Assembly: GCF_024494595.1 (NCBI RefSeq)
Contig: NZ_JANHDI010000007.1
Span: 62,001 to 126,000 of the forward strand
Length of the DNA stretch: 64,000 nt
Origin: Halobellus rarus
GTDB taxonomy: Archaea; Halobacteriota; Halobacteria; Halobacteriales; Haloferacaceae
Reading direction: 5' to 3'
In this document: positions 1 to 64,000 of the stretch, piece by piece
Layout: each line of letters begins with the position of its first letter
Position numbering within the stretch: position 1 is the first letter of the stretch
Translations under genes and position numbers: made by a program
Notes under the pieces: model-generated
Told to the model about the DNA's origin: nothing
The model's database searches: none
The model's input: only the letters and a program-made list of their open reading frames with translations

Positions 1-2
1 TC

Positions 3-452
3 TTCTGGGGGTTGGCCGACGCTGGTCAACGGGGATTAGAGCTGAAGGAGGCGACGCTGACGCTCTCGATCGGCGTGCTGCTGGCGATCGGCTCCAACTT
101 CCTCCTGAACCTCCCGATGATCTACTACTTCGGGTATATGGGGGCTGCGGCCGCTACCCTCATCAGTTCGGGTATCTACGTCGTCTTCGTCTGGTACGTC
201 TCGAGTCGACACATCAACTGGAGTTTCCCCGAACACACGATTCGAAACACCGTCCTCGCCGGGACGCTGATGGGCCTTCCGCCCGCCGCCGTGTATCTCA
301 CGGGAAGCTACACCCACGTGCTCGTGGTCGCCGCGAGCCTCTTGGGGGCCCCGATCTACCTGACGGTCGTCTACGTCCTGGGAGAGTTCCGCGAGGACGA
401 AATCCGGGCCGTCTCGGATCTGTTCGACACGGTCGTCGGCCCCCTCCGCTGA
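3..452 (+). CDS. Polysaccharide flippase, C-terminal part (cut by window edge)
   Basis: The reading frame is open from base 3 and ends at a TGA at 450-452, so the true start lies outside the window. About 149 residues remain. Four or more hydrophobic segments alternate with short polar loops, and a segment reading GYMGAAAATLISSG resembles the C-terminal helices of MATE-like polysaccharide or O-antigen flippases (Wzx, MviN/RfbX type). Such proteins move lipid-linked glycans across the membrane. The glycosyltransferases and glycosidases that follow support a surface-glycan role. The call rests on hydrophobic pattern and context; another multi-pass family is possible. Confidence 0.65.
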   Translation, partial: FWGLADAGQRGLELKEATLTLSIGVLLAIGSNFLLNLPMIYYFGYMGAAAATLISSGIYVVFVWYVSSRHINWSFPEHTIRNTVLAGTLMGLPPAAVYLTGSYTHVLVVAASLLGAPIYLTVVYVLGEFREDEIRAVSDLFDTVVGPLR

Positions 453-562
453 TCGGGACTGAGGACTGCGTACCGGTGATCGTACGGCGGGGGTCGCGAC
501 CTTCGATAGGTGGCTCCAACAGCGTCTAAGACGCCTGGTATCGATCGGATCTCGGAGCGGAT

Positions 563-2224
563 TCACAGACTTTCGTCGACGTGATCGGCCGCCTTCAGGG
601 CGAGCGCGGCGATCGTCAACGTCGGATGCGTCGCGCCGCCGGTGACGAAGACGCTGCCCGAGGCGACGTATAGGTTCCGGACGTCGTGGGTCCGCAGCGT
701 CGGACGCACGACGCTCTCGGCCGGGTCGGTTCCCATTCGGGTGGTCCCCATCTTGTGGGAGGCGGGCCGCGGGCTGTCGAAATCGCTCTCGAAGGTGATC
801 TCCGCGCCCAGTTCGTCCATAATGTCGCGCTGTATCTCCCGGGCGTACGCCATCGTCTCGCGAGCGTGTGAGCCGAGAGACCACGAAACGTCGGGGACGG
901 GATTTCCGAAGCCGTCGGTCCGGGAGAGATCGAGCGTGACGGCGTTCCCTTCTCTCGGAAGGAGTTCGGGATTCGCGATCATCCCGACGCGCCGGTTCGG
1001 CGTGTCGGCTCGCATCTCTTCGAGCGCTTCGTCGCCCCACTTGTCTCCGACGAGCGGGTCGAACATATCCTCTCGCGTGTCGCGGTCTCCGCCGCGGAGC
1101 GCGCGAGTCGTCCCGGACACCGGGTCGATGTTCTCGAACGCGAGTTTGATGCTCCCCGGAGTCGGCTCCTCGTGATCGTAGAATTGGTGGGTCTCGCTCG
1201 TGTAGAACCCGATCGGGTTCTGGTTCGTCGGCTCGTCGAGGACGCCCTCGACCCGGACGATCGGGTGATCCATAAAGTAGCGGCCGACCGCGCCGCTGGT
1301 GTTCGCCAGTCCGTCCGGATACGTCTCCGAGGCCGACAGAAGCAGCAGCCGAGGGATCTCGACGGCACCGCAGGCGAGCACGAACCGGTCGGCGGTCTGT
1401 CGGTGCCGCTCGCCGTCGGGCGTCGCGTACACCGCTGCCTCGACGTGCGCGCCCTCGTCGTCGTGGACGAGGCGCTGGACCGGCGCGCGGTCGACGACCC
1501 GGGCTCCCTCCGCTTCCGCCTTCCTGACGTGGATGTCGGCGCTGTATTTGGCGCCCGAGGGACAGACTGGGATACAGGTGCTGAAACCGAGACACTGGGT
1601 CCGGTCGTCGTAGGGCTCGGAGTTTCTGGCCTGCGGGATAGTGTGCATCGTGATCCCGAGTTCCTCACACGCCGCTGCGAACAGCGAGTCCGAGTAACTC
1701 GGGGGGAACGCGTCCATCGGATACTCCTGTTCGCGGGGGGGCCCGAAGGGGTTGTCGTCGGCACCGGCCACGCCGAGCTCCCGCTCGGCGCGCGCGTAGT
1801 ACGGGCGGAGATCGTCGTACCCGATGGGCCAGTCCGACGCGAGGCCGTACCGACTGTTCATCTCGAAGTCCTTCTCGTGGAAGCGCGTCGCCATCCCGAG
1901 CCAGTGGAGCGACGTCCCGCCGATCCCCTTCACGCGCGTCCGGTTCAACCGGTAGTACACGTCGCCCGAAGAGGCGTACCTGTCTCGCGCGCCCCCGACG
2001 TCCCACACCTCCTCGAAGCCCACTTCCGGGCGAATCGCCGCCTCCATCCGCTGACGGCGGCTCTCCCGATCGAACCGGGGGCCGGCCTCGAGGATCACCA
2101 CTTCGTGGCCCCCCTTCGACAGCGAGTAGGCGGCGAGCGCGCCCGCCACGCCCGAACCGACGACGCAGACGTCGGGGTCCGGAACGGGGGTGCGATCACG
2201 CGACTCCGAGGACGACTCACTCAT
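563..2224 (-). CDS. GMC family oxidoreductase (large FAD subunit)
   Basis: This is an FAD-dependent glucose-methanol-choline type dehydrogenase of 553 residues. The N-terminal Rossmann FAD motif (CVVGSGVAGALAAYSLSKGG) lies near residues 20-40. A Cys-containing segment, CLGFSTCIPVCPSGAKYSA, lies in the middle and is typical of the gluconate/sorbitol dehydrogenase-like branch. The C-terminal GMC domain holds SHKMGTTRMGTDP and a closing GSVFVTGGATHPTLTIAALA. I chose ATG 2224 rather than a start six codons upstream because it overlaps the stop of the preceding gene by 8 bp (ATGAGTGA). That gene encodes the usual subunit-3 partner, so the two are almost certainly a translationally coupled pair. 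The substrate cannot be read from sequence; a sugar or polyol is likely. No TAT signal is visible here, so export would depend on the partner. Confidence 0.88.
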   Translation of the reverse strand: MSESSSESRDRTPVPDPDVCVVGSGVAGALAAYSLSKGGHEVVILEAGPRFDRESRRQRMEAAIRPEVGFEEVWDVGGARDRYASSGDVYYRLNRTRVKGIGGTSLHWLGMATRFHEKDFEMNSRYGLASDWPIGYDDLRPYYARAERELGVAGADDNPFGPPREQEYPMDAFPPSYSDSLFAAACEELGITMHTIPQARNSEPYDDRTQCLGFSTCIPVCPSGAKYSADIHVRKAEAEGARVVDRAPVQRLVHDDEGAHVEAAVYATPDGERHRQTADRFVLACGAVEIPRLLLLSASETYPDGLANTSGAVGRYFMDHPIVRVEGVLDEPTNQNPIGFYTSETHQFYDHEEPTPGSIKLAFENIDPVSGTTRALRGGDRDTREDMFDPLVGDKWGDEALEEMRADTPNRRVGMIANPELLPREGNAVTLDLSRTDGFGNPVPDVSWSLGSHARETMAYAREIQRDIMDELGAEITFESDFDSPRPASHKMGTTRMGTDPAESVVRPTLRTHDVRNLYVASGSVFVTGGATHPTLTIAALALKAADHVDESL

Positions 2225-2798
2225 CGCTCTGAGGTCCCACACCGTTCACCGACGCCGATCCGGACGTGGTCGACGGTGGTTTCTGATACGACTCGTACCC
2301 GCCCGGATGGCCGATCGGGTTTTCGACTCCGAGCAGCCGACTTCCGCGGGGTGAGGTGTACAGTCCGTACAGGAGTTGATTGACGACGTGGTAGCGGACC
2401 CGTTGGGGAACGCTCCCGTCCGGACTGGAGACCGTTCGATCGACGCCCATCGATCGCAGCACGGAGTCGCATTCGGTCGGTGACAGCGCGCTCATCGCCG
2501 CCCCGTGCGTCCCTCGGGCGCGTTTGTCGAGCGCTCTCGCCGCCGAGGCAATCTCACGCTGCCGTGCCGGCGGCAACCCCCGCACGTATTGATCGACGAA
2601 CTCCCCGATTCCCGTCACCTCCGACGGATAGACCACCCTCGCGACGGCGGTCAGGACACCGACGCCGTCGTCGGTGATCTCGACTCCACCGCTCGCGGAC
2701 GGTTCTCCGACCAGCTCCGGCACGTCTCGAACCGCCGGAATTACCGAGCCGCCACCGGCGAAAAGGGCGGCTACCGCGTCCCGTCGCGTGAGTTCCAT
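2217..2798 (-). CDS. Gluconate 2-dehydrogenase subunit 3 family protein (TAT signal)
   Basis: The protein has 193 residues and begins MELTRRDAVAALFAGGGS, a short twin-arginine-like signal. The remainder resembles the small subunit 3 of membrane-bound gluconate 2-dehydrogenases: a helical domain containing LTAVARVVYPSEVTGIGEFVDQY and a VRYHVVNQLLYGLYTSPRGSRLLGVENP block close to the C-terminus. In known complexes this subunit carries the flavoprotein across the membrane by TAT hitch-hiking. It is the first gene of a two-gene operon; its stop overlaps the start of the GMC subunit. An AT-rich box at about 2827-2837 (minus strand AATTAAATATG) lies about 34 bp before the ATG and is a plausible TATA box. 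Confidence 0.82.
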   Translation of the reverse strand: MELTRRDAVAALFAGGGSVIPAVRDVPELVGEPSASGGVEITDDGVGVLTAVARVVYPSEVTGIGEFVDQYVRGLPPARQREIASAARALDKRARGTHGAAMSALSPTECDSVLRSMGVDRTVSSPDGSVPQRVRYHVVNQLLYGLYTSPRGSRLLGVENPIGHPGGYESYQKPPSTTSGSASVNGVGPQSDE

Positions 2799-2927
2799 AC
2801 TGCGTCCTCACAATCGCCACACATATCATATTTAATTCACGTGAGGATGAAAATAACAAAAACTGACAGTTTTATGGCCGGCGAGGAATACGGGCTGTCG
2901 ACCCGCCGCGGGGCGCCCCCCCAGACT

Positions 2928-3821
2928 TCAATTTCGGGCGTCGGACTCCGGTCGGTTCAGCCGCCACCGCCGCAGCGCGAGCACCAGAAGCGTCATCGCT
3001 GTCACACCCAACGCCGTCTGCAATTTCGACCCATGCCGGCCGAAAATCCACGACTGCTCGAGGAACAGGAGCGGCTCGAGGCCCCGGCTTCGGAAGTGGA
3101 CCGCCGGAACGAGTTCGATCAGATAGAAGCCGACTGCGGCGATGCTCCCGAGACAGAGCCACGCGACCGGAACGGCGACGACCGCGAGCGGCCACCGTCC
3201 GCCGGCGTCGGCGGGGGGCTCCAGAGACGGCTGCGAACTTCGGAGTCGCGAGAGCGCTCGTCCGATCGCCGTCGAGCGAGTCAGCACCGCGGCACCGACG
3301 CCGCCGAGCAGCACGGCCGAGAGGAAACTGTTGATCGAGAGGACGACGCTCGTCGGGAAGAACTGAAACCGTCCGGTGAGTTCGTAGCCCCACGCGGTGA
3401 CGGTTCCCACGTAGAGCGACGCCACGGCGACGACGGCGACGGTACGACGTATCCCCAGTCCGGAATCGGTGTCGACTCCCCGATCCGACGGACGGTCGAG
3501 AGCGTTTCGGAGTCCCGAAGCGGCGAGGCCGAACGCGAGATAGCCGAGGGACAGCCAAGGGTCGAACACGCCGTGGAAAAGCTGGTAGGCGAGGTAGCCG
3601 AGGACCGTCCCGACCACCGCCGCTGGCCCCGCGAACAGACCTGCCAGTGCGGCGAGTGCAGGCAGCAGTTGCAGCAGCACCGGTCCGGTCAGCGGCCACG
3701 ACGGACCGACTGTGATAAGCGCAAGGCCGGTGAACGCGGCGATGCTGACGAGAGCCGACCCCACCGCCCGCCGCGAGAACAGCGGGCGATCCGTTGGAAC
3801 GCGTGCGGTACCGTCTGACAC
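2928..3821 (-). CDS. Polytopic membrane protein of unknown function
   Basis: There are about 297 residues with roughly six to eight hydrophobic helices. Hydrophobic blocks start at AVGSALVSIAAFTGLALITV and include ALAALAGLFAGPAAVVGTVL and a last helix, LQTALGVTAMTLLVLAL, followed by a basic tail. I picked the GTG at 3821 over longer ATG options because a TATA-like box (3841-3852) sits 25 bp upstream. That is the spacing expected of a leaderless haloarchaeal transcript, and the extra upstream residues are arginine-rich and not hydrophobic. The general look (gly/ala-rich helices in a ~300-residue protein) is like ECF-type substrate-binding subunits or VanZ/queuosine-transporter-like proteins, but no diagnostic motif was found. 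Function is unassigned. Confidence 0.7.
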   Translation of the reverse strand: MSDGTARVPTDRPLFSRRAVGSALVSIAAFTGLALITVGPSWPLTGPVLLQLLPALAALAGLFAGPAAVVGTVLGYLAYQLFHGVFDPWLSLGYLAFGLAASGLRNALDRPSDRGVDTDSGLGIRRTVAVVAVASLYVGTVTAWGYELTGRFQFFPTSVVLSINSFLSAVLLGGVGAAVLTRSTAIGRALSRLRSSQPSLEPPADAGGRWPLAVVAVPVAWLCLGSIAAVGFYLIELVPAVHFRSRGLEPLLFLEQSWIFGRHGSKLQTALGVTAMTLLVLALRRWRLNRPESDARN

Positions 3822-3840
3822 TTCGATAAACGTCCGTCGC

Positions 3841-3852
3841 AAGTATAATAAA
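3841..3852 (-). promoter_or_regulatory. TATA box of the membrane-protein gene at 2928-3821
   Basis: On the minus strand the sequence reads TTTATTATACTT, centred about 25 bp before a GTG codon at 3821. This spacing places transcription initiation at or next to the start codon, so the mRNA is probably leaderless. It decides the start of that gene. Confidence 0.6.
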
Positions 3853-4069
3853 TATCTCGGCGGGCCGGCTGGTGAGTTTCCGCTACCGACGTGCGAGAGG
3901 AACCCGACGGACCTACGCGCGACCGTGGACACCCGACTGAGCGGCCACTTCGATTCCGTGGAGACCGGCTCGATGACCTCCTCGGTTCCGCGAAGACTCC
4001 GTTCGGCGATCCGTTCTATCCCACGAAGTTAAGTTGGAGGAAACGGAAATACAGTGGTAATTGACTGCT

Positions 4070-5206
4070 ATGGACGCCGGATCAACGAGCCGACGGTGCC
4101 GGACCGACAGGATTGAAGACGGCTCCGACACGGACACGAGCGTCCGACGGCGGGAGCTACTGAAACGTGCCGGACAGGGAGCAGTCGTCGCGTCGGGGCT
4201 GCTCGCCGGCTGTTCGGCGAACGAGGACGGCGGAGACGCGAATCCGACGGGAACAGCAACCGAGACTTCGGCCAAACCGTCACTCGACCAGTTTGGCGTC
4301 GGCGTCTACCTCGGAGACGAGGGCGCGCTGGAACCCTGGGAGGAGTGGTTCGGCCGGACTGTCGACTACTACTCGCTCAACGTCCCGCGCGACGGGTGGG
4401 AGAAGTACCGTATCGAGAATATGCCGCTTGAGCGGCCGATAGCCGACATCGCAGCCGACAGAGAGATCGTCGTCACCGTCCATCTGTACCCGCCGGAACA
4501 GACGAGAATGATCGCGGTTGCCAGGGGAAACCACGACGAACAGTTTCGGGCGATGGCCCGGAGTTTTCTCGACAACGACCTCGCGGACGCGACGCTCCGA
4601 ATCAGTCACGAGATGAACGGGCGCTGGGCCGCGACCGGGGCGGTCGGCCGCCCCAGGTGGTACGTCGCGGCGTGGCGACAGGTCGTCGACGTGTTGGACG
4701 GCGTCGACGGAACCGACTTCTCCTACATATGGGCCCCGCACATCGGGGAACTCCATATGGACGCGACCGAGGCCTATCCCGGCGACGACTGGGTCGACAA
4801 GGTCGGTCTGACGGTCTACGACGTGAACGACCTCTACTACCCGGAGGACTGCGACCCCGAGTGCGTGCGAAACCGTCGACGGCAGGTGTGGGACAACATC
4901 GTCGACGGCAACTTCGGCCTGAACGATTGGGCCCAGTTCGCCCGCGACCACGGCAAACCACTGGTGTTCCCCGAGTACGGCGTGACCGCACGTAATCGAA
5001 ACGGCGCAGGTGGCGGCGACAACCCGCTGTTCTTCCGGTGGTTCGCCGACTGGATGCTCGCCAACAGCGACGTGGTCGAGTGGCACAACGTCTGGAGTTT
5101 CGTCGCGGGGTCGCACTACATCGGCCCCGAGAGCGAACACCAGTCGTCGGAGTTCCCGCGGCACGCCGACGCCTCGGAGGCGTTTAAATCGCTGTACGGG
5201 GGCTGA
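4070..5206 (+). CDS. Exported GH26-like glycoside hydrolase (TAT lipoprotein)
   Basis: The product has 378 residues from ATG 4070. A twin-arginine stretch (VRRRELLKRAG) is followed by a hydrophobic segment and a lipobox LLAGCS, so it should be anchored outside the cell by lipid. The mature part matches the clan GH-A glycosidases of family 26 (beta-mannanase and related). The acid/base candidate is E181 in RISHEMNGRW, and the nucleophile candidate is E302 in FPEYGV. A Trp-rich C-terminal end (EWHNVWSF) is also typical. The gene ends three bases before a GT4 glycosyltransferase, so the pair is probably one operon, suggesting trimming or remodelling of the same glycan. The true substrate is unknown; beta-mannan or beta-1,3-xylan-like polymers are the family precedents. 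Confidence 0.8.
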   Translation: MDAGSTSRRCRTDRIEDGSDTDTSVRRRELLKRAGQGAVVASGLLAGCSANEDGGDANPTGTATETSAKPSLDQFGVGVYLGDEGALEPWEEWFGRTVDYYSLNVPRDGWEKYRIENMPLERPIADIAADREIVVTVHLYPPEQTRMIAVARGNHDEQFRAMARSFLDNDLADATLRISHEMNGRWAATGAVGRPRWYVAAWRQVVDVLDGVDGTDFSYIWAPHIGELHMDATEAYPGDDWVDKVGLTVYDVNDLYYPEDCDPECVRNRRRQVWDNIVDGNFGLNDWAQFARDHGKPLVFPEYGVTARNRNGAGGGDNPLFFRWFADWMLANSDVVEWHNVWSFVAGSHYIGPESEHQSSEFPRHADASEAFKSLYGG

Positions 5207-5209
5207 GCG

Positions 5210-6376
5210 ATGAACCTGCTACAACTGAGTCGGGTCGCGCCGCACCCACCACAGAACGGCGCTGAGGTCCGGGTCTGGAAGACGTCGGAGAAGCTGTCGG
5301 AGCAGGGGGATCTCTGGTTGGCGACGCCCCCGGGCGACGAACCGATTCCGGGCGATATCACACAGATCAGTCTGGACTCGATGCTGTTCGAACGGCGGCC
5401 GCTCTGGAATGAACTCTGGACCGCGTCGTTCGTCGTCTCGAAGCGCCACCCGCTCCGGACGCTGCTCACGCGCGCGGCGGTCTCCGCGGTGGACGATCAC
5501 GACGTCGCCTTCGACGTCGTCGTCTGCGAGTTCCCGCAGCTGACCGACGCGGCGATCCGACTGGCGAACGAACACGACGCGTGGCTGCTGTTGAACAAGC
5601 ACAACGCCGACTATCGGATTCTGGACGGCTTCCTCAGAGAGCGGTCCGTGCCGAAACCCATCCGCCGACGGGCCGTCGAGAATTTCCTGTCGCTCGAACG
5701 GCGCGGGATCGCGCACGCCGACGCGGTCGTCTTTCAGTCCCAGGACGACGCCGACCGGTTTGAGGACGCACCCGCCGAGTCGACGTTCGTCGTTCCGAAC
5801 GGCTGCGACTTCGAGTCGATTCGAGCTGGCGGAGATTCGGAGGCGCTGCGACGGGCGTGGGACATCGACCCCGAGGCGTTCGTCTGCGTGTTTCTCGGCT
5901 CGTACGACTACTCGCCGAACCGGCGTGCCGCGGAAGCGATCACCGACGAGATCGCGCCGGCGCTCCCGGACGTCGAGTTCGTTCTCATCGGACGGAATCC
6001 GCCGACGACGGACGGGGAAAACGTCCACGCGCCCGGCTACGTCGACGATCTCGCGGGTGCGCTGGAGATGGCCGACGTCGCGCTCTGTCCGCTGTTCAGC
6101 GGCTCCGGCACCAAACTCAAACTCCTCGATTACTTCGCGGCAGGGCTCCCTGTCGTGACGACACCGGTCGGCGTCGAGGGACTCCCCGTCGAGGACGGAA
6201 AAGACGCGCTCGTCTCCGAGACCGTCGAGGGGATCATCGCGGACGTCGACCGTCTCAGGGCGTCCGATGATCTGCGTGCGGAGTTGTCGGAGGCGGGGCG
6301 CGACATCGCCGCCGACCACTCGTGGGAGTCGCTGATGGCGGAGTACGACGAGATACTCGACGGTGTCGATCAGTAG
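5210..6376 (+). CDS. Glycosyltransferase family 4 (GT-B fold)
   Basis: The product has 388 residues without membrane segments. The N-terminal Rossmann half begins NLLQLSRVAPHPPQNGAEVR with the Gly/Ala-containing loop of GT-B enzymes. The C-terminal half carries VPNGCDFESI and FLGSYDYSPNRRA. The donor-binding region is LFSGSGTKLKLLDYFAAGLP followed by VTTPVGVEGLP, the usual E/GxG...K.lEyma-type motif of GT4 retaining transferases. It should transfer a nucleotide-activated sugar to a lipid-linked or surface glycan. The start ATG follows the stop of the GH26-like gene by three bases. The acceptor and donor sugars cannot be deduced. Confidence 0.85.
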   Translation: MNLLQLSRVAPHPPQNGAEVRVWKTSEKLSEQGDLWLATPPGDEPIPGDITQISLDSMLFERRPLWNELWTASFVVSKRHPLRTLLTRAAVSAVDDHDVAFDVVVCEFPQLTDAAIRLANEHDAWLLLNKHNADYRILDGFLRERSVPKPIRRRAVENFLSLERRGIAHADAVVFQSQDDADRFEDAPAESTFVVPNGCDFESIRAGGDSEALRRAWDIDPEAFVCVFLGSYDYSPNRRAAEAITDEIAPALPDVEFVLIGRNPPTTDGENVHAPGYVDDLAGALEMADVALCPLFSGSGTKLKLLDYFAAGLPVVTTPVGVEGLPVEDGKDALVSETVEGIIADVDRLRASDDLRAELSEAGRDIAADHSWESLMAEYDEILDGVDQ

Positions 6377-6430
6377 AGCGGATGCGGTCGGCCAGCCACG
6401 TAGCAATGCACTCCAGCGGCCCGCACTGCG

Positions 6431-7351
6431 TCACCCGGCGAGTTCCGAGTACGGTCGGAACGGCGCGTCGGCGGCGTAATCTCGGAGGCCGATCAGCACG
6501 GTTCGGATCGCCGCCGTCTGCCCCGTGACGGCCCACTTGACGAATGCCAGCAGGAGAACGGCGGCGAACGACGGGTAAAACATCGTGCGCTCCGTCAGCG
6601 AGAAGTTCTCCGCGGCGAACTGGAGTTTGTTCCGCGTGCTGTGGTAGGTCATAAACGGCGAGGTGCCCCCCGTGAGGCCGATACGGTGGTAGATCTTCGA
6701 GTCGGGCGTCGTGAGGACCTTCCATCCCCGTGCTCGCGCCTTCCAGGCGAGGTCGACGTCTTCCATCCCGAGGAAGTAGGCGTCGTTCAGGAGACTGATC
6801 TCGGTGAGGAAGTCCGGATCGAGGAGGACGAGACACGTTTGGACGTAGTCGACGGGGTACGGCTCGTCCCGAGGCGGCTCGCGTATCAGCCTAGCCTTCC
6901 CGCCGGCCCAGGGGTAGAACCGATAGCCCGCGTTGTGTATCTCGCCCGTCTCTGCGTGGTGGATGACGCCGCCGACGGCGGCCACCCGCTCGTATCGCTC
7001 GGCGGTCTCGACGAGCGGTTCGAGGAAGTCCTCGGTGACGATGGTGTCGTCGTTCAGGAGGAGGACGTAGTCGACGCCGGCATCGAGGGCGTGGCGGATG
7101 CCGGCATTGTTCCCGCGGGCGAAGCCCAGATTCTCGTCGTTGGCGACGAACTCACACCACTCGTACTCGCGTCGCAGTCGCTCCAGGGACCCGTCCTCCG
7201 AGCCGTTGTCGACCACGACGACGCGGTAATTGGGGTAGGAGATCGACTCCAGGGAGTCGAGACAGTCGCTGGTCTCCCCGTAGTTCTCCCACGTGAGGAC
7301 GACGATTCCGACTGTCGGCGTGTCGCCCGAGTGTTCGGTGACACCCGACAT
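6431..7351 (-). CDS. Glycosyltransferase family 2 (rhamnosyltransferase-like)
   Basis: This GT-A enzyme of about 306 residues starts with TVGIVVLTWENYGETSDCL. It contains VVVVDNGSEDGS (nucleotide-binding), ENLGFARGNNAGIRHA and the DxD-like metal site in LLLNDDTIV. A second signature, GMEDVDLAWKARARGW, is the ED-x-D acceptor/catalytic motif of the WcaA/rhamnosyl branch. A hydrophobic C-terminal segment (FYPSFAAVLLLAFVKWAV) probably ties it to the membrane. I used ATG 7351; a GTG one codon upstream is possible. It is convergent with the GT4 gene with only 54 bp between them. Sugar specificity is unknown. Confidence 0.88.
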   Translation of the reverse strand: MSGVTEHSGDTPTVGIVVLTWENYGETSDCLDSLESISYPNYRVVVVDNGSEDGSLERLRREYEWCEFVANDENLGFARGNNAGIRHALDAGVDYVLLLNDDTIVTEDFLEPLVETAERYERVAAVGGVIHHAETGEIHNAGYRFYPWAGGKARLIREPPRDEPYPVDYVQTCLVLLDPDFLTEISLLNDAYFLGMEDVDLAWKARARGWKVLTTPDSKIYHRIGLTGGTSPFMTYHSTRNKLQFAAENFSLTERTMFYPSFAAVLLLAFVKWAVTGQTAAIRTVLIGLRDYAADAPFRPYSELAG

Positions 7352-7663
7352 CACGACCCCTGGAATCGATGATCCGACTCCCGAAACGGACTCTCATAGC
7401 GGGGCATCGGCTGTTGTGTGTGCATCGTTCCATAGCGAGTGGAACGTGCCCCGTATTCATTGTTGTGCCGTTATCTGGAAGTTAACGTCGACAACGTCGG
7501 GATCCCCGAGACGGAGTGTCGATCGATAGACCATCTGAGCCGACGGGTAGATCGACGCCGTCGTGGTGGCCTGTTGCGGCCATTCCGCCGATAAACGGGG
7601 GAGAGAAACGCCCTTCGTAACCTACTCATAATAATACGAGGTGGCTCACAAACGGGAGTGTAG
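7352..7663. other. Divergent intergenic region (312 bp)
   Basis: No protein-coding gene is supported here. The region separates the minus-strand GT2 from the plus-strand membrane protein, so it must hold both promoters. An AT-rich stretch at about 7626-7637 (TCATAATAATAC) lies about 30 bp before the ATG at 7664 and is a reasonable TATA box. For the GT2 gene only a weak candidate (CTATGAG on the minus strand near 7394) was seen. Confidence 0.5.
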
Positions 7664-9697
7664 ATGGTGCACGTCTATCCTCGAATCATACTCCGTCTCT
7701 TTCTCCCGGCGGCCCTTCTCTTGGCGCTGATCACGTCAGTGACCGCCTTCCAACTGCTCGGACCGGTCGCCGGTATCAAAAGCGGGTACATACTCATCGG
7801 GCTGCTGTTCGCGGTGGTGTTGTACCTCGCTGTCGGTGCCAGAGAGTTCGAGACCGGCTGGGACGCAGAAGGGATCGGCTCAGACTGGAAATCGGACGCG
7901 GGGGGTCGCTCGGAGTTCGCCTGGTTCGGTTCAGCGGTGTCGCCGTACAAACTGGTTCTCGTCTTTGTCTGCGTGCTGGTCGCCGCGGTCGCGGCGGCCG
8001 ACGCGGTTCCCGGAATCGACGCGTCTGCCGTCCGGACGGGTGCGATAGTGGTCGGGCTCCCTGTCGGGTACAGCGCCCTCATACTTCAGCTCCGGCGTGG
8101 CGTGCCGACCCGCGAATTCCTCGCACAGGCCGTCGCGCTGTACGCGCTCGACCCGCTTACGAAGTACCTCTCGACCGCGTTCTATTTCGGACGGGGAGAC
8201 ATCCCGAAACACGTCCACTACATCGATCTCGTGGCCACGACGGGCACGTGGCGGTCGATCCCCGAACTATCGTTCTACCACTACTTCCCGGGACTGCAGA
8301 CGCTCGGTGGCTCGATCAGCCTCCTCACCGGATTCCCGGCGTACGATTCGCTGATGCTCACTGGTATCGTCACCTACGCGATCGTCATCTGCGTCTCGTA
8401 TCTTCTCGCGCGACTCCTGTTCTCCGCCCAGCCGATCGCGCTCTGCGTCGCGCTGGGCACCAGTATGCTCGCGCCGATCCATCGGTACAGCGTCTACTTC
8501 TACCCACAGGCCTTCGCCGTGGCGCTCGTGCTGATACTGGTGTTTCTCTCCGTTCGGTACATCGACGCTGACTCGACGGGCTACGTCGAGTACCTCCTAT
8601 TGAGCGCGCCGCTGGTCGTCGCACTCTGGTTCACGCACCACCTGACGGTCGTTCTCTTCGTACCGATCCTCCTGTGTCTCGTCGCGATTCCGATTCTCGC
8701 CGAGCGGGTGTTCGGGGTCGGAGATATGATCCGACCCCGGATACCGGTACTTGCGATCTGGGTCCTCGGGAGCGTCCAGTACTGGCTTGCACAGGGAGTG
8801 TTCGTTAGTTCGCTCCTCGATTCGGTTGCCAACGTGTTCAGTCAGGGAGAGATCGCGGAATCGGAAGCGGGCGCGACGATCGAGGCGCTCGGGACGGAAA
8901 TTCCCGAACCTTCTGTCGGTGAGGCAGTGCTCAGCCTCGCCAGCGCCGGCGGAATCTACAATATACTTCTCGTCTGCGCGCTCGCGTTCGGTGTCGTCTG
9001 CATCGTTCGGGCCCCTGCCAGATACCGCCGCGCCGGCGGGTTCGTCGCCGTCGGCCTGCTTGGTTCGGTCCTGATGCTCCGAATTCCGATCGATATCCAC
9101 GGGTTGACACGGATTCAACTGCCGCTCAGCGTGTTCGTGGCGTTCCTCGTCGGTGGCGGAATCTACGCCGTCGTCTCGGCTCGGAACGTGCCGGTGAAAC
9201 GAATCGCGCCCGGACTGTTCGTCTTCGTGCTGCTCGCGACCGCCGGCCCGGCGGTCGTCTCGGACGACCTCTACGACCTCCACTCGGGGCCCGACCTCTG
9301 GGAGACGCGGACGCTCCCTGAACCGCAGAAGGAGTTCACCGCCACCGAGATGGAGAGCTTCCGGCAGTCGGCCGCCTACGCGGAGCGGTACGACGTGACC
9401 GTAGAGACTGACTGGCCGTCGTCGATCGGCCTCAGCCGGTACGGTACCGACTCCGAGCAGTTCGCGGTCGACGACGGCCGTATCAGGACCGAGGAGGAGC
9501 TTCTGCTCTACCGACAGCGGTGGACCGACCACAGCGTCAGACTGATCCCCGAACAGGCGTCGTTAGTGACGCTTCTCGTCTCCGAGGAGTGGCTTGGTGA
9601 AACCGTCCGGACCGAGAACAAGGTGTATACGACCGGAGAAGTCGGACTGCTCGCAGATCACTCGGACGGATCGCAGTTCGAGCGCGCAAATCCGTGA
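7664..9697 (+). CDS. Large integral membrane protein, probably GT-C type
   Basis: The product has 677 residues with about 12-14 predicted helices over residues 1-530, followed by a soluble C-terminal domain of about 150 residues. A loop in the first third reads STAFYFGRGDIPKHVHYIDLV, then SFYHYFPGLQTLGG; acidic/His residues in early extracytoplasmic loops are what membrane-embedded GT-C glycosyltransferases use. In this glycan locus it is probably a lipid-phosphate-sugar-dependent transferase or a glycan polymerase, but no family signature is certain. The divergent promoter region upstream holds an AT-rich TATA candidate. The next gene is convergent. Confidence 0.7.
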   Translation: MVHVYPRIILRLFLPAALLLALITSVTAFQLLGPVAGIKSGYILIGLLFAVVLYLAVGAREFETGWDAEGIGSDWKSDAGGRSEFAWFGSAVSPYKLVLVFVCVLVAAVAAADAVPGIDASAVRTGAIVVGLPVGYSALILQLRRGVPTREFLAQAVALYALDPLTKYLSTAFYFGRGDIPKHVHYIDLVATTGTWRSIPELSFYHYFPGLQTLGGSISLLTGFPAYDSLMLTGIVTYAIVICVSYLLARLLFSAQPIALCVALGTSMLAPIHRYSVYFYPQAFAVALVLILVFLSVRYIDADSTGYVEYLLLSAPLVVALWFTHHLTVVLFVPILLCLVAIPILAERVFGVGDMIRPRIPVLAIWVLGSVQYWLAQGVFVSSLLDSVANVFSQGEIAESEAGATIEALGTEIPEPSVGEAVLSLASAGGIYNILLVCALAFGVVCIVRAPARYRRAGGFVAVGLLGSVLMLRIPIDIHGLTRIQLPLSVFVAFLVGGGIYAVVSARNVPVKRIAPGLFVFVLLATAGPAVVSDDLYDLHSGPDLWETRTLPEPQKEFTATEMESFRQSAAYAERYDVTVETDWPSSIGLSRYGTDSEQFAVDDGRIRTEEELLLYRQRWTDHSVRLIPEQASLVTLLVSEEWLGETVRTENKVYTTGEVGLLADHSDGSQFERANP

Positions 9698-9808
9698 GGA
9701 GAGCGTTTCGACTTCACCGCGTGGTCGTACTTCGGACGTTCGTTCGTTCGTGGAATACTTCGGCACTACGGGGTGCCGAGAATCTCCATACAGGTACGTC
9801 GGACAGTA

Positions 9809-10789
9809 TCAGGATCCGCCTTCGACGTCGACCCAGATGTGCACCTCGCGGTAGGCGGTCTCGACCGACGGGTTCGTCGGCGGCGAATCGGCGTAGAGCA
9901 GGTACGTCAGCCGGTAGTTCCCGCTACCCACCTCGGGAGTGACCGAGTGGTTGACCCGTCTGGTCTCACCGTCTTCGAGGGTCGCAGCGAACTGCTGTAG
10001 CTCCGTCTCTTCGACGGATTCGCCCCCTTCGTATCGCTGCAGAAGCACGACCACCGTGTACGTGACTTGTTCTCCCTCCCGGTTGTCGATCTGGACGGCG
10101 AACGGTTCGCTCGCGCCACGAATCAACGACGACGGATAGTCAGACGCGACGAGCTCGCCGTCGTCGTCCGTCGCGAGCAGGCCGAACCCCGTTATGTCGT
10201 CCTCCCGTTGATCGCCGAGACCGAGGCCGACAGAGACGGCAGCCAGCACGACCGCAGCCGCGACAGTGACGTTCACCGCGGTTTCCGCGGTCGTCCAGTC
10301 GGAGATCCCCGGACGAACGTCTTCCGCGGCCGCCTCGGAAGGGGACCGGAACGGTCTTTCGGACCGCTGCCTCCGCACGGCCGCGCCCCCGACACCGGCC
10401 GCAGTGACTGCGGCGAGGCAGACAAAAATGGCGGTCGGGGTGATTCTCCCCTGAACGAGTCCGAGCGCGAGTCCGACGACGATGGTGAGCGCGACGCTCA
10501 CCCCGAAAGAGAGAACCAGACGTTCGAGCCGGTCGAACGTTCGGTCGGCGTCCCCCGTGGACTCGGTCGGCCAGCGTCTCCCTTCCGCCGTGTCGCCGTC
10601 GCTGGGGAGGACCAGTGCGGCGACGACGGCGTATCCGGGAACGAAGAGGACGAAGCCGAATGAGAGCACCCCGCGGAGCGGCGTCCCGTTCAACGGGGAA
10701 ACGAACACGAAAAGCCCCGTGACGACGGTGACGACGGCGACAGCGAGGAGGTCCGAGGGGTAATCGAGAGAACGGTCCGTCCCCACCAT
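9809..10789 (-). CDS. DUF1616 family membrane protein
   Basis: The product has 326 residues. The N-terminus has two or three helices, including FGFVLFVPGYAVVAALVLP, the signature GYAL/V segment of DUF1616. Helices around SFGVSVALTIVVGLALGLV and TAVNVTVAAAVVLAAVSVGL follow. The last ~130 residues form an outside beta-rich domain (EPFAVQIDNREGEQVTYTVV ... YREVHIWVDVEG). DUF1616 proteins are common in haloarchaeal glycosylation and S-layer loci, but their activity is not established. The gene lies 127 bp downstream of the sulfatase-fold gene on the same strand and may be cotranscribed with it. Confidence 0.8.
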   Translation of the reverse strand: MVGTDRSLDYPSDLLAVAVVTVVTGLFVFVSPLNGTPLRGVLSFGFVLFVPGYAVVAALVLPSDGDTAEGRRWPTESTGDADRTFDRLERLVLSFGVSVALTIVVGLALGLVQGRITPTAIFVCLAAVTAAGVGGAAVRRQRSERPFRSPSEAAAEDVRPGISDWTTAETAVNVTVAAAVVLAAVSVGLGLGDQREDDITGFGLLATDDDGELVASDYPSSLIRGASEPFAVQIDNREGEQVTYTVVVLLQRYEGGESVEETELQQFAATLEDGETRRVNHSVTPEVGSGNYRLTYLLYADSPPTNPSVETAYREVHIWVDVEGGS

Positions 10790-10916
10790 CAGCCGATCAC
10801 CGCGTTACCGTACGAAGGGGCTCGTACCTGTGCTGCCTCCGAGACGGCGACGCTCGCTGGTCGGCCGCGCGGGTCCCCGCGTCTGTCTCGGTCAGTCATC
10901 GGTTCGGCTGTTTGGG

Positions 10917-12182
10917 TCACCGGTATCCGAGTTCTTCCAGGCGTTTCTCTACGGTCTCCGAGGCGGTTCTCCGAGACGACAGCACTCGCTCGACGACCTC
11001 TTCGGCGTCTCTGAACTCCGACAGCCGATCCGAGGCGGACTGTCGCCTCGGATCGGTCGGATCGTCGATCGAGTGGGTTTCGTTGGGGTCCGTCCGTAGA
11101 CCGTAGAACTCCGACCGCTGCTTTTCGCCGTCGGCGTCGTAGGATTCGATGAGTTTCGCGTCGGCGGTCCGGTGTGCGAGATACACCATCTCTCGGTCGC
11201 CGAGGTGGGAGTGGTTCACCTGGACGCTATCTCGCGCGGTGCCGTCGTACGGTTCGCCTCGCCAGTCTGCCGGCCGTTCGAGGTCGAATCTCTCGGCTAT
11301 CGTGGGGGCGAGATCCATCTGTCTGATCGGCGCTTCGGTCAACTCGATTCCCGGGTCGCGTACGTAGAACGGAACTCGCACGCACTCGTCGTACAGCCTC
11401 GCGTGCCCGATGTACCCGTTGTACAGCTCTTCCCCGTGATCCGCCATCACGATCACGGTCGCGTCGTCCGGAACGAACTCCAGCACCGCCGCCATCTGCT
11501 CGTCAAGCAGTCTGACGCACTGCCAGTACAGTCGCTCGATCGTCTCGAGCACGGACTCCGACGCGTCCATCCCGTCTCGAGAGAACTGGACGATGGATCG
11601 ATACGTGTTGACCAGTCCGGACAACAGCCCTCGACGCAGTCCGGGATAGTACGGCCCGTGGACGTCCATCAGATGCATCCAGAGGAACCGGGGGGAGTCG
11701 GTGTCACGGAACCACTTCCGCGCCCGACGACCGATCTCCTCTGCTCGCACCCTCGACTGTAACCTGAGGAGATTCCAGAGCCGGTCGAACTGCGTGTATT
11801 CCGAGCGGTTCTGCTCCTCGGTCTGACTGCTCATCCCGTCGTTCCAGAACGTATCGAATGACCCCGCCCACTTCCCGAGAAACGGGTTCGACGCGATGAA
11901 TGCCCCCGTTTCGTATCCGGACTCGCTCAGTAGCGCCGGCAGCGTCGTGACGCCGTCAGCGACGGCGTCGAAGTCGGGTTCGCGGTAGGCATTGTGAAAG
12001 AACTGCGAGGCCAACACCGTGGGAAAGACACCGTTCGTCGCCGCCGCCTGACAGATCGCTTCCCCGCGCTCGAAGTCCGACACCAGCCGTCGGAACCGGG
12101 GCATCCTCGCCGGTGCGTCGTGTCGCCAGCAGTCGATCGTGAGTAGAACGATGTCCCGACCACGCGAACTGTCGCCACCCAT
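10917..12182 (-). CDS. Sulfatase / alkaline-phosphatase superfamily protein
   Basis: The product has 421 residues with no signal peptide. The metal-binding elements of the alkaline phosphatase superfamily are present: an N-terminal acidic residue in LLTIDCWRHDAP, MADHGEELYNGYIGHARLYD toward the middle, and a FLWMHLMDVHGPYYPG block. The nucleophile region reads AAATNGVFPTVLAS. It has no Cys/Ser-x-Pro-x-Arg formylglycine motif, so a Thr or Asn may act as nucleophile, as in phosphoethanolamine/phosphoglycerol transferases. It could add or remove phospho- or sulfo-groups on the surface glycan. The DUF1616 gene lies downstream on the same strand. Confidence 0.8.
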   Translation of the reverse strand: MGGDSSRGRDIVLLTIDCWRHDAPARMPRFRRLVSDFERGEAICQAAATNGVFPTVLASQFFHNAYREPDFDAVADGVTTLPALLSESGYETGAFIASNPFLGKWAGSFDTFWNDGMSSQTEEQNRSEYTQFDRLWNLLRLQSRVRAEEIGRRARKWFRDTDSPRFLWMHLMDVHGPYYPGLRRGLLSGLVNTYRSIVQFSRDGMDASESVLETIERLYWQCVRLLDEQMAAVLEFVPDDATVIVMADHGEELYNGYIGHARLYDECVRVPFYVRDPGIELTEAPIRQMDLAPTIAERFDLERPADWRGEPYDGTARDSVQVNHSHLGDREMVYLAHRTADAKLIESYDADGEKQRSEFYGLRTDPNETHSIDDPTDPRRQSASDRLSEFRDAEEVVERVLSSRRTASETVEKRLEELGYR

Positions 12183-12640
12183 CTTCTCACCGGCTGTGTC
12201 GAGGGGCTACCTGCTCGGAAACCGAAGCGCGACTCCCCACCCAGCGAGCCGTACGCGATCTCGCGTCGCCCCAGTTGGAGTCACCGCCGACAGCGGCCAC
12301 CGACGGGAGGCTCCGCGACGAACGGCTCGTTCCCGTGACGCTCGACGACCGCCCGGCCGCTGTTCCGATTCGAGCGGTCCGTACGTCACACTCCGAAGGA
12401 TCAGTCCTCATTACGAACTGAACTCTCCGCCCCTTCGCACATTGTTATAGTTCGTTTAACGTGCGAGCGGATCCAGACGGGACGTACGACTGGGAGCGGA
12501 ACTGCGCGCTCGATCGATAAAAAATGACGGCGGTAGGATCGAGCATACCCCGTTCTCGTGCCCGGAAGTCGGTGCTTTCGACCCGCGAGGACTCTGTGCG
12601 GTCGAACGGGGCGAACCGGTGGGGCGCGGCCGAGATTCAG
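12183..12640. other. Intergenic region (458 bp)
   Basis: I see no convincing gene. It lies between the 3' end of the glycosidase-like gene and the start of the sulfatase-fold gene, both on the minus strand. An AT-rich stretch near 12438-12460 (TTGTTATAGTTCGTTTAACG) is the only promoter-like sequence. It is about 260 bp from the sulfatase start, so either the leader is long or the promoter is another, weaker one. Reading frames here are GC-rich shadows. Confidence 0.4.
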
Positions 12641-13789
12641 TTACGTCGACTCGATCTGCTCGATCCGCTCGGCGAGGTCCTTGATGTCCTCCTCGATCGA
12701 TGCGAAGTTGTCGTTCAACGGGACGTGCCAGTCCAGCGTGCCTTCATCGGGTCGAGAGTACCCGCCGTACGCGGATACTGTGTCGTCGGTCCCCGACTCC
12801 GTGTCAGTGGAGTCGGTGCTGCCGCCGCTGTCGACGGTGTTGTTCAGGTCCGACAAGACGCGGTCGCGCCACGCTTGGCCGACGTCCGGCAGCCCCGACT
12901 CCTCGGGCGGGTAGATCCGGTGTTTGGGCGAGTCACCGTTCCAGTAGGTCTGGAACACCCAGTCGTGCTGTCCGGCGTAATCGAGGACCCGATGAATGAA
13001 CTCGGGATTGTCGAGTCCGCCGTTGTTCGTCCAGGCCTCGGTCGCACAGCCCCACTCCCGGAAGCCCATCTTGGCGCCTCGCTGGTCGGCGAACGCCTGC
13101 CACATATCGAGGACCGGTTTGTGCTTCTGGTTCCACGCCTCGTCCCGAACCTGCTCTAACTCCGACTCTGTGAGCGAGGACGGGTCGTCGGGGTAGACGC
13201 CGTTACCGGCGTCGTAGAACGAGGGCGTCACGATCGGTGCCGGTTCGTCCGACGGCCAGTAGTCGGACTGCACCGGCCACGCTTCATCGGCGACGCCGAT
13301 CCGATTCTGCGAGGGCGCATAGCAGAACGTGAAGTCCGCGCCGTCGACCGACTGCATCTCGCGGACGACGCGGGCATATCCGTCCCGGTAGTTCCCCGGC
13401 TCGTCGTACGCTGACTTCGAGCCCCACTCGAGGCTGAACTCGTGGTTCGGTGCGATGTAGGCGTCGCCCATCCCGACGCTGACGAGGTCTCTGGCGAAGC
13501 TACGGTACTTCGCGTCGAAGTCCCCTCGCGCGGGCGGGCCGTAGTCCCCGCGATTCTCGCCCGCGAACTCGTAGGCGATCACCATATTCCGGTCGGTGTT
13601 CCCGAACGTCTCCTGGAGCGACTGTCGAGTGTTCGATGCGCCCGCGCCCGGCTCCCAGGTGATTCCGACGACGTCGTGGAATCCCGCGGTAAAGGTAGTC
13701 GTAACGAGGTCGATCTGCTGGCCGTCCAGCCAGTCATCCTCGAACTGTTCGACCTTCGATTTCGTCAGCAGGTACAGTCCGTGTTTCAT
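12641..13789 (-). CDS. Glycoside hydrolase-like protein (TIM-barrel, GH26-related?)
   Basis: The product has 382 residues and no visible signal peptide. Two spaced acidic motifs look like clan GH-A catalytic sites: E117 in APNHEFSLEWGS (acid/base candidate) and E245 in GFREWGCAT (nucleophile candidate). The layout of His-Glu and Glu-Trp-Gly resembles the exported GH26-like protein at 4070-5206. After residue ~315 comes a low-complexity Ser/Thr/Asp linker, then a C-terminal segment DWHVPLNDNFASIEEDI and an amphipathic helix ending ERIEQIEST that may oligomerise or bind a partner. The promoter is probably the AT-rich block at 13832-13858. Substrate unknown; the lack of export signals is odd for a polysaccharide hydrolase. 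Confidence 0.6.
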   Translation of the reverse strand: MKHGLYLLTKSKVEQFEDDWLDGQQIDLVTTTFTAGFHDVVGITWEPGAGASNTRQSLQETFGNTDRNMVIAYEFAGENRGDYGPPARGDFDAKYRSFARDLVSVGMGDAYIAPNHEFSLEWGSKSAYDEPGNYRDGYARVVREMQSVDGADFTFCYAPSQNRIGVADEAWPVQSDYWPSDEPAPIVTPSFYDAGNGVYPDDPSSLTESELEQVRDEAWNQKHKPVLDMWQAFADQRGAKMGFREWGCATEAWTNNGGLDNPEFIHRVLDYAGQHDWVFQTYWNGDSPKHRIYPPEESGLPDVGQAWRDRVLSDLNNTVDSGGSTDSTDTESGTDDTVSAYGGYSRPDEGTLDWHVPLNDNFASIEEDIKDLAERIEQIEST

Positions 13790-14990
13790 AATTCGTTCTC
13801 CGGAGTGGTGTGCTCGTTCGACTCCATCATCCGTTAGTTATAGCTTAATAGGATAAACCTTTCCTTTTTTGGAGGTATTAGTAGACATTCGTTACATTCT
13901 CGATCTAGTGAAGTTATTTCTTCCAATAATATAAATAGCAGTAGAAACCGATCTTAGCCGCCACCAATATCTGATAATTAACTCGTTAATAGCTACATTA
14001 ACGGTGCGAAAGGCGGTTTACTCTGGAACGCGACCGCGATCCCAGCGTCGCTTCAACGATGTAGACACTGGCGTGGTCACGCCGTCAGTGCCTGCTCGCG
14101 TCCGATGGCGACGCGTACTATCTCGTGGACGAGCAAACGCTCTGATTGGGATTTGGTAGGGGAGTATGATAGCCCAGAAGCTCGACCCCCCCGACTGGCT
14201 ACAGTCGTCGATTCGGATGAACCTGAATCGACGAAGTGCTACGATACTCCCCGAATGGCTCACCGGCTCGATCCGGAGACCGTGTTTCGACGGATCTCCT
14301 CGGACCGGAAACGAGTGATCGCCCACAGTGGATCTCGATCCGACCGTGTCCCGGTCTCGTCAACTCTCGGAAGTCGTCGTCGACCCGCTCTATCGGACGT
14401 AGACCATTGTATCGCTACGGTTTCTCGACGTACGCTTCGCCAGTTCCGATGCCCGTCCCGTCGTCGGAGGTTTCTTATCGGATCCGGCAGTCGGATGCGG
14501 CGATTGGGAACGAAGCGTCCGAACTATCGTCTGGGGACGGTCCTCGTGACCGAACCAAGGAGGCGTTCGTCGTTCCTCGGCTTCGAAGAGGAGCCCCATA
14601 CGACTATCCGGAGGTGACCGCTACGTCCACGGTACAAACGCGCATAGAAACATTGAAATATTGAATACTATCACAAAATATTGTAAAATTTACTTCAACG
14701 GTCGCAACCGGAGGGAGAGAATCTGATAGCAGAAACGGTTTCAATGGCTCAAATACGGATTAACACGACCATACCTCGGTATATCTGATCATAACCTCAA
14801 CTACTGACCAACTCCTATAAGATAAAATATCTATATTCCAAAGTGATATAATACCTCTCGGAACCGACGTCGAAGGGCCAAAAGAAAATACATAGAGAGA
14901 CTCAGTTCTGTCCGCCCCGGGATGTTGTCACAGCCGACCTCCGGACCGAAGTTGCAAGGAATTAATATCGAACACCGACTGAGTTAATAT
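13790..14990. other. AT-rich region without recognisable genes (1.2 kb)
   Basis: The stretch is far richer in A/T than its surroundings, especially at 13840-14010 and 14630-14900. Reading frames at 14018-14326 (minus) and 14105-14664 (plus) overlap each other, have no recognisable domain and show a composition unlike haloarchaeal proteins (few Asp/Glu, many Arg/Ser). I treat them as non-coding. The left end holds the promoter of the glycosidase-like gene and the right end that of nikR. It may be the residue of decayed mobile DNA, given the IS6-type fragment 1 kb further on. Confidence 0.5.
14961..14968 (+). promoter_or_regulatory. TATA box of nikR and possible autoregulatory direct repeat
   Basis: ATTAATAT lies 26 bp before the nikR ATG, which fits a leaderless transcript. 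The heptamer TTAATAT recurs at 14984-14990, directly abutting the start codon, 22 bp from the first copy. That spacing is two helical turns, so the repeat could be a regulator site, but it may also be chance in AT-rich DNA. Confidence 0.45.
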
Positions 14991-15419
14991 ATGACCGTCG
15001 TCAGCGTCTCGATGCCCGAAGCGTTGGTCGAACGCATCGACTCCTTCGCCGAGGAGCACGGCTACACCGGCCGGAGCGAAGTCGTCCGCGAGGCTTCGCG
15101 GAACCTCCTGGGGGAGTTCGAGGACAAACGACTGGAGGAACGCGATCTCATGGCCGTCGTCACCGTCGTCTTCGATTACGAGACCACGAACGTCGAAGAA
15201 CGGATGATGAAACTCCGCCACGAATACGAGTCCCTCGTCGCCTCGAACTTCCACAGCCACGTCGGCGAGCACCGCTGTATGGAACTGTTCGTCCTCGAAG
15301 GTCGCCTCGAAGACATCTCGACGTTCGTCGGCAAGATCCGCGCGACGAAGGACACGCTCAGCGTCGACTACTCGGTGATGCCGGTCGACGAGTTCAGCGG
15401 TTTCGACGTCGAGGAGTGA
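14991..15419 (+). CDS. nikR: Nickel-responsive regulator NikR
   Basis: The product has 142 residues, the normal NikR length. Residues 1-45 form a ribbon-helix-helix DNA-binding domain ([20 protein letters not shown], then [14 protein letters not shown]). Residues 52-135 form the ACT-like nickel-binding tetramerisation domain. All four high-affinity Ni ligands are intact: H77, H88, H90 and C96 correspond by spacing to E. coli H76, H87, H89 and C95. It should repress nickel-uptake genes, or activate nickel-dependent ones, when Ni is abundant. No nickel transporter or Ni-enzyme lies in the window; a ZIP-family metal transporter is 1 kb downstream. Confidence 0.93.
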
Positions 15420-15453
15420 TTCGGACGGGCAGAACGGTCTCTCGGTGACCCCG

Positions 15454-15951
15454 TCACTCCCCCCGGCCGTCGTCGGTGTCCAGTCGCGTCGTACACCACG
15501 GACAGAAGTCCAGTTCCGGGTCCAACTCCTTCCCGCAGTTCGGACAGCTCTCGGCGTCCGACGCGACCGACGGCCCGTCCGATCCCATCGTGGCGGTCGC
15601 GGCGAGGCCCGTCTCGCGCCCGTCACCATTTAGACCCGCGGCTCCGTCCGCTGTCCGTGTGGTGCCCTCGCTGCGTGCCTGCTGCTGTCGGCGGCGAGCG
15701 AGGACGTACGCGTCGGCGATGCTCGCGATGCCAACCGCGAAGACGGGTGCCAGATCCGCCGGATCGCTCCCTTCTCCCGACAGCAACGCCTGTGCGGCCT
15801 CTGGCGGGACGAACAGGTACGACACGATGACGGCCGCTGCAAACCACGCAAGCCCCCGTCGCCAGCGCCGCAGATAGAAGTGTCCGAGTCCGGTGGCGAG
15901 CGTCCCGAGGAGCGCCGCGAGCCACGGCCGCTTCCCCCGCTTCCGATCCAT
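15454..15951 (-). CDS. Small membrane protein with C-terminal zinc ribbon
   Basis: The product has 165 residues. The N-terminus is basic and followed by two or three helices (LAALLGTLATGLGHFYLRRW, then LAWFAAAVIVSYLFV). The LG-x-GHFYL-RW motif is like the TM2-type pattern seen in small haloarchaeal membrane proteins. A flexible linker leads to a C-terminal zinc ribbon with two CxxC knuckles (CPNCGKELDPELDFCPWC). Function is unknown. It is convergent with nikR. Confidence 0.75.
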   Translation of the reverse strand: MDRKRGKRPWLAALLGTLATGLGHFYLRRWRRGLAWFAAAVIVSYLFVPPEAAQALLSGEGSDPADLAPVFAVGIASIADAYVLARRRQQQARSEGTTRTADGAAGLNGDGRETGLAATATMGSDGPSVASDAESCPNCGKELDPELDFCPWCTTRLDTDDGRGE

Positions 15952-15975
15952 ATCCCCTACTTCGGACGCCCCCGA

Positions 15976-16239
15976 TTAGGTCTTGTGGGTCGGTTTTTGC
16001 ACGGTTGTGTCCCGGCTATCCTGACGGGGAGAGTGTTTAGTTTGGAGCATTGAGACAGTTGTCGACGGCGACAACCCCGCTAACTGCAGTTGAATACCGA
16101 GCGTCATCGCACGCTCGGGTGTCTGCTGTCGCTCCAGGAGGTCCCAATCAATCCAGTCCCCACATCCTCTCAGAGGGTTGATTTTTGCATAGACCAGCAC
16201 AGAACCATACCGCCTCACTCTTCGTCCGTAACTAAACAC
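15976..16239 (-). pseudogene. Remnant of an IS6-family transposase (N-terminal part)
   Basis: The translated segment GCGDWIDWDLLERQQTPERA followed by AMTLGIQLQLAGLSPSTTVS is the N-terminus of haloarchaeal IS6-type (ISH14/ISH29-like) DDE transposases. These go on with a KLGV-x-RSRKAVHDWVQKADLQP block. Here, after SMLQ, the frame shifts: bases near 15985-16025 still spell something like CACAACC-GTGCAAAAA-CCGACC on the minus strand, i.e. the HNWVQKAD region with single-base losses. The catalytic domain is absent. The element is therefore an old truncated and frameshifted copy, not active. No terminal inverted repeats were recognised. Confidence 0.75.
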
Positions 16240-16413
16240 GACCGGGTCATCCGACCGATAATATAAGGCGTTCCGCGATGAGTCCCCTGCTGTGATCGAC
16301 TGTTCGAGACGCCGGGACCCGGACGACGGCTACGTCACGCGGGGCGGTCGCCGTCGACGGTCGACGATCGCTCCCACCACTCGGTCTCGTCGGACCGACC
16401 CGGAGGCGACGAC

Positions 16414-17241
16414 GTGATCGCCGACCTGTTCGTCGAGTGGTTCGGTCCGAATCCGATCGTCCACGCCCTCGTCGGGGGATTCGTCATCGCCGGGATGAAC
16501 CTCTTCGGGGCGTCCCTGGTGTTGGTCTGGCGGGATCCCTCCGAGCGCGCGCTCGACGGCGCGCTGGGCTTCGCCGCGGGCGTGATGCTCGCGGCCAGTT
16601 TCACGAGCCTCATCATTCCGGGAATCGAGATCTACTCGAACGGGAACCCGATCCCGACTCTCGTCGGCGTCCTCCTCGGCGCGCTCTTCCTGGATCGATC
16701 CGACGGCCTCGTCCCGCACGTCCACTACCTCCTGACCGGACGGCGGCGCTCCGACGCGGCGAACCCGAGCGACGCGCTCCCGCTCGACGACGAACGGCTC
16801 GTTCCGGTCGTGCTCTTCATCTTCGCGATCACGATCCACAATATGCCCGAGGGACTCGCCGTCGGCGTCGGATTCGGCAGCGGCGACGTCGCGAGTGCGA
16901 TTCCGCTGATGCTCGCGATCGGCATCCAGAACATCCCCGAGGGGCTCGCGGTGTCGGTCGCGGCCGTCAACGCCGGGCTCAACCGCCGCGCCTACGCCGT
17001 CTTCACCGGCATTCGCTCGGGGATCGTGGAGATTCCGCTGGCCGTCCTCGGTGCCTACGCGGTCCAGACCGTCTCCGTCTTACTCCCCTACGCGATGGGC
17101 TTCGCCGCCGGCGCGATGCTGTTCGTCATCAGCGACGAGATCGTCCCCGAGACGCACACCGGCGGCAACGAGCGGATCGCGACGCTCGGAACGATTATCG
17201 GCGTCGTCGTGATGCTGTATCTCGACATCTCGCTGGGGTGA
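16414..17241 (+). CDS. ZIP family metal transporter
   Basis: The product has 275 residues from GTG 16414. There are about eight helices. Two metal-site helices carry the ZIP signatures HNMPEGLAVGVGFG and QNIPEGLAVSVAA, and a later helix holds FVISDEIVPETH. The segment between helices 3 and 4 is short and charged, as in the GufA-like branch that imports Zn, Fe or Mn into the cytoplasm. The substrate metal is inferred from family only. It shares no operon with nikR, from which it is separated by the minus-strand zinc-ribbon gene and the IS fragment. Confidence 0.88.
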   Translation: MIADLFVEWFGPNPIVHALVGGFVIAGMNLFGASLVLVWRDPSERALDGALGFAAGVMLAASFTSLIIPGIEIYSNGNPIPTLVGVLLGALFLDRSDGLVPHVHYLLTGRRRSDAANPSDALPLDDERLVPVVLFIFAITIHNMPEGLAVGVGFGSGDVASAIPLMLAIGIQNIPEGLAVSVAAVNAGLNRRAYAVFTGIRSGIVEIPLAVLGAYAVQTVSVLLPYAMGFAAGAMLFVISDEIVPETHTGGNERIATLGTIIGVVVMLYLDISLG

Positions 17242-17254
17242 GTCCCACGTCAGC

Positions 17255-17452
17255 TTAGATCGGTCCGAGCCCCACCGCGCCCAGCAGCCACAGCACGAGG
17301 CTGACGGCGAGGGCGACGAGGACGACGCGCCAGGCGAGCGCCAGCACGATGCGCCCCACCACGATCACGAGCAGCAGGACGAGCAGGGTCCCGACGATCC
17401 CGGGGAGGGAAGTGAGCTGACCGCCGAACAACAACGCGGTACTAGGTCCCAT
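17255..17452 (-). CDS. Small hydrophobic membrane protein
   Basis: The product has 65 residues, nearly all hydrophobic, forming two membrane spans (GIVGTLLVLLLVIVVGRIVL and VLVALAVSLVLWLLGAVG). Its start overlaps the last 11 bases of the DUF4382 gene upstream, so the two are probably translated from one mRNA. It resembles the many short haloarchaeal membrane proteins of unknown role. The function is unassigned. Confidence 0.6.
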   Translation of the reverse strand: MGPSTALLFGGQLTSLPGIVGTLLVLLLVIVVGRIVLALAWRVVLVALAVSLVLWLLGAVGLGPI

Positions 17453-18134
17453 CGTCTCCAGAGCCGTATTCGACCTGGGTACCGCTCGCGACCGGCTGGA
17501 GCAGGTACCGATCGGTCCGGCCCCGACGAACGGGCGTGAAGTCCCCCGTGAAAGTCGTCACCTGGTCCTCGCGGATCTCGAAGGGCTCTTTGAACTGCAG
17601 GGGGGCGCTCCCGGGCGTGTCGACCTCGGCCTCGTCACCGCCGTCGAGCACCCCTTCTACGTCCGTCACGTCGAGTTGCAGGAACTCGTAGGTCCCGACG
17701 TCGAGTTCGCGCTCGTCGATCAGCTGTGTGTTTCCGTTCTGTAGCTCCACGAGGTCCGCTTCTTGCGGTTCCTCGAACTCGTGGTACTCCCGGCTGTCGC
17801 TCTCGTCGACGTCCGCTTCGGTCTGTTCCCCTGTGCCGTCGGCTTCGGTCCGCTCGCTGTCGGTTCCGCTATCGTCCGCTTCGGTGCCCGCGGTGTCGGT
17901 GTCGGCGTCGCTGTCGCCCTCGCTCGGCTTGAGCCAAATTCCCTGAATCGCGACCACGCACGACTCGAAGTCGGCGATGTCGCCGGGTTGATCCGTCACC
18001 TGCGTGGCGAGCGTTCCGGTCGCCGATGCGGTTCCGGCACACCCCGCCAGCCCGACCGTTCCCGCTGCCGCGATTCCTGCTGCCTTGAGGTACGTCCGTC
18101 TGTTCAGATCGGTCGTCGGTTTCTGTCGGTTCAT
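17442..18134 (-). CDS. DUF4382 domain lipoprotein (TAT signal)
   Basis: The product has 230 residues. A twin-arginine signal (NRRTYLKAAGIAAAGTVGLA) ends in a lipobox LAGCAG, so the mature protein is lipid-anchored outside. The start of the mature part, TLATQVTDQPGDIADFESC, and the later ELDVGTYEFLQLDVTDVEGV match DUF4382. In the middle a Asp/Glu/Thr/Ser-rich insert of about 50 residues replaces what is usually a short loop. The function of DUF4382 is not known. A tiny membrane protein gene overlaps its 3' end. Confidence 0.8.
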   Translation of the reverse strand: MNRQKPTTDLNRRTYLKAAGIAAAGTVGLAGCAGTASATGTLATQVTDQPGDIADFESCVVAIQGIWLKPSEGDSDADTDTAGTEADDSGTDSERTEADGTGEQTEADVDESDSREYHEFEEPQEADLVELQNGNTQLIDERELDVGTYEFLQLDVTDVEGVLDGGDEAEVDTPGSAPLQFKEPFEIREDQVTTFTGDFTPVRRGRTDRYLLQPVASGTQVEYGSGDDGT

Positions 18135-18292
18135 CGTGTCTCGTTCCTGGATCGGCTACCACTTAGTTCGGAGACTCTATGACCCGGAATACCCCCGATT
18201 TTCCGCCGTTGAAGGCTATTTTCGGTGTTTTAACGATTTCAAACTCGGCTTTATTGGGGATGCCGTCGGCTCAAAAGCGATTAGTTTCGAGA

Positions 18293-18367
18293 TGGGCCCT
18301 AGGGGGTTCGAACCCCTGACCACCCGGTTATGAGCCGAGCGCTCTGACCAGACTGAGCTAAGGGCCC
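18293..18367 (-). tRNA. tRNA with CAU anticodon, probably tRNA-Ile2
   Basis: The minus strand folds into a full cloverleaf: acceptor GGGCCCT/AGGGCCC, T-arm GGTTCGAACCCC, anticodon loop CTCATAA with anticodon CAT, discriminator A. It has no intron. A known haloarchaeal elongator tRNA-Met carries an intron, and the D-arm and acceptor here look like bacterial tRNA-Ile2 (LAU type), so the TiaS-modified, AUA-reading Ile2 is favoured over elongator Met. The initiator is a different gene at 53424-53498. CCA is not encoded. Confidence 0.85.
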
Positions 18368-18474
18368 GACGGTCTACCGTTTCCCGGTCTCCCCCTTAGA
18401 CGTGTCGTTGGCTGGCGACAGCGCGGGACGAAGGGCAAAGCGGCCGCTCCCGGGTCGACGTCGAGCGGAAGTGA

Positions 18475-18547
18475 CGCCGTCGCCAGGGCTCGAACCTGGG
18501 ACCACCTCGTTAACAGCGAGGTGCTCTACCAACTGAGCTACGACGGC
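18475..18547 (-). tRNA. tRNA-Asn (GTT)
   Basis: The minus strand gives the acceptor stem GCCGTCG/CGACGGC, a D-arm with GCTCAGTTGGTAGAGC, the anticodon loop CTGTTAA with anticodon GTT, a T-arm ending GGTTCGAGCCC and discriminator G. All stems pair. The 3' CCA is not encoded, consistent with the CCA-adding enzyme gene located nearby. The tRNA-CAU gene lies 107 bp downstream in the same direction, so the two may be cotranscribed. Confidence 0.92.
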
Positions 18548-18644
18548 TCGGTGTGCCTGCACACGAACGTACACCGAGGTAGTATGATAGGGCTTTCGTT
18601 TTCACCGCACGGATGCGAGGTACGGACACGGGGACTGCACCGAC

Positions 18645-18769
18645 GCCGCCTCGCTCTGCCCGCACCGATGCCGCCTCGCTCCGCCCGCACCGACGCCGCC
18701 TCGCTCCGCCCGCACCGACGCCGCCTCGCTCCGCCCGCACCGACGCCTCTCCGACCCGCCCGCATCGAC
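18645..18769. repeat. Five tandem copies of a 25-bp unit
   Basis: The unit reads GCCGCCTCGCTCCGCCCGCA plus CCGAC. Units start at 18645, 18670, 18695, 18720 and 18745. Units 2, 3 and 4 are identical, unit 1 differs at two positions, and unit 5 is degenerate. The array lies between the upstream flank of tRNA-Asn and the start of the CCA-adding enzyme at 18806. A frame is open across it, but the 25-bp period is not a multiple of three and gives an Arg/Pro-rich peptide, so I take it to be non-coding. Confidence 0.85.
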
Positions 18770-18805
18770 ACCCTTTCGCCGGACCCTCTCGAAGCCGTGA
18801 CAACG

Positions 18806-20200
18806 ATGGCCGACGCCGACGAGAGACGCCGGGTGATAGAGCGGGTCCGCGAGCGCGTCACCCCCGACGCGGGCGAACGCGAGGCGATGCGGTCCGCGGT
18901 TTCGACGCTCACCGCGCGGATCGAAGCCGAGCTCTCGGATCTCTCGGTCGACGCCGACGTCGTCCAAGTGGGATCGACCGCCCGCGGGACCTGGCTCGCC
19001 GGCGACCGTGACATCGACCTCTTCGTGCGGTTCCCGGCAGATCTCGACCGCGAGACGCTGGAACGCTACGGGCTCGAAATCGGCAACGCCGTCCTGCCCG
19101 AGGGTCACGAGGAGTACGCCGAACACCCCTACGTCACCGGCGAGTTCGAGGGCTTCGACGTCGATCTCGTGCCCTGCTACGACGTCGGCGACGGCTCCGC
19201 CCTCCAGTCGGCGGTCGACCGGACACCGCACCACAACGCCTACCTGCGCGAACGGATCGACGCCGACCTCGCCGGCGAGATGCGCGTCTTCAAGCAGTTC
19301 CTGAAGGGGATCGGCGTCTACGGCAGCAACCTGAAGACCGAGGGGTTCTCGGGCTACCTCTCGGAACTGCTCGTCCTCGAACACGGCGACGTGGAGGCCC
19401 TCCTGTCGGCCGCGGCCGACTGGCACCCGCCGATCGTCTTCGACCCCGAGGACCACGGGACGAGATCGCACGACGACCCGCTCGTGATGGTCGATCCGAC
19501 GGATCCCGCGCGGAACGTCGCGGCGGTCTGCGCCGCGGAGAACGTCGCTCGGCTCCAGCACTACGCTCGCGAATTCCGTTCGGCTCCGAGCGAGGATCTC
19601 TTCGAGGTCCGGACGCCGGAGCCGATCGGCTCCGATGCCGTCCGAGCGCACCTGGATCGCCGCGGGACGACGCCCGTCGCGGTCGTCTTCGACGCCCCGG
19701 ACCTCGTCGACGACCAGTTGTACCCCCAGCTCCGGAAGTCGCTGTCGGGCGTCCGCGACGAACTCGACCGCCGGGGCTTCGAGCCGATTCGGGCGACGAC
19801 GTTCGCCGACGACCGCGCCGTCCTGTTCGTCGAACTCGCCCACCGAACCCTCCCGGCGATCGAACGCCACGACGGGCCGCCCGTGCACGTTCGGGCGCAC
19901 GCCGAGGGGTTCTGCGAGGCGTACGCGGACGAACCGGCGGACGCCGCTCCGGGAGACGACGCCCCGCCCGACACCTACGGTCCGTTCGTCGAGGGTGACC
20001 GGTACGTCATCGAGCGGGACAGGGAGTTCACCGACGCCGTGGCGTTCCTCGAATCGGAGGCCCTGCTCGGAGTCGGTCTCGGGGCCCAGATCGAACCGCG
20101 ACTGGAAACCGGCTACGAGGTTCTCGCCGGCGACGCGGTCGCGACGCTGTCAGAGGAGTTCGGCGCGGCGCTGGCGGCGTATTTCGATCCCCGGCCGTGA
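18806..20200 (+). CDS. cca: CCA-adding enzyme (tRNA nucleotidyltransferase), archaeal class I
   Basis: This enzyme adds CCA to tRNA 3' ends. The product has 464 residues, a normal archaeal length. The nucleotidyltransferase signature is GSTARGTWLAGDRDIDLFVR near residue 55, with the catalytic Asp pair in DIDLF and a third acidic residue in FDVDLVPCYD. The central domain holds KQFLKGIGVYGSNLKTEGFSG, which is diagnostic for archaeal CCA enzymes. I chose ATG 18806 because an upstream extension would run through a 25-bp repeat array. Both tRNA genes just upstream lack an encoded CCA. Confidence 0.95.
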   Translation: MADADERRRVIERVRERVTPDAGEREAMRSAVSTLTARIEAELSDLSVDADVVQVGSTARGTWLAGDRDIDLFVRFPADLDRETLERYGLEIGNAVLPEGHEEYAEHPYVTGEFEGFDVDLVPCYDVGDGSALQSAVDRTPHHNAYLRERIDADLAGEMRVFKQFLKGIGVYGSNLKTEGFSGYLSELLVLEHGDVEALLSAAADWHPPIVFDPEDHGTRSHDDPLVMVDPTDPARNVAAVCAAENVARLQHYAREFRSAPSEDLFEVRTPEPIGSDAVRAHLDRRGTTPVAVVFDAPDLVDDQLYPQLRKSLSGVRDELDRRGFEPIRATTFADDRAVLFVELAHRTLPAIERHDGPPVHVRAHAEGFCEAYADEPADAAPGDDAPPDTYGPFVEGDRYVIERDREFTDAVAFLESEALLGVGLGAQIEPRLETGYEVLAGDAVATLSEEFGAALAAYFDPRP

Positions 20201-20276
20201 CCGCCTCGGCGGACGCACGCCGGTCGTGCGACGACGAATCCAAACATTTTGATGGTGGATCACGTGTGGCACCGTA

Positions 20277-21740
20277 ATGGCCTCGGAGACGGAGACGCAA
20301 CTCGAACGAACGCTCGGACTGACGGAGGCGTCGATGATCGGCGTGGGGACGATGGTCGGTGCCGGCATCTTCGTCCTTCCGGGATCGGCGGCGGCCTTGG
20401 CCGGCCCGGCGTCGGCGGCGGCGTTCGTGATCGCCGGTGGCATCGCGATGCTGACCGCACTCTCGGCCAGCGAACTCGCGACGGCGATGCCGGCGTCGGG
20501 CGGTCCGTATCACTTCATCAACAAGGGTCTGGGACCGCTCTTCGGCTCGATCGCCGGACTGGGTAACTGGCTCGGGCTGGCGTTCGCGACGGCGTTCTAC
20601 GCCGTCGGGTTCGGGAACTACGTCGCTCCGCTGGCGGCCGGTCTGAACCTGAACCTCGGGATCGTCGCCGCGGTCCCGCTGAGCGGCGCACAGATCGGTG
20701 GGGTCGTCGCCACCAGCGCGTTCATCGCCGTCAACTACCTCAGTACGGACGGCACGGGTGACCTCCAGAACGTCATCGTGATCGTCCTGTTGGCGATCCT
20801 CGGACTGTTTATGGCGCTGGGCGCGACGCAGGTCCGATTCGCGGAACTGACGCCGTTCTTTCCGCAGGCGACGGGTCCGAGTGCGATCCTCCCCACGACC
20901 GCACTGGTGTTCGTGTCGTACCTGGGATTCGCGCAGGTGGCGACCGTCGCCGGCGAGATCAAAGAGCCCTCGACGAACCTCCCGCGGGCGATGGTCGGTA
21001 GCGTCCTGCTCGTGACGGTGATCTACGCGGTGTCGATGCTCGTCCTCCTCGGCGTCGTCCCGCTGGACCGGGTCGCCGGCGAGGGGACCGCGATCGCCGT
21101 CGGCGCGCGAGCGGTCTTCGGCGGGTTCGGGATCGGAGTCGTCGGCGTCGGGCTGTTGACGTTCGGCGGGCTGCTGGCGACGGCCTCGTCGGCGAACGCG
21201 TCGGTGCTGTCGGCGTCTCGCATCAACTACGCGATGGGTCGAGACGGCCTGATGGACCAACGACTGTCGGCGATCCACGACCGGTTCAACACGCCGTACC
21301 GCTCGATCGCGCTGACTGGGGCGCTCATCCTGGTGTTCATCGTCGCCGGGCGAGTCAACGCGCTCGCGAAGGCCGGGAGCGTCCTCCACCTCCTCGTGTA
21401 CGGGCTGCTGAACGTCTCGCTCATCGCGATGCGCGAGACCGAGGCGATGGGCTACGACCCCGGGTTCGAGGTTCCGGGCTACCCCGTGGTACCGGTGCTC
21501 GGGGCGCTCCTGTCGTTCGGGCTGATCGGTTTTATGGACCTCCAGCAGATACTGCTGGCCGGCGCGCTGGTCGTCGCCGGCGTCGTCTGGTACCTCGCGT
21601 ACGTCCGAAAGCGCGTCGAGGACACGAGCGCGCTGGCCCGGTATCGCTCGCCGCCGGACGTCGAAGTCGAGGTCGAGGTCGATTTCGACCTCTCGACCGA
21701 CGACGGTGCGACGACTCAGGAGCGTGGTACTGATGTCTGA
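20277..21740 (+). CDS. APC superfamily amino acid permease
   Basis: The product has 487 residues with about 12 helices. The first helix carries the classic APC motif MIGVGTMVGAGIFVLPGSAA, and the unwound helix 6 region reads FVSYLGFAQVATVAGEIKEP. The C-terminus is a charged soluble tail of about 40 residues with repeated EVEVEV. It imports or exchanges an amino acid or amine whose identity cannot be read. It is followed by two Usp-domain genes on the same strand (72-bp gap). In haloarchaea this arrangement, transporter plus Usp regulators, is frequent and suggests regulation of transport by Usp proteins. Confidence 0.88.
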   Translation: MASETETQLERTLGLTEASMIGVGTMVGAGIFVLPGSAAALAGPASAAAFVIAGGIAMLTALSASELATAMPASGGPYHFINKGLGPLFGSIAGLGNWLGLAFATAFYAVGFGNYVAPLAAGLNLNLGIVAAVPLSGAQIGGVVATSAFIAVNYLSTDGTGDLQNVIVIVLLAILGLFMALGATQVRFAELTPFFPQATGPSAILPTTALVFVSYLGFAQVATVAGEIKEPSTNLPRAMVGSVLLVTVIYAVSMLVLLGVVPLDRVAGEGTAIAVGARAVFGGFGIGVVGVGLLTFGGLLATASSANASVLSASRINYAMGRDGLMDQRLSAIHDRFNTPYRSIALTGALILVFIVAGRVNALAKAGSVLHLLVYGLLNVSLIAMRETEAMGYDPGFEVPGYPVVPVLGALLSFGLIGFMDLQQILLAGALVVAGVVWYLAYVRKRVEDTSALARYRSPPDVEVEVEVDFDLSTDDGATTQERGTDV

Positions 21741-21812
21741 TCGCCATCGGCCGACCACGTCCCCCGCGATCGAAACGGCGGTTCGGACGCCGACGCGCAG
21801 CGGTGATGGCAT

Positions 21813-22532
21813 ATGATCGAGAATCCAACCATACTCGTTCCGATCGACGTATCGGACCCGGACGAACCGGCGCTGGACCTGATCGGGGCGGTGCACCCCC
21901 TCCGCATCGTCCTCCTCGGATACCATCCCGTGCCCGATCAGACAGCGCCGCAACAGATTCGGGACGCGCACGAACAGGACGCCACCGACGCCTTAGAGGC
22001 GTGCGCCCGACGGTTCGCCGACGCCGGAGTCGACCTCGAATCGGTGCTGGTGTTCACCCGCGATCGCGTCCAGACGACCGATCGCGTCGCCAACGAGTAC
22101 GACTGCGATGCCGTGCTCGTCCCCGGCGAAGCCGCGACGCTATCCCGCGTGCTCGTGTCGCTGAAGGACGAACAGAACATGTTCCGCGTCCTCGAAGTGA
22201 TCAGGCTCGTTATGGAGGCCAACGACCTCGAAGTGACGCTGTTTCACGCCGACAGCGTCGAGCGGGGCAGCGCCAGGTCGGAACTCTACCTCCGGGGAGC
22301 GACCGACTGGCTGGTCGAACAGGGGCTCCCCCGCGAGTCGATATCCTGGGAGGAGCCGACCGCCGAGACACAGGAGAGAGACCTCCTCGACCTGGCGGAT
22401 TCGCACGACTTCGTCGTGATGGGCGAACACGAGCCCGGCATCCGCGAGCGCGTCATCGGCGACCTGCCGAACCGCGTCCACGACACCACCGGCCGACCGG
22501 TGCTGGTCGTCCGGAAGGAGAGGAACCGATGA
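21813..22532 (+). CDS. Universal stress protein family, tandem-domain (copy 1)
   Basis: The product has 239 residues. The N-terminal half starts TILVPIDVSDPDEPALDL, the Usp beta-1 strand with its Asp. The C-terminal half ends VVMGEHEPG...GRPVLVVRK, like the last strands of the Usp fold. The Gly-rich ATP loop (G-2x-G-9x-G-S/T) is poorly kept, so nucleotide binding is doubtful. Its stop overlaps the next gene's ATG (ATGA). The two are paralogues of the same length, both downstream of an APC permease, and probably form an operon with it. Confidence 0.8.
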   Translation: MIENPTILVPIDVSDPDEPALDLIGAVHPLRIVLLGYHPVPDQTAPQQIRDAHEQDATDALEACARRFADAGVDLESVLVFTRDRVQTTDRVANEYDCDAVLVPGEAATLSRVLVSLKDEQNMFRVLEVIRLVMEANDLEVTLFHADSVERGSARSELYLRGATDWLVEQGLPRESISWEEPTAETQERDLLDLADSHDFVVMGEHEPGIRERVIGDLPNRVHDTTGRPVLVVRKERNR

Positions 22533-23248
22533 ACGAGTTCGCCCCCACCGTTCTGGTTCCGGTCGACGTCTCGACCGACGAGCGGCCCGATCCGGATCTG
22601 CTCGATCTGCTCCGACCGGCGCGGGTCGTGCTGGTCGGGTGGTATCCCGTCCCCGATCAGGTCGCCCCGGAACAGATGCGGGACGAACACGAGGGGGAAG
22701 CCGTCGAGCGTATCGAGAACGTGGCGTCGCACTTCCCCGACGGGAGCGACGTCGAGACGCTGGTCGTGTTCACGCGCGATCGGTCGGAGACGGTCGACCG
22801 CGTCGCAGAGGAGTACGGCGCGTCGGTTATCGTCGTCCCTCGAGACGTTCGGGTCGTCGAACGGGTGTTCGTACCCGTCCGCGGCGACGTGAACCTCGAT
22901 CGGATCCTCTCGATCGTCGCCACCCTGTTGGCGGAGAGCGAGGCGTCGGTCACGCTGTTCCACGCCGCACCGGCGGGTGACGAGGATCCCACCGTCGGGC
23001 AGACACTGTTGGAGGGGGCGTTCGACCGCCTGACCGACGCGGGAGTCGACGACGACCGGATCGCGACCGCCACGGTCGAGAGCGAATCGCCGGTCGACGA
23101 CATCGTCGACGCCGCGAGGAACCACGACGTCCTCGTCATCGGCGAGACGAAACCGTCGCTGATAGAGCAGATCCTGGGCGACGTCCCGACGCAGGTGATC
23201 AAACGGTCCGAGTCACCGGTGCTCGTCGTCCGCGATACCGACGCCTGA
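22529..23248 (+). CDS. Universal stress protein family, tandem-domain (copy 2)
   Basis: The product has 239 residues from ATG 22529, exactly the length of its upstream neighbour. The shared parts include VPVDVS near the start, YPVPDQVAPEQMRDEHE (copy 1: HPVPDQTAPQQIRDAHE), VVFTRDRSETVDRVAEEYGA, and a C-terminal SPVLVVRDTD. The two proteins clearly arose by tandem duplication. A different frame reads through this region from upstream, but the codon usage and homology show that this frame is the gene. Role: probably a regulatory partner of the permease; the ligand is unknown. Confidence 0.82.
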   Translation: MNEFAPTVLVPVDVSTDERPDPDLLDLLRPARVVLVGWYPVPDQVAPEQMRDEHEGEAVERIENVASHFPDGSDVETLVVFTRDRSETVDRVAEEYGASVIVVPRDVRVVERVFVPVRGDVNLDRILSIVATLLAESEASVTLFHAAPAGDEDPTVGQTLLEGAFDRLTDAGVDDDRIATATVESESPVDDIVDAARNHDVLVIGETKPSLIEQILGDVPTQVIKRSESPVLVVRDTDA

Positions 23249-23361
23249 CAGCGATCGGCTCTACGAGCGCACGTCGCCGAGTGCTCGGTCCGAACCGTCG
23301 GCGGGGTCGGCGCGCGGATCGAAGCGTCGCTGCCTCCAGCGGCGGACGGCGGCGGACGTCC

Positions 23362-24378
23362 TCAGTCGTCGAGATCGTGTGCCCGGCGGACGTCCTCGAC
23401 GAGCTGCTCCGTGGACTCGCTGGGTTCGTTATCGGGCTCCATCGGCGTCCGGCCGTCGAAAGTCTCGTGGACGGTCGCGACGCCCTCCGAGAGCGTGTCG
23501 AGGCCGTACCCGCCTTCGAGGACGAACGCCAGTCCCGCGTCGACGTCGTCGGCGATCGAGCGGACGCGGTCCGCCAGCAGTGCGTACCCCTCCGTCGAGA
23601 CGCGCATCCGAGAGATCGGGTCGTGCCGGTGGGCGTCGAATCCGGCGCTGACGACGAAGAGGTCCGGATCGAACCGTTCGACGACGGGGCGGAGCAGTTC
23701 GTCGACCGCGAGGAGGTAGTCCTCGTCGCCCGCGCCGGCCGACAGCGGCACGTTCAGCGTCGTCCCCTCACCGTCTCCCGCTCCGGTCTCCTCGATATCG
23801 CCGGTCCCGGGGTAGAGCCCGTCCTCGTGGGCCGACGCGTAGAGGACGTCGCCCTGCTCGTAGAAGATGTCCTGCGTGCCGTTGCCGTGGTGGACGTCCC
23901 AGTCGAAGATGACCGCGCGCTCGACGTCGGCGTCGGGGTCGTCGAGGAGGGTCTGTGCGGCGACGGCGGCGTTGTTGATGAAGCAGAATCCCATCGCGTC
24001 GTCGGCGACCGCGTGATGTCCGGGCGGGCGACCGATCGAGAAGGGCGTGTCGCGGCCGTCCGCGCCGTCTGCGGCCTCCCGCGCGGCCCACTGTGCGAGG
24101 CCCGCCGAAGCGGTCGCGGCCTCCCAGGTGTCCTCGGAGGCGACGGTGTCGGGGTCCCAGTTGCCGCCGCCGTCCCGACAGAACTCGCGGATCTCTTCGA
24201 CGTACTCGTCGTCGTGGACCGAGGCGACGGACTCCTCGTCGGACGGGTCGGCCTCGACGTAGGAGATCCCGTGCCGCTTCGCGAGCGCGCGACGGATCGC
24301 CCGCAGCCGGTCGGCCGTCTCCGGGTGCCGTTCGCCGGTGTCGTGTGCGAGACAGGTCTCGCTGTAGCCGAACTGCAT
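23362..24378 (-). CDS. Histone deacetylase / acetoin utilisation (HDAC) family protein
   Basis: The product has 338 residues. The zinc-hydrolase active site is complete. H121-H122 are the catalytic His pair in RPPGHHA. The Zn ligands are D161 and H163 in DWDVHHGNGT and D248 in SAGFDAHRHDP, and Y291 (EGGYGLD) is the transition-state tyrosine. It should remove acyl groups from lysines or small acetylated amines. The gene starts two bases after the stop of a histone gene, so it is probably cotranscribed with it. In Haloferax volcanii the hdaI gene also sits next to the histone gene (from memory), so the link is conserved. Whether the substrate is the histone, another protein or a polyamine is not known. 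Confidence 0.9.
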   Translation of the reverse strand: MQFGYSETCLAHDTGERHPETADRLRAIRRALAKRHGISYVEADPSDEESVASVHDDEYVEEIREFCRDGGGNWDPDTVASEDTWEAATASAGLAQWAAREAADGADGRDTPFSIGRPPGHHAVADDAMGFCFINNAAVAAQTLLDDPDADVERAVIFDWDVHHGNGTQDIFYEQGDVLYASAHEDGLYPGTGDIEETGAGDGEGTTLNVPLSAGAGDEDYLLAVDELLRPVVERFDPDLFVVSAGFDAHRHDPISRMRVSTEGYALLADRVRSIADDVDAGLAFVLEGGYGLDTLSEGVATVHETFDGRTPMEPDNEPSESTEQLVEDVRRAHDLDD

Positions 24379-24380
24379 CG

Positions 24381-24812
24381 CTACTCGAAGAGGGCGAAGT
24401 ACGTCTCGATGTCTTCGGCCTGGACGGTCCGACGGTCCGCGTGCCGCGCGAGCGTCGCGGCCGCGCTCGCGACGTTGTCGGCGTAGTCCTCGAGGATGTC
24501 CGCCAGCGCGATCCTGGCGTCCATCGAGACGCGGAAGCGGTCGTCGATCCGGAGGCGGGCGATGCGGTCGATCGGCGCGATCGGCAGTTCGAGGTCGCGG
24601 CGGCTCACGACCTGCTGGACGTCGAAGTCCTCGGCCATCAGCGTCTTCCGATCGTCTGCGGCCGCTCGCTCGGCGGCGTCGACGGCGAGCGCCGCCCCGT
24701 GCGCCTGAACGCGGCGAGCGAGCTCCTCTGCGGCCCCGGAGCTGACCCGGAGGTCGCCGGCTCTCCGTCGAATGATCGCGTCCACGGGGGCGAACGGCAA
24801 CTCGACACTCAT
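24381..24812 (-). CDS. hstA: Archaeal histone with two fused histone folds
   Basis: The product has 143 residues from ATG 24812. It contains two histone folds in one chain: fold 1 (about residues 1-65: LPFAPVDAIIRRRAGDLRVS to AEDFDV) and fold 2 (about 72-143: LPIAPIDRIARLRIDDRFRV to AEDIETYFALF). Each starts with the LP-x-API-x-RI/II motif of helix 1 and ends with the T-x-AEDI motif. Tandem histones of this kind form a pseudo-dimer and are standard in haloarchaea. It is rich in Ala and Asp and has few lysines, as expected of a salt-in proteome. A TATA box sits about 29 bp upstream. The HDAC gene follows after 2 bp. Confidence 0.93.
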   Translation of the reverse strand: MSVELPFAPVDAIIRRRAGDLRVSSGAAEELARRVQAHGAALAVDAAERAAADDRKTLMAEDFDVQQVVSRRDLELPIAPIDRIARLRIDDRFRVSMDARIALADILEDYADNVASAAATLARHADRRTVQAEDIETYFALFE

Positions 24813-24836
24813 TACCACTATATCGTGTTCGACCGG

Positions 24837-24846
24837 CGTATAATCC
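24837..24846 (-). promoter_or_regulatory. TATA box of the histone-HDAC operon
   Basis: On the minus strand the sequence reads GGATTATACG, about 29 bp before the histone ATG at 24812. This supports the choice of that ATG over a GTG two codons upstream and suggests that the histone gene is transcribed independently of the RPA gene 130 bp further up. Confidence 0.55.
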
Positions 24847-24942
24847 TTTCCGTAGGCCGCTCCGTCCGCCTTCGACGCTCTCGGCGGCGCAGCGGCTCTC
24901 GATCGGAGCGACCCGTCCGGACGCGGTGCGGCGACCGCGCGT

Positions 24943-26421
24943 TCAGCCCGACCGCTCGACGTCTTCGGCGGCGATCGTCCCGTCGGCGACGGGGCCGCTC
25001 ACCGTCACCTTCTCGCCGAGCCGCAGCGACTCGTCGGTCTCGACGCTCCGCGTCTCGCTCCCGTCGTCGAGGACGACGGGGCTCCCGGCCTGGACGACCG
25101 TTCCGGTGAACGTCTCGGTCTCGCCGTCACCCTCGGACCCGTCGGGACGCTCAGCCACGGCCGCCGTGGCGGGGCCGCCGTCGCTGGCTGCGCCCCCGGG
25201 GGCGGACGTGGCGGAGTCGGGCCCAGCATCGCTCGTTCCCGCCGAGCCGCTCGCCTCGAACGCGCCGAGCCCCGTCGACTGCGCCGCCCCCGTGTCGGTG
25301 TCGGTGGCGTCCTCCGGGGCGTCGTCCATCACGCTGACCGTCGACTGCCACCCGGCGGACGCCTCGCGGTCGTCCTGCCAGCCGTCCTGGATCTCCACGT
25401 CGGTGAAGACGACGTAGTCCGCGAGGTCGATGTCGAGATCGGCCTTGTCGCCCCACAGCGCGACGCGGATGTCGCCGGTGTCGTCTTTCACTCGCACGTT
25501 TCGGACCTGACCCTCGGAGCCGTCGTCGCGGTCGAACGTCCGCTTCGGGTCGGTCTCGATGACGCCGCCGGCGATGTCGACGGTCTCGCCGATCTCCAGC
25601 GAGTCGATGTCGCGGGTGTCGGGGACGTACTCGATCTCCTCGTCGATCGCGTCCACGGCCCCGCGGTTGCCCACGTGGAGTTCGAGCGTCCCGTCGCGCT
25701 CGCGGACGTACCCGTCGACGACTTCCACCGATTCGCCGGCGTCGAACTCGGTCGCGAGGTCGGCCTTCTCGTCCCACAGCGTCACTCGGATCCGCCCGGT
25801 CGGATCGCCGAGCGTCAGGTTCGACACCCGCCCCTCGGAGCCGTCGTCGCGGTCGAACGTCCGCACGCTGTCGGTACTCAGGACGCGGCCCTCGAGGTTC
25901 ACGTCGGAGAGGCCGAGCGCGAGGTCCTCGACGCGATAGGAGTCGCGGGCCTGCACGTCGACTTCGGCGTCCGGCGCGGGTTCGACCTTGTCGACGTCGA
26001 CCTCGATGCCGTTGTAGCCGTCTTTCGGCCGGCCGGCCACGCGGAGCGTCTGGCCGGTTTCGAGCCGTTCGACGGCGTCCTCGGCCATCCCGTCCCACAT
26101 CGTGATGCGGATCCGTCCGGACTCGTCGGCGACGTCGACGTTGACGACTTTCCCGTCCTCGTCCTCGCCGTCGCGCTCGAACGTCCGGAGCTCGCCGATG
26201 CTCATCACCTTCGCGAGGAACTTCACGTCGTTCATCCCCGGCGCGACGTCGGCGACGCCCTCGACCTCCTCGTCGCGGAGTTCGTGGGCGATGAGCATCG
26301 CCGCGGTCTCCTCGTCGGCGAGGCCGCCCATCTGTTCGACCTTGTCCTCGACGGCGGCCTCGAACTCCTCGAAGTCGACGTCGGTGTCGAGGTCGTCGTA
26401 CACCTCTTCGATCGCACCCAT
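24943..26421 (-). CDS. rpaC: RPA-type single-stranded DNA-binding protein (multiple OB folds)
   Basis: The product has 492 residues. Three consecutive OB folds are recognised by repeated signatures: RTFERDGEDEDGKVVNVDV...RIRITMWDG (residues ~65-150), RTFDRDDGSEGRVSNLTLGD...RIRVTLWDE (~165-260) and RTFDRDDGSEGQVRNVRVKD...DIRVALWGD (~270-360). A Ser/Ala/Gly/Asp-rich linker follows (~375-430), then a fourth OB-like strand set (TETFTGTVVQAGSPVVLDDG). There is no CxxC zinc finger. It matches Haloferax RpaC, which protects single-stranded DNA during replication and repair; in that organism the gene is also near the histone gene (from memory). The gene symbol follows that similarity. Confidence 0.88.
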   Translation of the reverse strand: MGAIEEVYDDLDTDVDFEEFEAAVEDKVEQMGGLADEETAAMLIAHELRDEEVEGVADVAPGMNDVKFLAKVMSIGELRTFERDGEDEDGKVVNVDVADESGRIRITMWDGMAEDAVERLETGQTLRVAGRPKDGYNGIEVDVDKVEPAPDAEVDVQARDSYRVEDLALGLSDVNLEGRVLSTDSVRTFDRDDGSEGRVSNLTLGDPTGRIRVTLWDEKADLATEFDAGESVEVVDGYVRERDGTLELHVGNRGAVDAIDEEIEYVPDTRDIDSLEIGETVDIAGGVIETDPKRTFDRDDGSEGQVRNVRVKDDTGDIRVALWGDKADLDIDLADYVVFTDVEIQDGWQDDREASAGWQSTVSVMDDAPEDATDTDTGAAQSTGLGAFEASGSAGTSDAGPDSATSAPGGAASDGGPATAAVAERPDGSEGDGETETFTGTVVQAGSPVVLDDGSETRSVETDESLRLGEKVTVSGPVADGTIAAEDVERSG

Positions 26422-26706
26422 CTACGCGACACCTCCGTCGCGGCGACGGCCGTCGGGTCCGAGCGCGAAACCCGCGGTTCGAGCGGCTACGGCCACAGAC
26501 ATATCCACAGCCAAGGCAGGCCGCCGCTTAAGCGTTGTCTTGTCGGCGGTGCCGACTCGGTCGCGGCTGGTCGCCCTCCCGCGCGACTCGGCACCCGTCC
26601 CCCGCCGCTGTCTCTCGATTCGATCGTCGGTTCCTGGCACGGCGGGTGTGGGGTCGGCTTCGTATAAGAACGTTCGTCCCCGGCGTCCGACGCGCGCGTC
26701 GGCCGC

Positions 26707-27207
26707 TCACTTCGTCACGTCGACGACGGTCCGGCGGCCGTCGACGTCGTCGTGGACGACTCGCACGCTGACCGGCTCGATCCCGGCGGTCTCGATATCG
26801 ACCTCGTACCCGAGGTTCACCAGCGCCTCCGTGCAGGCTTCGTCTTCCTCGCGCTCTTCGACGGACGCGACGACGACGGTGAGTTCCTCGGTTCCCTGGT
26901 CGTAGTCGACCTCCTGCAACCGCGGGACGGTACAGCCGTTCTTGCCGACGACGCAGCCGACGACCGAGACCGTCCCGTCGCCGAGGCTGACCGTCGCCTC
27001 GCCCGGGTTCGGACACGCCTCGCGCGGTACGAGATTCGCGGAGATTCGTCCCGGGGTCACCGTGTCGTCATCTGGCGTGTCCGTCTCGCTCGGCTCGTCG
27101 GTGGTGTCTGCTCCGTTCGAATCGCTCGGCGGGGACCCACCGGTACAGCCGGCGAGTGCGAGCGGGAGGGCGACGACGAGGCCGGACAGGACGGTTCGGC
27201 GGCGCAT
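26707..27207 (-). CDS. Exported lipoprotein of unknown function
   Basis: The product has 166 residues. The signal RRRTVLSGLVVALPLALAGC contains twin arginines and a lipobox ending at Cys ~21. An acidic Thr/Asp-rich spacer follows, then a compact domain with four Cys residues (REACPNPG..., VVGCVVGKNGC..., EDEACTEAL) that could form two disulfides outside the cell. A strong Shine-Dalgarno-like GGGAGGT directly precedes the ATG, unusual in this leaderless-rich genome. No family was recognised. Confidence 0.7.
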   Translation of the reverse strand: MRRRTVLSGLVVALPLALAGCTGGSPPSDSNGADTTDEPSETDTPDDDTVTPGRISANLVPREACPNPGEATVSLGDGTVSVVGCVVGKNGCTVPRLQEVDYDQGTEELTVVVASVEEREEDEACTEALVNLGYEVDIETAGIEPVSVRVVHDDVDGRRTVVDVTK

Positions 27208-27309
27208 ACCTCCCGGTACGACGGGTGATCCAAAAGAGGTGCCGGAGATTCAAACGATTCCTTGTCCCATCCGGCCGTACCGGCGGCGTCGAGACTGCGT
27301 CGACGGGGC

Positions 27310-28614
27310 TCAGTCGTCACCTGGGACGACGCCACCGAGGCGCTCTCTTCCGCGCGTCCACACTCCCCCGTCGAAGTCGACCGCGTCGTTCCACTTGCCG
27401 ACGACGGTGGAGACTGCGAGGTCCCCGGTGACGTTGTTCATCGTGGCGATCCGGCCCAGAATCGGATCGACGCCGGCCACGAAGCCGACGACCTCCAGCG
27501 GGAGGCCGACCTGCGTCAGGATGACCGTGAGCATCACGATGCCCGCCCCGGGGACGCCCGCGGTGCCGATGCTGATGAGGACGGCGACCAGCAGGACGAA
27601 CGCCTGCTCCGTGAGCGCCAGCGGCTGGCCGACGACGTTGGCGGCGAACATCACCGTGATCGCCTGCCAGATGGCCGCGCCGTCCATGTTCGCCGTCGCG
27701 CCGACCGGCAGCGCGAACGAGTAGACGCGCTCTTCGATCCGCAGGTCCTCCTCGGCGTTCCGCATCGTCACGGGCAGCGTCCCGCTGGAGGAGCGCGTCG
27801 CGAACGCGGTCAGCATCGCGTCCTTCGCGCCCGCGAGGAACGAGATCGGCGAGACGCCGACGACGACGCCCATCAGGAGGAACAGGTACGTGAAGACGAC
27901 GTGAACGGTGACCCCGACCGCGACAGCCAGCACGAGCGCGCCGAGCGAGGTGAACACGCCGATGCCCTCCGTGCCGATCCCGGAGGCCATCAGCGCGAAG
28001 ACGCCGACGACGCCGTATTCGAGCACGCCGCGGACGACGACGAACATCGCCTCCGCGCCGACCTCGAAGGCCTCGAACACCGAATCGACGCTCTCGGCGT
28101 ACTCCTCCTTCCGCGCGCGGACGTACGTGAGCGCGATCCCGAAGACGATCACGAAGAAGACCGTCCCGAGGAGGTTGCCATCGGCCATCGCCGCCACCGG
28201 ATTGTTCGGAACGAGACCGAGGAGCACCTCCGTGACCGACGGCGGGGCCTGCGACTGTGCCTCCCCGCCGGCGAACTCGACGCCGCGACCCGGCTGGAGG
28301 ACGTTCGCGACGGCGAGCCCGATGATTCCCGCGATGGTCGTCGTCACGGCGTACAGGCCGACAGTCGCTCCGCCGATCCGCCCGAGCCGCGCGGGCGAGA
28401 GCTGTCTGATCCCGGTTAGGAGCGTGAAGACGATGATCGGGATGACGAGCATATTGAGCAGTCGGAGAAACAGGTCCCCGAGCGGCGCGACGACGGCCAT
28501 CTGCTCGCCGAAGACGATACCCGCTGCGGAGCCGAGAACGAAGGCGACGGAGATCCGATAGATGAGCCCCACGGATCGATACTGTCGCCAGAGGGAACGA
28601 ATTAGATGTGCCAC
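27310..28614 (-). CDS. Dicarboxylate/amino acid:cation symporter (DAACS, GltP/DctA-like)
   Basis: The product has 434 residues and starts at GTG 28614. It has the glutamate-transporter fold. The serine-rich hairpin is ATRSSSGTLPVTMRNAE, helix 7 holds ALPVGATANMDGAAIW, and HP2/helix 8 holds GTAGVPGAGIVMLTVILTQ followed by MNNVTGDLAVSTVVGKW. Such transporters co-import glutamate, aspartate or C4-dicarboxylates with Na+ or H+. In a halophile Na+ is likely. The GTG start is fixed by a TATA box 25 bp upstream. Confidence 0.92.
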   Translation of the reverse strand: MAHLIRSLWRQYRSVGLIYRISVAFVLGSAAGIVFGEQMAVVAPLGDLFLRLLNMLVIPIIVFTLLTGIRQLSPARLGRIGGATVGLYAVTTTIAGIIGLAVANVLQPGRGVEFAGGEAQSQAPPSVTEVLLGLVPNNPVAAMADGNLLGTVFFVIVFGIALTYVRARKEEYAESVDSVFEAFEVGAEAMFVVVRGVLEYGVVGVFALMASGIGTEGIGVFTSLGALVLAVAVGVTVHVVFTYLFLLMGVVVGVSPISFLAGAKDAMLTAFATRSSSGTLPVTMRNAEEDLRIEERVYSFALPVGATANMDGAAIWQAITVMFAANVVGQPLALTEQAFVLLVAVLISIGTAGVPGAGIVMLTVILTQVGLPLEVVGFVAGVDPILGRIATMNNVTGDLAVSTVVGKWNDAVDFDGGVWTRGRERLGGVVPGDD

Positions 28615-28946
28615 AAACGAGTCAAAACCGTCGGTTCATAAAGACTCCCGCGTCTCGTCAGTTTCTGAAGGCAACTGCGATGGGAAGAATTCCACCACTG
28701 GCGGATTATATCGGACTACCCTACGAAACACTGTAATAATAACCGCACATACAAAATATATTTTTCTTTCACACCGGGATATGCGTGATCGAGCGAACCA
28801 CAGGATCTCCAGGGATGGCAGAAAATATTGCTGCTTGGACCGCACGACTCCGCGCCCGTTCCGAGTGAACCGGTCCCGTGCGGTGCGGTGTCGCGGTCCC
28901 GTCGCATCGTAACCCTCATAAGTCAACCCGCAGTACGAAGAGGTGA
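28615..28946. other. AT-rich intergenic region (332 bp) between DAACS symporter and tRNA-Arg
   Basis: Apart from the symporter TATA box, the region has an A/T-rich core at 28725-28775 (AATAATAACCGCACATACAA and following). It presumably carries the tRNA-Arg promoter in its right half. An open frame at 28636-28926 on the minus strand is basic and Arg/Phe-rich, unlike haloarchaeal proteins, and I do not support it as a gene. Confidence 0.45.
28635..28643 (-). promoter_or_regulatory. TATA box of the DAACS symporter gene
   Basis: Minus-strand CTTTATGAA lies 25 bp before the GTG at 28614. The spacing predicts a leaderless mRNA and decides this start codon. Confidence 0.55.
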
Positions 28947-29019
28947 GTCCTGGTAGGGTAGTGGACTATCCTCTTGGCTTGCGGAGCCAGGGACCGGAGT
29001 TCAAATCTCCGTCAGGACG
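28947..29019 (+). tRNA. tRNA-Arg (GCG)
   Basis: The plus strand folds into a cloverleaf: acceptor GTCCTGG/TCAGGAC with one G-T pair, anticodon stem TTGGC/GCCAG, loop TTGCGGA with anticodon GCG (reads CGC and CGU), T-arm GGAGTTCAAATCTCC, discriminator G. The D-arm GGGTAGTGGACTATCC is typical of archaeal tRNA-Arg. No intron and no encoded CCA. Its 3' end is duplicated downstream (see the repeat at 28997-29255). Confidence 0.92.
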
Positions 29020-29255
29020 TTTCTGCGAGACGCAACGCGACGAGCGAAGCGAGGAGTCTGCGTCTCGCGAAACTCCGAAAGGAGATTTGAGCAGCGAGCA
29101 TCGCGACGCGATGCGAGTGAGTTCAAATCTCCGTCAGGACGCTCACTTCGTTCGCGACCTGACTTGCTCCACGCTCGCGTCCGCTCGCGTGGAACTCCGT
29201 CAGGACGTTTCTGCGAGACGCAACGCGACGCGCGGAGCGAGGAGCCTGCGTCTCG
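28997..29255. repeat. tRNA-Arg 3'-end duplications with nested palindromes
   Basis: The 23 bases ending tRNA-Arg (28997-29019: T-arm to discriminator) recur exactly at 29119-29141. A 36-bp block starting inside the T-arm (29007-29042) recurs exactly at 29195-29230. Between and around these lie perfect inverted repeats: GCGAGACGCA/TGCGTCTCGC (29025-29034/29059-29068), the same stem again at 29214-29222/29247-29255, GCATCGCG/CGCGATGC (29098-29105/29107-29114), and GGAGATTTGA at 29081-29090, the reverse complement of the T-arm segment TCAAATCTCC present at 29001 and 29123. The region separates tRNA-Arg from the convergent beta-helix gene. Confidence 0.9.
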
Positions 29256-29272
29256 GAGTATCGTATGGGTTG

Positions 29273-30820
29273 CTATTCCGCTTCAGCGAACGGTGCGAAC
29301 GTGGTCCGCACTAGGTCGAGCGGAAGTCCGACGTCGTCGCCGTCGCCGTTCGTGGGCTGAACGGTCTCGTGGGCGACTGTCGGCTCCAGGTCGTGGATGT
29401 CGTGTTCGACGTCGAACTGGACCTCCTGGGCCTCGTTGACGAACAGCCAGCTACTGCAGTCCTCTCCCCAGGGACCCTCGCCGCTCGGCCCTCCGCTACT
29501 GGTGGTGTCCGCCTCGGCCGAGATGAGATAGCCGCGGAAGGACTGAGAGGAGTTCGGGACGTCGACGACGACGCCCTCGTCGCTCCAACCGTTTCGGGCT
29601 TCTCGCCGTATGTAGAAACTGTCTCCCCAGCCGTCCTCGTCAGGCACACAGGCAACCTCGTCGTCACCAGTCACCTTCGTGAACGACGACAGACTGATGT
29701 AGCCGACCCGTTCCTGACCGCCGATGCAGACGCCCTCGCCGTCTTCGATCCGTTCGACCGACCACGGAGTAACGTCGATGCTTTCGGTTACGCGTTCGCC
29801 TTTCGGGTCGCTCCGGGGGTTATTCTGGTGCTTCGGACCGCTCTCGTCCCCCCAGTAGTTGCATTCCGCGTCGACTTCGTTCTCGAACTCCTTCCGGAAG
29901 AACGCCCCGTACTCCTCGTTATTTTCGACGTTGTTATATCTGAGTACGGCGCTGCCCACTTCGATTCCGTCCGCGTAGTACCCGTCCCGATTGCCGGCGA
30001 GCGTACACTGTCTCACTTCGAGATATCCGCTGTCGTGGCTGATTCCGGGGCCGTCGTTATCATGGATGTAACAGTCCGTGATTCGGACCGGCTCGTCGGG
30101 GCTGTTGTGCACGTCGCCGTAACTCGTTGCGATTCCCTCCTCGCTGGATCCGGCGATCACGCTCCCCTCGATTCTCGTGTCAGGGTTTACTGTGAACCCC
30201 ACCGGACCGCCGTTCCCGACGATCTCACATGCCTCGACGACCACTGACCCACGGCAACACATACCGATTGGAATGCCGCCGTTGTCGCGTATCTCGCAGT
30301 TTCGGACGGTTAGGGTCTCGTTACTGAGGTAAATGCCGTTCCCGTCGTTGTCCCGAACGACCGAGTTCGTACAGGTGAGGTCGGATAAATTGCCCCTTAT
30401 CCCCTCGACGTTTCCCTCGACTGTCACGGAATCGATCGCTACGACCGACCCGTACTCCGGTGCGATCCCTCGATCGAAATTCCGAACCGTGAGGTTTCGT
30501 ACCGTCGATTCCGGCCCGTACATCCCGATCCGGATCCCTACTCCGTCCCCGTCTCCTTCGAGCGTGTAGCCGTTCCCGTCGAGCGTGACATCGCCCGCTT
30601 GAATCGCGATACACGCGTCGTCGTCGGGACCGAGGGTTCCGCCTCCCGTGATGTCGTTCTTGAGCTCGTACTCGCCGGGTTCGTCGATGGTCGTACAGTT
30701 CTGAATGCCCTCGGGCGCGGCCTGCGAGACCATCGGGATCAGTCCGGTTACCGCCCCGAAGGATCCGATAGCCCCGAACTTGAGCGCGCCGCGTCGCGTC
30801 GCCCCCCGTCGATCTGTCAT
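29273..30820 (-). CDS. Exported right-handed beta-helix protein (NosD/pectate-lyase-like fold)
   Basis: The product has 515 residues. A TAT-type signal is seen (TRRGALKFGAIGSFGAVTG). Residues ~45-330 are rich in short repeats of the N-G/D-x-GI type: AGDVTLDGNGYTLEGDGDGV, NFDRGIAPEYGS, VRDNDGNGIYLSNETLTVRN, IHDNDGPGISHDSGYLEVRQ. These mark a parallel beta-helix. A YWGDESGPK motif near residue 330 is often found at the end of NosD-like helices. The C-terminal 150 residues form another, unrecognised domain. It may bind or cleave polysaccharide; no catalytic motif is evident. Base composition looks slightly lower in GC than its neighbours, and the gene abuts tRNA-linked repeats, so it may be acquired. 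Confidence 0.78.
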   Translation of the reverse strand: MTDRRGATRRGALKFGAIGSFGAVTGLIPMVSQAAPEGIQNCTTIDEPGEYELKNDITGGGTLGPDDDACIAIQAGDVTLDGNGYTLEGDGDGVGIRIGMYGPESTVRNLTVRNFDRGIAPEYGSVVAIDSVTVEGNVEGIRGNLSDLTCTNSVVRDNDGNGIYLSNETLTVRNCEIRDNGGIPIGMCCRGSVVVEACEIVGNGGPVGFTVNPDTRIEGSVIAGSSEEGIATSYGDVHNSPDEPVRITDCYIHDNDGPGISHDSGYLEVRQCTLAGNRDGYYADGIEVGSAVLRYNNVENNEEYGAFFRKEFENEVDAECNYWGDESGPKHQNNPRSDPKGERVTESIDVTPWSVERIEDGEGVCIGGQERVGYISLSSFTKVTGDDEVACVPDEDGWGDSFYIRREARNGWSDEGVVVDVPNSSQSFRGYLISAEADTTSSGGPSGEGPWGEDCSSWLFVNEAQEVQFDVEHDIHDLEPTVAHETVQPTNGDGDDVGLPLDLVRTTFAPFAEAE

Positions 30821-31180
30821 ATCTCCCGTACCGGACGAACTCTTTTTGTTAGTACTTCGATACGACGTCTAATACAGTGCTAACTGCGACCGACTCGGCC
30901 CGACAGTCTGTGAACTGACCGCCTTTCGATCAGGCCGAAGCCGAATGCCTCTAATATTTCCGCTATCTCGGACACAATAGATCCGGGAGATGGCGACGGC
31001 GGACGAGAATGGTCCACTGACCGTCGCGAACTCAGATCAGTACCGGAAATCGCACTATGTCGACTCAGACCTGCTACGATGCCCGTCTCCGATTTCCCTG
31101 CGCTGGTCGCGGACCCCCCGATCTCGTTGCGACTGTAGTGCACACCTAATCGATCCGACTGTACACGAAAGATCACATAT
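30821..31180. other. Divergent intergenic region (360 bp)
   Basis: No gene is supported. It should hold the promoter of the minus-strand beta-helix gene (AT-rich candidates near 30847-30876) and of the plus-strand YeiH-type transporter (only a weak box near 31142-31150). A frame at 30880-31323 (minus) overlaps the real transporter gene and is Arg/Ser-rich; it is a shadow. Confidence 0.4.
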
Positions 31181-32188
31181 ATGACTGTTCGAGCTGCCCC
31201 GCGAGTACTCCCCGGACTGCTCGTACTCCTCGTCGGCGGCGTCCTCGCGCATCTCCTTTCGACGGCGGTCCTCGGCGTCAACAGGCTCCTGTTGGCGGTC
31301 GGGTTGGGCGTCCTGCTGGCCAACGCTGTCGGCGTCCCCGAGTGGGCCGAACCCGGCGTCGAGACGCACAGTCGCTGGCTGGAACTCGGGATCGTTCTGA
31401 TGGGCGCTCGCGTCGCGGTCGATCAGTTGCTGGCGACCGGGCCGACCCTCCTGCTGCTCGTCGTCGGGTTTCTCGGCTTCAGTCTCGTGTTCGTCGAACT
31501 CGTCGCCCGCGAGGTGTTCGAGATCCCCGAGCGACTGGGCTCGCTGCTGGCGGCCGGCTACTCGATCTGCGGCGTCTCGGCCATCGTCGCCGTCTCCAGC
31601 GGCGTTCGCGCGAAGGCCGACGAGATCGCGTACGCGGTGGCGACGATTCTCCTGTTCGACGCGGTGACGCTGGCGGCGTACCCGACGATCGGACGCCTCC
31701 TCGATCTCTCCGACATCGTGTTCGGGGTCTGGTCGGGGATCAGTATGGTCAGCACGGGCCCGGTCGTCGCGGCCGGATTCGCCTACTCCGAGCAGGCGGG
31801 GCAGTGGGCGACGATCACCAAACTCGGTCGGAACGTGTTCATCGGAGTCGTCGCCGTCCTGTACGCCGTCTACTACGCTCGCCGCGACAGCGACGACACC
31901 TCGGCGGCCGCGAGCTGGCGGTCCCTCTGGGAGCAGTTCCCCACGTTCGTCCTCGGGTTCGTCGCGGTCGCGGCCGTCGCCAGCGCCGGACTGATCCCGC
32001 CGGCGGTCGTATCGCTCCTCGAACGCGGCTACCAGTGGCTGTTTCTCGTCGCGTTCGTCGGACTCGGGACGAGCATCGAGATCAGGAACCTGCGGAACAC
32101 CGGTGTTCAGCCGCTACTGGTCGTCCTGGCCTCGCTTCTCACCGTCAGCGGGCTCTCCCTTCTCGCGTCGCTCCTGGCGTTCGGTTGA
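31181..32188 (+). CDS. YeiH/UPF0324 family membrane transporter (putative sulfate exporter)
   Basis: The product has 335 residues with about 10 helices. The family signature is the AAGYSICGVSAIVAVSSGVRAK block (here at about residues 124-145) with its conserved Cys. A second conserved block is GISMVSTGPVVAAGFAYSEQ...ATITKLGRNVFI. Family members are called putative sulfate exporters after a taurine-degradation homologue, but the substrate is not proved for archaea. ATG 31181 is preceded by an AT-rich CACATAT. Confidence 0.85.
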   Translation: MTVRAAPRVLPGLLVLLVGGVLAHLLSTAVLGVNRLLLAVGLGVLLANAVGVPEWAEPGVETHSRWLELGIVLMGARVAVDQLLATGPTLLLLVVGFLGFSLVFVELVAREVFEIPERLGSLLAAGYSICGVSAIVAVSSGVRAKADEIAYAVATILLFDAVTLAAYPTIGRLLDLSDIVFGVWSGISMVSTGPVVAAGFAYSEQAGQWATITKLGRNVFIGVVAVLYAVYYARRDSDDTSAAASWRSLWEQFPTFVLGFVAVAAVASAGLIPPAVVSLLERGYQWLFLVAFVGLGTSIEIRNLRNTGVQPLLVVLASLLTVSGLSLLASLLAFG

Positions 32189-32253
32189 GAGTCCGTCCGG
32201 AACGGTCGAAACCGGCCTCTTTGGCCCGGTGAGCGCCGGCGTCGTCCCGCCGC

Positions 32254-32481
32254 TCACTCCTCGTCGTACCGCGACGGGGGGTCGGCGTCCTCGTCGTCGA
32301 GCCGTCGCACGGATGGCTTCGTGCCGCGCCGGAGCCGACGCGGCTCCGCTCCGTCCGTCGAACCGCGGTCGTCGTCGGCCGTCCACGACTCGTGGCACTC
32401 GGGGCAGTAGTTGCCGTCGTAGCCGTTCGGCCGGACGAACTCGGTCCCGCAGTCGAGGCAGGTCACGTGCGCTCGCGTCAT
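32254..32481 (-). CDS. Small zinc-ribbon protein
   Basis: The product has 75 residues from ATG 32481. A compact zinc ribbon, VTCLDCGTEFVRPNGYDGNY then CPECHESW, gives two CxxC pairs. The remainder is acidic/basic and disordered. I preferred this ATG to one 20 codons upstream because the extension is Arg/Pro-rich and adds nothing folded. Such haloarchaeal mini-proteins often have regulatory or stress roles, but none can be assigned here. Confidence 0.6.
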   Translation of the reverse strand: MTRAHVTCLDCGTEFVRPNGYDGNYCPECHESWTADDDRGSTDGAEPRRLRRGTKPSVRRLDDEDADPPSRYDEE

Positions 32482-32620
32482 CGTCGTCGGGGGGAGGCGG
32501 GGATCTCGGTCATCGTGCGTTCGGATGTTCGAAGGGTCCACAGCCGGATAAGTTCGTCACCGCCGGGGCGGTTCTCCCGCTCGGGAGTCGCGGACGCCGT
32601 CCCGCCGTCCGAGCGCCGAC

Positions 32621-32628
32621 TATTTACT
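32621..32628 (+). promoter_or_regulatory. TATA box of the DUF309 gene
   Basis: TATTTACT lies 27 bp before the GTG at 32651, which fits a leaderless transcript and supports GTG as start codon. Confidence 0.5.
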
Positions 32629-32650
32629 CGCGCGGAGACGATTCCGAGGC

Positions 32651-33289
32651 GTGCAGGAGGCGCTTCGAGTCGGCATCGCGGTGTTCAACGCGGGCGATCA
32701 CCACGTCGCTCACGAGGCCTGGGAGGAGCCGTGGCTCGCGCTGGCGGACGGAACGTCCGAGGAGCGGTTGCTCCACGGGCTCATCCAGTACGCCGCGGCG
32801 GTCCACCACGGCCGCCGACGCAACTGGAGCGGGCAGCGCGGGCTGGCCGAGAGCGCGGCGGACTACCTCGCGGACGTCGACGACTCGCGAGTGAACGTCG
32901 ACGAGGTCCGCGCGTACCTCCGACGGCTCGCCGCGGACCCGGAACTCGCAGAGCGCCGTCGGCCGCCCGCGCTACGATACGACGGCGAGACGCTGGAGCC
33001 GACCGACCTGTCGTTCGAGGAAGTCGCGACCGCGGTGACGCTCCTCGCGACCGAGTACGAGTCGTTCGAGACGAGCGTCGTCGACGACGCGGTTCGGTAC
33101 GCCGGCGAGGAGCTGGCAGCGGACAGCTCTCCCGAGGGGACGCCGCAGCGGCGCTCGCGCGGTTTCGCCGGGATGCTCTTCGCCTTCGCCGCGGACCGGG
33201 ACCGGCGCTCGCTCGTCTACGAACGGCTCCGCGGACACGTCGGACAGCGGCGAAGCGAGGAGTCCGACGTCTCGGGGCTCTTCGATTGA
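32651..33289 (+). CDS. DUF309 family protein
   Basis: The product has 212 residues. The N-terminal helical domain contains FNAGDHHVAHEAWEEPWLAL and LLHGLIQYAAAVHHGRRRNW, the two motifs that define DUF309 (H-x-x-H-E-x-WE and the GLIQxAAAxxH helix). His and Glu residues in these motifs could bind metal. The C-terminal part is acidic and variable. Function is unknown across the family. It starts with GTG. Confidence 0.85.
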   Translation: MQEALRVGIAVFNAGDHHVAHEAWEEPWLALADGTSEERLLHGLIQYAAAVHHGRRRNWSGQRGLAESAADYLADVDDSRVNVDEVRAYLRRLAADPELAERRRPPALRYDGETLEPTDLSFEEVATAVTLLATEYESFETSVVDDAVRYAGEELAADSSPEGTPQRRSRGFAGMLFAFAADRDRRSLVYERLRGHVGQRRSEESDVSGLFD

Positions 33290-33341
33290 TCCGCAAAGAA
33301 GCCAGTCCACGCAGACCGATCTGCGGGTTTTTCCCGGGCGA

Positions 33342-33821
33342 TTACGCGGGAGCGGCGGCCTTCTTTTTCGTCGCAGACTGCTCTTTGACGAACGTCACCG
33401 GGCAGTCGGCCTCGACCAGCACCTTCTGCGCCGTCGAGCCGAACAGGGCCTTCCCCGTAGCCGAGCGACTGCGACCGCCGACGACGACGAGGTCGGCGTC
33501 CTCCAGCTCGCTCTGTCGGAGGATGGCGTCGCTCGTCTCGCCGATCGCACCGCGGACGACGTAGTCGATGCCGGCGCGGTCGAGGCGCTCGGCGATCTCG
33601 CGGCCGACCCGCGATCGCCGAGCGATGTCGTCGGGGGTGCTCTCGGCGTCGTCGTCGATGTTCAGTTTCTCCGCGATCGCGTCGTACTGCTTCCGGTCGA
33701 AGGCGTGAAGCAGGACGATCGTACCGTCGGGGTCGACGATCGAGGTCGCCGTGTCGAGGAGTTCGTCGATTCGCTGTTCGTCGTTCGGGCCGAACGCAAG
33801 CAGTACCGTATTCATGCTCAT
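33342..33821 (-). CDS. Universal stress protein UspA family
   Basis: The product has 159 residues, a single Usp domain. It begins MNTVLLAFGPNDEQRIDELL and contains VVGGRSRSATGKALFGSTAQ, the ATP-binding loop (G-x2-G-x9-G-S/T type), and ends VLVEADCPVTFVKE with an Ala/Lys tail. It is likely ATP-binding, unlike the two Usp proteins at 21.8-23.2 kb. An AT-rich block at 33860-33885 upstream (minus AAGTTAAAATC) is a probable TATA box with a short leader. Confidence 0.85.
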   Translation of the reverse strand: MSMNTVLLAFGPNDEQRIDELLDTATSIVDPDGTIVLLHAFDRKQYDAIAEKLNIDDDAESTPDDIARRSRVGREIAERLDRAGIDYVVRGAIGETSDAILRQSELEDADLVVVGGRSRSATGKALFGSTAQKVLVEADCPVTFVKEQSATKKKAAAPA

Positions 33822-34004
33822 CTTGGTTGTACCAACGAGCCACGACTACTTGAGTCTTTTGAGATTTTAACTTAGATTTGAGTTAATATTTGGCACAAAA
33901 TACCCGCCCCGTCGAGACGGCCGGCCGTCTTTCCGGACGGGCGAGAGCCGGTGGGTTGCAACCGAGTAAAAAGAGTTATTTCGAGGTGAGTTCACTCTCT
34001 GACG

Positions 34005-35438
34005 ATGCCCAACCGACCGTCCAACAGGGAGCCGAACGTCGGCGGCGACCCGCCGCGTTCACGGTGGAGTCGCGAGCAGGCCGCCGGGATCGAGCGCACG
34101 CCCGAGACGGTCGCACCGATCATCTACCCGCCGGAGTCGACGCCCGCCAAGGACGTCCACGTCTGGGACACGTGGCTGCTGCGGGACCGTCACGGCCGCC
34201 TGGCGGACCTCGACGGTTGGCGCGTCGTGTTCTCGCTGACCGCTCCGAAAGACCTCCTCCCCGGCAAGCGCCACGACGTCGCCAGGATCCGCTACTTCTA
34301 CTCGCGCGACGGTCGGCAGTGGCACGACGGCGGCCCCGTGTTCGACGGCGGCGCCCTGGGACAGCGGCAGTGGGCCGGATCGGCGCTGTACGACGACGGC
34401 GACGTCTACCTCTACTACACCGCGGCCGGGACCGAGGGGGCCGCGGAACTGACGTACACGCAGCGTCTCGCGGGCGCGTCGGGCGGGAAGGTCACGACTA
34501 CCGACTCGTCGCTCTCGATCGACGGTCCGTGGACCCACCGCGAACTGCTCCGCCCCGACGGCGAGTGGTACGAGACCGAACCGCAGTCCCGCGGGATGAT
34601 CTACACCTTCCGCGATCCGTGGTTCTACGAGGACCCCGAGACGGGCGAGGTCTGTCTGCTGTTCGAGGCCAACGCGCCGGTCCCGGCGGGCAGCGACCGC
34701 TGCGGCGGTGACCCCGCTCGCCAGGAGTTCAACGGCGCCGTCGGCGTCGCGGTGTCGCCGTCGGGCGATCCGATGGAGTGGGAGCTCCGCCCCCCGATCC
34801 TCGAGAGCGTCTGCACCAACCAGGAGCTCGAACGGCCGCACGTGGTCTACTGGGAGGGGCGGTACTACCTCTTCGTGTCGAGCCATATGCACACCTTCGC
34901 GCCCGGGATCGAAGGGTACGACGCGCTCTACGGCTTCGTGGCCGACTCGCTGGGCGGTCCGTACCGGCCGCTGAACGACTCCGGGTTGGTCGTCACGAAC
35001 CCCCACAACGCCCCCTTCCAGGCGTACTCGTGGATGGCCTTTCCGCACCGCGAGGAGATCCTCGTCGAGAGCTTCTTCAACTACTTCGACTTCGCCGGCG
35101 ACTCCCTCGACGAGATCGCGCACCTCTCCGAACGCGAACAGCGCCGCCGGTTCGGCGGGACCCTGGGACCGACGATCCGACTCGGGGTCGACGGCGACCG
35201 GACGCGGGTGCTCGGCACGCTCGATCACTGGCACATCCCGACGCTGAACGAGCCGCTTCCCGACTTCGACGTCGACGATCCCGCCGGGGCCGTGCCCGGG
35301 GACGGCGACGGGCCGCTCGGCCCGTCGGCCAGACGCGATTTCCGGGAGTCGGAGTACCTCGACTGCGACGGCGCGGCGACCGACGGGGGGGACCCCCGGC
35401 CCGAGCTGGTCGGCTCGTACGACGGTTACTCGATATAG
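34005..35438 (+). CDS. Glycoside hydrolase family 68 (levansucrase/inulosucrase-like)
   Basis: This fructosyltransferase splits sucrose and builds fructans or transfers fructose to water. The product has 477 residues. The three GH68 catalytic residues are present: nucleophile D55 in VHVWDTWLL, stabiliser D204 in TFRDPWFYED, and acid/base E276 in TNQELERPHVV (E274 being the upstream Glu of the E-x-E pair). No signal peptide is visible; the first 35 residues are polar and basic, so the enzyme looks cytoplasmic, unlike secreted bacterial levansucrases. A TATA-like GAGTTATTTCG lies 28 bp before the ATG. It is convergent with the GH32 gene (45 bp gap), both acting on fructosides. Confidence 0.9.
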   Translation: MPNRPSNREPNVGGDPPRSRWSREQAAGIERTPETVAPIIYPPESTPAKDVHVWDTWLLRDRHGRLADLDGWRVVFSLTAPKDLLPGKRHDVARIRYFYSRDGRQWHDGGPVFDGGALGQRQWAGSALYDDGDVYLYYTAAGTEGAAELTYTQRLAGASGGKVTTTDSSLSIDGPWTHRELLRPDGEWYETEPQSRGMIYTFRDPWFYEDPETGEVCLLFEANAPVPAGSDRCGGDPARQEFNGAVGVAVSPSGDPMEWELRPPILESVCTNQELERPHVVYWEGRYYLFVSSHMHTFAPGIEGYDALYGFVADSLGGPYRPLNDSGLVVTNPHNAPFQAYSWMAFPHREEILVESFFNYFDFAGDSLDEIAHLSEREQRRRFGGTLGPTIRLGVDGDRTRVLGTLDHWHIPTLNEPLPDFDVDDPAGAVPGDGDGPLGPSARRDFRESEYLDCDGAATDGGDPRPELVGSYDGYSI

Positions 35439-35483
35439 GGTGAACTCGGCTCGTACGACGACTACGCGATGTCTCCCGGAACC

Positions 35484-37631
35484 CTAGCGAGTCGCGGGTG
35501 TCGATCGCCGCTCGCGCGCCCCCGACGGCGACCACGCGTCGCCCAGTTCCCACACCGAGAAGTCCGCGACTTCTGCCCGGCCGCCGAGGGCGGCGACCGC
35601 GAGGCCGGTGCTGTCGTCCCGCGTGGGATAGACGCGGCTCGTCAGGCAGTGACGCTCGTTGACGAACGCCTCGATCACCGAGCCGTCGAGGAACAGCCGC
35701 AGCGACAGCGGTTCGTCGTACGGCGTGACCCCCATCCGCTGCTCGTCGCTCCGGGCCCGGGGGTCCTCGCTGGCGTTCGCCCGGTCGACGACCAGTTCGT
35801 TTTCGGCCGTGTAGCTGATCTCGGTTCTCTCCCGCCGGTCGGGCGACTCGAAGACCGACAGCGTCACCGCGTCGGCGTCGCGGAGCGATATCGTCGCTGT
35901 CAGCTCCAGCGTTCGACCGCTCGCCGGTAGCTCCCGCCGCTCGTCGTCGAGGTCGATCGCGGCCGAGTCGACGTATTGTGTCTCTCTGAGATCTTTCAGT
36001 TGATCTGCCGGGCGCTGTCTGAGATCGCCCGAGTCGTCCACGTCGATGCGGCGCGGCACCGACAGCGACCCCGACCACCCGGCGTCCCACTGGGCCTCGT
36101 CGTCGCGGGCCTCCGGGAGCCAGCCCCAGGTCAGGTAGCCGTCGTCGACCGCCATCGACTGCGGGGCGTAGAAGTCGCCGTGATCCAGTATCCCCCGCGA
36201 TTCCACCTCGAAGCCGTCGTCGCTGCGCTCGCCGACGAAGTACACCACGTCCTCGTAGTTGGAGACGTGTAGCAGCTCCTTCTCACCCAACCGCAACAGT
36301 TCCGGACACTCCCAGACGGCCCCCGAGTCCGCCTCGTCGCCGACGAGCAGCGTCCCCTCGTACGTCCAGTCCCGGAGGTCCTCGGACGTGTAGTGGAAGG
36401 CCGTGCCGCCGACGTCGGCGACGCCGGAACCGATGATCTGGTGCCACTGATCGTCCTCGTACCAGACGTTGTGGTCCCGGAACTCCGCCTCCCAGTGTTC
36501 GGTCTCCAGGACGTCCACGTCGGTCGGGGCTGATTCGATGACCGGATTTGCCGGGTCTTTCGTCCACGACCGGAGCGACCCGTCGGTTGCGGTCGCCAGA
36601 CACGGGAGCTGTTTGCGCCCGCGTCCCCCGGTGTACAGCAGCGTCGGCGTTCCGTCGTCGTCGACCGCACAGCCCGACCAGCAGCCGTCGCGATCGGGGC
36701 CGTCGGGCGAGGGCGCGAGCGCGAGCGGCTCGTCTCGCCAGTGGACGAGGTCGTCGCTGACGGCGTGACCCCAGTGGATCGCGTGGTGGTACGGCCCGGC
36801 CGGGTTGTACTGGTAGAACACGTGATACCGCCCCTCGTGTTCGATGAGGCCGTTCGGGTCGTTGATCCAATTCGCCGGCGGGGAGATATGGAACCGGGGG
36901 CGGTGCGGGTCGTCGCGGAGGCGCGCGCGGAGGCGCTCGAAGCCCCCTCGGTCCACCGGACGGTCGAACCACGGGTCGGGGCCGGCCGCCAGCGATTCGA
37001 CGAAGCCCGCGGCGACGCGGTCGCGGTTGGCGGCGATTTCGTCGGCCGGATCGGCCCCGAACGCCAGCGTGCTGGCCCCCAGCACCGCGCCGTCGCCGTG
37101 GTGCCAGGCGACCACCGACGTCTGCACGGGGCGGTCGTGTTCGCCCTCGACGGTCGAGGCGAGCACCTCGCCCTCGGCCGGGAGGACCGCCTCGTACCGC
37201 GCGAACGGCACCGTCCCGTGGTCTGCGATCGGAATCCGCAGGCCCCCGAACCCCTCGACGGCGGGGTGGTCGTCGTACACGGACCGCCACAGCAACCCGG
37301 TCGGAGCCGACACGCTCGCCGTGCCGACGGCGTCGGGAGCGACCGGGTCGATCCCGAGCGGTTCGACCGCGCTCACGGCTCGGAGGCCGAGGAGGAGGCC
37401 GCCGCCGTCGCGCACGTAGTCGGCGAGCGCCGCCGCGACACCCTCGTCGATATCGCTCGGGTCCTCGGCGCGGTGCCACCAGATCACGTCGTGTGACATC
37501 GATGCGGCGACGTCGTCGGTCCCGATCACGTCGAGGTCGTACCGGCCGCTCGCCCACTCCCGCGCGGCCGCCTGTTGGTCGCTCGGGCGCCCGTCGACGA
37601 GAAACCCGACGCGAATCGGCGTCGAAACCAT
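35484..37631 (-). CDS. GH32 fructosidase with N-terminal GATase-like domain
   Basis: The product has 715 residues from ATG 37631. Residues 1-215 form a class I GATase/ThuA-like (DUF4960-like) domain: a first strand RVGFLVDGRPSDQ and the hallmark ALADYVRDGGGLLLGLRAV. The catalytic Cys of amidotransferases is not seen. Residues ~240-555 are the five-bladed GH32 propeller: nucleophile D258 in NWINDPNGL, D386 in FRDHNVWY (in place of RDP) and acid/base E441 in VWECPELL. Residues ~570-700 are the C-terminal beta-sandwich. It should release fructose from sucrose or levan. No signal peptide. The start is supported by a TATA box 25 bp upstream; a longer ORF upstream is not used. Confidence 0.9.
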   Translation of the reverse strand: MVSTPIRVGFLVDGRPSDQQAAAREWASGRYDLDVIGTDDVAASMSHDVIWWHRAEDPSDIDEGVAAALADYVRDGGGLLLGLRAVSAVEPLGIDPVAPDAVGTASVSAPTGLLWRSVYDDHPAVEGFGGLRIPIADHGTVPFARYEAVLPAEGEVLASTVEGEHDRPVQTSVVAWHHGDGAVLGASTLAFGADPADEIAANRDRVAAGFVESLAAGPDPWFDRPVDRGGFERLRARLRDDPHRPRFHISPPANWINDPNGLIEHEGRYHVFYQYNPAGPYHHAIHWGHAVSDDLVHWRDEPLALAPSPDGPDRDGCWSGCAVDDDGTPTLLYTGGRGRKQLPCLATATDGSLRSWTKDPANPVIESAPTDVDVLETEHWEAEFRDHNVWYEDDQWHQIIGSGVADVGGTAFHYTSEDLRDWTYEGTLLVGDEADSGAVWECPELLRLGEKELLHVSNYEDVVYFVGERSDDGFEVESRGILDHGDFYAPQSMAVDDGYLTWGWLPEARDDEAQWDAGWSGSLSVPRRIDVDDSGDLRQRPADQLKDLRETQYVDSAAIDLDDERRELPASGRTLELTATISLRDADAVTLSVFESPDRRERTEISYTAENELVVDRANASEDPRARSDEQRMGVTPYDEPLSLRLFLDGSVIEAFVNERHCLTSRVYPTRDDSTGLAVAALGGRAEVADFSVWELGDAWSPSGARERRSTPATR

Positions 37632-37650
37632 ACCGAGATTAATTCGCCCC

Positions 37651-37661
37651 CGAATAAAAAC
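37651..37661 (-). promoter_or_regulatory. TATA box of the GH32 gene
   Basis: Minus-strand GTTTTTATTCG is centred 25 bp before ATG 37631, predicting a leaderless mRNA. It lies in the 287-bp divergent region shared with the GH13 gene. Confidence 0.55.
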
Positions 37662-37918
37662 GCAACCCATCCGGCGGGAAATTATTAACTCGATCTCGGG
37701 TAGTTCTCACAACGGTTAATACGGAACGGGCGGAAGCGGAGACGACGATCGGGGATCCGACGGCGGTCACCTCCCCTTTGCTCGTGGCCGACGGGGCGAG
37801 TCGCGTGGGCCGACGAGGCGGTTCGTCGGTCGAACCGCAGTGCGCGGCCGCTCGCTCCGCGCGCCGGCGAAACAGACACCACGACCCGCCGACGGACTCC
37901 CGTCTACACCTCCCAACT

Positions 37919-39598
37919 ATGAGAGAACGCACCTGGTGGAAGGAAGCGGTCGTATATCAGATCTATCCGAAGAGCTTCAGCGACTCCGACGGCGACGGGT
38001 TCGGGGACCTCCCGGGGGTCATCGAACGCCTCGACCACCTCGAGCGACTCGGCGTCGACTGCGTCTGGCTCAATCCGGTCTACGAGTCGCCCCAGCGCGA
38101 CAACGGCTACGACGTCAGCGACTACCGCGCGGTCCACCCGGCGTTCGGGACGATGGACGACTGGGATCGCCTCCTCGAGGAACTCCACGAACGCGACATC
38201 CGGCTCGTGATGGATATGGTCCCCAACCACACGTCGTCGGACCACGAGTGGTTCCAGCGGTCGCGGTCCGAGCCCGACGGCGAATACGGCGATTACTACA
38301 TCTGGCGCGAGGGCAGCACCGACGCGAACGGCGATCCGGTGCCCCCGAACAACTGGGAATCCTTCTTCGGGGGATCCGCCTGGGAGTACGACGAGGAGCG
38401 CGAGGCGTGGTACCTCCACCTCTACGACGTGAGCCAGCCGGACCTCAACTGGCGGAACCCCGCGGTCCGCGAGGCGATGACCGACACGATGAACTGGTGG
38501 CTGGATCGGGGGATCGACGGGTTCCGCCTGGACGTCGTGAACCTGCTCTCGAAGGCCGAAGGGCTCCCGGACGGAGATCCGAGCAACGACTGGGTCGGGA
38601 GCGAGCACTTCGTCGACGGGCCGCGAATCCACGAGTACCTCGGCGAAATCCGAGAGAACGTGTTCGCCGGCACCGACGCCGTCGCCATCGGCGAGATGCC
38701 GAACCTCGACCTCGACCACGCGCGGCAATACACGGGCCCCGACGGCCCGCTTGACCTGGTCTTCCACTTCGAACACGTCGGCCTCGACTTCGGCGAGCGG
38801 GGTCGGTGGGACGTCGGCGAGTGGGACCTCCGCGACCTCAAGCAGACCTTGCACCGCTGGCAGGACGGTCTCGACTGGAACAGCCTGTTCTTCGAGAACC
38901 ACGACCAGCCCCGGTCGGTCTCGCGGTTCGGCGACGACGAGCGCTACCGCTACGAGTCGGCGACGGCGCTCGCGACGATCCTCCTGACGCTCCGCGGGAC
39001 GCCGTTCGTCTACCAGGGCCAGGAGATCGGGATGACCAACGGGACCTTCGAGAGCCTCGAGGACGTCAGCGACGTCGACACCGTGCGGAACGTCCGGGAA
39101 CTGATCGCCGAGGGAGTCGTTAGAGACTACGAGTCGATCCGCCACGTCGTCGACCATCGGACGCGAGACAACGCGCGGACGCCGATGCAGTGGGACGACA
39201 CGGCCCACGCGGGCTTCACCGACGGCGAGCCGTGGATCCCGGTCAACGAGAACTACCCCGAGATCAACGTCGCCCGCGAGCGCGAGCGGACGCCGTCGGT
39301 GCTCTCGTATTACGAGTCGCTGATCGACCTCCGGGACCGGACCGAGGCGCTCGTCTACGGGGACTACGAGTTGCACCGCCCCGACGACGAGCAGTTGTTC
39401 GTCTACACGCGGACGCTGGGAGACGAGCGGATCGTCGTCGTGATCAACTTCTCCGAGCGCGATGCGACCGCGGACCTCGACGTGCTCGAACCGGACGCGT
39501 CACTGCGTCTCGGCAACTACGACGAAACCGCCGCGGATCCGCCCGCGACGCTGGCACTGCGGCCGTACGAGACGCGGCTGTACGAGCAGTCGATCTGA
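37919..39598 (+). CDS. GH13 alpha-glucosidase (oligo-1,6-glucosidase / sucrase-like)
   Basis: The product has 559 residues from ATG 37919, where homology starts (WWKEAVVYQIYPKSFSDSDG). The GH13 active-site motifs are all present: DMVPNHTSSDHEW, GFRLDVVN with nucleophile D205, IGEM with acid/base E259, and FENHDQPRS with D329. The segment after region II (DVVN) and the GMTN in YQGQEIGMTN are typical of alpha-glucosidases acting on small oligosaccharides rather than polymers. It lacks a signal peptide, so it works on imported sugars, consistent with the ABC importer at 43-48 kb. An upstream extension to 37778 would be basic and disordered and is not supported. Confidence 0.92.
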   Translation: MRERTWWKEAVVYQIYPKSFSDSDGDGFGDLPGVIERLDHLERLGVDCVWLNPVYESPQRDNGYDVSDYRAVHPAFGTMDDWDRLLEELHERDIRLVMDMVPNHTSSDHEWFQRSRSEPDGEYGDYYIWREGSTDANGDPVPPNNWESFFGGSAWEYDEEREAWYLHLYDVSQPDLNWRNPAVREAMTDTMNWWLDRGIDGFRLDVVNLLSKAEGLPDGDPSNDWVGSEHFVDGPRIHEYLGEIRENVFAGTDAVAIGEMPNLDLDHARQYTGPDGPLDLVFHFEHVGLDFGERGRWDVGEWDLRDLKQTLHRWQDGLDWNSLFFENHDQPRSVSRFGDDERYRYESATALATILLTLRGTPFVYQGQEIGMTNGTFESLEDVSDVDTVRNVRELIAEGVVRDYESIRHVVDHRTRDNARTPMQWDDTAHAGFTDGEPWIPVNENYPEINVARERERTPSVLSYYESLIDLRDRTEALVYGDYELHRPDDEQLFVYTRTLGDERIVVVINFSERDATADLDVLEPDASLRLGNYDETAADPPATLALRPYETRLYEQSI

Positions 39599-39644
39599 GG
39601 CGGCCGCCGCGACGGCCCCTCCCGGACGTTCCGTTCTCGCCCGA

Positions 39645-40568
39645 TCACTCGAACGTATAGAGCCTGACCTCGCACGACGGACAGAAAAGCGTCTCTCTGG
39701 GGACGTCGTTCGGGCCGGTGTGACCGCCGCAGCAGTCCATTTCGTTCCCCCGTTCGAGTTCCGTCCCGCACTCGGGACAGTCGTCGAGGAACATCCGACA
39801 GGTCTGGGCGGCCGCCAGCGCCGTCGCGTCGTCGTCGACGAACGCGGCCGCCGCTCTCGCTCCGCCCACCTCCGCGACGGCGACCGGCCGCGAGAGCCAC
39901 GTCTCCTCGACGGCGTTCGCGTCGGCGTGGGGTGCGAGCGCGACCCACTCCTCGCCGTCCTGGCTGACTGCGTCGGCGGCCGCCGCCGGCGAAACCTCCA
40001 GTGCGGCGTCGGCCAGCGCCTCGGTTTCGAGTCCCCGGAACTCCTCCATCTCCGCGTGCCACTCCGCCTCGAACGCCGCGGTGGGGACGATCGTGTCGCC
40101 GTCGATCGCCAGGACCCCGGCGGCGACGAGCCGATCCAGCAGGTCGCCGCCGTCGGAATCCGCCGGTCCGCCGGTCGTCCCGGAATCACCCGGTCCGCCA
40201 ACCTCCCCGGGACGATCGGTACTTCCGGATCCGGCAGTTTCCTCGGATCCGTCCTCCGACGCGCCGCCGTCGGCGCTGAGCGTCCCCGACGCCGCCGGCG
40301 CGTCCGTCCCGTGGAACAGCGCGTCGCCGCCGGGGACCCGCGCGACGATCCGCGGCGCGAACCGGGGCGTGCCCGGGATCAGGTAGCCCCGGAGTCCGAC
40401 GAGAAGCAGTCCGACGGCCGCAACGAGGACCGACAGGAGCGACGAGAGCGAAAACAGCGCCGCCGAGAGTGCGCCCAGGAGCGCGACGTTGACGACGGTG
40501 CACGGCCAGCAGCGGTTCTCCCCGGTGTGCTCCGGTCGACGGAGACTGGCGAGGTGCGAGGGACTCAT
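39645..40568 (-). CDS. Membrane protein with C-terminal zinc ribbon
   Basis: The product has 307 residues. One or two helices (VVNVALLGALSAALFSLSSL, SVLVAAVGLLLVGLRG) lie near the N-terminus. A long Gly/Ser/Asp-rich linker and a soluble domain follow (LLDRLVAAGVLAIDGDTIVP...). The C-terminus has Cys pairs CPECGTE, DCCGGH and CPSCEVRLY that should bind zinc. Function is unknown; it resembles other haloarchaeal membrane/zinc-ribbon proteins of unknown role. It is convergent with the GH13 gene. Confidence 0.7.
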   Translation of the reverse strand: MSPSHLASLRRPEHTGENRCWPCTVVNVALLGALSAALFSLSSLLSVLVAAVGLLLVGLRGYLIPGTPRFAPRIVARVPGGDALFHGTDAPAASGTLSADGGASEDGSEETAGSGSTDRPGEVGGPGDSGTTGGPADSDGGDLLDRLVAAGVLAIDGDTIVPTAAFEAEWHAEMEEFRGLETEALADAALEVSPAAAADAVSQDGEEWVALAPHADANAVEETWLSRPVAVAEVGGARAAAAFVDDDATALAAAQTCRMFLDDCPECGTELERGNEMDCCGGHTGPNDVPRETLFCPSCEVRLYTFE

Positions 40569-40710
40569 CCGTTCGAGGTACCCGCCGCCGCGAAATCAAC
40601 GTTCCGCCGGCGGCGGCGAGGCCGCTGGGACGGTGCACTGAACGGGTACTCGAATCCGTGTGAAACCCACTCAGCGTAGTTTTTTGCCGTTCGCTCCGGT
40701 ATCGAACACA

Positions 40711-41694
40711 ATGGTCGATATGGAATACACGACGCTCGGTGAGACGGGGATGGAGGTCTCCCGGCTCGCGCTCGGGTGTATGAACTTCGGATCTGGGGAA
40801 CCGTGGATGATCGACGACGAGGAGAAGTCACGAGAGATCATCGAGCGCGCGCTGGAACTGGGGATCAACTTCCTGGACACCGCCAACGTCTACTCGCGGG
40901 GCGAGAGCGAGGAGATCGTCGGGCGGGCGATCGAGGAGTACGACCGGTCGGAACTGGTCGTCGCGACGAAGGTGTACCACCGGATGCGCGAGGGACCGAA
41001 CGGCGCGGGGCTCTCGCGGAAGCACGTCCTCGACCAGGCCGAGGCCTCGCTGAACCGGTTGGGAACCGACTACATCGACCTCTATCAGATCCACCGCTGG
41101 GACGACGACACGCCGGTCCACGAGACGCTGTCGGCGCTGGATCACCTCGTCGACGAGGGCGTCGTCCGCTACGTCGGCGCGAGCACGATGCCCGCTTGGA
41201 AGTTCACCCGCGCGCTGTACGCCGCCGACGTCGAGAACTACGAGCGCTTCGTCTCGATGCAGCCGGAGTACAACGCGGTCGACCGACACGAGGAGGCGAA
41301 CGTGCTCCCGGCGTGTGCGGCCGAGGGCGTCGGCGTCCTGCCGTGGTCGCCGCTGGCGGGGGGCTTCCTGACCGGCAAGTACTCACGAGACGAAGAGCCC
41401 GAGTCCGGCCGCGCGGCGACCGACGAGTACACCGCCCGGCGGTTCACCGAGGAGAACTGGGCCGTGTTGGACGAGATCCGCGACATCGCCGAGTCGAAGG
41501 GCGCGACGCCCGCGCAGGTCGGCATCGCCTGGCTGTTGCACAAGGACGTCGTCACCGCGCCGATCATCGGCCCGCGGCGACTCGACCACCTCGAAGAGAA
41601 CGTCGAGTCGCTGGGGATCTCGCTCACCGACGCGGAGATCGAGCGGATCGAGGCCCCGAAGACGCCGCGCTGGCCCGCTCCAGGGAAGGACTGA
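40711..41694 (+). CDS. Aldo/keto reductase
   Basis: The product has 327 residues. The NADP-dependent TIM-barrel family is clear: YTTLGETGMEVSRLALGCMN at the start, catalytic D/Y in FLDTANVYSRGESE, K in VVATKVYHR, H in IDLYQIHRWD, and the cofactor loop near the C-terminus in APIIGPRRLDHLEEN. It reduces aldehydes or ketones, possibly sugars. It is 80 bp upstream of the TrmB-type regulator of the sugar importer; the link with sugar metabolism is contextual only. ATG 40720 is an alternative start. Confidence 0.9.
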   Translation: MVDMEYTTLGETGMEVSRLALGCMNFGSGEPWMIDDEEKSREIIERALELGINFLDTANVYSRGESEEIVGRAIEEYDRSELVVATKVYHRMREGPNGAGLSRKHVLDQAEASLNRLGTDYIDLYQIHRWDDDTPVHETLSALDHLVDEGVVRYVGASTMPAWKFTRALYAADVENYERFVSMQPEYNAVDRHEEANVLPACAAEGVGVLPWSPLAGGFLTGKYSRDEEPESGRAATDEYTARRFTEENWAVLDEIRDIAESKGATPAQVGIAWLLHKDVVTAPIIGPRRLDHLEENVESLGISLTDAEIERIEAPKTPRWPAPGKD

Positions 41695-41775
41695 GGCCGT
41701 GCCGCCGTCTCACCGAACGCCGCGGTCGACTCTGGACGCGACACCGTTTAGTCGCCGCCGCGCCCCCGAACGCGT

Positions 41776-42828
41776 ATGGACACCGAGTCGCTCGTCGAAA
41801 CGTTAAAATCGGCGGGGCTGTCGCCGTACCAGGCGGACGCGTACGTGGCGCTCCTGGATCTCGGGACCGCCTCGGCGACCGACGTCGCCGACGCGAGCGA
41901 CGTCCCGGCTCCGCGGATTTACGACGTCCTCCGGGCCCTGGAGGACCGCGGATACATCGAAACGTTCGAACAGGCCTCGTTGCGAGCGCGAGCGCACAGT
42001 CCCTCGACGGTGCTGGACGATCTCACGGAGCGGGCGGACAGACTGGAGCGCGCCGCCCAGGAGGTCGAAAAGCGGTGGGAACAGCCCGAACTGGAGGCGG
42101 GGGACGCGAGCATCGTGACGCGTTTTCAGACCGTGATCTCCCGCGCGAAGTCCTTCATCGCGAGCGCCAGCCACCAGGTCCTGCTCTCGACGACGCTCGA
42201 GAACTTCGAGCAGTTGCGGCCGGCGCTGCAGGACGCGATGGACCGCGGGGTCTCCGTCCGCGTCTCCGTACATACGGACGACGAGGCGGTCTCACTGAAC
42301 GCGGACCGTTTTGCCGGCCTCTGCACGGAGGTCCACCACCGACCGCTTCCCGCCCCGTTCGTCGCGCTCGCCGACCGCCGCCGTGCGTGCTTCGCGCACC
42401 ACCCGGACTCCTACGACCGCTACGGCGTCCTCGTCAACGACCGGACCCACACGTACGTGTTCTACTGGTACTTCCTCACCTGCCTGTGGGAGCCGTGGGA
42501 GCGGGTCTATCGGGCGTCCGAGGAGGGCTACCCGATCGAGTATTTCGACGTGCGGCACCTCGTTCGAGACCTCCGCGACGTCGACTGGGAGGACGAACCG
42601 GTGCGCCTCCGCGTGGAGGGTTACGACACCAACACGGGCGAGGAGTGTCGCCTCGAGGGGACCATCACCGACGTCCGCGTGCCGTTCGACGCCGAGGCGG
42701 CGACCGGGTTCGAACTCGCCGGACAGGTCACCGTCGACCTCGACGTCGACGGCGAGCACGTGAGCGTCGGCGGCTGGGGCGCGATCATCGAGGACGTCGA
42801 GGGTACCAGACTTACCGTCTTCCGGTGA
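41776..42828 (+). CDS. TrmB-family sugar-responsive transcription regulator
   Basis: The product has 350 residues. Residues 1-70 are the winged helix: GLSPYQADAYVALLDLGTAS with the recognition region VPAPRIYDVLRALEDRGYIE. The middle (~110-245) is a PLD-like fold used for sugar sensing (FIASASHQVLLSTTLENFEQ). The C-terminal ~90 residues form the TrmB-specific beta domain. TrmB proteins bind maltose, trehalose, sucrose or glucose and repress or activate ABC transporter and catabolic genes. The gene lies 133 bp upstream of the ABC solute-binding protein gene, whose promoter has a palindrome that could be its target. Confidence 0.88.
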   Translation: MDTESLVETLKSAGLSPYQADAYVALLDLGTASATDVADASDVPAPRIYDVLRALEDRGYIETFEQASLRARAHSPSTVLDDLTERADRLERAAQEVEKRWEQPELEAGDASIVTRFQTVISRAKSFIASASHQVLLSTTLENFEQLRPALQDAMDRGVSVRVSVHTDDEAVSLNADRFAGLCTEVHHRPLPAPFVALADRRRACFAHHPDSYDRYGVLVNDRTHTYVFYWYFLTCLWEPWERVYRASEEGYPIEYFDVRHLVRDLRDVDWEDEPVRLRVEGYDTNTGEECRLEGTITDVRVPFDAEAATGFELAGQVTVDLDVDGEHVSVGGWGAIIEDVEGTRLTVFR

Positions 42829-42903
42829 TCCGATACCTCGAACGCGATAATTTGAGGGACAGAGCCACAGCACTGCCGGCGTCTCTCTTCTCTATATCTA
42901 TTA

Positions 42904-42939
42904 ACAACTGTCGTTGTAAAATCCCATGGGTATATTAAT
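42904..42939 (+). promoter_or_regulatory. ABC operon promoter: palindrome plus TATA box
   Basis: The TATA box TATATTAAT at 42931-42939 is centred 27 bp before the ATG at 42962 (leaderless). Fourteen bases further upstream lies the inverted repeat ACAAC-TGTC-GTTGT (42904-42917). The position just upstream of the BRE/TATA is where archaeal activators bind; a repressor would more often overlap the TATA box. The neighbouring TrmB gene is the obvious candidate regulator. The repeat does not match the published Halobacterium TrmB consensus (TACT-N7-8-GAGTA). Confidence 0.5.
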
Positions 42940-42961
42940 CATTGTTACTTATACCTAGGTG

Positions 42962-44470
42962 ATGCCTCAAGATAGCACTTCGAACGGCGTCTCCCGACGA
43001 CAGTACCTCGCGGCAACGGGCGCGCTCGGCGCGGTCGGGCTCGCGGGCTGTTCGGGTGGCGGCGACGGCGACGGCAGCGGTGACGGCGGGGGCGACGGCG
43101 GTTCGACCGACACCCCGATCGGCACGTCGACCTCCGACGAGGAGGTCACCATCCAGATCGCGGCGGACTCGAACTTCTCGAACGCCGCCGACGAGATCTC
43201 CCAGACGCTCCACGAGGACGGTGGACTCCCGGACAACATCTCCATCGAGTTCCTCGCCGGCTCGTTCACGACGGGGGACCGACGCTCGCAGTACCAGCAG
43301 ATCCTCTCGGCCGGCCAGGGGCGCCCGACCGTGATGATGATGGACAACGGGTGGACGATCCCGTTCATCGCGCGGGGGCAGATCGCCAACCTCAGCCAGG
43401 CGCTCCCGAGTTCGATCACTGACTCTGTGATGAACGACTACCTGGAGAATATGGTCGCGACGGCCCAGGGGCCGAACGGCGACCTCTTCGGTATCCCGCT
43501 GTTCGCGGATTTCCCGACCATCCAGTACCGCAAGGACCTGATGCGCGAGGCGGGCTACTCCGACTCCGACTTCGACACCTGGGCCACCGAACCGATGACG
43601 TGGCAGGAGTTCTCCCAGGTCGTCAGAGAGACGATGGACGCGACCGACACGCAGACCGGTTTCACCTGGCAGGGCTCCGCGTACGAGGGCCTCGCCTGCT
43701 GTGACTTCATCGAGTTTATGGGCTCGCACGGCGGGTCGTACTTCGGCGAGTTCGAGAACTACTTCGGCCCGATCGGCGACCGCCCGGTCACGGTCGACCA
43801 GGAGAACGTCATCAACGCCGTTCGGATGATGCGGACGTTCATCTACGGCCAGGACGACGACGACGCCCTGGAGGGGTACGCGGACATCTCCCCCGACGCG
43901 GTCGTCCAGTACACCGAGGAACCCTCGCGGGAGCCCTTCACCAACGGCGACGTCGTCGCCCACCGCAACTGGCCGTACTCGATCAACATCAACGGGGCCG
44001 AGGACGCCTTCGGCGAGGACCTCGGCGTGATGCCGATCCCCTACGCGGTCTCTCAGGAGGACTCCCCGTACGAGTCGATCGGCGGCAGCACCTCGGCGCT
44101 CGGCGGCTGGCACCTCACGCTCAACCCGAACGCCAACGACGCCCGCAAGCAGGCGGCCGTCCAGCTGTTCCGAGCGCTGCAGAACGACGAAGTCCGGCTC
44201 CGGATGTTCGAGATCGGCGGGTGGACGCCGCCCATCGCGGACCTCATCAACACCGAACGGACTCAACAGCTCGAAATCATCGGACGGTACGTCGACAGCC
44301 TGCAGGTCGCCGGCGAGAACGCGCTCCCGCGCCCCGTCACGCCCGTGTGGCCGCAGCAGTCGGATCAGATCGCCTCGGAGGTCAACAACGCGCTCCGACA
44401 GGAGAAGGGTTCTTCGGAGGCGATGGCCGACCTCCAAGCGTCGCTCGAATCCATCGAGAGCCAGGCGTAA
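42962..44470 (+). CDS. Sugar ABC transporter substrate-binding lipoprotein
   Basis: The product has 502 residues from ATG 42962. The TAT signal SRRQYLAATGALGAVGLAG ends in a lipobox with Cys, then a Gly/Asp-rich spacer and a family-1 type solute-binding fold (VTIQIAADSNFSNAADEISQ..., NGDLFGIPLFADFPTIQYRK, GSTSALGGWHLTLNPNAND). The LFGIPLFAD/YRKDLM pattern is typical of the maltose/trehalose/sucrose binders. It captures a disaccharide or oligosaccharide outside the cell. It is the first gene of a five-gene operon with permeases, ATPase and a small membrane protein. Confidence 0.92.
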   Translation: MPQDSTSNGVSRRQYLAATGALGAVGLAGCSGGGDGDGSGDGGGDGGSTDTPIGTSTSDEEVTIQIAADSNFSNAADEISQTLHEDGGLPDNISIEFLAGSFTTGDRRSQYQQILSAGQGRPTVMMMDNGWTIPFIARGQIANLSQALPSSITDSVMNDYLENMVATAQGPNGDLFGIPLFADFPTIQYRKDLMREAGYSDSDFDTWATEPMTWQEFSQVVRETMDATDTQTGFTWQGSAYEGLACCDFIEFMGSHGGSYFGEFENYFGPIGDRPVTVDQENVINAVRMMRTFIYGQDDDDALEGYADISPDAVVQYTEEPSREPFTNGDVVAHRNWPYSININGAEDAFGEDLGVMPIPYAVSQEDSPYESIGGSTSALGGWHLTLNPNANDARKQAAVQLFRALQNDEVRLRMFEIGGWTPPIADLINTERTQQLEIIGRYVDSLQVAGENALPRPVTPVWPQQSDQIASEVNNALRQEKGSSEAMADLQASLESIESQA

Positions 44471-44527
44471 AGACAGAGACACCCACAATTTATTATTAAT
44501 GATCGACTTTCGTACTATGTCGATACT

Positions 44528-45535
44528 ATGAGTACCGAACACCGCACGGGAGACGCACCCGAGAGCGGCGACCGCGGGTTGTACGCGTCTGTGGTCAGCT
44601 GGATGGAGAACCTCTCTGAGACACAGTACGCGTACCTCCTCTTGACGCCCGCGTTCCTGTTGCTCGGGGCCATTGCCTTCTGGCCGCTACTGTCGACGTT
44701 CCGGCTCTCGATGTTCGCCGACAGTTTTGGCCAGGCGAGCGTCGGGAACTTCATCGGACTCGGAAACTACGTGGCGATCATCACCGGGGAACGCTCGGCG
44801 TTGCTGCCGTCGCCGTTCCTCCCGGAGGCCCTCACGACGCGAGCGTTTTTCAACAGCGCGCTCGCGGTGACCGTCATCTTCACCGTCATCAGCGTGTTCT
44901 TCGAGACGATCATCGGGTTCGTCCAGGCGCTCGTACTCGATCAGGAGTTCCGCGGCCGGCGGTGGGTCCGGGTGGCGATCATCCTGCCGTGGGCGATCCC
45001 GATCGTCGTCCAGGGGATGATCTTCTACCTGATGTTCCAGCCGAATATCGGGTTCCTCGTCGGGACCTCCGACAATCCCGCGTTCCTGAATCAGTTGGGG
45101 CTGCTGTCGACGACGCCGCTCGCGAACGCGCAGGACGCGACGATGATCGCCATCGTGGCCGACGTCTGGAAGACGACGGCGTTCATGGCGCTCCTGATCC
45201 TCGCGGGGATGCAGTCGATCGACCGCGGCCTCTACGACGTCGCGAAGGTCGCGGGCGCGTCGGCCTGGCAGCGGTTCAAGTACGTCACCTTCCCCATCAT
45301 CCTGCCGACGGTGATGGTGGCGATGCTGTTCCGCACGATCCAGGCGATGCGCGTGTACGGTCTCATCGAGACCGTCTCGGGATGTACGACCGTCCCGTCG
45401 CTGTCCTGTCTGGTGGTCACGACGTTTAACAACCGGATGCTCGGCTCCTCGGCGACGATCGCCTTCATCACCGCGGCGATCATCGCCGTGGCCGTCTCCG
45501 TGTACATCGTGGGCTACGTGCGAGGTGGACAATGA
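44528..45535 (+). CDS. Sugar ABC transporter permease (MalF-type)
   Basis: The product has 335 residues with six or so helices. The EAA loop that contacts the ATPase is DVAKVAGASAWQRFKYVTFP. The N-terminal ~100 residues include the first helix YLLLTPAFLLLGAIAFWPLL and a longer periplasmic-equivalent loop, as in MalF-like subunits. It ends with ATGA, overlapping the start of the second permease, so the two are translationally coupled. Confidence 0.92.
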   Translation: MSTEHRTGDAPESGDRGLYASVVSWMENLSETQYAYLLLTPAFLLLGAIAFWPLLSTFRLSMFADSFGQASVGNFIGLGNYVAIITGERSALLPSPFLPEALTTRAFFNSALAVTVIFTVISVFFETIIGFVQALVLDQEFRGRRWVRVAIILPWAIPIVVQGMIFYLMFQPNIGFLVGTSDNPAFLNQLGLLSTTPLANAQDATMIAIVADVWKTTAFMALLILAGMQSIDRGLYDVAKVAGASAWQRFKYVTFPIILPTVMVAMLFRTIQAMRVYGLIETVSGCTTVPSLSCLVVTTFNNRMLGSSATIAFITAAIIAVAVSVYIVGYVRGGQ

Positions 45536-46485
45536 GCGACGGATCGACGCGTTCCGACGGCGGCGTTCAGTCCGACCGCCACGAACCCGAACTCACCAGG
45601 GGACCGTTCCAGCGCTGGGTTCAGAAGTCGATCAAGGACCCGAAACGCGTCTACCGCGCGATGTTCTACGTCGCGACGCTCTTTTTCCTCGTGACGACGC
45701 TCTTTCCCTTCTACTTCCTGCTGGTGCTCGCGGTGACGCCAGACACCGGCAGTCTGGCGGTTCTCCCGCAGCTCAGCACGCTCGAATTCGGCGTGTTCCT
45801 CGACGTGTTCGACCGGATCAACTTCCTCCGGTACATGCTCAACAGCGTCGTCTTGGCGCTTTCGACCACCGCCATCGTCCTGTTCCTGGCCAGCCTGGCC
45901 GGGTACGTGTTCGGCCGACTGGAGTTCCCCGGACGCCAGCCGCTGATGCTTCTCATCCTGGCGATCAGTTACTTCCCGCCGGCGGCGTTCTTCGTCCCCC
46001 TGTATCAGCTGTTCACGGGAAACGTGGTGAACGGGCTGAGCCTCTACAACACGCCGGGCGCGATGATTCTCCCCTTCAGTTCGCTGTTTATGCCGCTGTC
46101 GATCTTCATTCTCACGACGTTCTACGGGCAGATTCCCGACGGACTGGAGGACGCCGCCCGGGTCGAGGGCACGACCCGACTGGGCGCGCTGTTCAGGGTG
46201 ATCGTACCGCTCTCGGCTCCCGGAGTCGCGACCGCGGGCGTCCTCACCTTCATCGCCGTCTACAACGAGTTCTTCTTCAGTCAGTTGATGAACAACGGTC
46301 AGCCGGAGAACTGGGCGCCGATCGTCGGCGGACTCCTCAGCCTCCAGCGGGCCGGCCAGTTCGAGGTCACCTACGGCGTGATGGCCGCCGGGAGCATCAT
46401 CGCGGTGATCCCCGTCGCCATCCTCGTCGTGGTCGCACAGGAGAAAATCGTTAGCGGGCTCACCTCCGGAGCGCTCAAGGAGTAA
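45532..46485 (+). CDS. Sugar ABC transporter permease (MalG-type)
   Basis: The product has 317 residues. Six helices are seen, with the EAA loop at GLEDAARVEGTTRLGALFRV-IVPLSAPG and the typical C-terminal LTSGALKE of MalG subunits (here at the very end, the part that enters the ATPase). An N-terminal polar tail of ~50 residues is unusually long. It overlaps the preceding permease by 4 bp and is followed two bases later by the ATPase gene. Confidence 0.92.
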   Translation: MSDGSTRSDGGVQSDRHEPELTRGPFQRWVQKSIKDPKRVYRAMFYVATLFFLVTTLFPFYFLLVLAVTPDTGSLAVLPQLSTLEFGVFLDVFDRINFLRYMLNSVVLALSTTAIVLFLASLAGYVFGRLEFPGRQPLMLLILAISYFPPAAFFVPLYQLFTGNVVNGLSLYNTPGAMILPFSSLFMPLSIFILTTFYGQIPDGLEDAARVEGTTRLGALFRVIVPLSAPGVATAGVLTFIAVYNEFFFSQLMNNGQPENWAPIVGGLLSLQRAGQFEVTYGVMAAGSIIAVIPVAILVVVAQEKIVSGLTSGALKE

Positions 46486-46487
46486 CT

Positions 46488-47675
46488 ATGGCACGAGTTC
46501 AACTCGAAAACGTAAGCAAGCACTACGACGACGTAACGGCGGTCAACGACATGAATCTCGACATCCGGCACGGCGAGTTCATCTGTCTCGTCGGGCCCTC
46601 TGGATGCGGGAAGTCCACCACGATGGAGATGGTCGCGGGGCTGACGAAACCCTCGGAGGGGACCGTCCGCATCGGCGAACGCGACGTGACGAACCTCCCG
46701 CCGAAGGACCGCGGGATCTCGATGGTGTTCCAGAACATCGCGCTGTTCCCGCACATGGACGTCTACGAGAACATCTCTTTCGGGCTCCGGCTCCGCGATT
46801 ACGAGAAGGAGGAGATCGACCGGCGCGTCGACGACGCCGCGGAGGTGGTCGAACTCGGCGGGATGCTCGATCGGATGCCCGACGAGATGTCGGGCGGGCA
46901 GCGACAGCGGGTGGCGATCGCACGGGCGATCGTCCGCGACCCGGACGTGTTCCTGATGGACGAACCGCTGGCGAACCTCGACGCGAAGCTCCGCGTCCAC
47001 ATGCGGACGCAGCTCCAGCGACTCCACCGCGAACTCGACACGACCATCATCTACGTCACGCACAACCAGGCGGAGGCGATGACGATGTCGGACCGGATCG
47101 CCGTCCTCGACACGGGCGAACTCCAGCAGATCGCTCCGCCGCTCGTGTGCTACAACGAGCCGGCGAACCTGTTCGTGGCGACGTTCATCGGCTCGCCCTC
47201 GATGAACACGATCCCCGGATCGGTCACGGACACCGGGTTCAGCTCCGCCTACGGCGACGTCCACGTCGAGTTCGATCCGACCGCCGTCGGCGTGACGCCG
47301 GGGCAGGAGGTTACGCTGGGCGTCAGACCGGAGGACGTCTACAGCAGTGATCTGCGCGACGAGGTCGCCCACTCGACGCAGGCCGTCTCGACGCGATCGG
47401 ACGTCCTCGAACCGATGGGCGACGAGATCTTCGTCTACCTGGTGACCGAGGACGTCGACCTCGGCGGCAGTATGGAGGAGGGCTCGGATCCCGGCGAGAT
47501 CCTGATGAGCGTCGGTCCCGACAGCGACATCACGGAGGGTCAAGACGTCGACGTGGTGCTGGACCGCTCGAAGCTCCATCTCTTCGATGAGAACGGCGAC
47601 GCCATCGCGCACGGGCTCGTCGAGACGCCCGGCGCGGGTGCGGCCGGAGAGGCGGAGGCCGAAGGGGACGACTGA
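46488..47675 (+). CDS. Sugar ABC transporter ATP-binding protein (MalK/UgpC-type)
   Basis: The product has 395 residues. The Walker A motif is GPSGCGKST, the signature motif MSGGQRQRVAIARAI, Walker B VFLMDEPLANLDAK and the switch His in YVTHNQAEAM. The C-terminal regulatory TOBE domain (~residues 245-385) shows the usual beta-strands plus two Gly/Asp-rich insertions. It energises the two permeases and is a target of sugar-dependent control in MalK homologues. The stop TGA overlaps the next ATG by one base. Confidence 0.94.
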   Translation: MARVQLENVSKHYDDVTAVNDMNLDIRHGEFICLVGPSGCGKSTTMEMVAGLTKPSEGTVRIGERDVTNLPPKDRGISMVFQNIALFPHMDVYENISFGLRLRDYEKEEIDRRVDDAAEVVELGGMLDRMPDEMSGGQRQRVAIARAIVRDPDVFLMDEPLANLDAKLRVHMRTQLQRLHRELDTTIIYVTHNQAEAMTMSDRIAVLDTGELQQIAPPLVCYNEPANLFVATFIGSPSMNTIPGSVTDTGFSSAYGDVHVEFDPTAVGVTPGQEVTLGVRPEDVYSSDLRDEVAHSTQAVSTRSDVLEPMGDEIFVYLVTEDVDLGGSMEEGSDPGEILMSVGPDSDITEGQDVDVVLDRSKLHLFDENGDAIAHGLVETPGAGAAGEAEAEGDD

Positions 47676-47878
47676 TGGTCGAGGCGGGCGTCCTCGCGTA
47701 CGTCGGTGCGGTGACGGTCCTGTTCTTCTTCTGGGCGTACGGGCTCGTCTCGTTCGCGCTGGACCTGAAGAACAAGATCGTCCCGGGAGTCCGACAGTAC
47801 CTCCGCGGCCGCCGCGAGCAGAAGGAGGCGGAACGCGAGCGTCGCGAGCGCGAAGAGCGCGAAAAGGAACTGTACTGA
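47675..47878 (+). CDS. Small membrane protein cotranslated with the sugar ABC transporter
   Basis: The product has 67 residues. The first half is one helix (VLAYVGAVTVLFFFWAYGLVS) and the second half is a charged amphipathic helix ending EERERREREEREKELY-like, rich in Arg/Glu and able to form a coiled coil. The ATG overlaps the ATPase stop by one base (TGATG). Such a subunit is not part of the textbook ABC importer. It may be an accessory or assembly factor. I have seen similar short genes after haloarchaeal sugar ABC operons from memory, but no function is known. Confidence 0.75.
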   Translation: MVEAGVLAYVGAVTVLFFFWAYGLVSFALDLKNKIVPGVRQYLRGRREQKEAERERREREEREKELY

Positions 47879-48052
47879 CGGCGGGACGCCGTGCTGTCGG
47901 TCACCGCACGGCCGCGTCGCTGGTCTGCCGTCTGCCGGACCGGTGGCCCTCTTCGCCGTTTCGCCGTCCTCCGTGGCCGCTCGGACCGTCACGGCGTGGG
48001 ACCGATTCGGACAAAAAACTGAACGAGTTGGGATGCGTACGTCCTCCCGGCT

Positions 48053-48340
48053 ATGGTGATCCAAGACGACATCAGAGACGCCCTCGACGACGGGAGAGAC
48101 GAGCTCGTCGGCGTGCTCGCCGAAAACGGCGTACTCCCGACCGTCGTGGAAGATTCGGGCGGATCGGACCTCCTCGGCTCGTCGACCCCGAACTTCCGAT
48201 TCGAGACGACCGACGGCACGAGCGTCGCCGACCGGCAGACGCGCTCGCGGGCGGTCGACGCCCTCGGGCTGCGCTCGGCGGACGACTGTGAGGCGGTCCG
48301 CGAGGAGATCCGGGGTCACGACGCCTGGGACGGCGACTGA
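48053..48340 (+). CDS. Conserved-looking hypothetical acidic protein
   Basis: The product has 95 residues, with about a quarter Asp/Glu, no membrane helix and no known motif. The sequence shows a short first helix (DDIRDALDDGRDELVGVLAE) and a C-terminal helix (SADDCEAVREEIRGHDAW). Acidic composition matches expressed haloarchaeal genes. An AT-rich GGACAAAAAACTG lies about 35 bp upstream. I do not recognise it. Confidence 0.55.
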   Translation: MVIQDDIRDALDDGRDELVGVLAENGVLPTVVEDSGGSDLLGSSTPNFRFETTDGTSVADRQTRSRAVDALGLRSADDCEAVREEIRGHDAWDGD

Positions 48341-48377
48341 ACCTCACCGACTGCCTCGCGTCCCTGGTCGACTGTCG

Positions 48378-48562
48378 CTACCGGCGGTCGCCGTCGACGT
48401 GCTCGTCGCCGTTCCACTCCGCGGAGTTGTCCTGGGGGTCGTACCCCAGGACCTCGCGAGCGCGGTCGATCGAGTAGTACTTCCTGTCGTTGTCGGAGAC
48501 ACCGCCAGACGAGTCTGGCGAGGTCCCGCTCGCAGGCTCGCGGGACTCCCGTAGACGATCTC
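48378..48562 (-). pseudogene. Broken partial copy of the azf 3' end
   Basis: On the minus strand the sequence reads SDNDRKYYSIDRAREVLGYD followed by PQDNSAEWNGDEHVDGDRR, nearly identical to the C-terminus of the intact azf gene at 48855-49643 (48388-48499 aligns with 48862-48973 with few changes). Just upstream, GAGATCGTCTACGG (EIVYG of azf) is also present, but a 47-bp palindromic insertion (48500-48547) separates it from the rest. Nothing of the N-terminal 215 residues of azf remains. It is non-functional as an enzyme and probably arose by local duplication. Confidence 0.8.
48503..48546. repeat. Twin-palindrome insertion inside the azf fragment
   Basis: The insertion consists of two perfect hairpins: CGCCAGACGAGTCTGGCG (8-bp stem, 2-base loop, 48503-48520) and GTCCCGC...GCGGGAC (7-bp stem, 48523-48529/48540-48546). 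It interrupts the coding pattern of the duplicated azf 3' end exactly at the YG-IS position. Confidence 0.8.
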
Positions 48563-48854
48563 TCGGGAGTCGTCGGTATCGCCCGTCGGTTCGGAGCACC
48601 TATGAGTCGAAAGCACACGCCCCCGACGGACGTGGATCGACCGAGGCGACTCGAACCGACCCAACCGACCGAGGCGAGACGACTGTCTCTCAGGTCCCGA
48701 CAGGACGAGTCAGCCGACCGTTCGCTCGAACTGTACGACAGATACCTCACGTCGTTCTCGGAGTGGTGTATCAAGAATCAGCGAACGGGAAAAACGACGA
48801 GCCGTTTTCTGCGTGAGTTAGTTGGAACCGCTCAAACGCACGAAGAGCCGAGGG

Positions 48855-49643
48855 TCAGCGCTCGCCGTCGATGTGCTCGTCGCCGTTCCACTCCGCGGAG
48901 TTGTCCTGGGGGTCGTACCCCAGAACTTCCTTTGCGCGGTCGATCGAGTAGTACTTCCTGTCGTTGTCGGAGATTCCGTAGACGATCTCGTAGTCGTACT
49001 CCGCCAGGACGCAGCGCTCGAAGAGGTGCGCGCAGTCGGGGTAGGAGAGCCACATCGCCTGTCCGCGCTCGTAGTCGATCGGCGGATGTCCCTCTGTGAG
49101 GTTGCCGATCCGGACGTTGACGACCGAGAGGTCGTGGTGGTCGTGGTAGTAGCGGCCCAGGACCTCGCCGGTCGCCTTGCTCACCCCGTAGAGGTTGCTC
49201 GGGCGCGGCAGTTCCGTCCCGTCGAGGCGGAACTCGTCGTCCGGGCGGTACAGCTCCGGCGTGCGCGTGTCGGTCTCGTACGCGCCGACGGCGTGATTCG
49301 ACGAGGCGAAAGCGAACTTCTCCACGCCGGTCTCGACGGCCGCCTCGAACATCGTCTGCGTGCCGTCGATGTTGTTCTGGAGAACGCTGTCCCACGGCGC
49401 TTCCGGACGCGGGTCGCCCGCGAGGTGGATCACGGCGCGACAGCCGTCGACGACGTTGCGGACCGCGGCGTCGTCGGTGACATCCGCGATGAACACGTCG
49501 TCGGTGTCGACGCCTGCGGGGAGTTTCGCGCTCGAGAGCGGTTCCCTGTCCAGCAGTCGCCACTCGAACGTCTCACCGAGGTGGCGCAGAATGGCCTGTC
49601 CGACGCGTCCGCCCGCCCCTGTCAAGAGAACCGGCTCGTCCAT
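48855..49643 (-). CDS. azf: NAD-dependent glucose-6-phosphate dehydrogenase Azf
   Basis: The product has 262 residues of the extended short-chain dehydrogenase family. The NAD-binding motif is LTGAGGRVGQAI and the catalytic pair is in LYGVSKATGE (Y-x3-K). The overall sequence matches the Azf enzyme of haloarchaea, which opens the oxidative pentose phosphate pathway by oxidising glucose 6-phosphate with NAD+. A second, truncated copy of its 3' end lies directly downstream. The identification is by memory of the family and of the motifs; another sugar-nucleotide epimerase function would be the alternative. Confidence 0.85.
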   Translation of the reverse strand: MDEPVLLTGAGGRVGQAILRHLGETFEWRLLDREPLSSAKLPAGVDTDDVFIADVTDDAAVRNVVDGCRAVIHLAGDPRPEAPWDSVLQNNIDGTQTMFEAAVETGVEKFAFASSNHAVGAYETDTRTPELYRPDDEFRLDGTELPRPSNLYGVSKATGEVLGRYYHDHHDLSVVNVRIGNLTEGHPPIDYERGQAMWLSYPDCAHLFERCVLAEYDYEIVYGISDNDRKYYSIDRAKEVLGYDPQDNSAEWNGDEHIDGER

Positions 49644-49812
49644 TCACCCGTCCATCCGTGCAGGGGAGGCAAGAAACGTCCGATTTGCGCCGGTGATACG
49701 TGGCTGACACGTGTTCGCTCTCGATCCGTGGCGGTCTCGGACCGATTGCCCGTCACGCCTCGCGCCATCACGGTGACGACATCTCTTTTTCTCTCGGTGC
49801 CGTGGGTCGACT

Positions 49813-50157
49813 ATGCCCACTGACGCGGAGCAGGCGTGCTTCGAGGCCGGGATCAAGTTCGGATCGCTCTACCACCAGTTCGCGGGGACGCCCGTTAGTC
49901 CGGCGAGCGCCGACAGCCTCGGCCGGGCGATGGAGGAATCGATCGAGAACCAGCCGCACTGCGTCGACGTCGACGTCGACGTCAGGACCGACCGCATCGC
50001 CGAGGAGCTGGCAGATCGGTCGGCCGAGTACACCGAACTGACGGGCAGGTTCCTCGACGTCGAGATGCGGATCCGGTACGCGGACGTCAGCGTTCGCACC
50101 CGGATGGAGATGGAGGACGACTACCCGCTTATGAAACTCGTCTCCGTCGAGGAGTAA
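49813..50157 (+). CDS. mptD: Archaeal dihydroneopterin aldolase (MptD-like)
   Basis: The product has 114 residues, matching the archaeal MptD size. The motif ACFEAGIKFGSLYHQFAGTP near the N-terminus is that of the archaeal dihydroneopterin aldolase family; the remainder alternates strands (HCVDVDVDVRTDRIAEEL, FLDVEMRIRYADVSV). It cleaves dihydroneopterin to hydroxymethyl-dihydropterin on the way to tetrahydrofolate/methanopterin cofactors. The aminodeoxychorismate-lyase-like gene at 51837 would serve the same pathway (p-aminobenzoate), though the two are 1.7 kb apart. Confidence 0.72.
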   Translation: MPTDAEQACFEAGIKFGSLYHQFAGTPVSPASADSLGRAMEESIENQPHCVDVDVDVRTDRIAEELADRSAEYTELTGRFLDVEMRIRYADVSVRTRMEMEDDYPLMKLVSVEE

Positions 50158-50241
50158 CCCCGGACGAACCCGGTCGAAACGCCTGATTTCACTTTCACTT
50201 TCGGGCTCGTTTTTAACCCCCCGGCCGACGAACAAGATGGT

Positions 50242-50706
50242 ATGAGTAGCCAGAGCACACTCGCGGACGACGACCTGTTCGGAGAGGCCGCCGCGGAGAT
50301 GCGCGAGGAGGTCGAGAGCCACCTGGCCGACGCGCGAGCCGAGTTGCCCGACCCCGACACCGTGTGGGAGGCCGAGGCCGACAACGTCCTCGGCGTGCTG
50401 AACGCGCTCCGATCGGCGCTCGACGTCGACGGCGCGCAGGAGCACCTCCGACAGGCGAAGAAGACCTTCATCGTCGGACAGCGCGCGGACGCTTTTGAAG
50501 AGCCAGACTCCCTGGAGGCGGAGGTCGAGTCCGTCGAGGAACTCCTGGCGTCCATCGCGGACGCCGAAGAGATCGTCGGCGAACTCACCGGAACGATGCC
50601 ACAGCTCCGGAGCCAACTCCAGGAGGCGGCCGAGTCCGGATCGCCCACCGGGGAAACGGAGTCCGATGCGGACGACGACGCCGACGCCGAGGCGGACGAC
50701 TCGTAA
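50242..50706 (+). CDS. DUF5790 family protein
   Basis: The product has 154 residues, mostly predicted helix: EAAAEMREEVESHLADARAE, VLGVLNALRSALDVDGAQEH, LRQAKKTFIVGQRADAFE and a long Glu-rich helix, then a disordered Asp/Glu tail. The KKTFIVGQRADAF segment is the most family-specific. It matches the haloarchaeal DUF5790 group of unknown function. A TATA-like GTTTTTAAC (50209-50217) lies about 29 bp before the ATG. Confidence 0.75.
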   Translation: MSSQSTLADDDLFGEAAAEMREEVESHLADARAELPDPDTVWEAEADNVLGVLNALRSALDVDGAQEHLRQAKKTFIVGQRADAFEEPDSLEAEVESVEELLASIADAEEIVGELTGTMPQLRSQLQEAAESGSPTGETESDADDDADAEADDS

Positions 50707-50880
50707 CCGTCGGAGGCGGGTGCTCGACCGCTCTACCGGTATCGACGCCGAAACGCGTCCGAGTGCGACCGGTGATAGCGGCGGCGCGACCGACGTCCTA
50801 GGGTCGCTGGAACCCCATATCCGGAAAGCGTCCCGTCTCGGACCGGTTTTTAAATACTCGACGAACATACCCACGACCCG

Positions 50881-51804
50881 ATGAGTATCTTCGATACGAT
50901 CCTGTCGTCGTTGCGATCGCTCGTCGGCAGCGAACGGACCGACGAGTCGGAATCGCCGCCGGACGAGACGGCTCCGTCGGAGTCGTCCCGTGCCGAGGGA
51001 CGGGTTTCCGTCGAGCGTGAGGCCGAGACAGACCGCGACGCGGCGGACGCGTCCACCGAATCGGCGATCAAGGGGGCCGGCGAGACCGAGACCGAGACCG
51101 AGACCGAGGAGGCACCGGGCGAGACTGAGACCGAGGAGGCACCGGGCGAGGCCGACGAGGATGCCGCCTCGACGGAGGGCGTCGCGGCCGAGACGGACGC
51201 CGCGGCGTCGACGGAGACGCTCGTCGACGAAGCCGAGGGCAAGGAACCGGCCGAAGTGGTCGAAACGGCCGGCGAGGGGGACGAGGCGGTCGTCCCCGAC
51301 CCCGACGAGGACGAGGTCGAAACCGCCGAAGACGCGGCCGCGGCCGAGACGGACGCCGCGGCGTCGACGGAGACGCTCGTCGACGAGGCGACGGGACAGG
51401 AACCGGCCGAAGCCGTCGCTCCGACCGAGGCTCCCGAAGACGAGGCGGACGAGGAGGAAGACGAGGAACCGGACGTCCCCGACGGGACTGGCGGTTCTGA
51501 CGATTCGGAAACCGAGGACGGTTCCGAGGCGGACGAGCCCGATGAGGAGGGCTCCGAGGCGGTGGCCGACGATTCCGACGACGCGGACGACTCCGAGGCA
51601 GAGGCCGACGACTCCGAGGGATCGAGCGAACCGGTCGAGACGCTCAAGGGCATCGGCCCCGCGTACGCCGAGCGCCTCGGTTCGATCGGCATCGAGACCG
51701 TCTCCGACCTCGCGGCGGCCGATCCCGCGGAGGTCGCCGAGGGGATCGACGTCTCCGAGAAGCGAGTCTCCGGGTGGATCGACCGTGCGCAGGACGACGC
51801 CTGA
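50881..51804 (+). CDS. Highly acidic protein with a C-terminal helix-hairpin-helix domain
   Basis: The product has 307 residues. Residues 1-18 are an amphipathic start (MSIFDTILSSLRSLVGS). Residues 20-250 are disordered and rich in Glu/Asp/Thr/Ala. A block reading ETDAAASTETLVDEAxGxEP occurs twice (AEGKEPAEV and ATGQEPAEA), an internal duplication, and GETETEEAPGE also repeats. The last 50 residues are folded: ETLKGIGPAYAERLGSIGIE then TVSDLAAADPAEVAEGIDVS, a HhH domain like those that bind DNA or RNA polymerase partners. It probably binds nucleic acid through the C-terminus. A TATA box lies at 50847-50855. Confidence 0.72.
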   Translation: MSIFDTILSSLRSLVGSERTDESESPPDETAPSESSRAEGRVSVEREAETDRDAADASTESAIKGAGETETETETEEAPGETETEEAPGEADEDAASTEGVAAETDAAASTETLVDEAEGKEPAEVVETAGEGDEAVVPDPDEDEVETAEDAAAAETDAAASTETLVDEATGQEPAEAVAPTEAPEDEADEEEDEEPDVPDGTGGSDDSETEDGSEADEPDEEGSEAVADDSDDADDSEAEADDSEGSSEPVETLKGIGPAYAERLGSIGIETVSDLAAADPAEVAEGIDVSEKRVSGWIDRAQDDA

Positions 51805-51836
51805 AGACGCGTCGCGGAGAGCGGGGGCCGGTCCGA

Positions 51837-52730
51837 ATGGCTGAGTTGCTGTATCACGTCGACGGCGACCTCGTCCCCGCCGATTCGGCGGCCGTGAGCG
51901 TCCGCGATCGGGGATTTATGTACGGCGACGCGGTCTTCGAGACCCTGCGGGCCTACGGCGGCGACGTCTTCCGCTGGGACGCCCACGCCGACCGACTCGC
52001 CGGCTCCGCGGCGGCGATTTCGCTCGATCACGGCCTTTCCGACGACGACCTGAAGCGACGGGTCGACGAGACGCTGGCCGCGAACGATCTCGACGACGCG
52101 TACGTGAAGCTCTCGGTGACCCGCGGCGTCCAGCCGGGGAAGCTGACGCCGGACCCCGACGTCGACCCGACGGTCGTCGTCCAGGTGAAGCCGCTGCCGC
52201 GCGGCGGCGTCGGGAGCGATCCCCTCTGGGACGGGCCCGCCGCGCTCCAGACGGCGAAGACGAGACGCGTCCCCGACGCGGCGCTCCCCTCGCGGGCGAA
52301 GACGCACAACTACCTGAACGGGATCCTCGCCCGGGTCGAACTCCGCGTCTCCGACGCCGACGAGGCGGTGATGCTCGACGGCGACGGCCACCTCGCGGAG
52401 GGCGCGACGAGCAATCTCTTCTTCGTCGAGAACGAGGGGCTCTGCACGCCGAGCCTCGACGGCCCCGTCCTCCCCGGGATCACCCGCGCGGAGGTGCTCG
52501 ACATCGCCGCCGAGGAGGGGATTCCGGTCCGGGAGGGCGCGTTCACGACCGACGACCTCCGTGAGGCGACGGAGGCGTTCGTGACGAACACCACCTGGGA
52601 GATTAGACCGGTAGGGACGGTCGACGGTATCGACGTCGGCGGCGGTCCGGTGACGACCCTATTTCAGCGCCTCTACGACGAACGCGTCGAGGCGGCGCGC
52701 TACGGCGGTGACGGGCCGAACGAGACGTGA
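51837..52730 (+). CDS. Class IV aminotransferase, probably aminodeoxychorismate lyase
   Basis: The product has 297 residues of fold-type IV PLP enzymes. The diagnostic start is RDRGFMYGDAVFETLRAYGG; the PLP lysine is in LPSRAKTHNYLNGILA (Lys of KT-NYL), and the phosphate-binding segment is LAEGATSNLFFVENEGLCTP. A closing GITRAEVLDIAAEEGIP is also typical. Members are aminodeoxychorismate lyase (PabC), branched-chain or D-amino acid aminotransferases. The short loop and RAxGGDVFRWDAH start favour PabC, making p-aminobenzoate. The specificity is not certain. Confidence 0.75.
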   Translation: MAELLYHVDGDLVPADSAAVSVRDRGFMYGDAVFETLRAYGGDVFRWDAHADRLAGSAAAISLDHGLSDDDLKRRVDETLAANDLDDAYVKLSVTRGVQPGKLTPDPDVDPTVVVQVKPLPRGGVGSDPLWDGPAALQTAKTRRVPDAALPSRAKTHNYLNGILARVELRVSDADEAVMLDGDGHLAEGATSNLFFVENEGLCTPSLDGPVLPGITRAEVLDIAAEEGIPVREGAFTTDDLREATEAFVTNTTWEIRPVGTVDGIDVGGGPVTTLFQRLYDERVEAARYGGDGPNET

Positions 52731-52785
52731 CCACGCCATCACGCGAAACCGTCACGCTTGAACCGCCCGACCGCAAACGCGCGAT

Positions 52786-53196
52786 ATGGACGAGGACCGC
52801 CGCATCGTCGCGGCCGAGGAGGTCACCGCCGGGGAGACGGTCGTCTTCACCGCGAAGGTCGGCTTCGAGAAGACCGAGGGGCTTCTCACCCGCCTCGAAG
52901 ACGGCACCGTCGTCGCGTTCACGAACTACTGCCCGCACTGGCGGGACGTCCGCCTCGACAAGGGGTCGAGCGCGCTCGTCAGGAACGGCGAGATCGTCTG
53001 TCAGAAACACGGCGCGACGTTCGAGAAATCCAGCGGCCACTGCGACTTCGGGCCCTGCGAGGGCGCGGTCCTCGACACCTTCGAGGTGACCGTCGACGAC
53101 GGCGCGGTGTACCTCACCGACGACGAGTTCGACGCCGCCGAACCGGGCCTCTCCGAGGAGCGGGACCTCTCTTCTGGCGGTCGAATCGACTTCTAA
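52786..53196 (+). CDS. Rieske [2Fe-2S] ferredoxin-like protein
   Basis: The product has 136 residues. The two cluster-binding motifs are NYCPHWRDVRLDKG (C-x-H) and CQKHGATFEKSSGHCDFGPC, with C-x2-H plus the conserved Gly/Pro loop. There is no membrane anchor, so it is a soluble ferredoxin-type Rieske protein. It could serve as electron donor to an oxygenase or reductase not in the window. The role is unassigned. Confidence 0.88.
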   Translation: MDEDRRIVAAEEVTAGETVVFTAKVGFEKTEGLLTRLEDGTVVAFTNYCPHWRDVRLDKGSSALVRNGEIVCQKHGATFEKSSGHCDFGPCEGAVLDTFEVTVDDGAVYLTDDEFDAAEPGLSEERDLSSGGRIDF

Positions 53197-53291
53197 GAAT
53201 CGTGTATCGCGACCGACGCGCAGCCGTTCGAGGCGTCTGCTTCGATTCCGAGTAGAGCGACTGAGTGGGAAAGTATCAAGCGAGCATCAGA

Positions 53292-53427
53292 AGGTAGATT
53301 TGAACTACGAGAATCTCGCTGGCGCTCGATTCTCTCGTTCAAATCCACTGACGCTATGACACCGAACTCGATGGACGCGCTGAGACAAGACTCAGCGCTC
53401 GGAGGTCGAGTTCGGGAAAATCATAGC
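53292..53427. repeat. Nested inverted repeats and tRNA T-arm copies downstream of initiator tRNA-Met
   Basis: The 17 bases AGGTAGATTTGAACTAC of the tRNA 3' part (53431-53447) recur exactly at 53292-53308. That copy is the left arm of a hairpin: GATTTGAAC/GTTCAAATC (53297-53305/53337-53345) around GAGAATC/GATTCTC (53309-53315/53328-53334). Immediately next is a second, longer palindrome with three nested perfect stems: GCTATGA/TCATAGC (53353-53359/53421-53427), CCGAACTCGA/TCGAGTTCGG (53362-53371/53406-53415) and GCGCTGAG/CTCAGCGC (53377-53384/53391-53398). The outermost stem overlaps the last bases of the tRNA gene. Confidence 0.9.
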
Positions 53428-53498
53428 GGGAGGTAGATTTGAACTACCGATCTCCGGGTTATGAGCCCGGCGGAATCTCCTGGCTATCCCATCCCGCT
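53424..53498 (-). tRNA. Initiator tRNA-Met (CAT)
   Basis: On the minus strand the gene begins AGCGGGATGGGATAGCC and folds as a cloverleaf with acceptor AGCGGGA/TCCCGCT, anticodon stem CCGGG/CCCGG with the G-C run typical of initiators, anticodon CAT and T-arm GGTAGTTCAAATCTACC. The A1-T72 terminal pair and the three consecutive G-C pairs next to the anticodon loop identify it as the initiator. CCA is not encoded. The 3' side is followed by large palindromes. Confidence 0.95.
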
Positions 53499-53590
53499 AT
53501 CGAAACGAAGCCGTGGGTTACGGTTAAGGGTTGTGTTTCGCCCGCAGTGTGGCAATTTCACCCGCGGGAGATTCCCGCCAGCGGCCCCGC

Positions 53591-54040
53591 TCAGGACCGC
53601 GTCACGCGCCACGTGATCAGACTCTCGGCGACGTAGTTCAGGAACATCGACGCGCCGATCGCGATCGGGATCGGGATCAGTTGCCAGAGGTCGAACCCGA
53701 ACAGGGGAACTGAGAGGTCGAGTTGTCGGAGCGCGCGAACGATCAGGAACTGGACGGCGAGGCCGCCGCTGCGGACGAGGTTCGAGCGCAGGAACCGCTT
53801 CAGCGTCGGGAGCGTCCCGGGAGCGCCGAGTTCGGAGAACGTCCAACGCTCGTTGATCGCGAACATCACGACGATGGCGACCTCCGCGCCGACGAGTTTC
53901 GCGTACTCCCCGAGGACGCCGAGGCCGACGATGAGCGCCGTCGTCGTGGTGATGTCGAAAACCGCGCCGATCGCCCCGACGGAGACGAACTTCCCGAACC
54001 GGACGCCCGAGACGAGCGCGTCGACCGTCTCGCGGACCAT
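53591..54040 (-). CDS. GtrA family membrane protein
   Basis: The product has 149 residues with four helices: FVSVGAIGAVFDITTTTALI, AKLVGAEVAIVVMFAINERW, SGGLAVQFLIVRALRQ and LIPIPIAIGASMFLNYVAES. The N-terminal FGKFVSVGAIGAVFD and the FAINERWTF motif define GtrA. These proteins flip polyprenyl-phosphate-linked sugars or act with the neighbouring glycosyltransferase. The start codon follows directly after the stop of the GT2 gene (adjacent TGA and ATG), so they are cotranslated. Confidence 0.9.
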   Translation of the reverse strand: MVRETVDALVSGVRFGKFVSVGAIGAVFDITTTTALIVGLGVLGEYAKLVGAEVAIVVMFAINERWTFSELGAPGTLPTLKRFLRSNLVRSGGLAVQFLIVRALRQLDLSVPLFGFDLWQLIPIPIAIGASMFLNYVAESLITWRVTRS

Positions 54041-54853
54041 TCAGTCCGCCTCGGGGGGCTCGGCCGCGTCCGCCGCCGCGAGGCGGTCGACGAGCGACGG
54101 TTCGTTCGCCTTCCGGGCGGCGAGCAGTTCGTGGACGCGGTCCTCGCGGAGCAACCGAGCGCGGTGTCGAGACGTCACCAGCGCGCGGGCGAGGCGCAGC
54201 GTCGTCCCGACGGTCGAGACGGTCGACTCGGGGCGGTCCTCCCAGCGGACGGGGATCTCTCCGATCCGGTAGTCGAGCGCGCCCGCGACCGAGAGGAGTT
54301 CGATGTCCCAGGCGAACCCCGGCTCGTAGAGGTGGCCTCGGATCCGTCGCCACGCGTCGGCGGTGAGCGCCTTCGCGCCGCACTGGTAATCGTGGAGTTG
54401 GACGTCCAGAAACCGCCGCGCGAGCCAGGCGAACCCGTCGCCGAGGCGGCGACGGGCGAAGGTCTGGTGGGAGGCGATGTCGGCCTCGGGGTGACGGCGC
54501 GATCCGGTCGCGAGGTCGTACTCGCCCGAGGCGACGGCGTCGACGACGGCGGCGAAGGAGTCTGCCGGCGTGCTGCCGTCGGCGTCGGCGAAGGCCAGCA
54601 CGTCGACGTCGGCGGCGAGTGCCTCGAACCCGGCGGTGATCGCCGCGCCCTTTCCGCGCCGGCCGTCGACGGCCGAGAACTCGACGCAGTCGGGGAGGCT
54701 GCCGAGTCGCTCGCGGAGGTCCGGTCTGGGCGCGTCGACCTCGACGCGGACGACGGCGGGGTCGAGGCGCTCACAGAGGGCGTGGAGGTAGCCGCCGAGA
54801 CGCTCGGGGTCGGGCCGGTAGGCGGGGACGACGATCCCGACGGAACGAGTCAT
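54041..54853 (-). CDS. Glycosyltransferase family 2 (dolichol-phosphate sugar synthase-like)
   Basis: The product has 270 residues from ATG 54853. It has the GT-A fold: SVGIVVPAYRPDPERLGGYL, then VDGRRGKGAAITAGFEALAA and the metal-binding LAFADADGSTPADSF (DAD). QLHDYQCGAKALTADAW matches the DPM synthase QxG-C-x-K motif. There is no C-terminal membrane domain, which agrees with the coupled GtrA protein supplying it. It probably transfers a sugar from a nucleotide donor to dolichol phosphate. A longer ORF upstream starts with basic residues and is not supported. Confidence 0.9.
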   Translation of the reverse strand: MTRSVGIVVPAYRPDPERLGGYLHALCERLDPAVVRVEVDAPRPDLRERLGSLPDCVEFSAVDGRRGKGAAITAGFEALAADVDVLAFADADGSTPADSFAAVVDAVASGEYDLATGSRRHPEADIASHQTFARRRLGDGFAWLARRFLDVQLHDYQCGAKALTADAWRRIRGHLYEPGFAWDIELLSVAGALDYRIGEIPVRWEDRPESTVSTVGTTLRLARALVTSRHRARLLREDRVHELLAARKANEPSLVDRLAAADAAEPPEAD

Positions 54854-54991
54854 CACGCGGGGATACCCGCTTCTGGGTGAAAAGCGAACCGCTACGGGTC
54901 GGACGCGGGCGACACTGGGCGGGAGCACGGAGTCGCGGCCGCCGCATCACAAAACGTATGTCTCGGCGCCTCGGTCGGTGAGACACGGAGT

Positions 54992-57475
54992 ATGGAGTAC
55001 GCCCTCGTCGCCCGCTGGCTGGTCCTCTATCTCGCGCTCTTCGCGCTCGGCCTCCCGCTCGTCGCTCGGCTCCTCCCCCGGAGCGCGGGCCGCGGCGCGG
55101 GACTCGCCGTGCCCGCGGCGCTCGTCGTCCTCAGCGTCCCCGCCTACTGGGTCGGACAGGTGACCTGGGGGCCGATCGCTCTCGCCGCCGGCGTCGTGTC
55201 GCTCCTGCTCGCCAGCGCGCTCGCCGGCCTCGACCTCACCGCGCTCCGACGCCGGGAGATCCGTCTCGACGTCGAGATCGACCGCGACGCCGCCACCGAC
55301 GCCGCGGCGGTCTTCCTCCTGGGGTTCGCGTTCGTCGTCGCCGTGCGCGCGTTCGACCCGGCCGTCTACCCCGTCGGCGGCGAGAAGTTCCTCGACTTCG
55401 GCCTGTTGAAGACGCTCGAACGGTCCGCGGTCCTGCCGCCGGAGGACTTCTGGTTCGCGAACGAGGCCGTGAAGTACTACTACGGCGGGCACCTGACGGC
55501 GACGCTGCTCGCGTGGTTGACCGCCACGCCGCCGGCGTTCGCCTACAACCTCGCGCTCGCGGGGTTCTACGCCGCGCTCGTCACTGCGGCCTTCGAACTC
55601 GCCGGCGCGATCGGGGCGGACCGAGTCCGGTCGGTCGCCACTGCGGGCGGCCGCCTCTCGGATCCGCGGTCGCGGCGACGGATCGCCGGCGCGTTCGCCG
55701 TCTTCTTCGTCGGGCTCGCGAGCAACCTCGTCACTGCGGGGCGGTTCGCGCTGCGCGCGCTCCCGGAACCCCTCCGGCGCGGCGCGGCCGAACTCGTCGC
55801 CGCGCGGACCGACTACACCGTCGAGCGGATCCTCGCGGGGGCGGACTCGTTCAGCTACTGGAGCGCCTCGCGGGTCGTCCCGGGGACGATCAACGAGTTC
55901 CCGCTGTTCGCGTGGCTCAACGGCGACCTCCACGCGCATATGATGGGCACGCCGACGCTGCTTCTGGCCGCGGCGGTCGGATACGCCTACTACCGCACGC
56001 CGGAGTCCGACCTTCGGCGGCGACGCGCGCTGCTGTTCGCCGTCCTTCCGATCGTCGCGGCCTGGCAGGCCGTCCAGAGCACGTGGAGTTTTCCGAGCGT
56101 GCTCGCGCTCGGGTGGCTGGCCGCGCTGTTCGCGCCCGCCGATCCGCGGACGCTGCTGCCCGGACGGGGGGCGGTGCGTCGACTCCGGGCGGCCGTCGGG
56201 GGTCCGGCCGAAACGAACGGCGGCACGGGCGCGTCCGAAACGACCTCGGCCGCGACGCGCGAAATCGGACGAATCACGGCCGCTCTGCTCGTCGCCGCCC
56301 TCGCGGCCGTCGTCGCGGTCGTCCTCGCGTCGCCGTTCCTCCTCGGCGCGGCGACCGGCGGCGGCGAGCGCTCGATCGAACTGCTCGGCCCGGAGATGCG
56401 GAGCGGACTCGGCGCGCTGCTTCTCGTCCACGGCGCGTTCGTCGTCGGCCTCGGGACGTGGCTCCGCTCCGAACTCCGCGTCGAGCGGCCGTGGACGCTC
56501 CTCGCCGCGCTCGCCGCGGTGGTCGTCGTCGGGACGCAGATCGGCTTCGCCGCGCTCGCGGTGTCGGTTCCGCTGCTCGTCGTCGCCTGGGTGGGACTCC
56601 GAACCTCGGAGTCGATCGGGTACGGTGCCGTCCTCGTCGTCGCCGGCGCGGGCCTGGCAACCATCGTCGAACTGGTGTACGTGAACGAGCAGGCCGGTCC
56701 CGGGCGGATGAACACGGTGTTCAAGACGTACTCGCAGGTGTGGGTGTTCTGGGGGACGGCGATGGGTGTCGCGCTGTCGGGGCTCCTCTCACGAGCCCTG
56801 TCCGGGTCGGCGGCCGCAGACGACCGCGCCGGCGACGACGGATCGAGCGAGAGCGGTGCTGTTCGTCGTCTCGCGGGCCTCCCCTGGCGTCGCGTCGCGA
56901 CTGTCGCGCTCGTGATCGCGCTGGTGGCGTCGACGAGCGTCTACGGCGTCCTCGCGGTCGGAGCCCACTTCGAGCGCGCCGCCGCGGGCGGGACGACGCT
57001 CGACGCGACGCGGTTCGTCGAGACCGACCACCCCGAGTACGCGGCGGCGATCGACTGGGTCGACGACCGCGACGGGCGGCCGACGATGCTCGAAGCGCCC
57101 GGCACGTCGCGTTACGACGGCGGGAACGACGGTCGCCCGAACGTGATGTACAGTTGGTATGCCAACCCCGCGTCGAGTCTCACGGGCGTTCCGACCGTCG
57201 CGGGCTGGCAGCACGAGGTCGGCTACCGGGGGCAGGCGGCCTACCTCGACCGCGTCCGCGACGTCGACGCGATGTACACCGGCAACGAGTCCACGCGCGC
57301 GGATCTGCTCCGGCAGTACGAGGTCGAGTACATCTGGGTCGGGCCGGGCGAGCGCGCACGCTACGGGTCGATCTCGTTCGGAAGCGAGGCGATCGACGTC
57401 GCACATCGCTCGGGCGACGTGACGATCTACGCGGTCGATCTGGCGGCGCTCGACGGCGAGGCCTCGAACGCGTGA
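54992..57475 (+). CDS. DUF2298 (Chlor_Arch_YYY) large membrane protein
   Basis: The product has 827 residues with about 14-16 helices. The hallmark [20 protein letters not shown] near residue 155 is the YYY motif of this archaeal/Chloroflexi family. Another block reads [20 protein letters not shown] followed by AHMMG (~300-325), and a third is [20 protein letters not shown] (~565-585). DUF2298 proteins look like GT-C glycosyltransferases, and the charged loops would face outside. It is divergent from the GT2-GtrA pair, which would make its lipid-linked sugar. Substrate unknown. Confidence 0.85.
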
Positions 57476-57500
57476 GAGGCGGGTGTCTGCGCGGAAACTC

Positions 57501-57758
57501 TTACGCGCCGCGCTTCTCGACGACCGTCACGGCCTCGGCGTCGACGGCGACGACGTCCAGGAAGTGCGGGACGAACTCCCGCTTCTCGAACGCCTCGCGC
57601 TCGTCTTCGGTGCCGACGGTACACCACAACTGCGGGCGGTCCGCACCGTGGTAGTCGCTCTGGCGGTCGATAGAGAAGCAGACGACCTCCTCGCCGTCGA
57701 CTTCGATGGTCGCGCCGCGACCGATGTCGGGGTCTCCGCGGATGATGACCTTCTTCAT
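57501..57758 (-). CDS. Small haloarchaeal conserved protein (HAH_0734-like)
   Basis: The product has 85 residues with beta-strand-rich pattern and no membrane segment: [55 protein letters not shown] and a final [17 protein letters not shown]. The family name HAH_0734 is recalled and not certain. It is divergent from rpl44e, a placement I think is common. A TATA-like GATTAAGC lies about 27 bp upstream of the ATG. The function is unknown. Confidence 0.65.
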
Positions 57759-57911
57759 ACGTCGTCGTTGGCTCAGTCGGGGCTTAATCGCTTCGGAGAC
57801 GCGTCGGTGGCCCGCGCGCTGACTCCCGTTCGTCGTACTGCCCCGCCGACGTCGCTCCGAACCAAACGGGTTTTAACTGGCGATGTCGAATTGGGCCCAA
57901 GGTCGATATCT

Positions 57912-58193
57912 ATGGAAATGCCACGCCGATTCAACACGTACTGCCCGAACTGCGACGGGCACCACGAGCACGAGGTCGAGAAGGTCCGAACGGGCCGCTC
58001 CACGGGAATGAAGTGGAACGCGCGACAGACCCGTCGCGGCAAGGCGGTCATCGGGAACGCCGGCAAGTTCTCGAAGGTGCCCGGTGGCGACAAGCCCACG
58101 AAGAAGACGCACCTGAAGTACATCTGCTCGGACTGCGGCAAAGCACACATGCGAGAGGGATGGCGCGCCGGGCGTCTCACGTTCCAGGAGTAA
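57912..58193 (+). CDS. rpl44e: 50S ribosomal protein L44e
   Basis: The product has 93 residues, the usual size. The start [21 protein letters not shown] and the later [20 protein letters not shown] carry two CxxC knuckles of the zinc finger, both intact. L44e sits near the E site of the large subunit. ATG 57912 was chosen because the archaeal proteins start M-x-MPRRF; an ATG two codons later is possible. A TATA-like GTTTTAAC (57870-57877) precedes it. It heads the cluster with rps27e (2-bp gap), eif2a, nop10 and the PAC2-family gene. Confidence 0.95.
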
Positions 58194-58195
58194 CG

Positions 58196-58381
58196 ATGGC
58201 AGGAAACTTCTACCGCGTTCAGTGTGAGGACTGTGACAACGAACAGGTCGTCTTCGGCAAGGCCTCGACGACCGTCAACTGCGCCGTCTGCGGGACGACG
58301 CTCGCGACGCCGACCGGCGGCGACGCGGAGATCCACGGCGAGGTCGTCGAGACGGTCGAGCGACGCTCGACCGAGGCGTAA
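58196..58381 (+). CDS. rps27e: 30S ribosomal protein S27e
   Basis: The product has 61 residues. The sequence MAGNFYRVQCEDCDNEQVVF then NCAVCGTTLATPTGGDAEIH contains the C4 zinc ribbon (C-x2-C and C-x2-C), intact. It belongs to the archaeal/eukaryotic small subunit. The ATG lies 2 bp after the L44e stop. The gene sits within a longer frame that starts upstream in another gene; only this part is supported. Confidence 0.95.
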   Translation: MAGNFYRVQCEDCDNEQVVFGKASTTVNCAVCGTTLATPTGGDAEIHGEVVETVERRSTEA

Positions 58382-58405
58382 GTCTCCCTTCGGAGGTTCC
58401 AATAC

Positions 58406-59209
58406 ATGAAGTACAGCGGTTGGCCCGAGACGGGTGAGCTCGTCGTCGGCGAAGTCGACGAGATCACGGACTTCGGGGTCTTCGTCGACCTCGACGAGTA
58501 CGAGAACAAGCGCGGCCTCTGTCACATCAGCGAGGTCGCGAGCGGCTGGATCAAGAACGTCCGCGACCACGTCAACGTGGGACAGACCGTCGTCGCGAAG
58601 GTGCTCGACGTCGACGAGGGCTCTCAGCAGATCGATCTCTCGATCAAGGACGTCAACGAACACCAGCGAAAGGACAAGATCCAGGAGTGGAAGAACGAGC
58701 GGAAGGCCGACAACTGGATGGAAGTGGCCTTCGGCGAGGACCTCGCCGACGAGCGCTACAGAGAAGTCGCGAACGCGCTGCTCGCCGAGTTCGAGTCGCT
58801 CTACGACGGCTTCGAGGCGGCCGCCATCCACGGCACGAGCGCGCTCGAAGACGTCGACCTCGACGACGAGGCGGTCGAGGCCATCGTCCAGACGGCCAGA
58901 GAGAACGTCTCCGTCCCGTACGTGAACGTCACGGGCTACGTCGACCTCCGGTGTCCGACCGGCGACGGCGTCGACCGGATCAAGGAGGCCCTCCAGGCCG
59001 CGGAGGGCGACGACGACTCGGTCCCCGAAGGGATCGAACTCGAAGTCACCTACGTCGGCGCGCCGGAGTACCGAATCCAGGTCCGCGCGCCCGATTACAA
59101 GACCGCGGAGGACGCGCTCGAAGCGGCCGCCGGTCGCGCCAGCGACTCTATCGCGACCGACGGCGGCACCGGCGAGTACCACCGCGAGCGGCACGAAGAC
59201 GACGAGTGA
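58406..59209 (+). CDS. eif2a: Translation initiation factor aIF2 alpha subunit
   Basis: The product has 267 residues, the normal length. Residues 10-85 form the S1/OB domain ([20 protein letters not shown] to [13 protein letters not shown]). The middle helical domain contains [15 protein letters not shown]. The C-terminal domain (~175-260) has the alpha-beta fold that contacts aIF2-gamma ([20 protein letters not shown]). With beta and gamma subunits it delivers initiator tRNA-Met to the 30S subunit; the initiator tRNA gene is 5 kb away. It is in the conserved cluster rpl44e-rps27e-eif2a-nop10. Confidence 0.95.
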
Positions 59210-59246
59210 CGACCGGCGTTTCCCCGGAACCCACCTTCGATTCACC

Positions 59247-59429
59247 GTGAAATCCGACATCCGAGTCTGTGCGGCCTGGCGCGATGTCCACGAGCGGCCG
59301 GTGTACTCGCTGTCTCAGACCTGCCCGGAGTGCGGCGGCGAGACGGAGAACTCCGCGCCGGCCCCGTTCGACCCCGAAGACACCTACGGCGAGTACCGAC
59401 GCGCTCTTAAACGCCGGGTCCGCGAGTGA
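59247..59429 (+). CDS. nop10: RNP component Nop10
   Basis: The product has 60 residues from GTG 59247. Nop10 is a subunit of H/ACA RNPs that guide pseudouridylation of rRNA. The C-terminal half SAPAPFDPEDTYGEYRRALK is the conserved Cbf5-binding part. The first zinc knuckle is degenerate (VCAAW, only one Cys where most archaea have CPxCG), while the second (CPECGG) is complete. From memory other haloarchaea show the same, so the fold may be held without a full zinc site. It is the fourth gene of the translation cluster. Confidence 0.92.
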   Translation: MKSDIRVCAAWRDVHERPVYSLSQTCPECGGETENSAPAPFDPEDTYGEYRRALKRRVRE

Positions 59430-59433
59430 GGGT

Positions 59434-60192
59434 ATGGACGACATCGAGATCGAGACGGTCGCAGAGCCGGCGCTCCGCGATCCGGCGCTCGTCGAGGGGC
59501 TCCCCGGCGTCGGTCACGTCGGGAAGTTGGCCGCGGAGCACCTCCTCGAGGAGTTCGACTCCGAACTCGTCGCCCGCGTGTACGCCGACGAGTTCCCGCC
59601 GCAGGTGGGCATCGACGACGACGGCGTCGCCTCGCTGGCGTGTGCGGAGTTCCACGCCGTCGACGCCGGCGAGCGAGACCTCCTCGTGCTGACGGGCGAC
59701 CACCAGGCGCAGTCGCACTCGGGGCACTACCACATCACCGACAGCTTCCTCGACGTCGCCGAGTCGTTCGACGTCGGCGAGGTGTACGCGCTCGGCGGCG
59801 TTCCGACGGGCGAACTCGTCGACGAGCCGGACGTGCTCGGCGCGGTCGCGGACGCCGACGAGATCGAGGCGCTCGAAGACGCCGGCGTCGAGTTCCGCGA
59901 GGGCGAACCCGCCGGCGGCATCGTCGGCGTCAGCGGCCTCCTCTTGGGACTCGGCGGCCGCCGCGGCCTCCCGGCCGCCTGTCTGATGGGCGAGACCAGC
60001 GGCTACCTCGTCGATCCCTCCAGCGCGCAGGCGGTGCTGGAGGTCTTAGAGGAGGTCGTCGGCTTCGAAGTCGGCTACGACTCCCTCGAAGAGCGCGCCG
60101 AGGAGATGAAGGAGGTCGCAGAGAAGATCCAGGAGATGCAGAGCCAACAGCAGGGGATGCCGACCGACGACGACCTGCGATACATCGGCTGA
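59434..60192 (+). CDS. Proteasome assembly chaperone (PAC2) family protein
   Basis: The product has 252 residues from ATG 59434, four bases after nop10. It has the PAC2 pattern: LVEGLPGVGHVGKLAAEHLL, LVLTGDHQAQSHSGHYHITD and GGIVGVSGLLLGLGGRRGLP. The last ~40 residues form a helix with many Glu/Lys and a C-terminal DDDLRYIG; a canonical HbYX tail would end in Hb-Tyr-X, so this Tyr is one residue off. Members (PbaA/PbaB-like) are thought to assist 20S assembly or act as adaptor. In archaea the gene often follows nop10. Confidence 0.88.
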   Translation: MDDIEIETVAEPALRDPALVEGLPGVGHVGKLAAEHLLEEFDSELVARVYADEFPPQVGIDDDGVASLACAEFHAVDAGERDLLVLTGDHQAQSHSGHYHITDSFLDVAESFDVGEVYALGGVPTGELVDEPDVLGAVADADEIEALEDAGVEFREGEPAGGIVGVSGLLLGLGGRRGLPAACLMGETSGYLVDPSSAQAVLEVLEEVVGFEVGYDSLEERAEEMKEVAEKIQEMQSQQQGMPTDDDLRYIG

Positions 60193-60219
60193 GACGGGTC
60201 GACACGGCCGGTCACGTTT

Positions 60220-61119
60220 TCACGCTTCGACGATTCCGTCCGCTTCTTCCGGCGGGACAGCGAGCCGTCCATCGAGCGACGTCACCGCGCGGCCGCCGAC
60301 GCGGACCTCGGCACCGACGCGGACGCGAATCTCGCTGGGCCGATCGACGAAGTGCCCCTGCTCGAAGACCATCTCCTCGGGGAAGTCGTCGAACGCGCCG
60401 ATCTCGCGCAGGTACGCGCCGCACGCGCCGCTCGCGGTCCCCGTCGCCGGATCCTCCGCGATACCGACCGAGGGCGCGAACGTCCGGGCGTGCAGCGTCG
60501 AATCGGCGTCGAGCGCGTCGAACGTGAACGCGTAGACCCCCGCGGCGTCGTACTCGTCGGCGAGCGCCTCGACCGCTCCGAGATCCGGATCGGCCGCGCC
60601 GAGATTCTGCAGGAAGTTCACCGGGACGATCAGGAACGGCAGGCCCGTGGAGGCGACCGCGGCCGGCGCGTCGGCGCCGACGTCCCGGAGGGCCGCGGAG
60701 TCGATACCAAGCGCGTCGCCCAGACGGTCGTAATCGACGTCGACGCGCTCAACTCGCGGATAGTCCTGCGTCATCCAGACGGTCCCGGCGCTCTCGACCT
60801 CGATGTCGAGCTCACCGACGTTGGTCTCGACGCTGTGCTCGCCGGGGTCGATCGCGCCGTCCTCCTGCAGGTGCGCGTGCGCGGCGACGGTCGCGTGGCC
60901 ACAGAGGTCGACCTCCTGGGTGGGCGAGAAGAACCTGAGCTGTCGGTCGGCGGAGTCGGAGGGGCGCACGAACGCCGTCTCGCTGGCACCGAGTTCGCGT
61001 GCGATCGCCCGCATCTGTTCGTCGGCGAGGCCGCCCGCGTCGGGGACGACGCCCGCGACGTTGCCGGCGAGCGGTTCGGCCGCGAAGGCGTCGACGAGCA
61101 GCGCGCGTCGGGTGTCCAT
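60220..61119 (-). CDS. PhzF family isomerase-like protein
   Basis: The product has 299 residues from ATG 61119. It has the two-lobed diaminopimelate-epimerase fold: the start VDAFAAEPLAGNVAGVVPDA, ELGASETAFVR with the catalytic Glu, FFSPTQEVDLCGHATVAAHA and EDPATGTASGACGAYLREIG. The substrate is unknown in most organisms; phenazine synthesis is only one branch. It is convergent with the PAC2 gene. Confidence 0.9.
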   Translation of the reverse strand: MDTRRALLVDAFAAEPLAGNVAGVVPDAGGLADEQMRAIARELGASETAFVRPSDSADRQLRFFSPTQEVDLCGHATVAAHAHLQEDGAIDPGEHSVETNVGELDIEVESAGTVWMTQDYPRVERVDVDYDRLGDALGIDSAALRDVGADAPAAVASTGLPFLIVPVNFLQNLGAADPDLGAVEALADEYDAAGVYAFTFDALDADSTLHARTFAPSVGIAEDPATGTASGACGAYLREIGAFDDFPEEMVFEQGHFVDRPSEIRVRVGAEVRVGGRAVTSLDGRLAVPPEEADGIVEA

Positions 61120-61249
61120 ACACGGGCGGACGCGGGCGTTCGTGAAAAGTCTCCCCTCCTCGGTGCTTCCCAGGAAGCGGGTACGCACCCGCCCCGCTGG
61201 CCGCGCTACGGACCGCGGCCGGTTGGTGAGCCCGCCGGCGATCCCGTGC

Positions 61250-62992
61250 TCACGCCGATTGCCGACTGCCGACGTCGGCCGTTCCGCGCGGCGGGGACCG
61301 ATCGGGGATCAGGAGGCGGACCCGCGTTCCGGTCTCAGACTGCTCGAACGACACCGACCCGCCGATTCGCCGGAGGCTCCATTCGACGATCCAGAGGCCG
61401 ATTCCGCTCCCGTGGTCGAGTCTGCTCTCCGATCCGGACGCGAGGACGCCGATCTCGGTGTCGGGTATTCCCGGTCCCTCGTCTCGGACGTCGATCCTGA
61501 GCGTCTCGCCGCCGTCCTCGAACCCGATGTCGATCCAGACCGTCGGATTCGACACCCCGCTGTGTTCGATCGCGTTCTCGATCACGTTCTCCAGTGCGAG
61601 CCGAAGGTGGTCGGCGTCGGTGATCACCCGGACGTCGGCGTCGACGTCGACGTCGACCGTCGCCCCGGCGTACCGTTCGGTGAGATCGGTCGCGACCGAG
61701 TCGAGGACGCGTTCGACCCTGACGGGGCGGTAGTGCGGGTCGGACTGTTGCAACTGATCGAACGCCCGGGCCTTCTCTCCGATCTCGGTCAGGTCCGCGC
61801 CGTTGCGTTCGATCCGGTCGGCGAACTCCCGGATCTGCTCGTCGTCCGTCTCCGCCTCGATAGTCGTGGCGTATCCCATCACCGCGGTCAGCTTGTTCCG
61901 GAGGTTGTGACGCAAGACGCGCGTGAGCACTTCCAGGCGTTGTTCCCGCTCGCGTTCGTCGGTGACGTCCAGGAACAGGACGGTGTGGCCGACGGTGGCG
62001 CCGGCCGCGTCTCGGAGCGGCGAGGAGTGCACGGCGAACTCGCGCCGTGATTCTCCACCCGCGACGGTCAGATAGCTCGTTTCTTCGCCTCGAAGCTTTG
62101 TGGCGTCGAACGCGAACACCTCGGAGACGTGCGTTCCCGCCGCTTCCGGGGTGACGTCTTCGAAGACGACTTCGGCCTCCGTATTGAAATCGACCAGCCG
62201 TTCGGAGTCATCGATGACGACGACGGGATGCGGCAACGCGTCGATCGCCTGCTCGTCCGCGACGCGTCGGGTCGCCGGACTCGTCTCGAACATCCGCTTG
62301 CCCACGAACGCGTACGCGTCCAGCGCGGCGTGCGGCAGCGATAGCACCGTTCCCCACTGGATCACCGACGCGCTCCCGAGCCCGGCGAGCCAGACGACGA
62401 TGCCGACCGCCGGTGGGAGCGTGCTGACGGCGACCGCGGCCGCTTCGCTCCGGTACAGCGGCCCGTAACTGAGGATCGTCTCGGCCAGGAGGAAGACGCC
62501 AACACCGGCGTAGAGCAGACCGGTCACGAGGACCGCGTAGCCGCCGAACTCGAAGGAGTATTCGAGCACCACGGACCCGTACGCTCGGGTGAGTCGAGCG
62601 TTCTCCCAGAAGAGCGTGTGCCAGGGGTTCGTGAGCAGGAGGGCGGTCCCGACGAGCGGAACGCCCCCGAGGAGCGCGTAGAACCGCGACTGCCGGATCG
62701 CCCCGTGACCGGTGTACTCCAGCGCGAAGCCGAGGAAGAGATACCCCACCCAGGAGATGGCGAGGACGCTCGCGACTTCGAGTGCGAAGCGTACCTGCGG
62801 GTCGACGACGAACAGCGCGACGCCGTACGCGAGACACCACGCCGCCTGCGCAGACAGCGCGGCGATGAACCATCTCGCGCCCGGTTCCTCTCGGTACTGC
62901 CAGAGGACGGAAACGAGCGCACACAGCGCGCCTCCGGCGGCGAGCGCGCCGATCGGGACCCAGGAAACCGCCCCGAACAACTGCGCGGTCAC
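61250..62992 (-). CDS. Sensor histidine kinase with N-terminal 7TM domain and PAS domain
   Basis: The product has 580 residues from GTG 62992. Residues 1-230 show seven helices (HisKA_7TM-like). A PAS domain follows at ~250-345 (VVVIDDSERLVDFNTEAEVV). The phosphoacceptor is H362 in TRVLRHNLRNKLTAVMGYAT, the haloarchaeal H-box. The ATPase domain holds ENVIENAIEH, DEGPGIP and GSGIGLWIVEW (N, G1 and G2 boxes). It should sense an extracellular or membrane signal. No response regulator is next to it; the nearest genes are PhzF and a phosphoribosyltransferase. Confidence 0.9.
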   Translation of the reverse strand: MTAQLFGAVSWVPIGALAAGGALCALVSVLWQYREEPGARWFIAALSAQAAWCLAYGVALFVVDPQVRFALEVASVLAISWVGYLFLGFALEYTGHGAIRQSRFYALLGGVPLVGTALLLTNPWHTLFWENARLTRAYGSVVLEYSFEFGGYAVLVTGLLYAGVGVFLLAETILSYGPLYRSEAAAVAVSTLPPAVGIVVWLAGLGSASVIQWGTVLSLPHAALDAYAFVGKRMFETSPATRRVADEQAIDALPHPVVVIDDSERLVDFNTEAEVVFEDVTPEAAGTHVSEVFAFDATKLRGEETSYLTVAGGESRREFAVHSSPLRDAAGATVGHTVLFLDVTDEREREQRLEVLTRVLRHNLRNKLTAVMGYATTIEAETDDEQIREFADRIERNGADLTEIGEKARAFDQLQQSDPHYRPVRVERVLDSVATDLTERYAGATVDVDVDADVRVITDADHLRLALENVIENAIEHSGVSNPTVWIDIGFEDGGETLRIDVRDEGPGIPDTEIGVLASGSESRLDHGSGIGLWIVEWSLRRIGGSVSFEQSETGTRVRLLIPDRSPPRGTADVGSRQSA

Positions 62993-63430
62993 TCCCGGCC
63001 CTCCCTCCGCGGGGGCCGACTCCGGTCGTCGGTGCTCCGCTCGGCGGGCGGCCGGAAAGCGTGCGGTTCTGGATCGAGACCGTCGATCGAACGGTTCGAT
63101 TCCCCGGTGGTTACGCGGTGGCTCTCTCGCTCGCCTGCCCCTCCCGTCGTCTGTCGTCTCACCTGAATGTCCCGGTTCGGTGTGATCTATCGTGTTGTTC
63201 GGCCGTCTGTGCGATCGTCAGCGGACCCGACGTCCGTCCCCGGACGAGGGCGGTGCCAGCACGGGCCCCGACGCTGTGTGATCCGCGACCTCTCGTGTCC
63301 GTCGATCGGAGGGGAGAATAAATACACTGTCGGCCGATCCCGCTCGTCGATTCGTGACCGTCCGCGCCGACGTCCGAGACAGATAGATTAAGGAGCCGGC
63401 CGACGGTTCTCCGAACGGTGACCGAAATCT
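62993..63430. other. Intergenic region (438 bp)
   Basis: No supported gene. The region separates the minus-strand kinase from the plus-strand phosphoribosyltransferase. AT-rich promoter-like boxes are at 63314-63324 (GAATAAATACA) and 63381-63391 (AGATAGATTAA), the latter about 45 bp before the ATG at 63431. Frames covering 62618-63391 on the plus strand are shadows of the kinase. Confidence 0.45.
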
Positions 63431-64000
63431 ATGGGCGACCTGCCCGATCAGTTCAACTGCACGATCACTAACTGGGAGTACATCTACGGGCTCTGTCGGG
63501 ACGTCAGCGATCAGGTGAAAGCCGCCGAGTTCGAACCGGACGTCGTCGTGGCGCTCGCCCGGGGCGGCTGGTTCGCGGGTCGGTGCATCTGCGACTTCCT
63601 CGGACTCGACGATCTCACGAGTCTGAAGATGGAGCACTACGTCGGCACCGCTCAGAAGGCCGGCGAACCGGAGGTCCGCTACCCGATGCCGGAGGGCAGC
63701 GTCGAGGGGAAAGACGTCCTCATCATCGACGACATCGCCGATACCGGCGGCTCGATCGAGCGCGCCTACGAGTACGTGACCGACCGCGACGCCGGCGAGG
63801 TGGAGACGGCGACGCTGCAACTGCTGCAGACCAGCGAGTTCGAACCGGATTTCGTCGGCGAACGGCTGGAGGAGTGGACCTGGATCGTCTACCCGTGGAA
63901 CTTCATCGAGGACATGATCGATCTCGTCTCCGGCGTGATGGAGAAGGCCGACGAGGAGACCTTCGAGGTCGAGGACGTTCGTCATTACCTCTCTGAGTTC
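63431..64000 (+). CDS. Phosphoribosyltransferase (cut by window edge)
   Basis: The frame runs from ATG 63431 to the last base of the window without a stop (190 codons seen). The PRPP-binding motif is KDVLIIDDIADTGGSIERA, preceded by ALARGGWFAGRCICDFLGLD (pyrophosphate loop) and MEHYVGTAQKAGE. This matches type I phosphoribosyltransferases of the archaeal COG2236 (Hpt-like) group, which act on purine or xanthine bases or regulate nucleotide salvage. The substrate is unproven. The gene is nearly complete, since relatives have about 190-220 residues. Confidence 0.88.
   Translation, partial: MGDLPDQFNCTITNWEYIYGLCRDVSDQVKAAEFEPDVVVALARGGWFAGRCICDFLGLDDLTSLKMEHYVGTAQKAGEPEVRYPMPEGSVEGKDVLIIDDIADTGGSIERAYEYVTDRDAGEVETATLQLLQTSEFEPDFVGERLEEWTWIVYPWNFIEDMIDLVSGVMEKADEETFEVEDVRHYLSEF

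Follow-up and report, generated by a model that had tools for sequence, protein, structure and literature searches.

A tRNA-anchored, apparently undescribed non-coding DNA unit with direct and inverted T-arm copies in haloarchaea

In the attC sites of integrons and in the folded attP of the CTX phage, pairing between inverted arms turns a single strand into a duplex at which recombination takes place and which carries a variable terminal hairpin; attC works in this way with one strand only, and integron cassettes accumulate beside an anchor site. A different kind of arrangement is represented by the rtT repeats of Escherichia coli (RF00391), which lie in tandem downstream of the tRNA gene tyrT, each containing a copy of the tRNA 3' end. 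Haloarchaea have general mobile repeats such as the PATEs, MITEs and SMR-A of Haloquadratum, among which PATEs are tied to IS605-type transposons and show no target duplication (PMC3119063), as well as SNJ2-type elements, which integrate at the 3' end of tRNA genes, duplicate that end as a direct copy and carry genes together with an integrase (PMC8371274). Here we report that the palindromes found behind the initiator tRNA gene of Halobellus rarus represent a single copy of a DNA unit that has apparently not been described before and that we find in haloarchaea alone. The unit is a member of a family of short, non-coding elements, fixed to tRNA 3' ends, that is found across the order Halobacteriales and lies behind up to half of the tRNAs. 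Our search of the open-access literature found no prior description of it, an earlier one in subscription papers being possible.

The unit was first noticed in a stretch of 64,000 nucleotides of H. rarus DNA (assembly GCF_024494595.1, contig NZ_JANHDI010000007.1), hereafter called the window, in which the gene for initiator tRNA-Met (cat) lies on the minus strand at 53423-53499 (ARAGORN; Rfam RF00005, 60.5 bits). Read on that strand from this anchor gene, the unit follows the plan D-a-I-b-D, D being the T-arm/acceptor end of the tRNA, a a palindromic hairpin, I an inverted copy of the T-arm, b a second hairpin and the terminal D a direct copy of the tRNA tail. By repeat search, D1 (T-arm plus 3' strand of the acceptor) spans 53424-53447 and D2, the distal direct copy of the T-arm, spans 53292-53308. 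An earlier note on this DNA had described an exact 17-bp copy of the 3' part of the tRNA in the latter position, which we find as the direct repeat AGGTAGATTTGAACTAC at 53292-53308 and 53431-53447, and an inverted copy starting at 53337, which the same search recovers as a 12-nt segment at 53337-53348 (GTTCAAATCCAC; GTGGATTTGAAC on the minus strand), 92% complementary to either direct copy over those 12 nt. The a hairpin occupies 53352-53428, as deduced from the sequence and from covariation in nine congeners, and comprises an outer stem of 8 bp (CGCTATGA, 53352-53359, with TCATAGCG, 53421-53428), a middle stem of 10 bp (CCGAACTCGA, 53362-53371, with TCGAGTTCGG, 53406-53415) and an inner stem of 8 bp (GCGCTGAG, 53377-53384, with CTCAGCGC, 53391-53398). 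The palindrome had been given stems of 7, 10 and 8 bp over 75 bp, nearly exact values that are corrected here to 8, 10 and 8 bp over 77 bp; its outer arm does overlap the tRNA 3' end, at 53421-53428. The b module, interchangeable among loci, fills the space between I and the distal D at 53309-53336 (fold; comparison of b modules), and the whole I-b-D hairpin (hp2, 53292-53348; fold and model R1 from relatives) is the part of the unit conserved across the order. The minus-strand fold of the unit has an energy of -74.6 kcal/mol compared with -40.0 +/- 3.5 in shuffled sequences (z -9.8), so far below the shuffles that the palindrome is not due to chance. BLAST searches with the whole unit against its own genome return the unit itself, the short direct copy of the tRNA and chance matches only, because a and b diverge fast.

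The same window contains a second array on the plus strand, at 28947-29260, which the earlier note considered to share the plan of the iMet site; sequence inspection and repeat search indeed reveal the same parts in the same order. Its anchor is tRNA-Arg (gcg) at 28947-29019 (ARAGORN), within which D1 covers 28997-29019 (repeats). Then follow the a hairpin at 29020-29073 (stem 29025-29034 / 29059-29068), I at 29074-29090, 82% complementary over 17 nt, the b module at 29091-29118, recognized from the sequence and from a match of model R1 at G000:C21:91083-91131 (E 0.012), and D2 at 29119-29141 (23 nt, 100%), with a, I and D2 coming from the repeat search. The same search finds, at 29195-29255, a partial D, the third of the array, and after it hairpin a once more (61 nt, 95%), indicating that duplicated segments can span D plus a.

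Equivalent units occur well beyond these two sites and are specific for their host tRNA. When direct copies of a tRNA's own 3' end were sought, at least 14 nt long and within 400 nt downstream of the tRNA, they were found at 14 of the 42 tRNAs of the window genome, against 1.3% of mismatched tRNA/flank pairs. Under a stricter definition of the plan, with I and then D in correct order within 250 nt of the tRNA, the unit is present at 9/41 tRNAs in genome G000, 13/43 in G004, 17/43 in G005 and 14/29 in G210; mismatched tRNA/flank pairs within each genome give 0.1-0.7%, upstream flanks none. The expectation that other tRNA loci of related genomes would show the layout is thereby borne out at many tRNAs of four haloarchaeal genomes. 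The family is confined to the order: the strict plan is absent from 36 tRNAs of five genomes of the phylum outside it (0/36), and a covariance model (R1), built on the I-b-D hairpins of relatives, detects the hairpin in 47 of 53 genomes of Halobacteriales and in 0 of 242 other genomes of the phylum. The units measure 85-160 bp, are non-coding and may stand in arrays of two or three, for instance behind the Asp, Lys, Pro and His tRNAs; in the case of Leu-taa of G004, two adjacent 111-bp units are identical. Many of them have in common a core that runs from I to D as GGATTYGAAYCAGGGAG, a hairpin and CGACCGTGGTTCRAATCC, the first 17 bases of which are found, with at most one mismatch, in 15 of 17 genomes of the genus, and the reversed control pattern in none. 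The distinct core occurrences among the loci collected for this count number 139, of which 119 sit 33-309 nt (median 46) downstream of a same-strand tRNA, representing 27 tRNA species; the others correspond to antisense tRNA-Phe/tRNA-Gln, to chance in other phyla, or to tRNAs undetected or beyond the stretch. A collection-wide scan with the core gave, among the matches listed, mostly Halobacteria beside tRNAs, with scattered chance matches elsewhere.

None of the known families compared here accommodates these units. They resemble the rtT repeats of E. coli in being repeats of a tRNA tail downstream of a tRNA gene, but have in addition an inverted copy, occur behind many tRNAs and extend to an entire order; cmscan of the window and three related loci gave no match to RtT (RF00391). 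Rfam likewise holds no credible match over the unit, only the tRNA and weak chance hits (the window at gathering threshold, three related loci at E<=5). Short, gene-less and rich in palindromes, the units are comparable with PATEs, MITEs and SMR-A, but unlike PATEs they are found only behind tRNAs, flanked by direct copies of the host tRNA of 17-24 nt; identity with PATEs or IS605-type elements was rejected on account of these flanking copies, the definition of PATEs involving no target duplication (PMC3119063). SNJ2-type elements use the tRNA 3' end too, from which the present units differ in being 85-160 bp long and devoid of genes. Many tRNA genes in most sampled haloarchaea are trailed by this unit, for which we found no RNA family, annotation or paper.

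The structure suggested for the iMet site covaries both there, in nine congeners, and across the order. In the nine congeners the fold of a and of I:D is kept although 7 of its pairs have changed in both partners, and the covariation score is 0.186 compared with 0.113 +/- 0.012 for shuffles and at most 0.078 for slid versions, the structure having been derived from those same nine sequences, which somewhat favors its pairing percentage. Among short-form hairpins, 14 that share one layout have 97.7% of their cells paired, against 25-46% in slid structures, and changes on both sides occur in 15 cells as against the 4.5 expected from shuffles. The tRNA-sense strand, moreover, out-folds its complement in 97 of 99 I-b-D hairpins with RNA parameters (98 of 99 with DNA parameters), and the wobble cells in the outer arm are G.T in 68 cases and A.C in 6. 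Such a pattern indicates that selection sees one folded strand and not a cruciform; the large cruciform once envisaged for the iMet site is consequently disfavored as the selected form, which is one strand folded on itself, be it RNA or single-stranded DNA. The top hairpin b varies freely on an I:D stem that is conserved, and I matches the host tRNA even where the T-loop of the latter is odd, as in tRNA-His and tRNA-Gly-ccc. D extends to the exact 3' end of the tRNA, its pairing with I being limited to the T-arm part. (A kink-turn was considered and discarded: G.A pairs in tandem could form, but the short forms of alignment A1 lack the bulge of three nucleotides.)

Whole units differ among congeners. 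The iMet locus has its unit in nine congeners and none at L262, L263, L265, L267 and L268; the flank of the empty site in L268, CTCCTGAACT, matches the distal flank of some filled sites, which places the iMet unit between the tRNA and the sequence that formerly flanked it. Behind Val-tac, G000 carries a 105-bp unit between ...GAGCCCA and CTCGGATTACG, which are joined directly in G005, and behind Lys-ttt the unit that is adjacent to the tRNA in G004 is preceded in G005, on its tRNA side, by a 125-bp unit belonging to another class. The Ser-tga locus of G004 shows an extra tRNA-proximal unit, the b module of which (GCGAGCAAATCTGTGATTTGCGAGT) reappears without change in the Phe unit of the same genome and in the Arg-gcg unit of G005, and an older downstream unit that keeps the same b as G000. 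The b modules thus recur behind different tRNAs, and they fall into several unrelated classes; modules at least 90% alike are found in 23% of same-tRNA congener pairs vs about 1% of different-tRNA pairs, as expected from mostly vertical inheritance with replacements. Within the genus the same tRNAs mostly keep their units, and a stays with its tRNA. Any unit difference at a single locus fits gain as well as loss by deletion between D copies. In one comparison of loci, reverse-strand rows whose orientation was wrong were inspected visually and left out of the counts. In G010 (L266), the iMet locus contains GTTCACCTCCCGCTA about 330 nt downstream of the tRNA, after a short open frame starting ATGACCAAGCGACTC; this copy looks like the attachment scar of another small element and does not follow the D-a-I-b-D plan.

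As the best explanation, to be taken as tentative, we propose that the units are tiny cassettes, anchored to tRNAs, for which a folded, attC-like site would allow recombination at the 3' end of the tRNA; insertion, loss and recombination are what we infer from the comparisons above. The cassettes would insert at, and be lost from, the tRNA 3' end, D serving as the attachment site. I would pair with D in single-stranded DNA to give a folded double-stranded recombination site with the variable hairpin b on top, and a tyrosine-recombinase-type enzyme or a comparable host process might then join the folded site to the tRNA gene, leaving the tRNA intact; recombination between D copies would aid tandem growth and precise loss. 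Such cassettes would explain the perfect acceptor part of D, the free variation of b and the strand bias, together with the exact junctions and the additions at the tRNA side; the extension of D to the exact tRNA 3' end, beyond the part that pairs with I, is as expected of an attachment core. The unit differences at Val-tac, Lys-ttt, Ser-tga and iMet and the identical tandem copies at Leu-taa also speak for cassettes, as does the frequency of the plan relative to mismatched pairs, upstream flanks and tRNAs outside the order. By analogy, the haloarchaeal units would work like attC sites without being members of that group: their I:D arms fold one strand, b is variable and the sense strand is the better folded in 97 of 99 hairpins, but the arms are those of a tRNA T-arm, cassette genes and a linked integrase are lacking, and each genome has many anchors. 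No linked recombinase emerged from the genomes compared, Phage_integrase genes numbering 5-13 per genome both with and without units, and the units contain no recombinase gene, having no room for one. A plain attachment-site model without added selection or copying leaves the match of I to the odd T-loops of His and Gly-ccc unexplained, and the predominance of kept units and the bond of a with its tRNA also suit a vertically inherited functional element. More doubtful is the broader proposition of a new element class, in which gene-less cassettes would use any tRNA T-arm as attachment site, insert as folded single strands and form arrays behind up to half of the order's tRNAs, with I and D copies adapted to each host tRNA. 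Mobile cassettes of this sort would amount to a gene-less system docking at tRNA genes and, for work on folded-strand recombination in archaea, would provide naturally occurring pairs of loci before and after the event.

The main rival is live, though on balance we consider it rather unlikely, namely that the unit is a structured RNA trailer co-transcribed with the tRNA, both hairpins acting in RNA for 3' protection, processing or a stable small RNA, or for sequestering I from invading the tRNA's own T-arm. It explains the strand bias and the covariation as well as the cassette model does, the former including the superior folding of the sense strand, G.U wobbles and possible tandem G.A pairs. 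The units, moreover, are always on the tRNA strand at a median of 46 nt downstream, and 56 of 71 tRNAs with D copies have no TTTT before the first copy, which makes read-through possible. In Haloferax volcanii, transcription can be terminated by hairpins that precede mapped 3' ends (PMC7237163), a further point in favor of RNA trailers. What such trailers leave aside is that about half of the tRNAs have no unit, that congeners differ, that b belongs to several unrelated classes and that the unpaired acceptor part of D is retained even if an RNA hairpin does not require it. The narrower suggestion that the unit signals processing or termination of the initiator tRNA transcript is not established: units stand behind other tRNAs as well, several congeners show none at iMet, and T-runs are alike in tRNAs with and without units. 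If the units did act as RNA, they would form a large unannotated class of structured tRNA trailers.

The constant match of D and I to the host tRNA could also arise as a by-product of replication, through a double template switch, primed by a hairpin at the tRNA 3' end, that would produce D-I-D (a duplication with an inverted middle copy), followed by slippage between D copies that would generate arrays and losses. Frequent duplication of the D-a segment beyond the tRNA (61 nt at Arg-gcg; iMet) agrees with this origin, which nevertheless appears improbable, given that it does not account for a b core common to different tRNAs and genera, for the confinement to Halobacteriales or for strand-biased selection on the fold. 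Ordinary scars of decayed proviruses or plasmids once integrated in tRNA genes have even less in their favor and are very improbable: direct copies of tRNA 3' ends are typical attachment scars (PMC8371274, PMC3119063), and the iMet locus of G010 may show one without the unit plan, but regular spacing, a conserved hairpin core and the same compact plan at 9 to about twenty tRNAs per genome are foreign to scars, and between the direct copies there are no mobile-element genes. The units are also near absent from phage, plasmid and viral collections, the hairpin core having 0 matches among plasmids, weak chance matches in phage genes only among phages, and some matches among viral contigs, with antisense tRNAs accounting for those in three contigs. 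In haloarchaeal genomes a short copy of a tRNA 3' end should accordingly not be taken automatically for a provirus scar. Least probable of all, and in fact rejected, is a CRISPR-like or casposon insertion, whereby a Cas1-type integrase would duplicate D as its target site. Arrays of repeats (D) and spacers (a-I-b) that grow on the tRNA side would suit it, as would the requirement of the Aciduliprofundum casposase for TCAAATC of the tRNA T-loop; in casposons, however, this motif is part of the leader and precedes the 14-15-bp duplication (PMC6614799), whereas D starts at GGTTC and includes the T-loop, so that the duplicated segment would be wrongly placed.

Some individual loci deserve mention in their own right. 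At L210:9380-9640 (G007:C1:196380-196640), the 3' end of tRNA-Val-cac is copied in a unit that is preceded by ATCCGCCCCGACCCA joined to non-tRNA sequence, and ARAGORN finds no tRNA-Val within 19 kb; possibly this unit marks the distal boundary of a larger element that integrated in tRNA-Val. In L350 (G005:C1:915900-919900), two tRNA-Pro(tgg) genes separated by about 2.2 kb both have behind them an inverted copy of the T-arm with the hairpin core, and in L296 (G004:C1:526600-528100) the tandem tRNA-Asp genes are three in G004 vs two in G000 and G005. Finally, the distal D is without the standard T-loop ending in up to 19 of the 99 hairpins (for example at L023, L063 and L080), and many of these non-standard copies contain one extra base (TTCACAAT, TTCAACAT, TTCAATAT).
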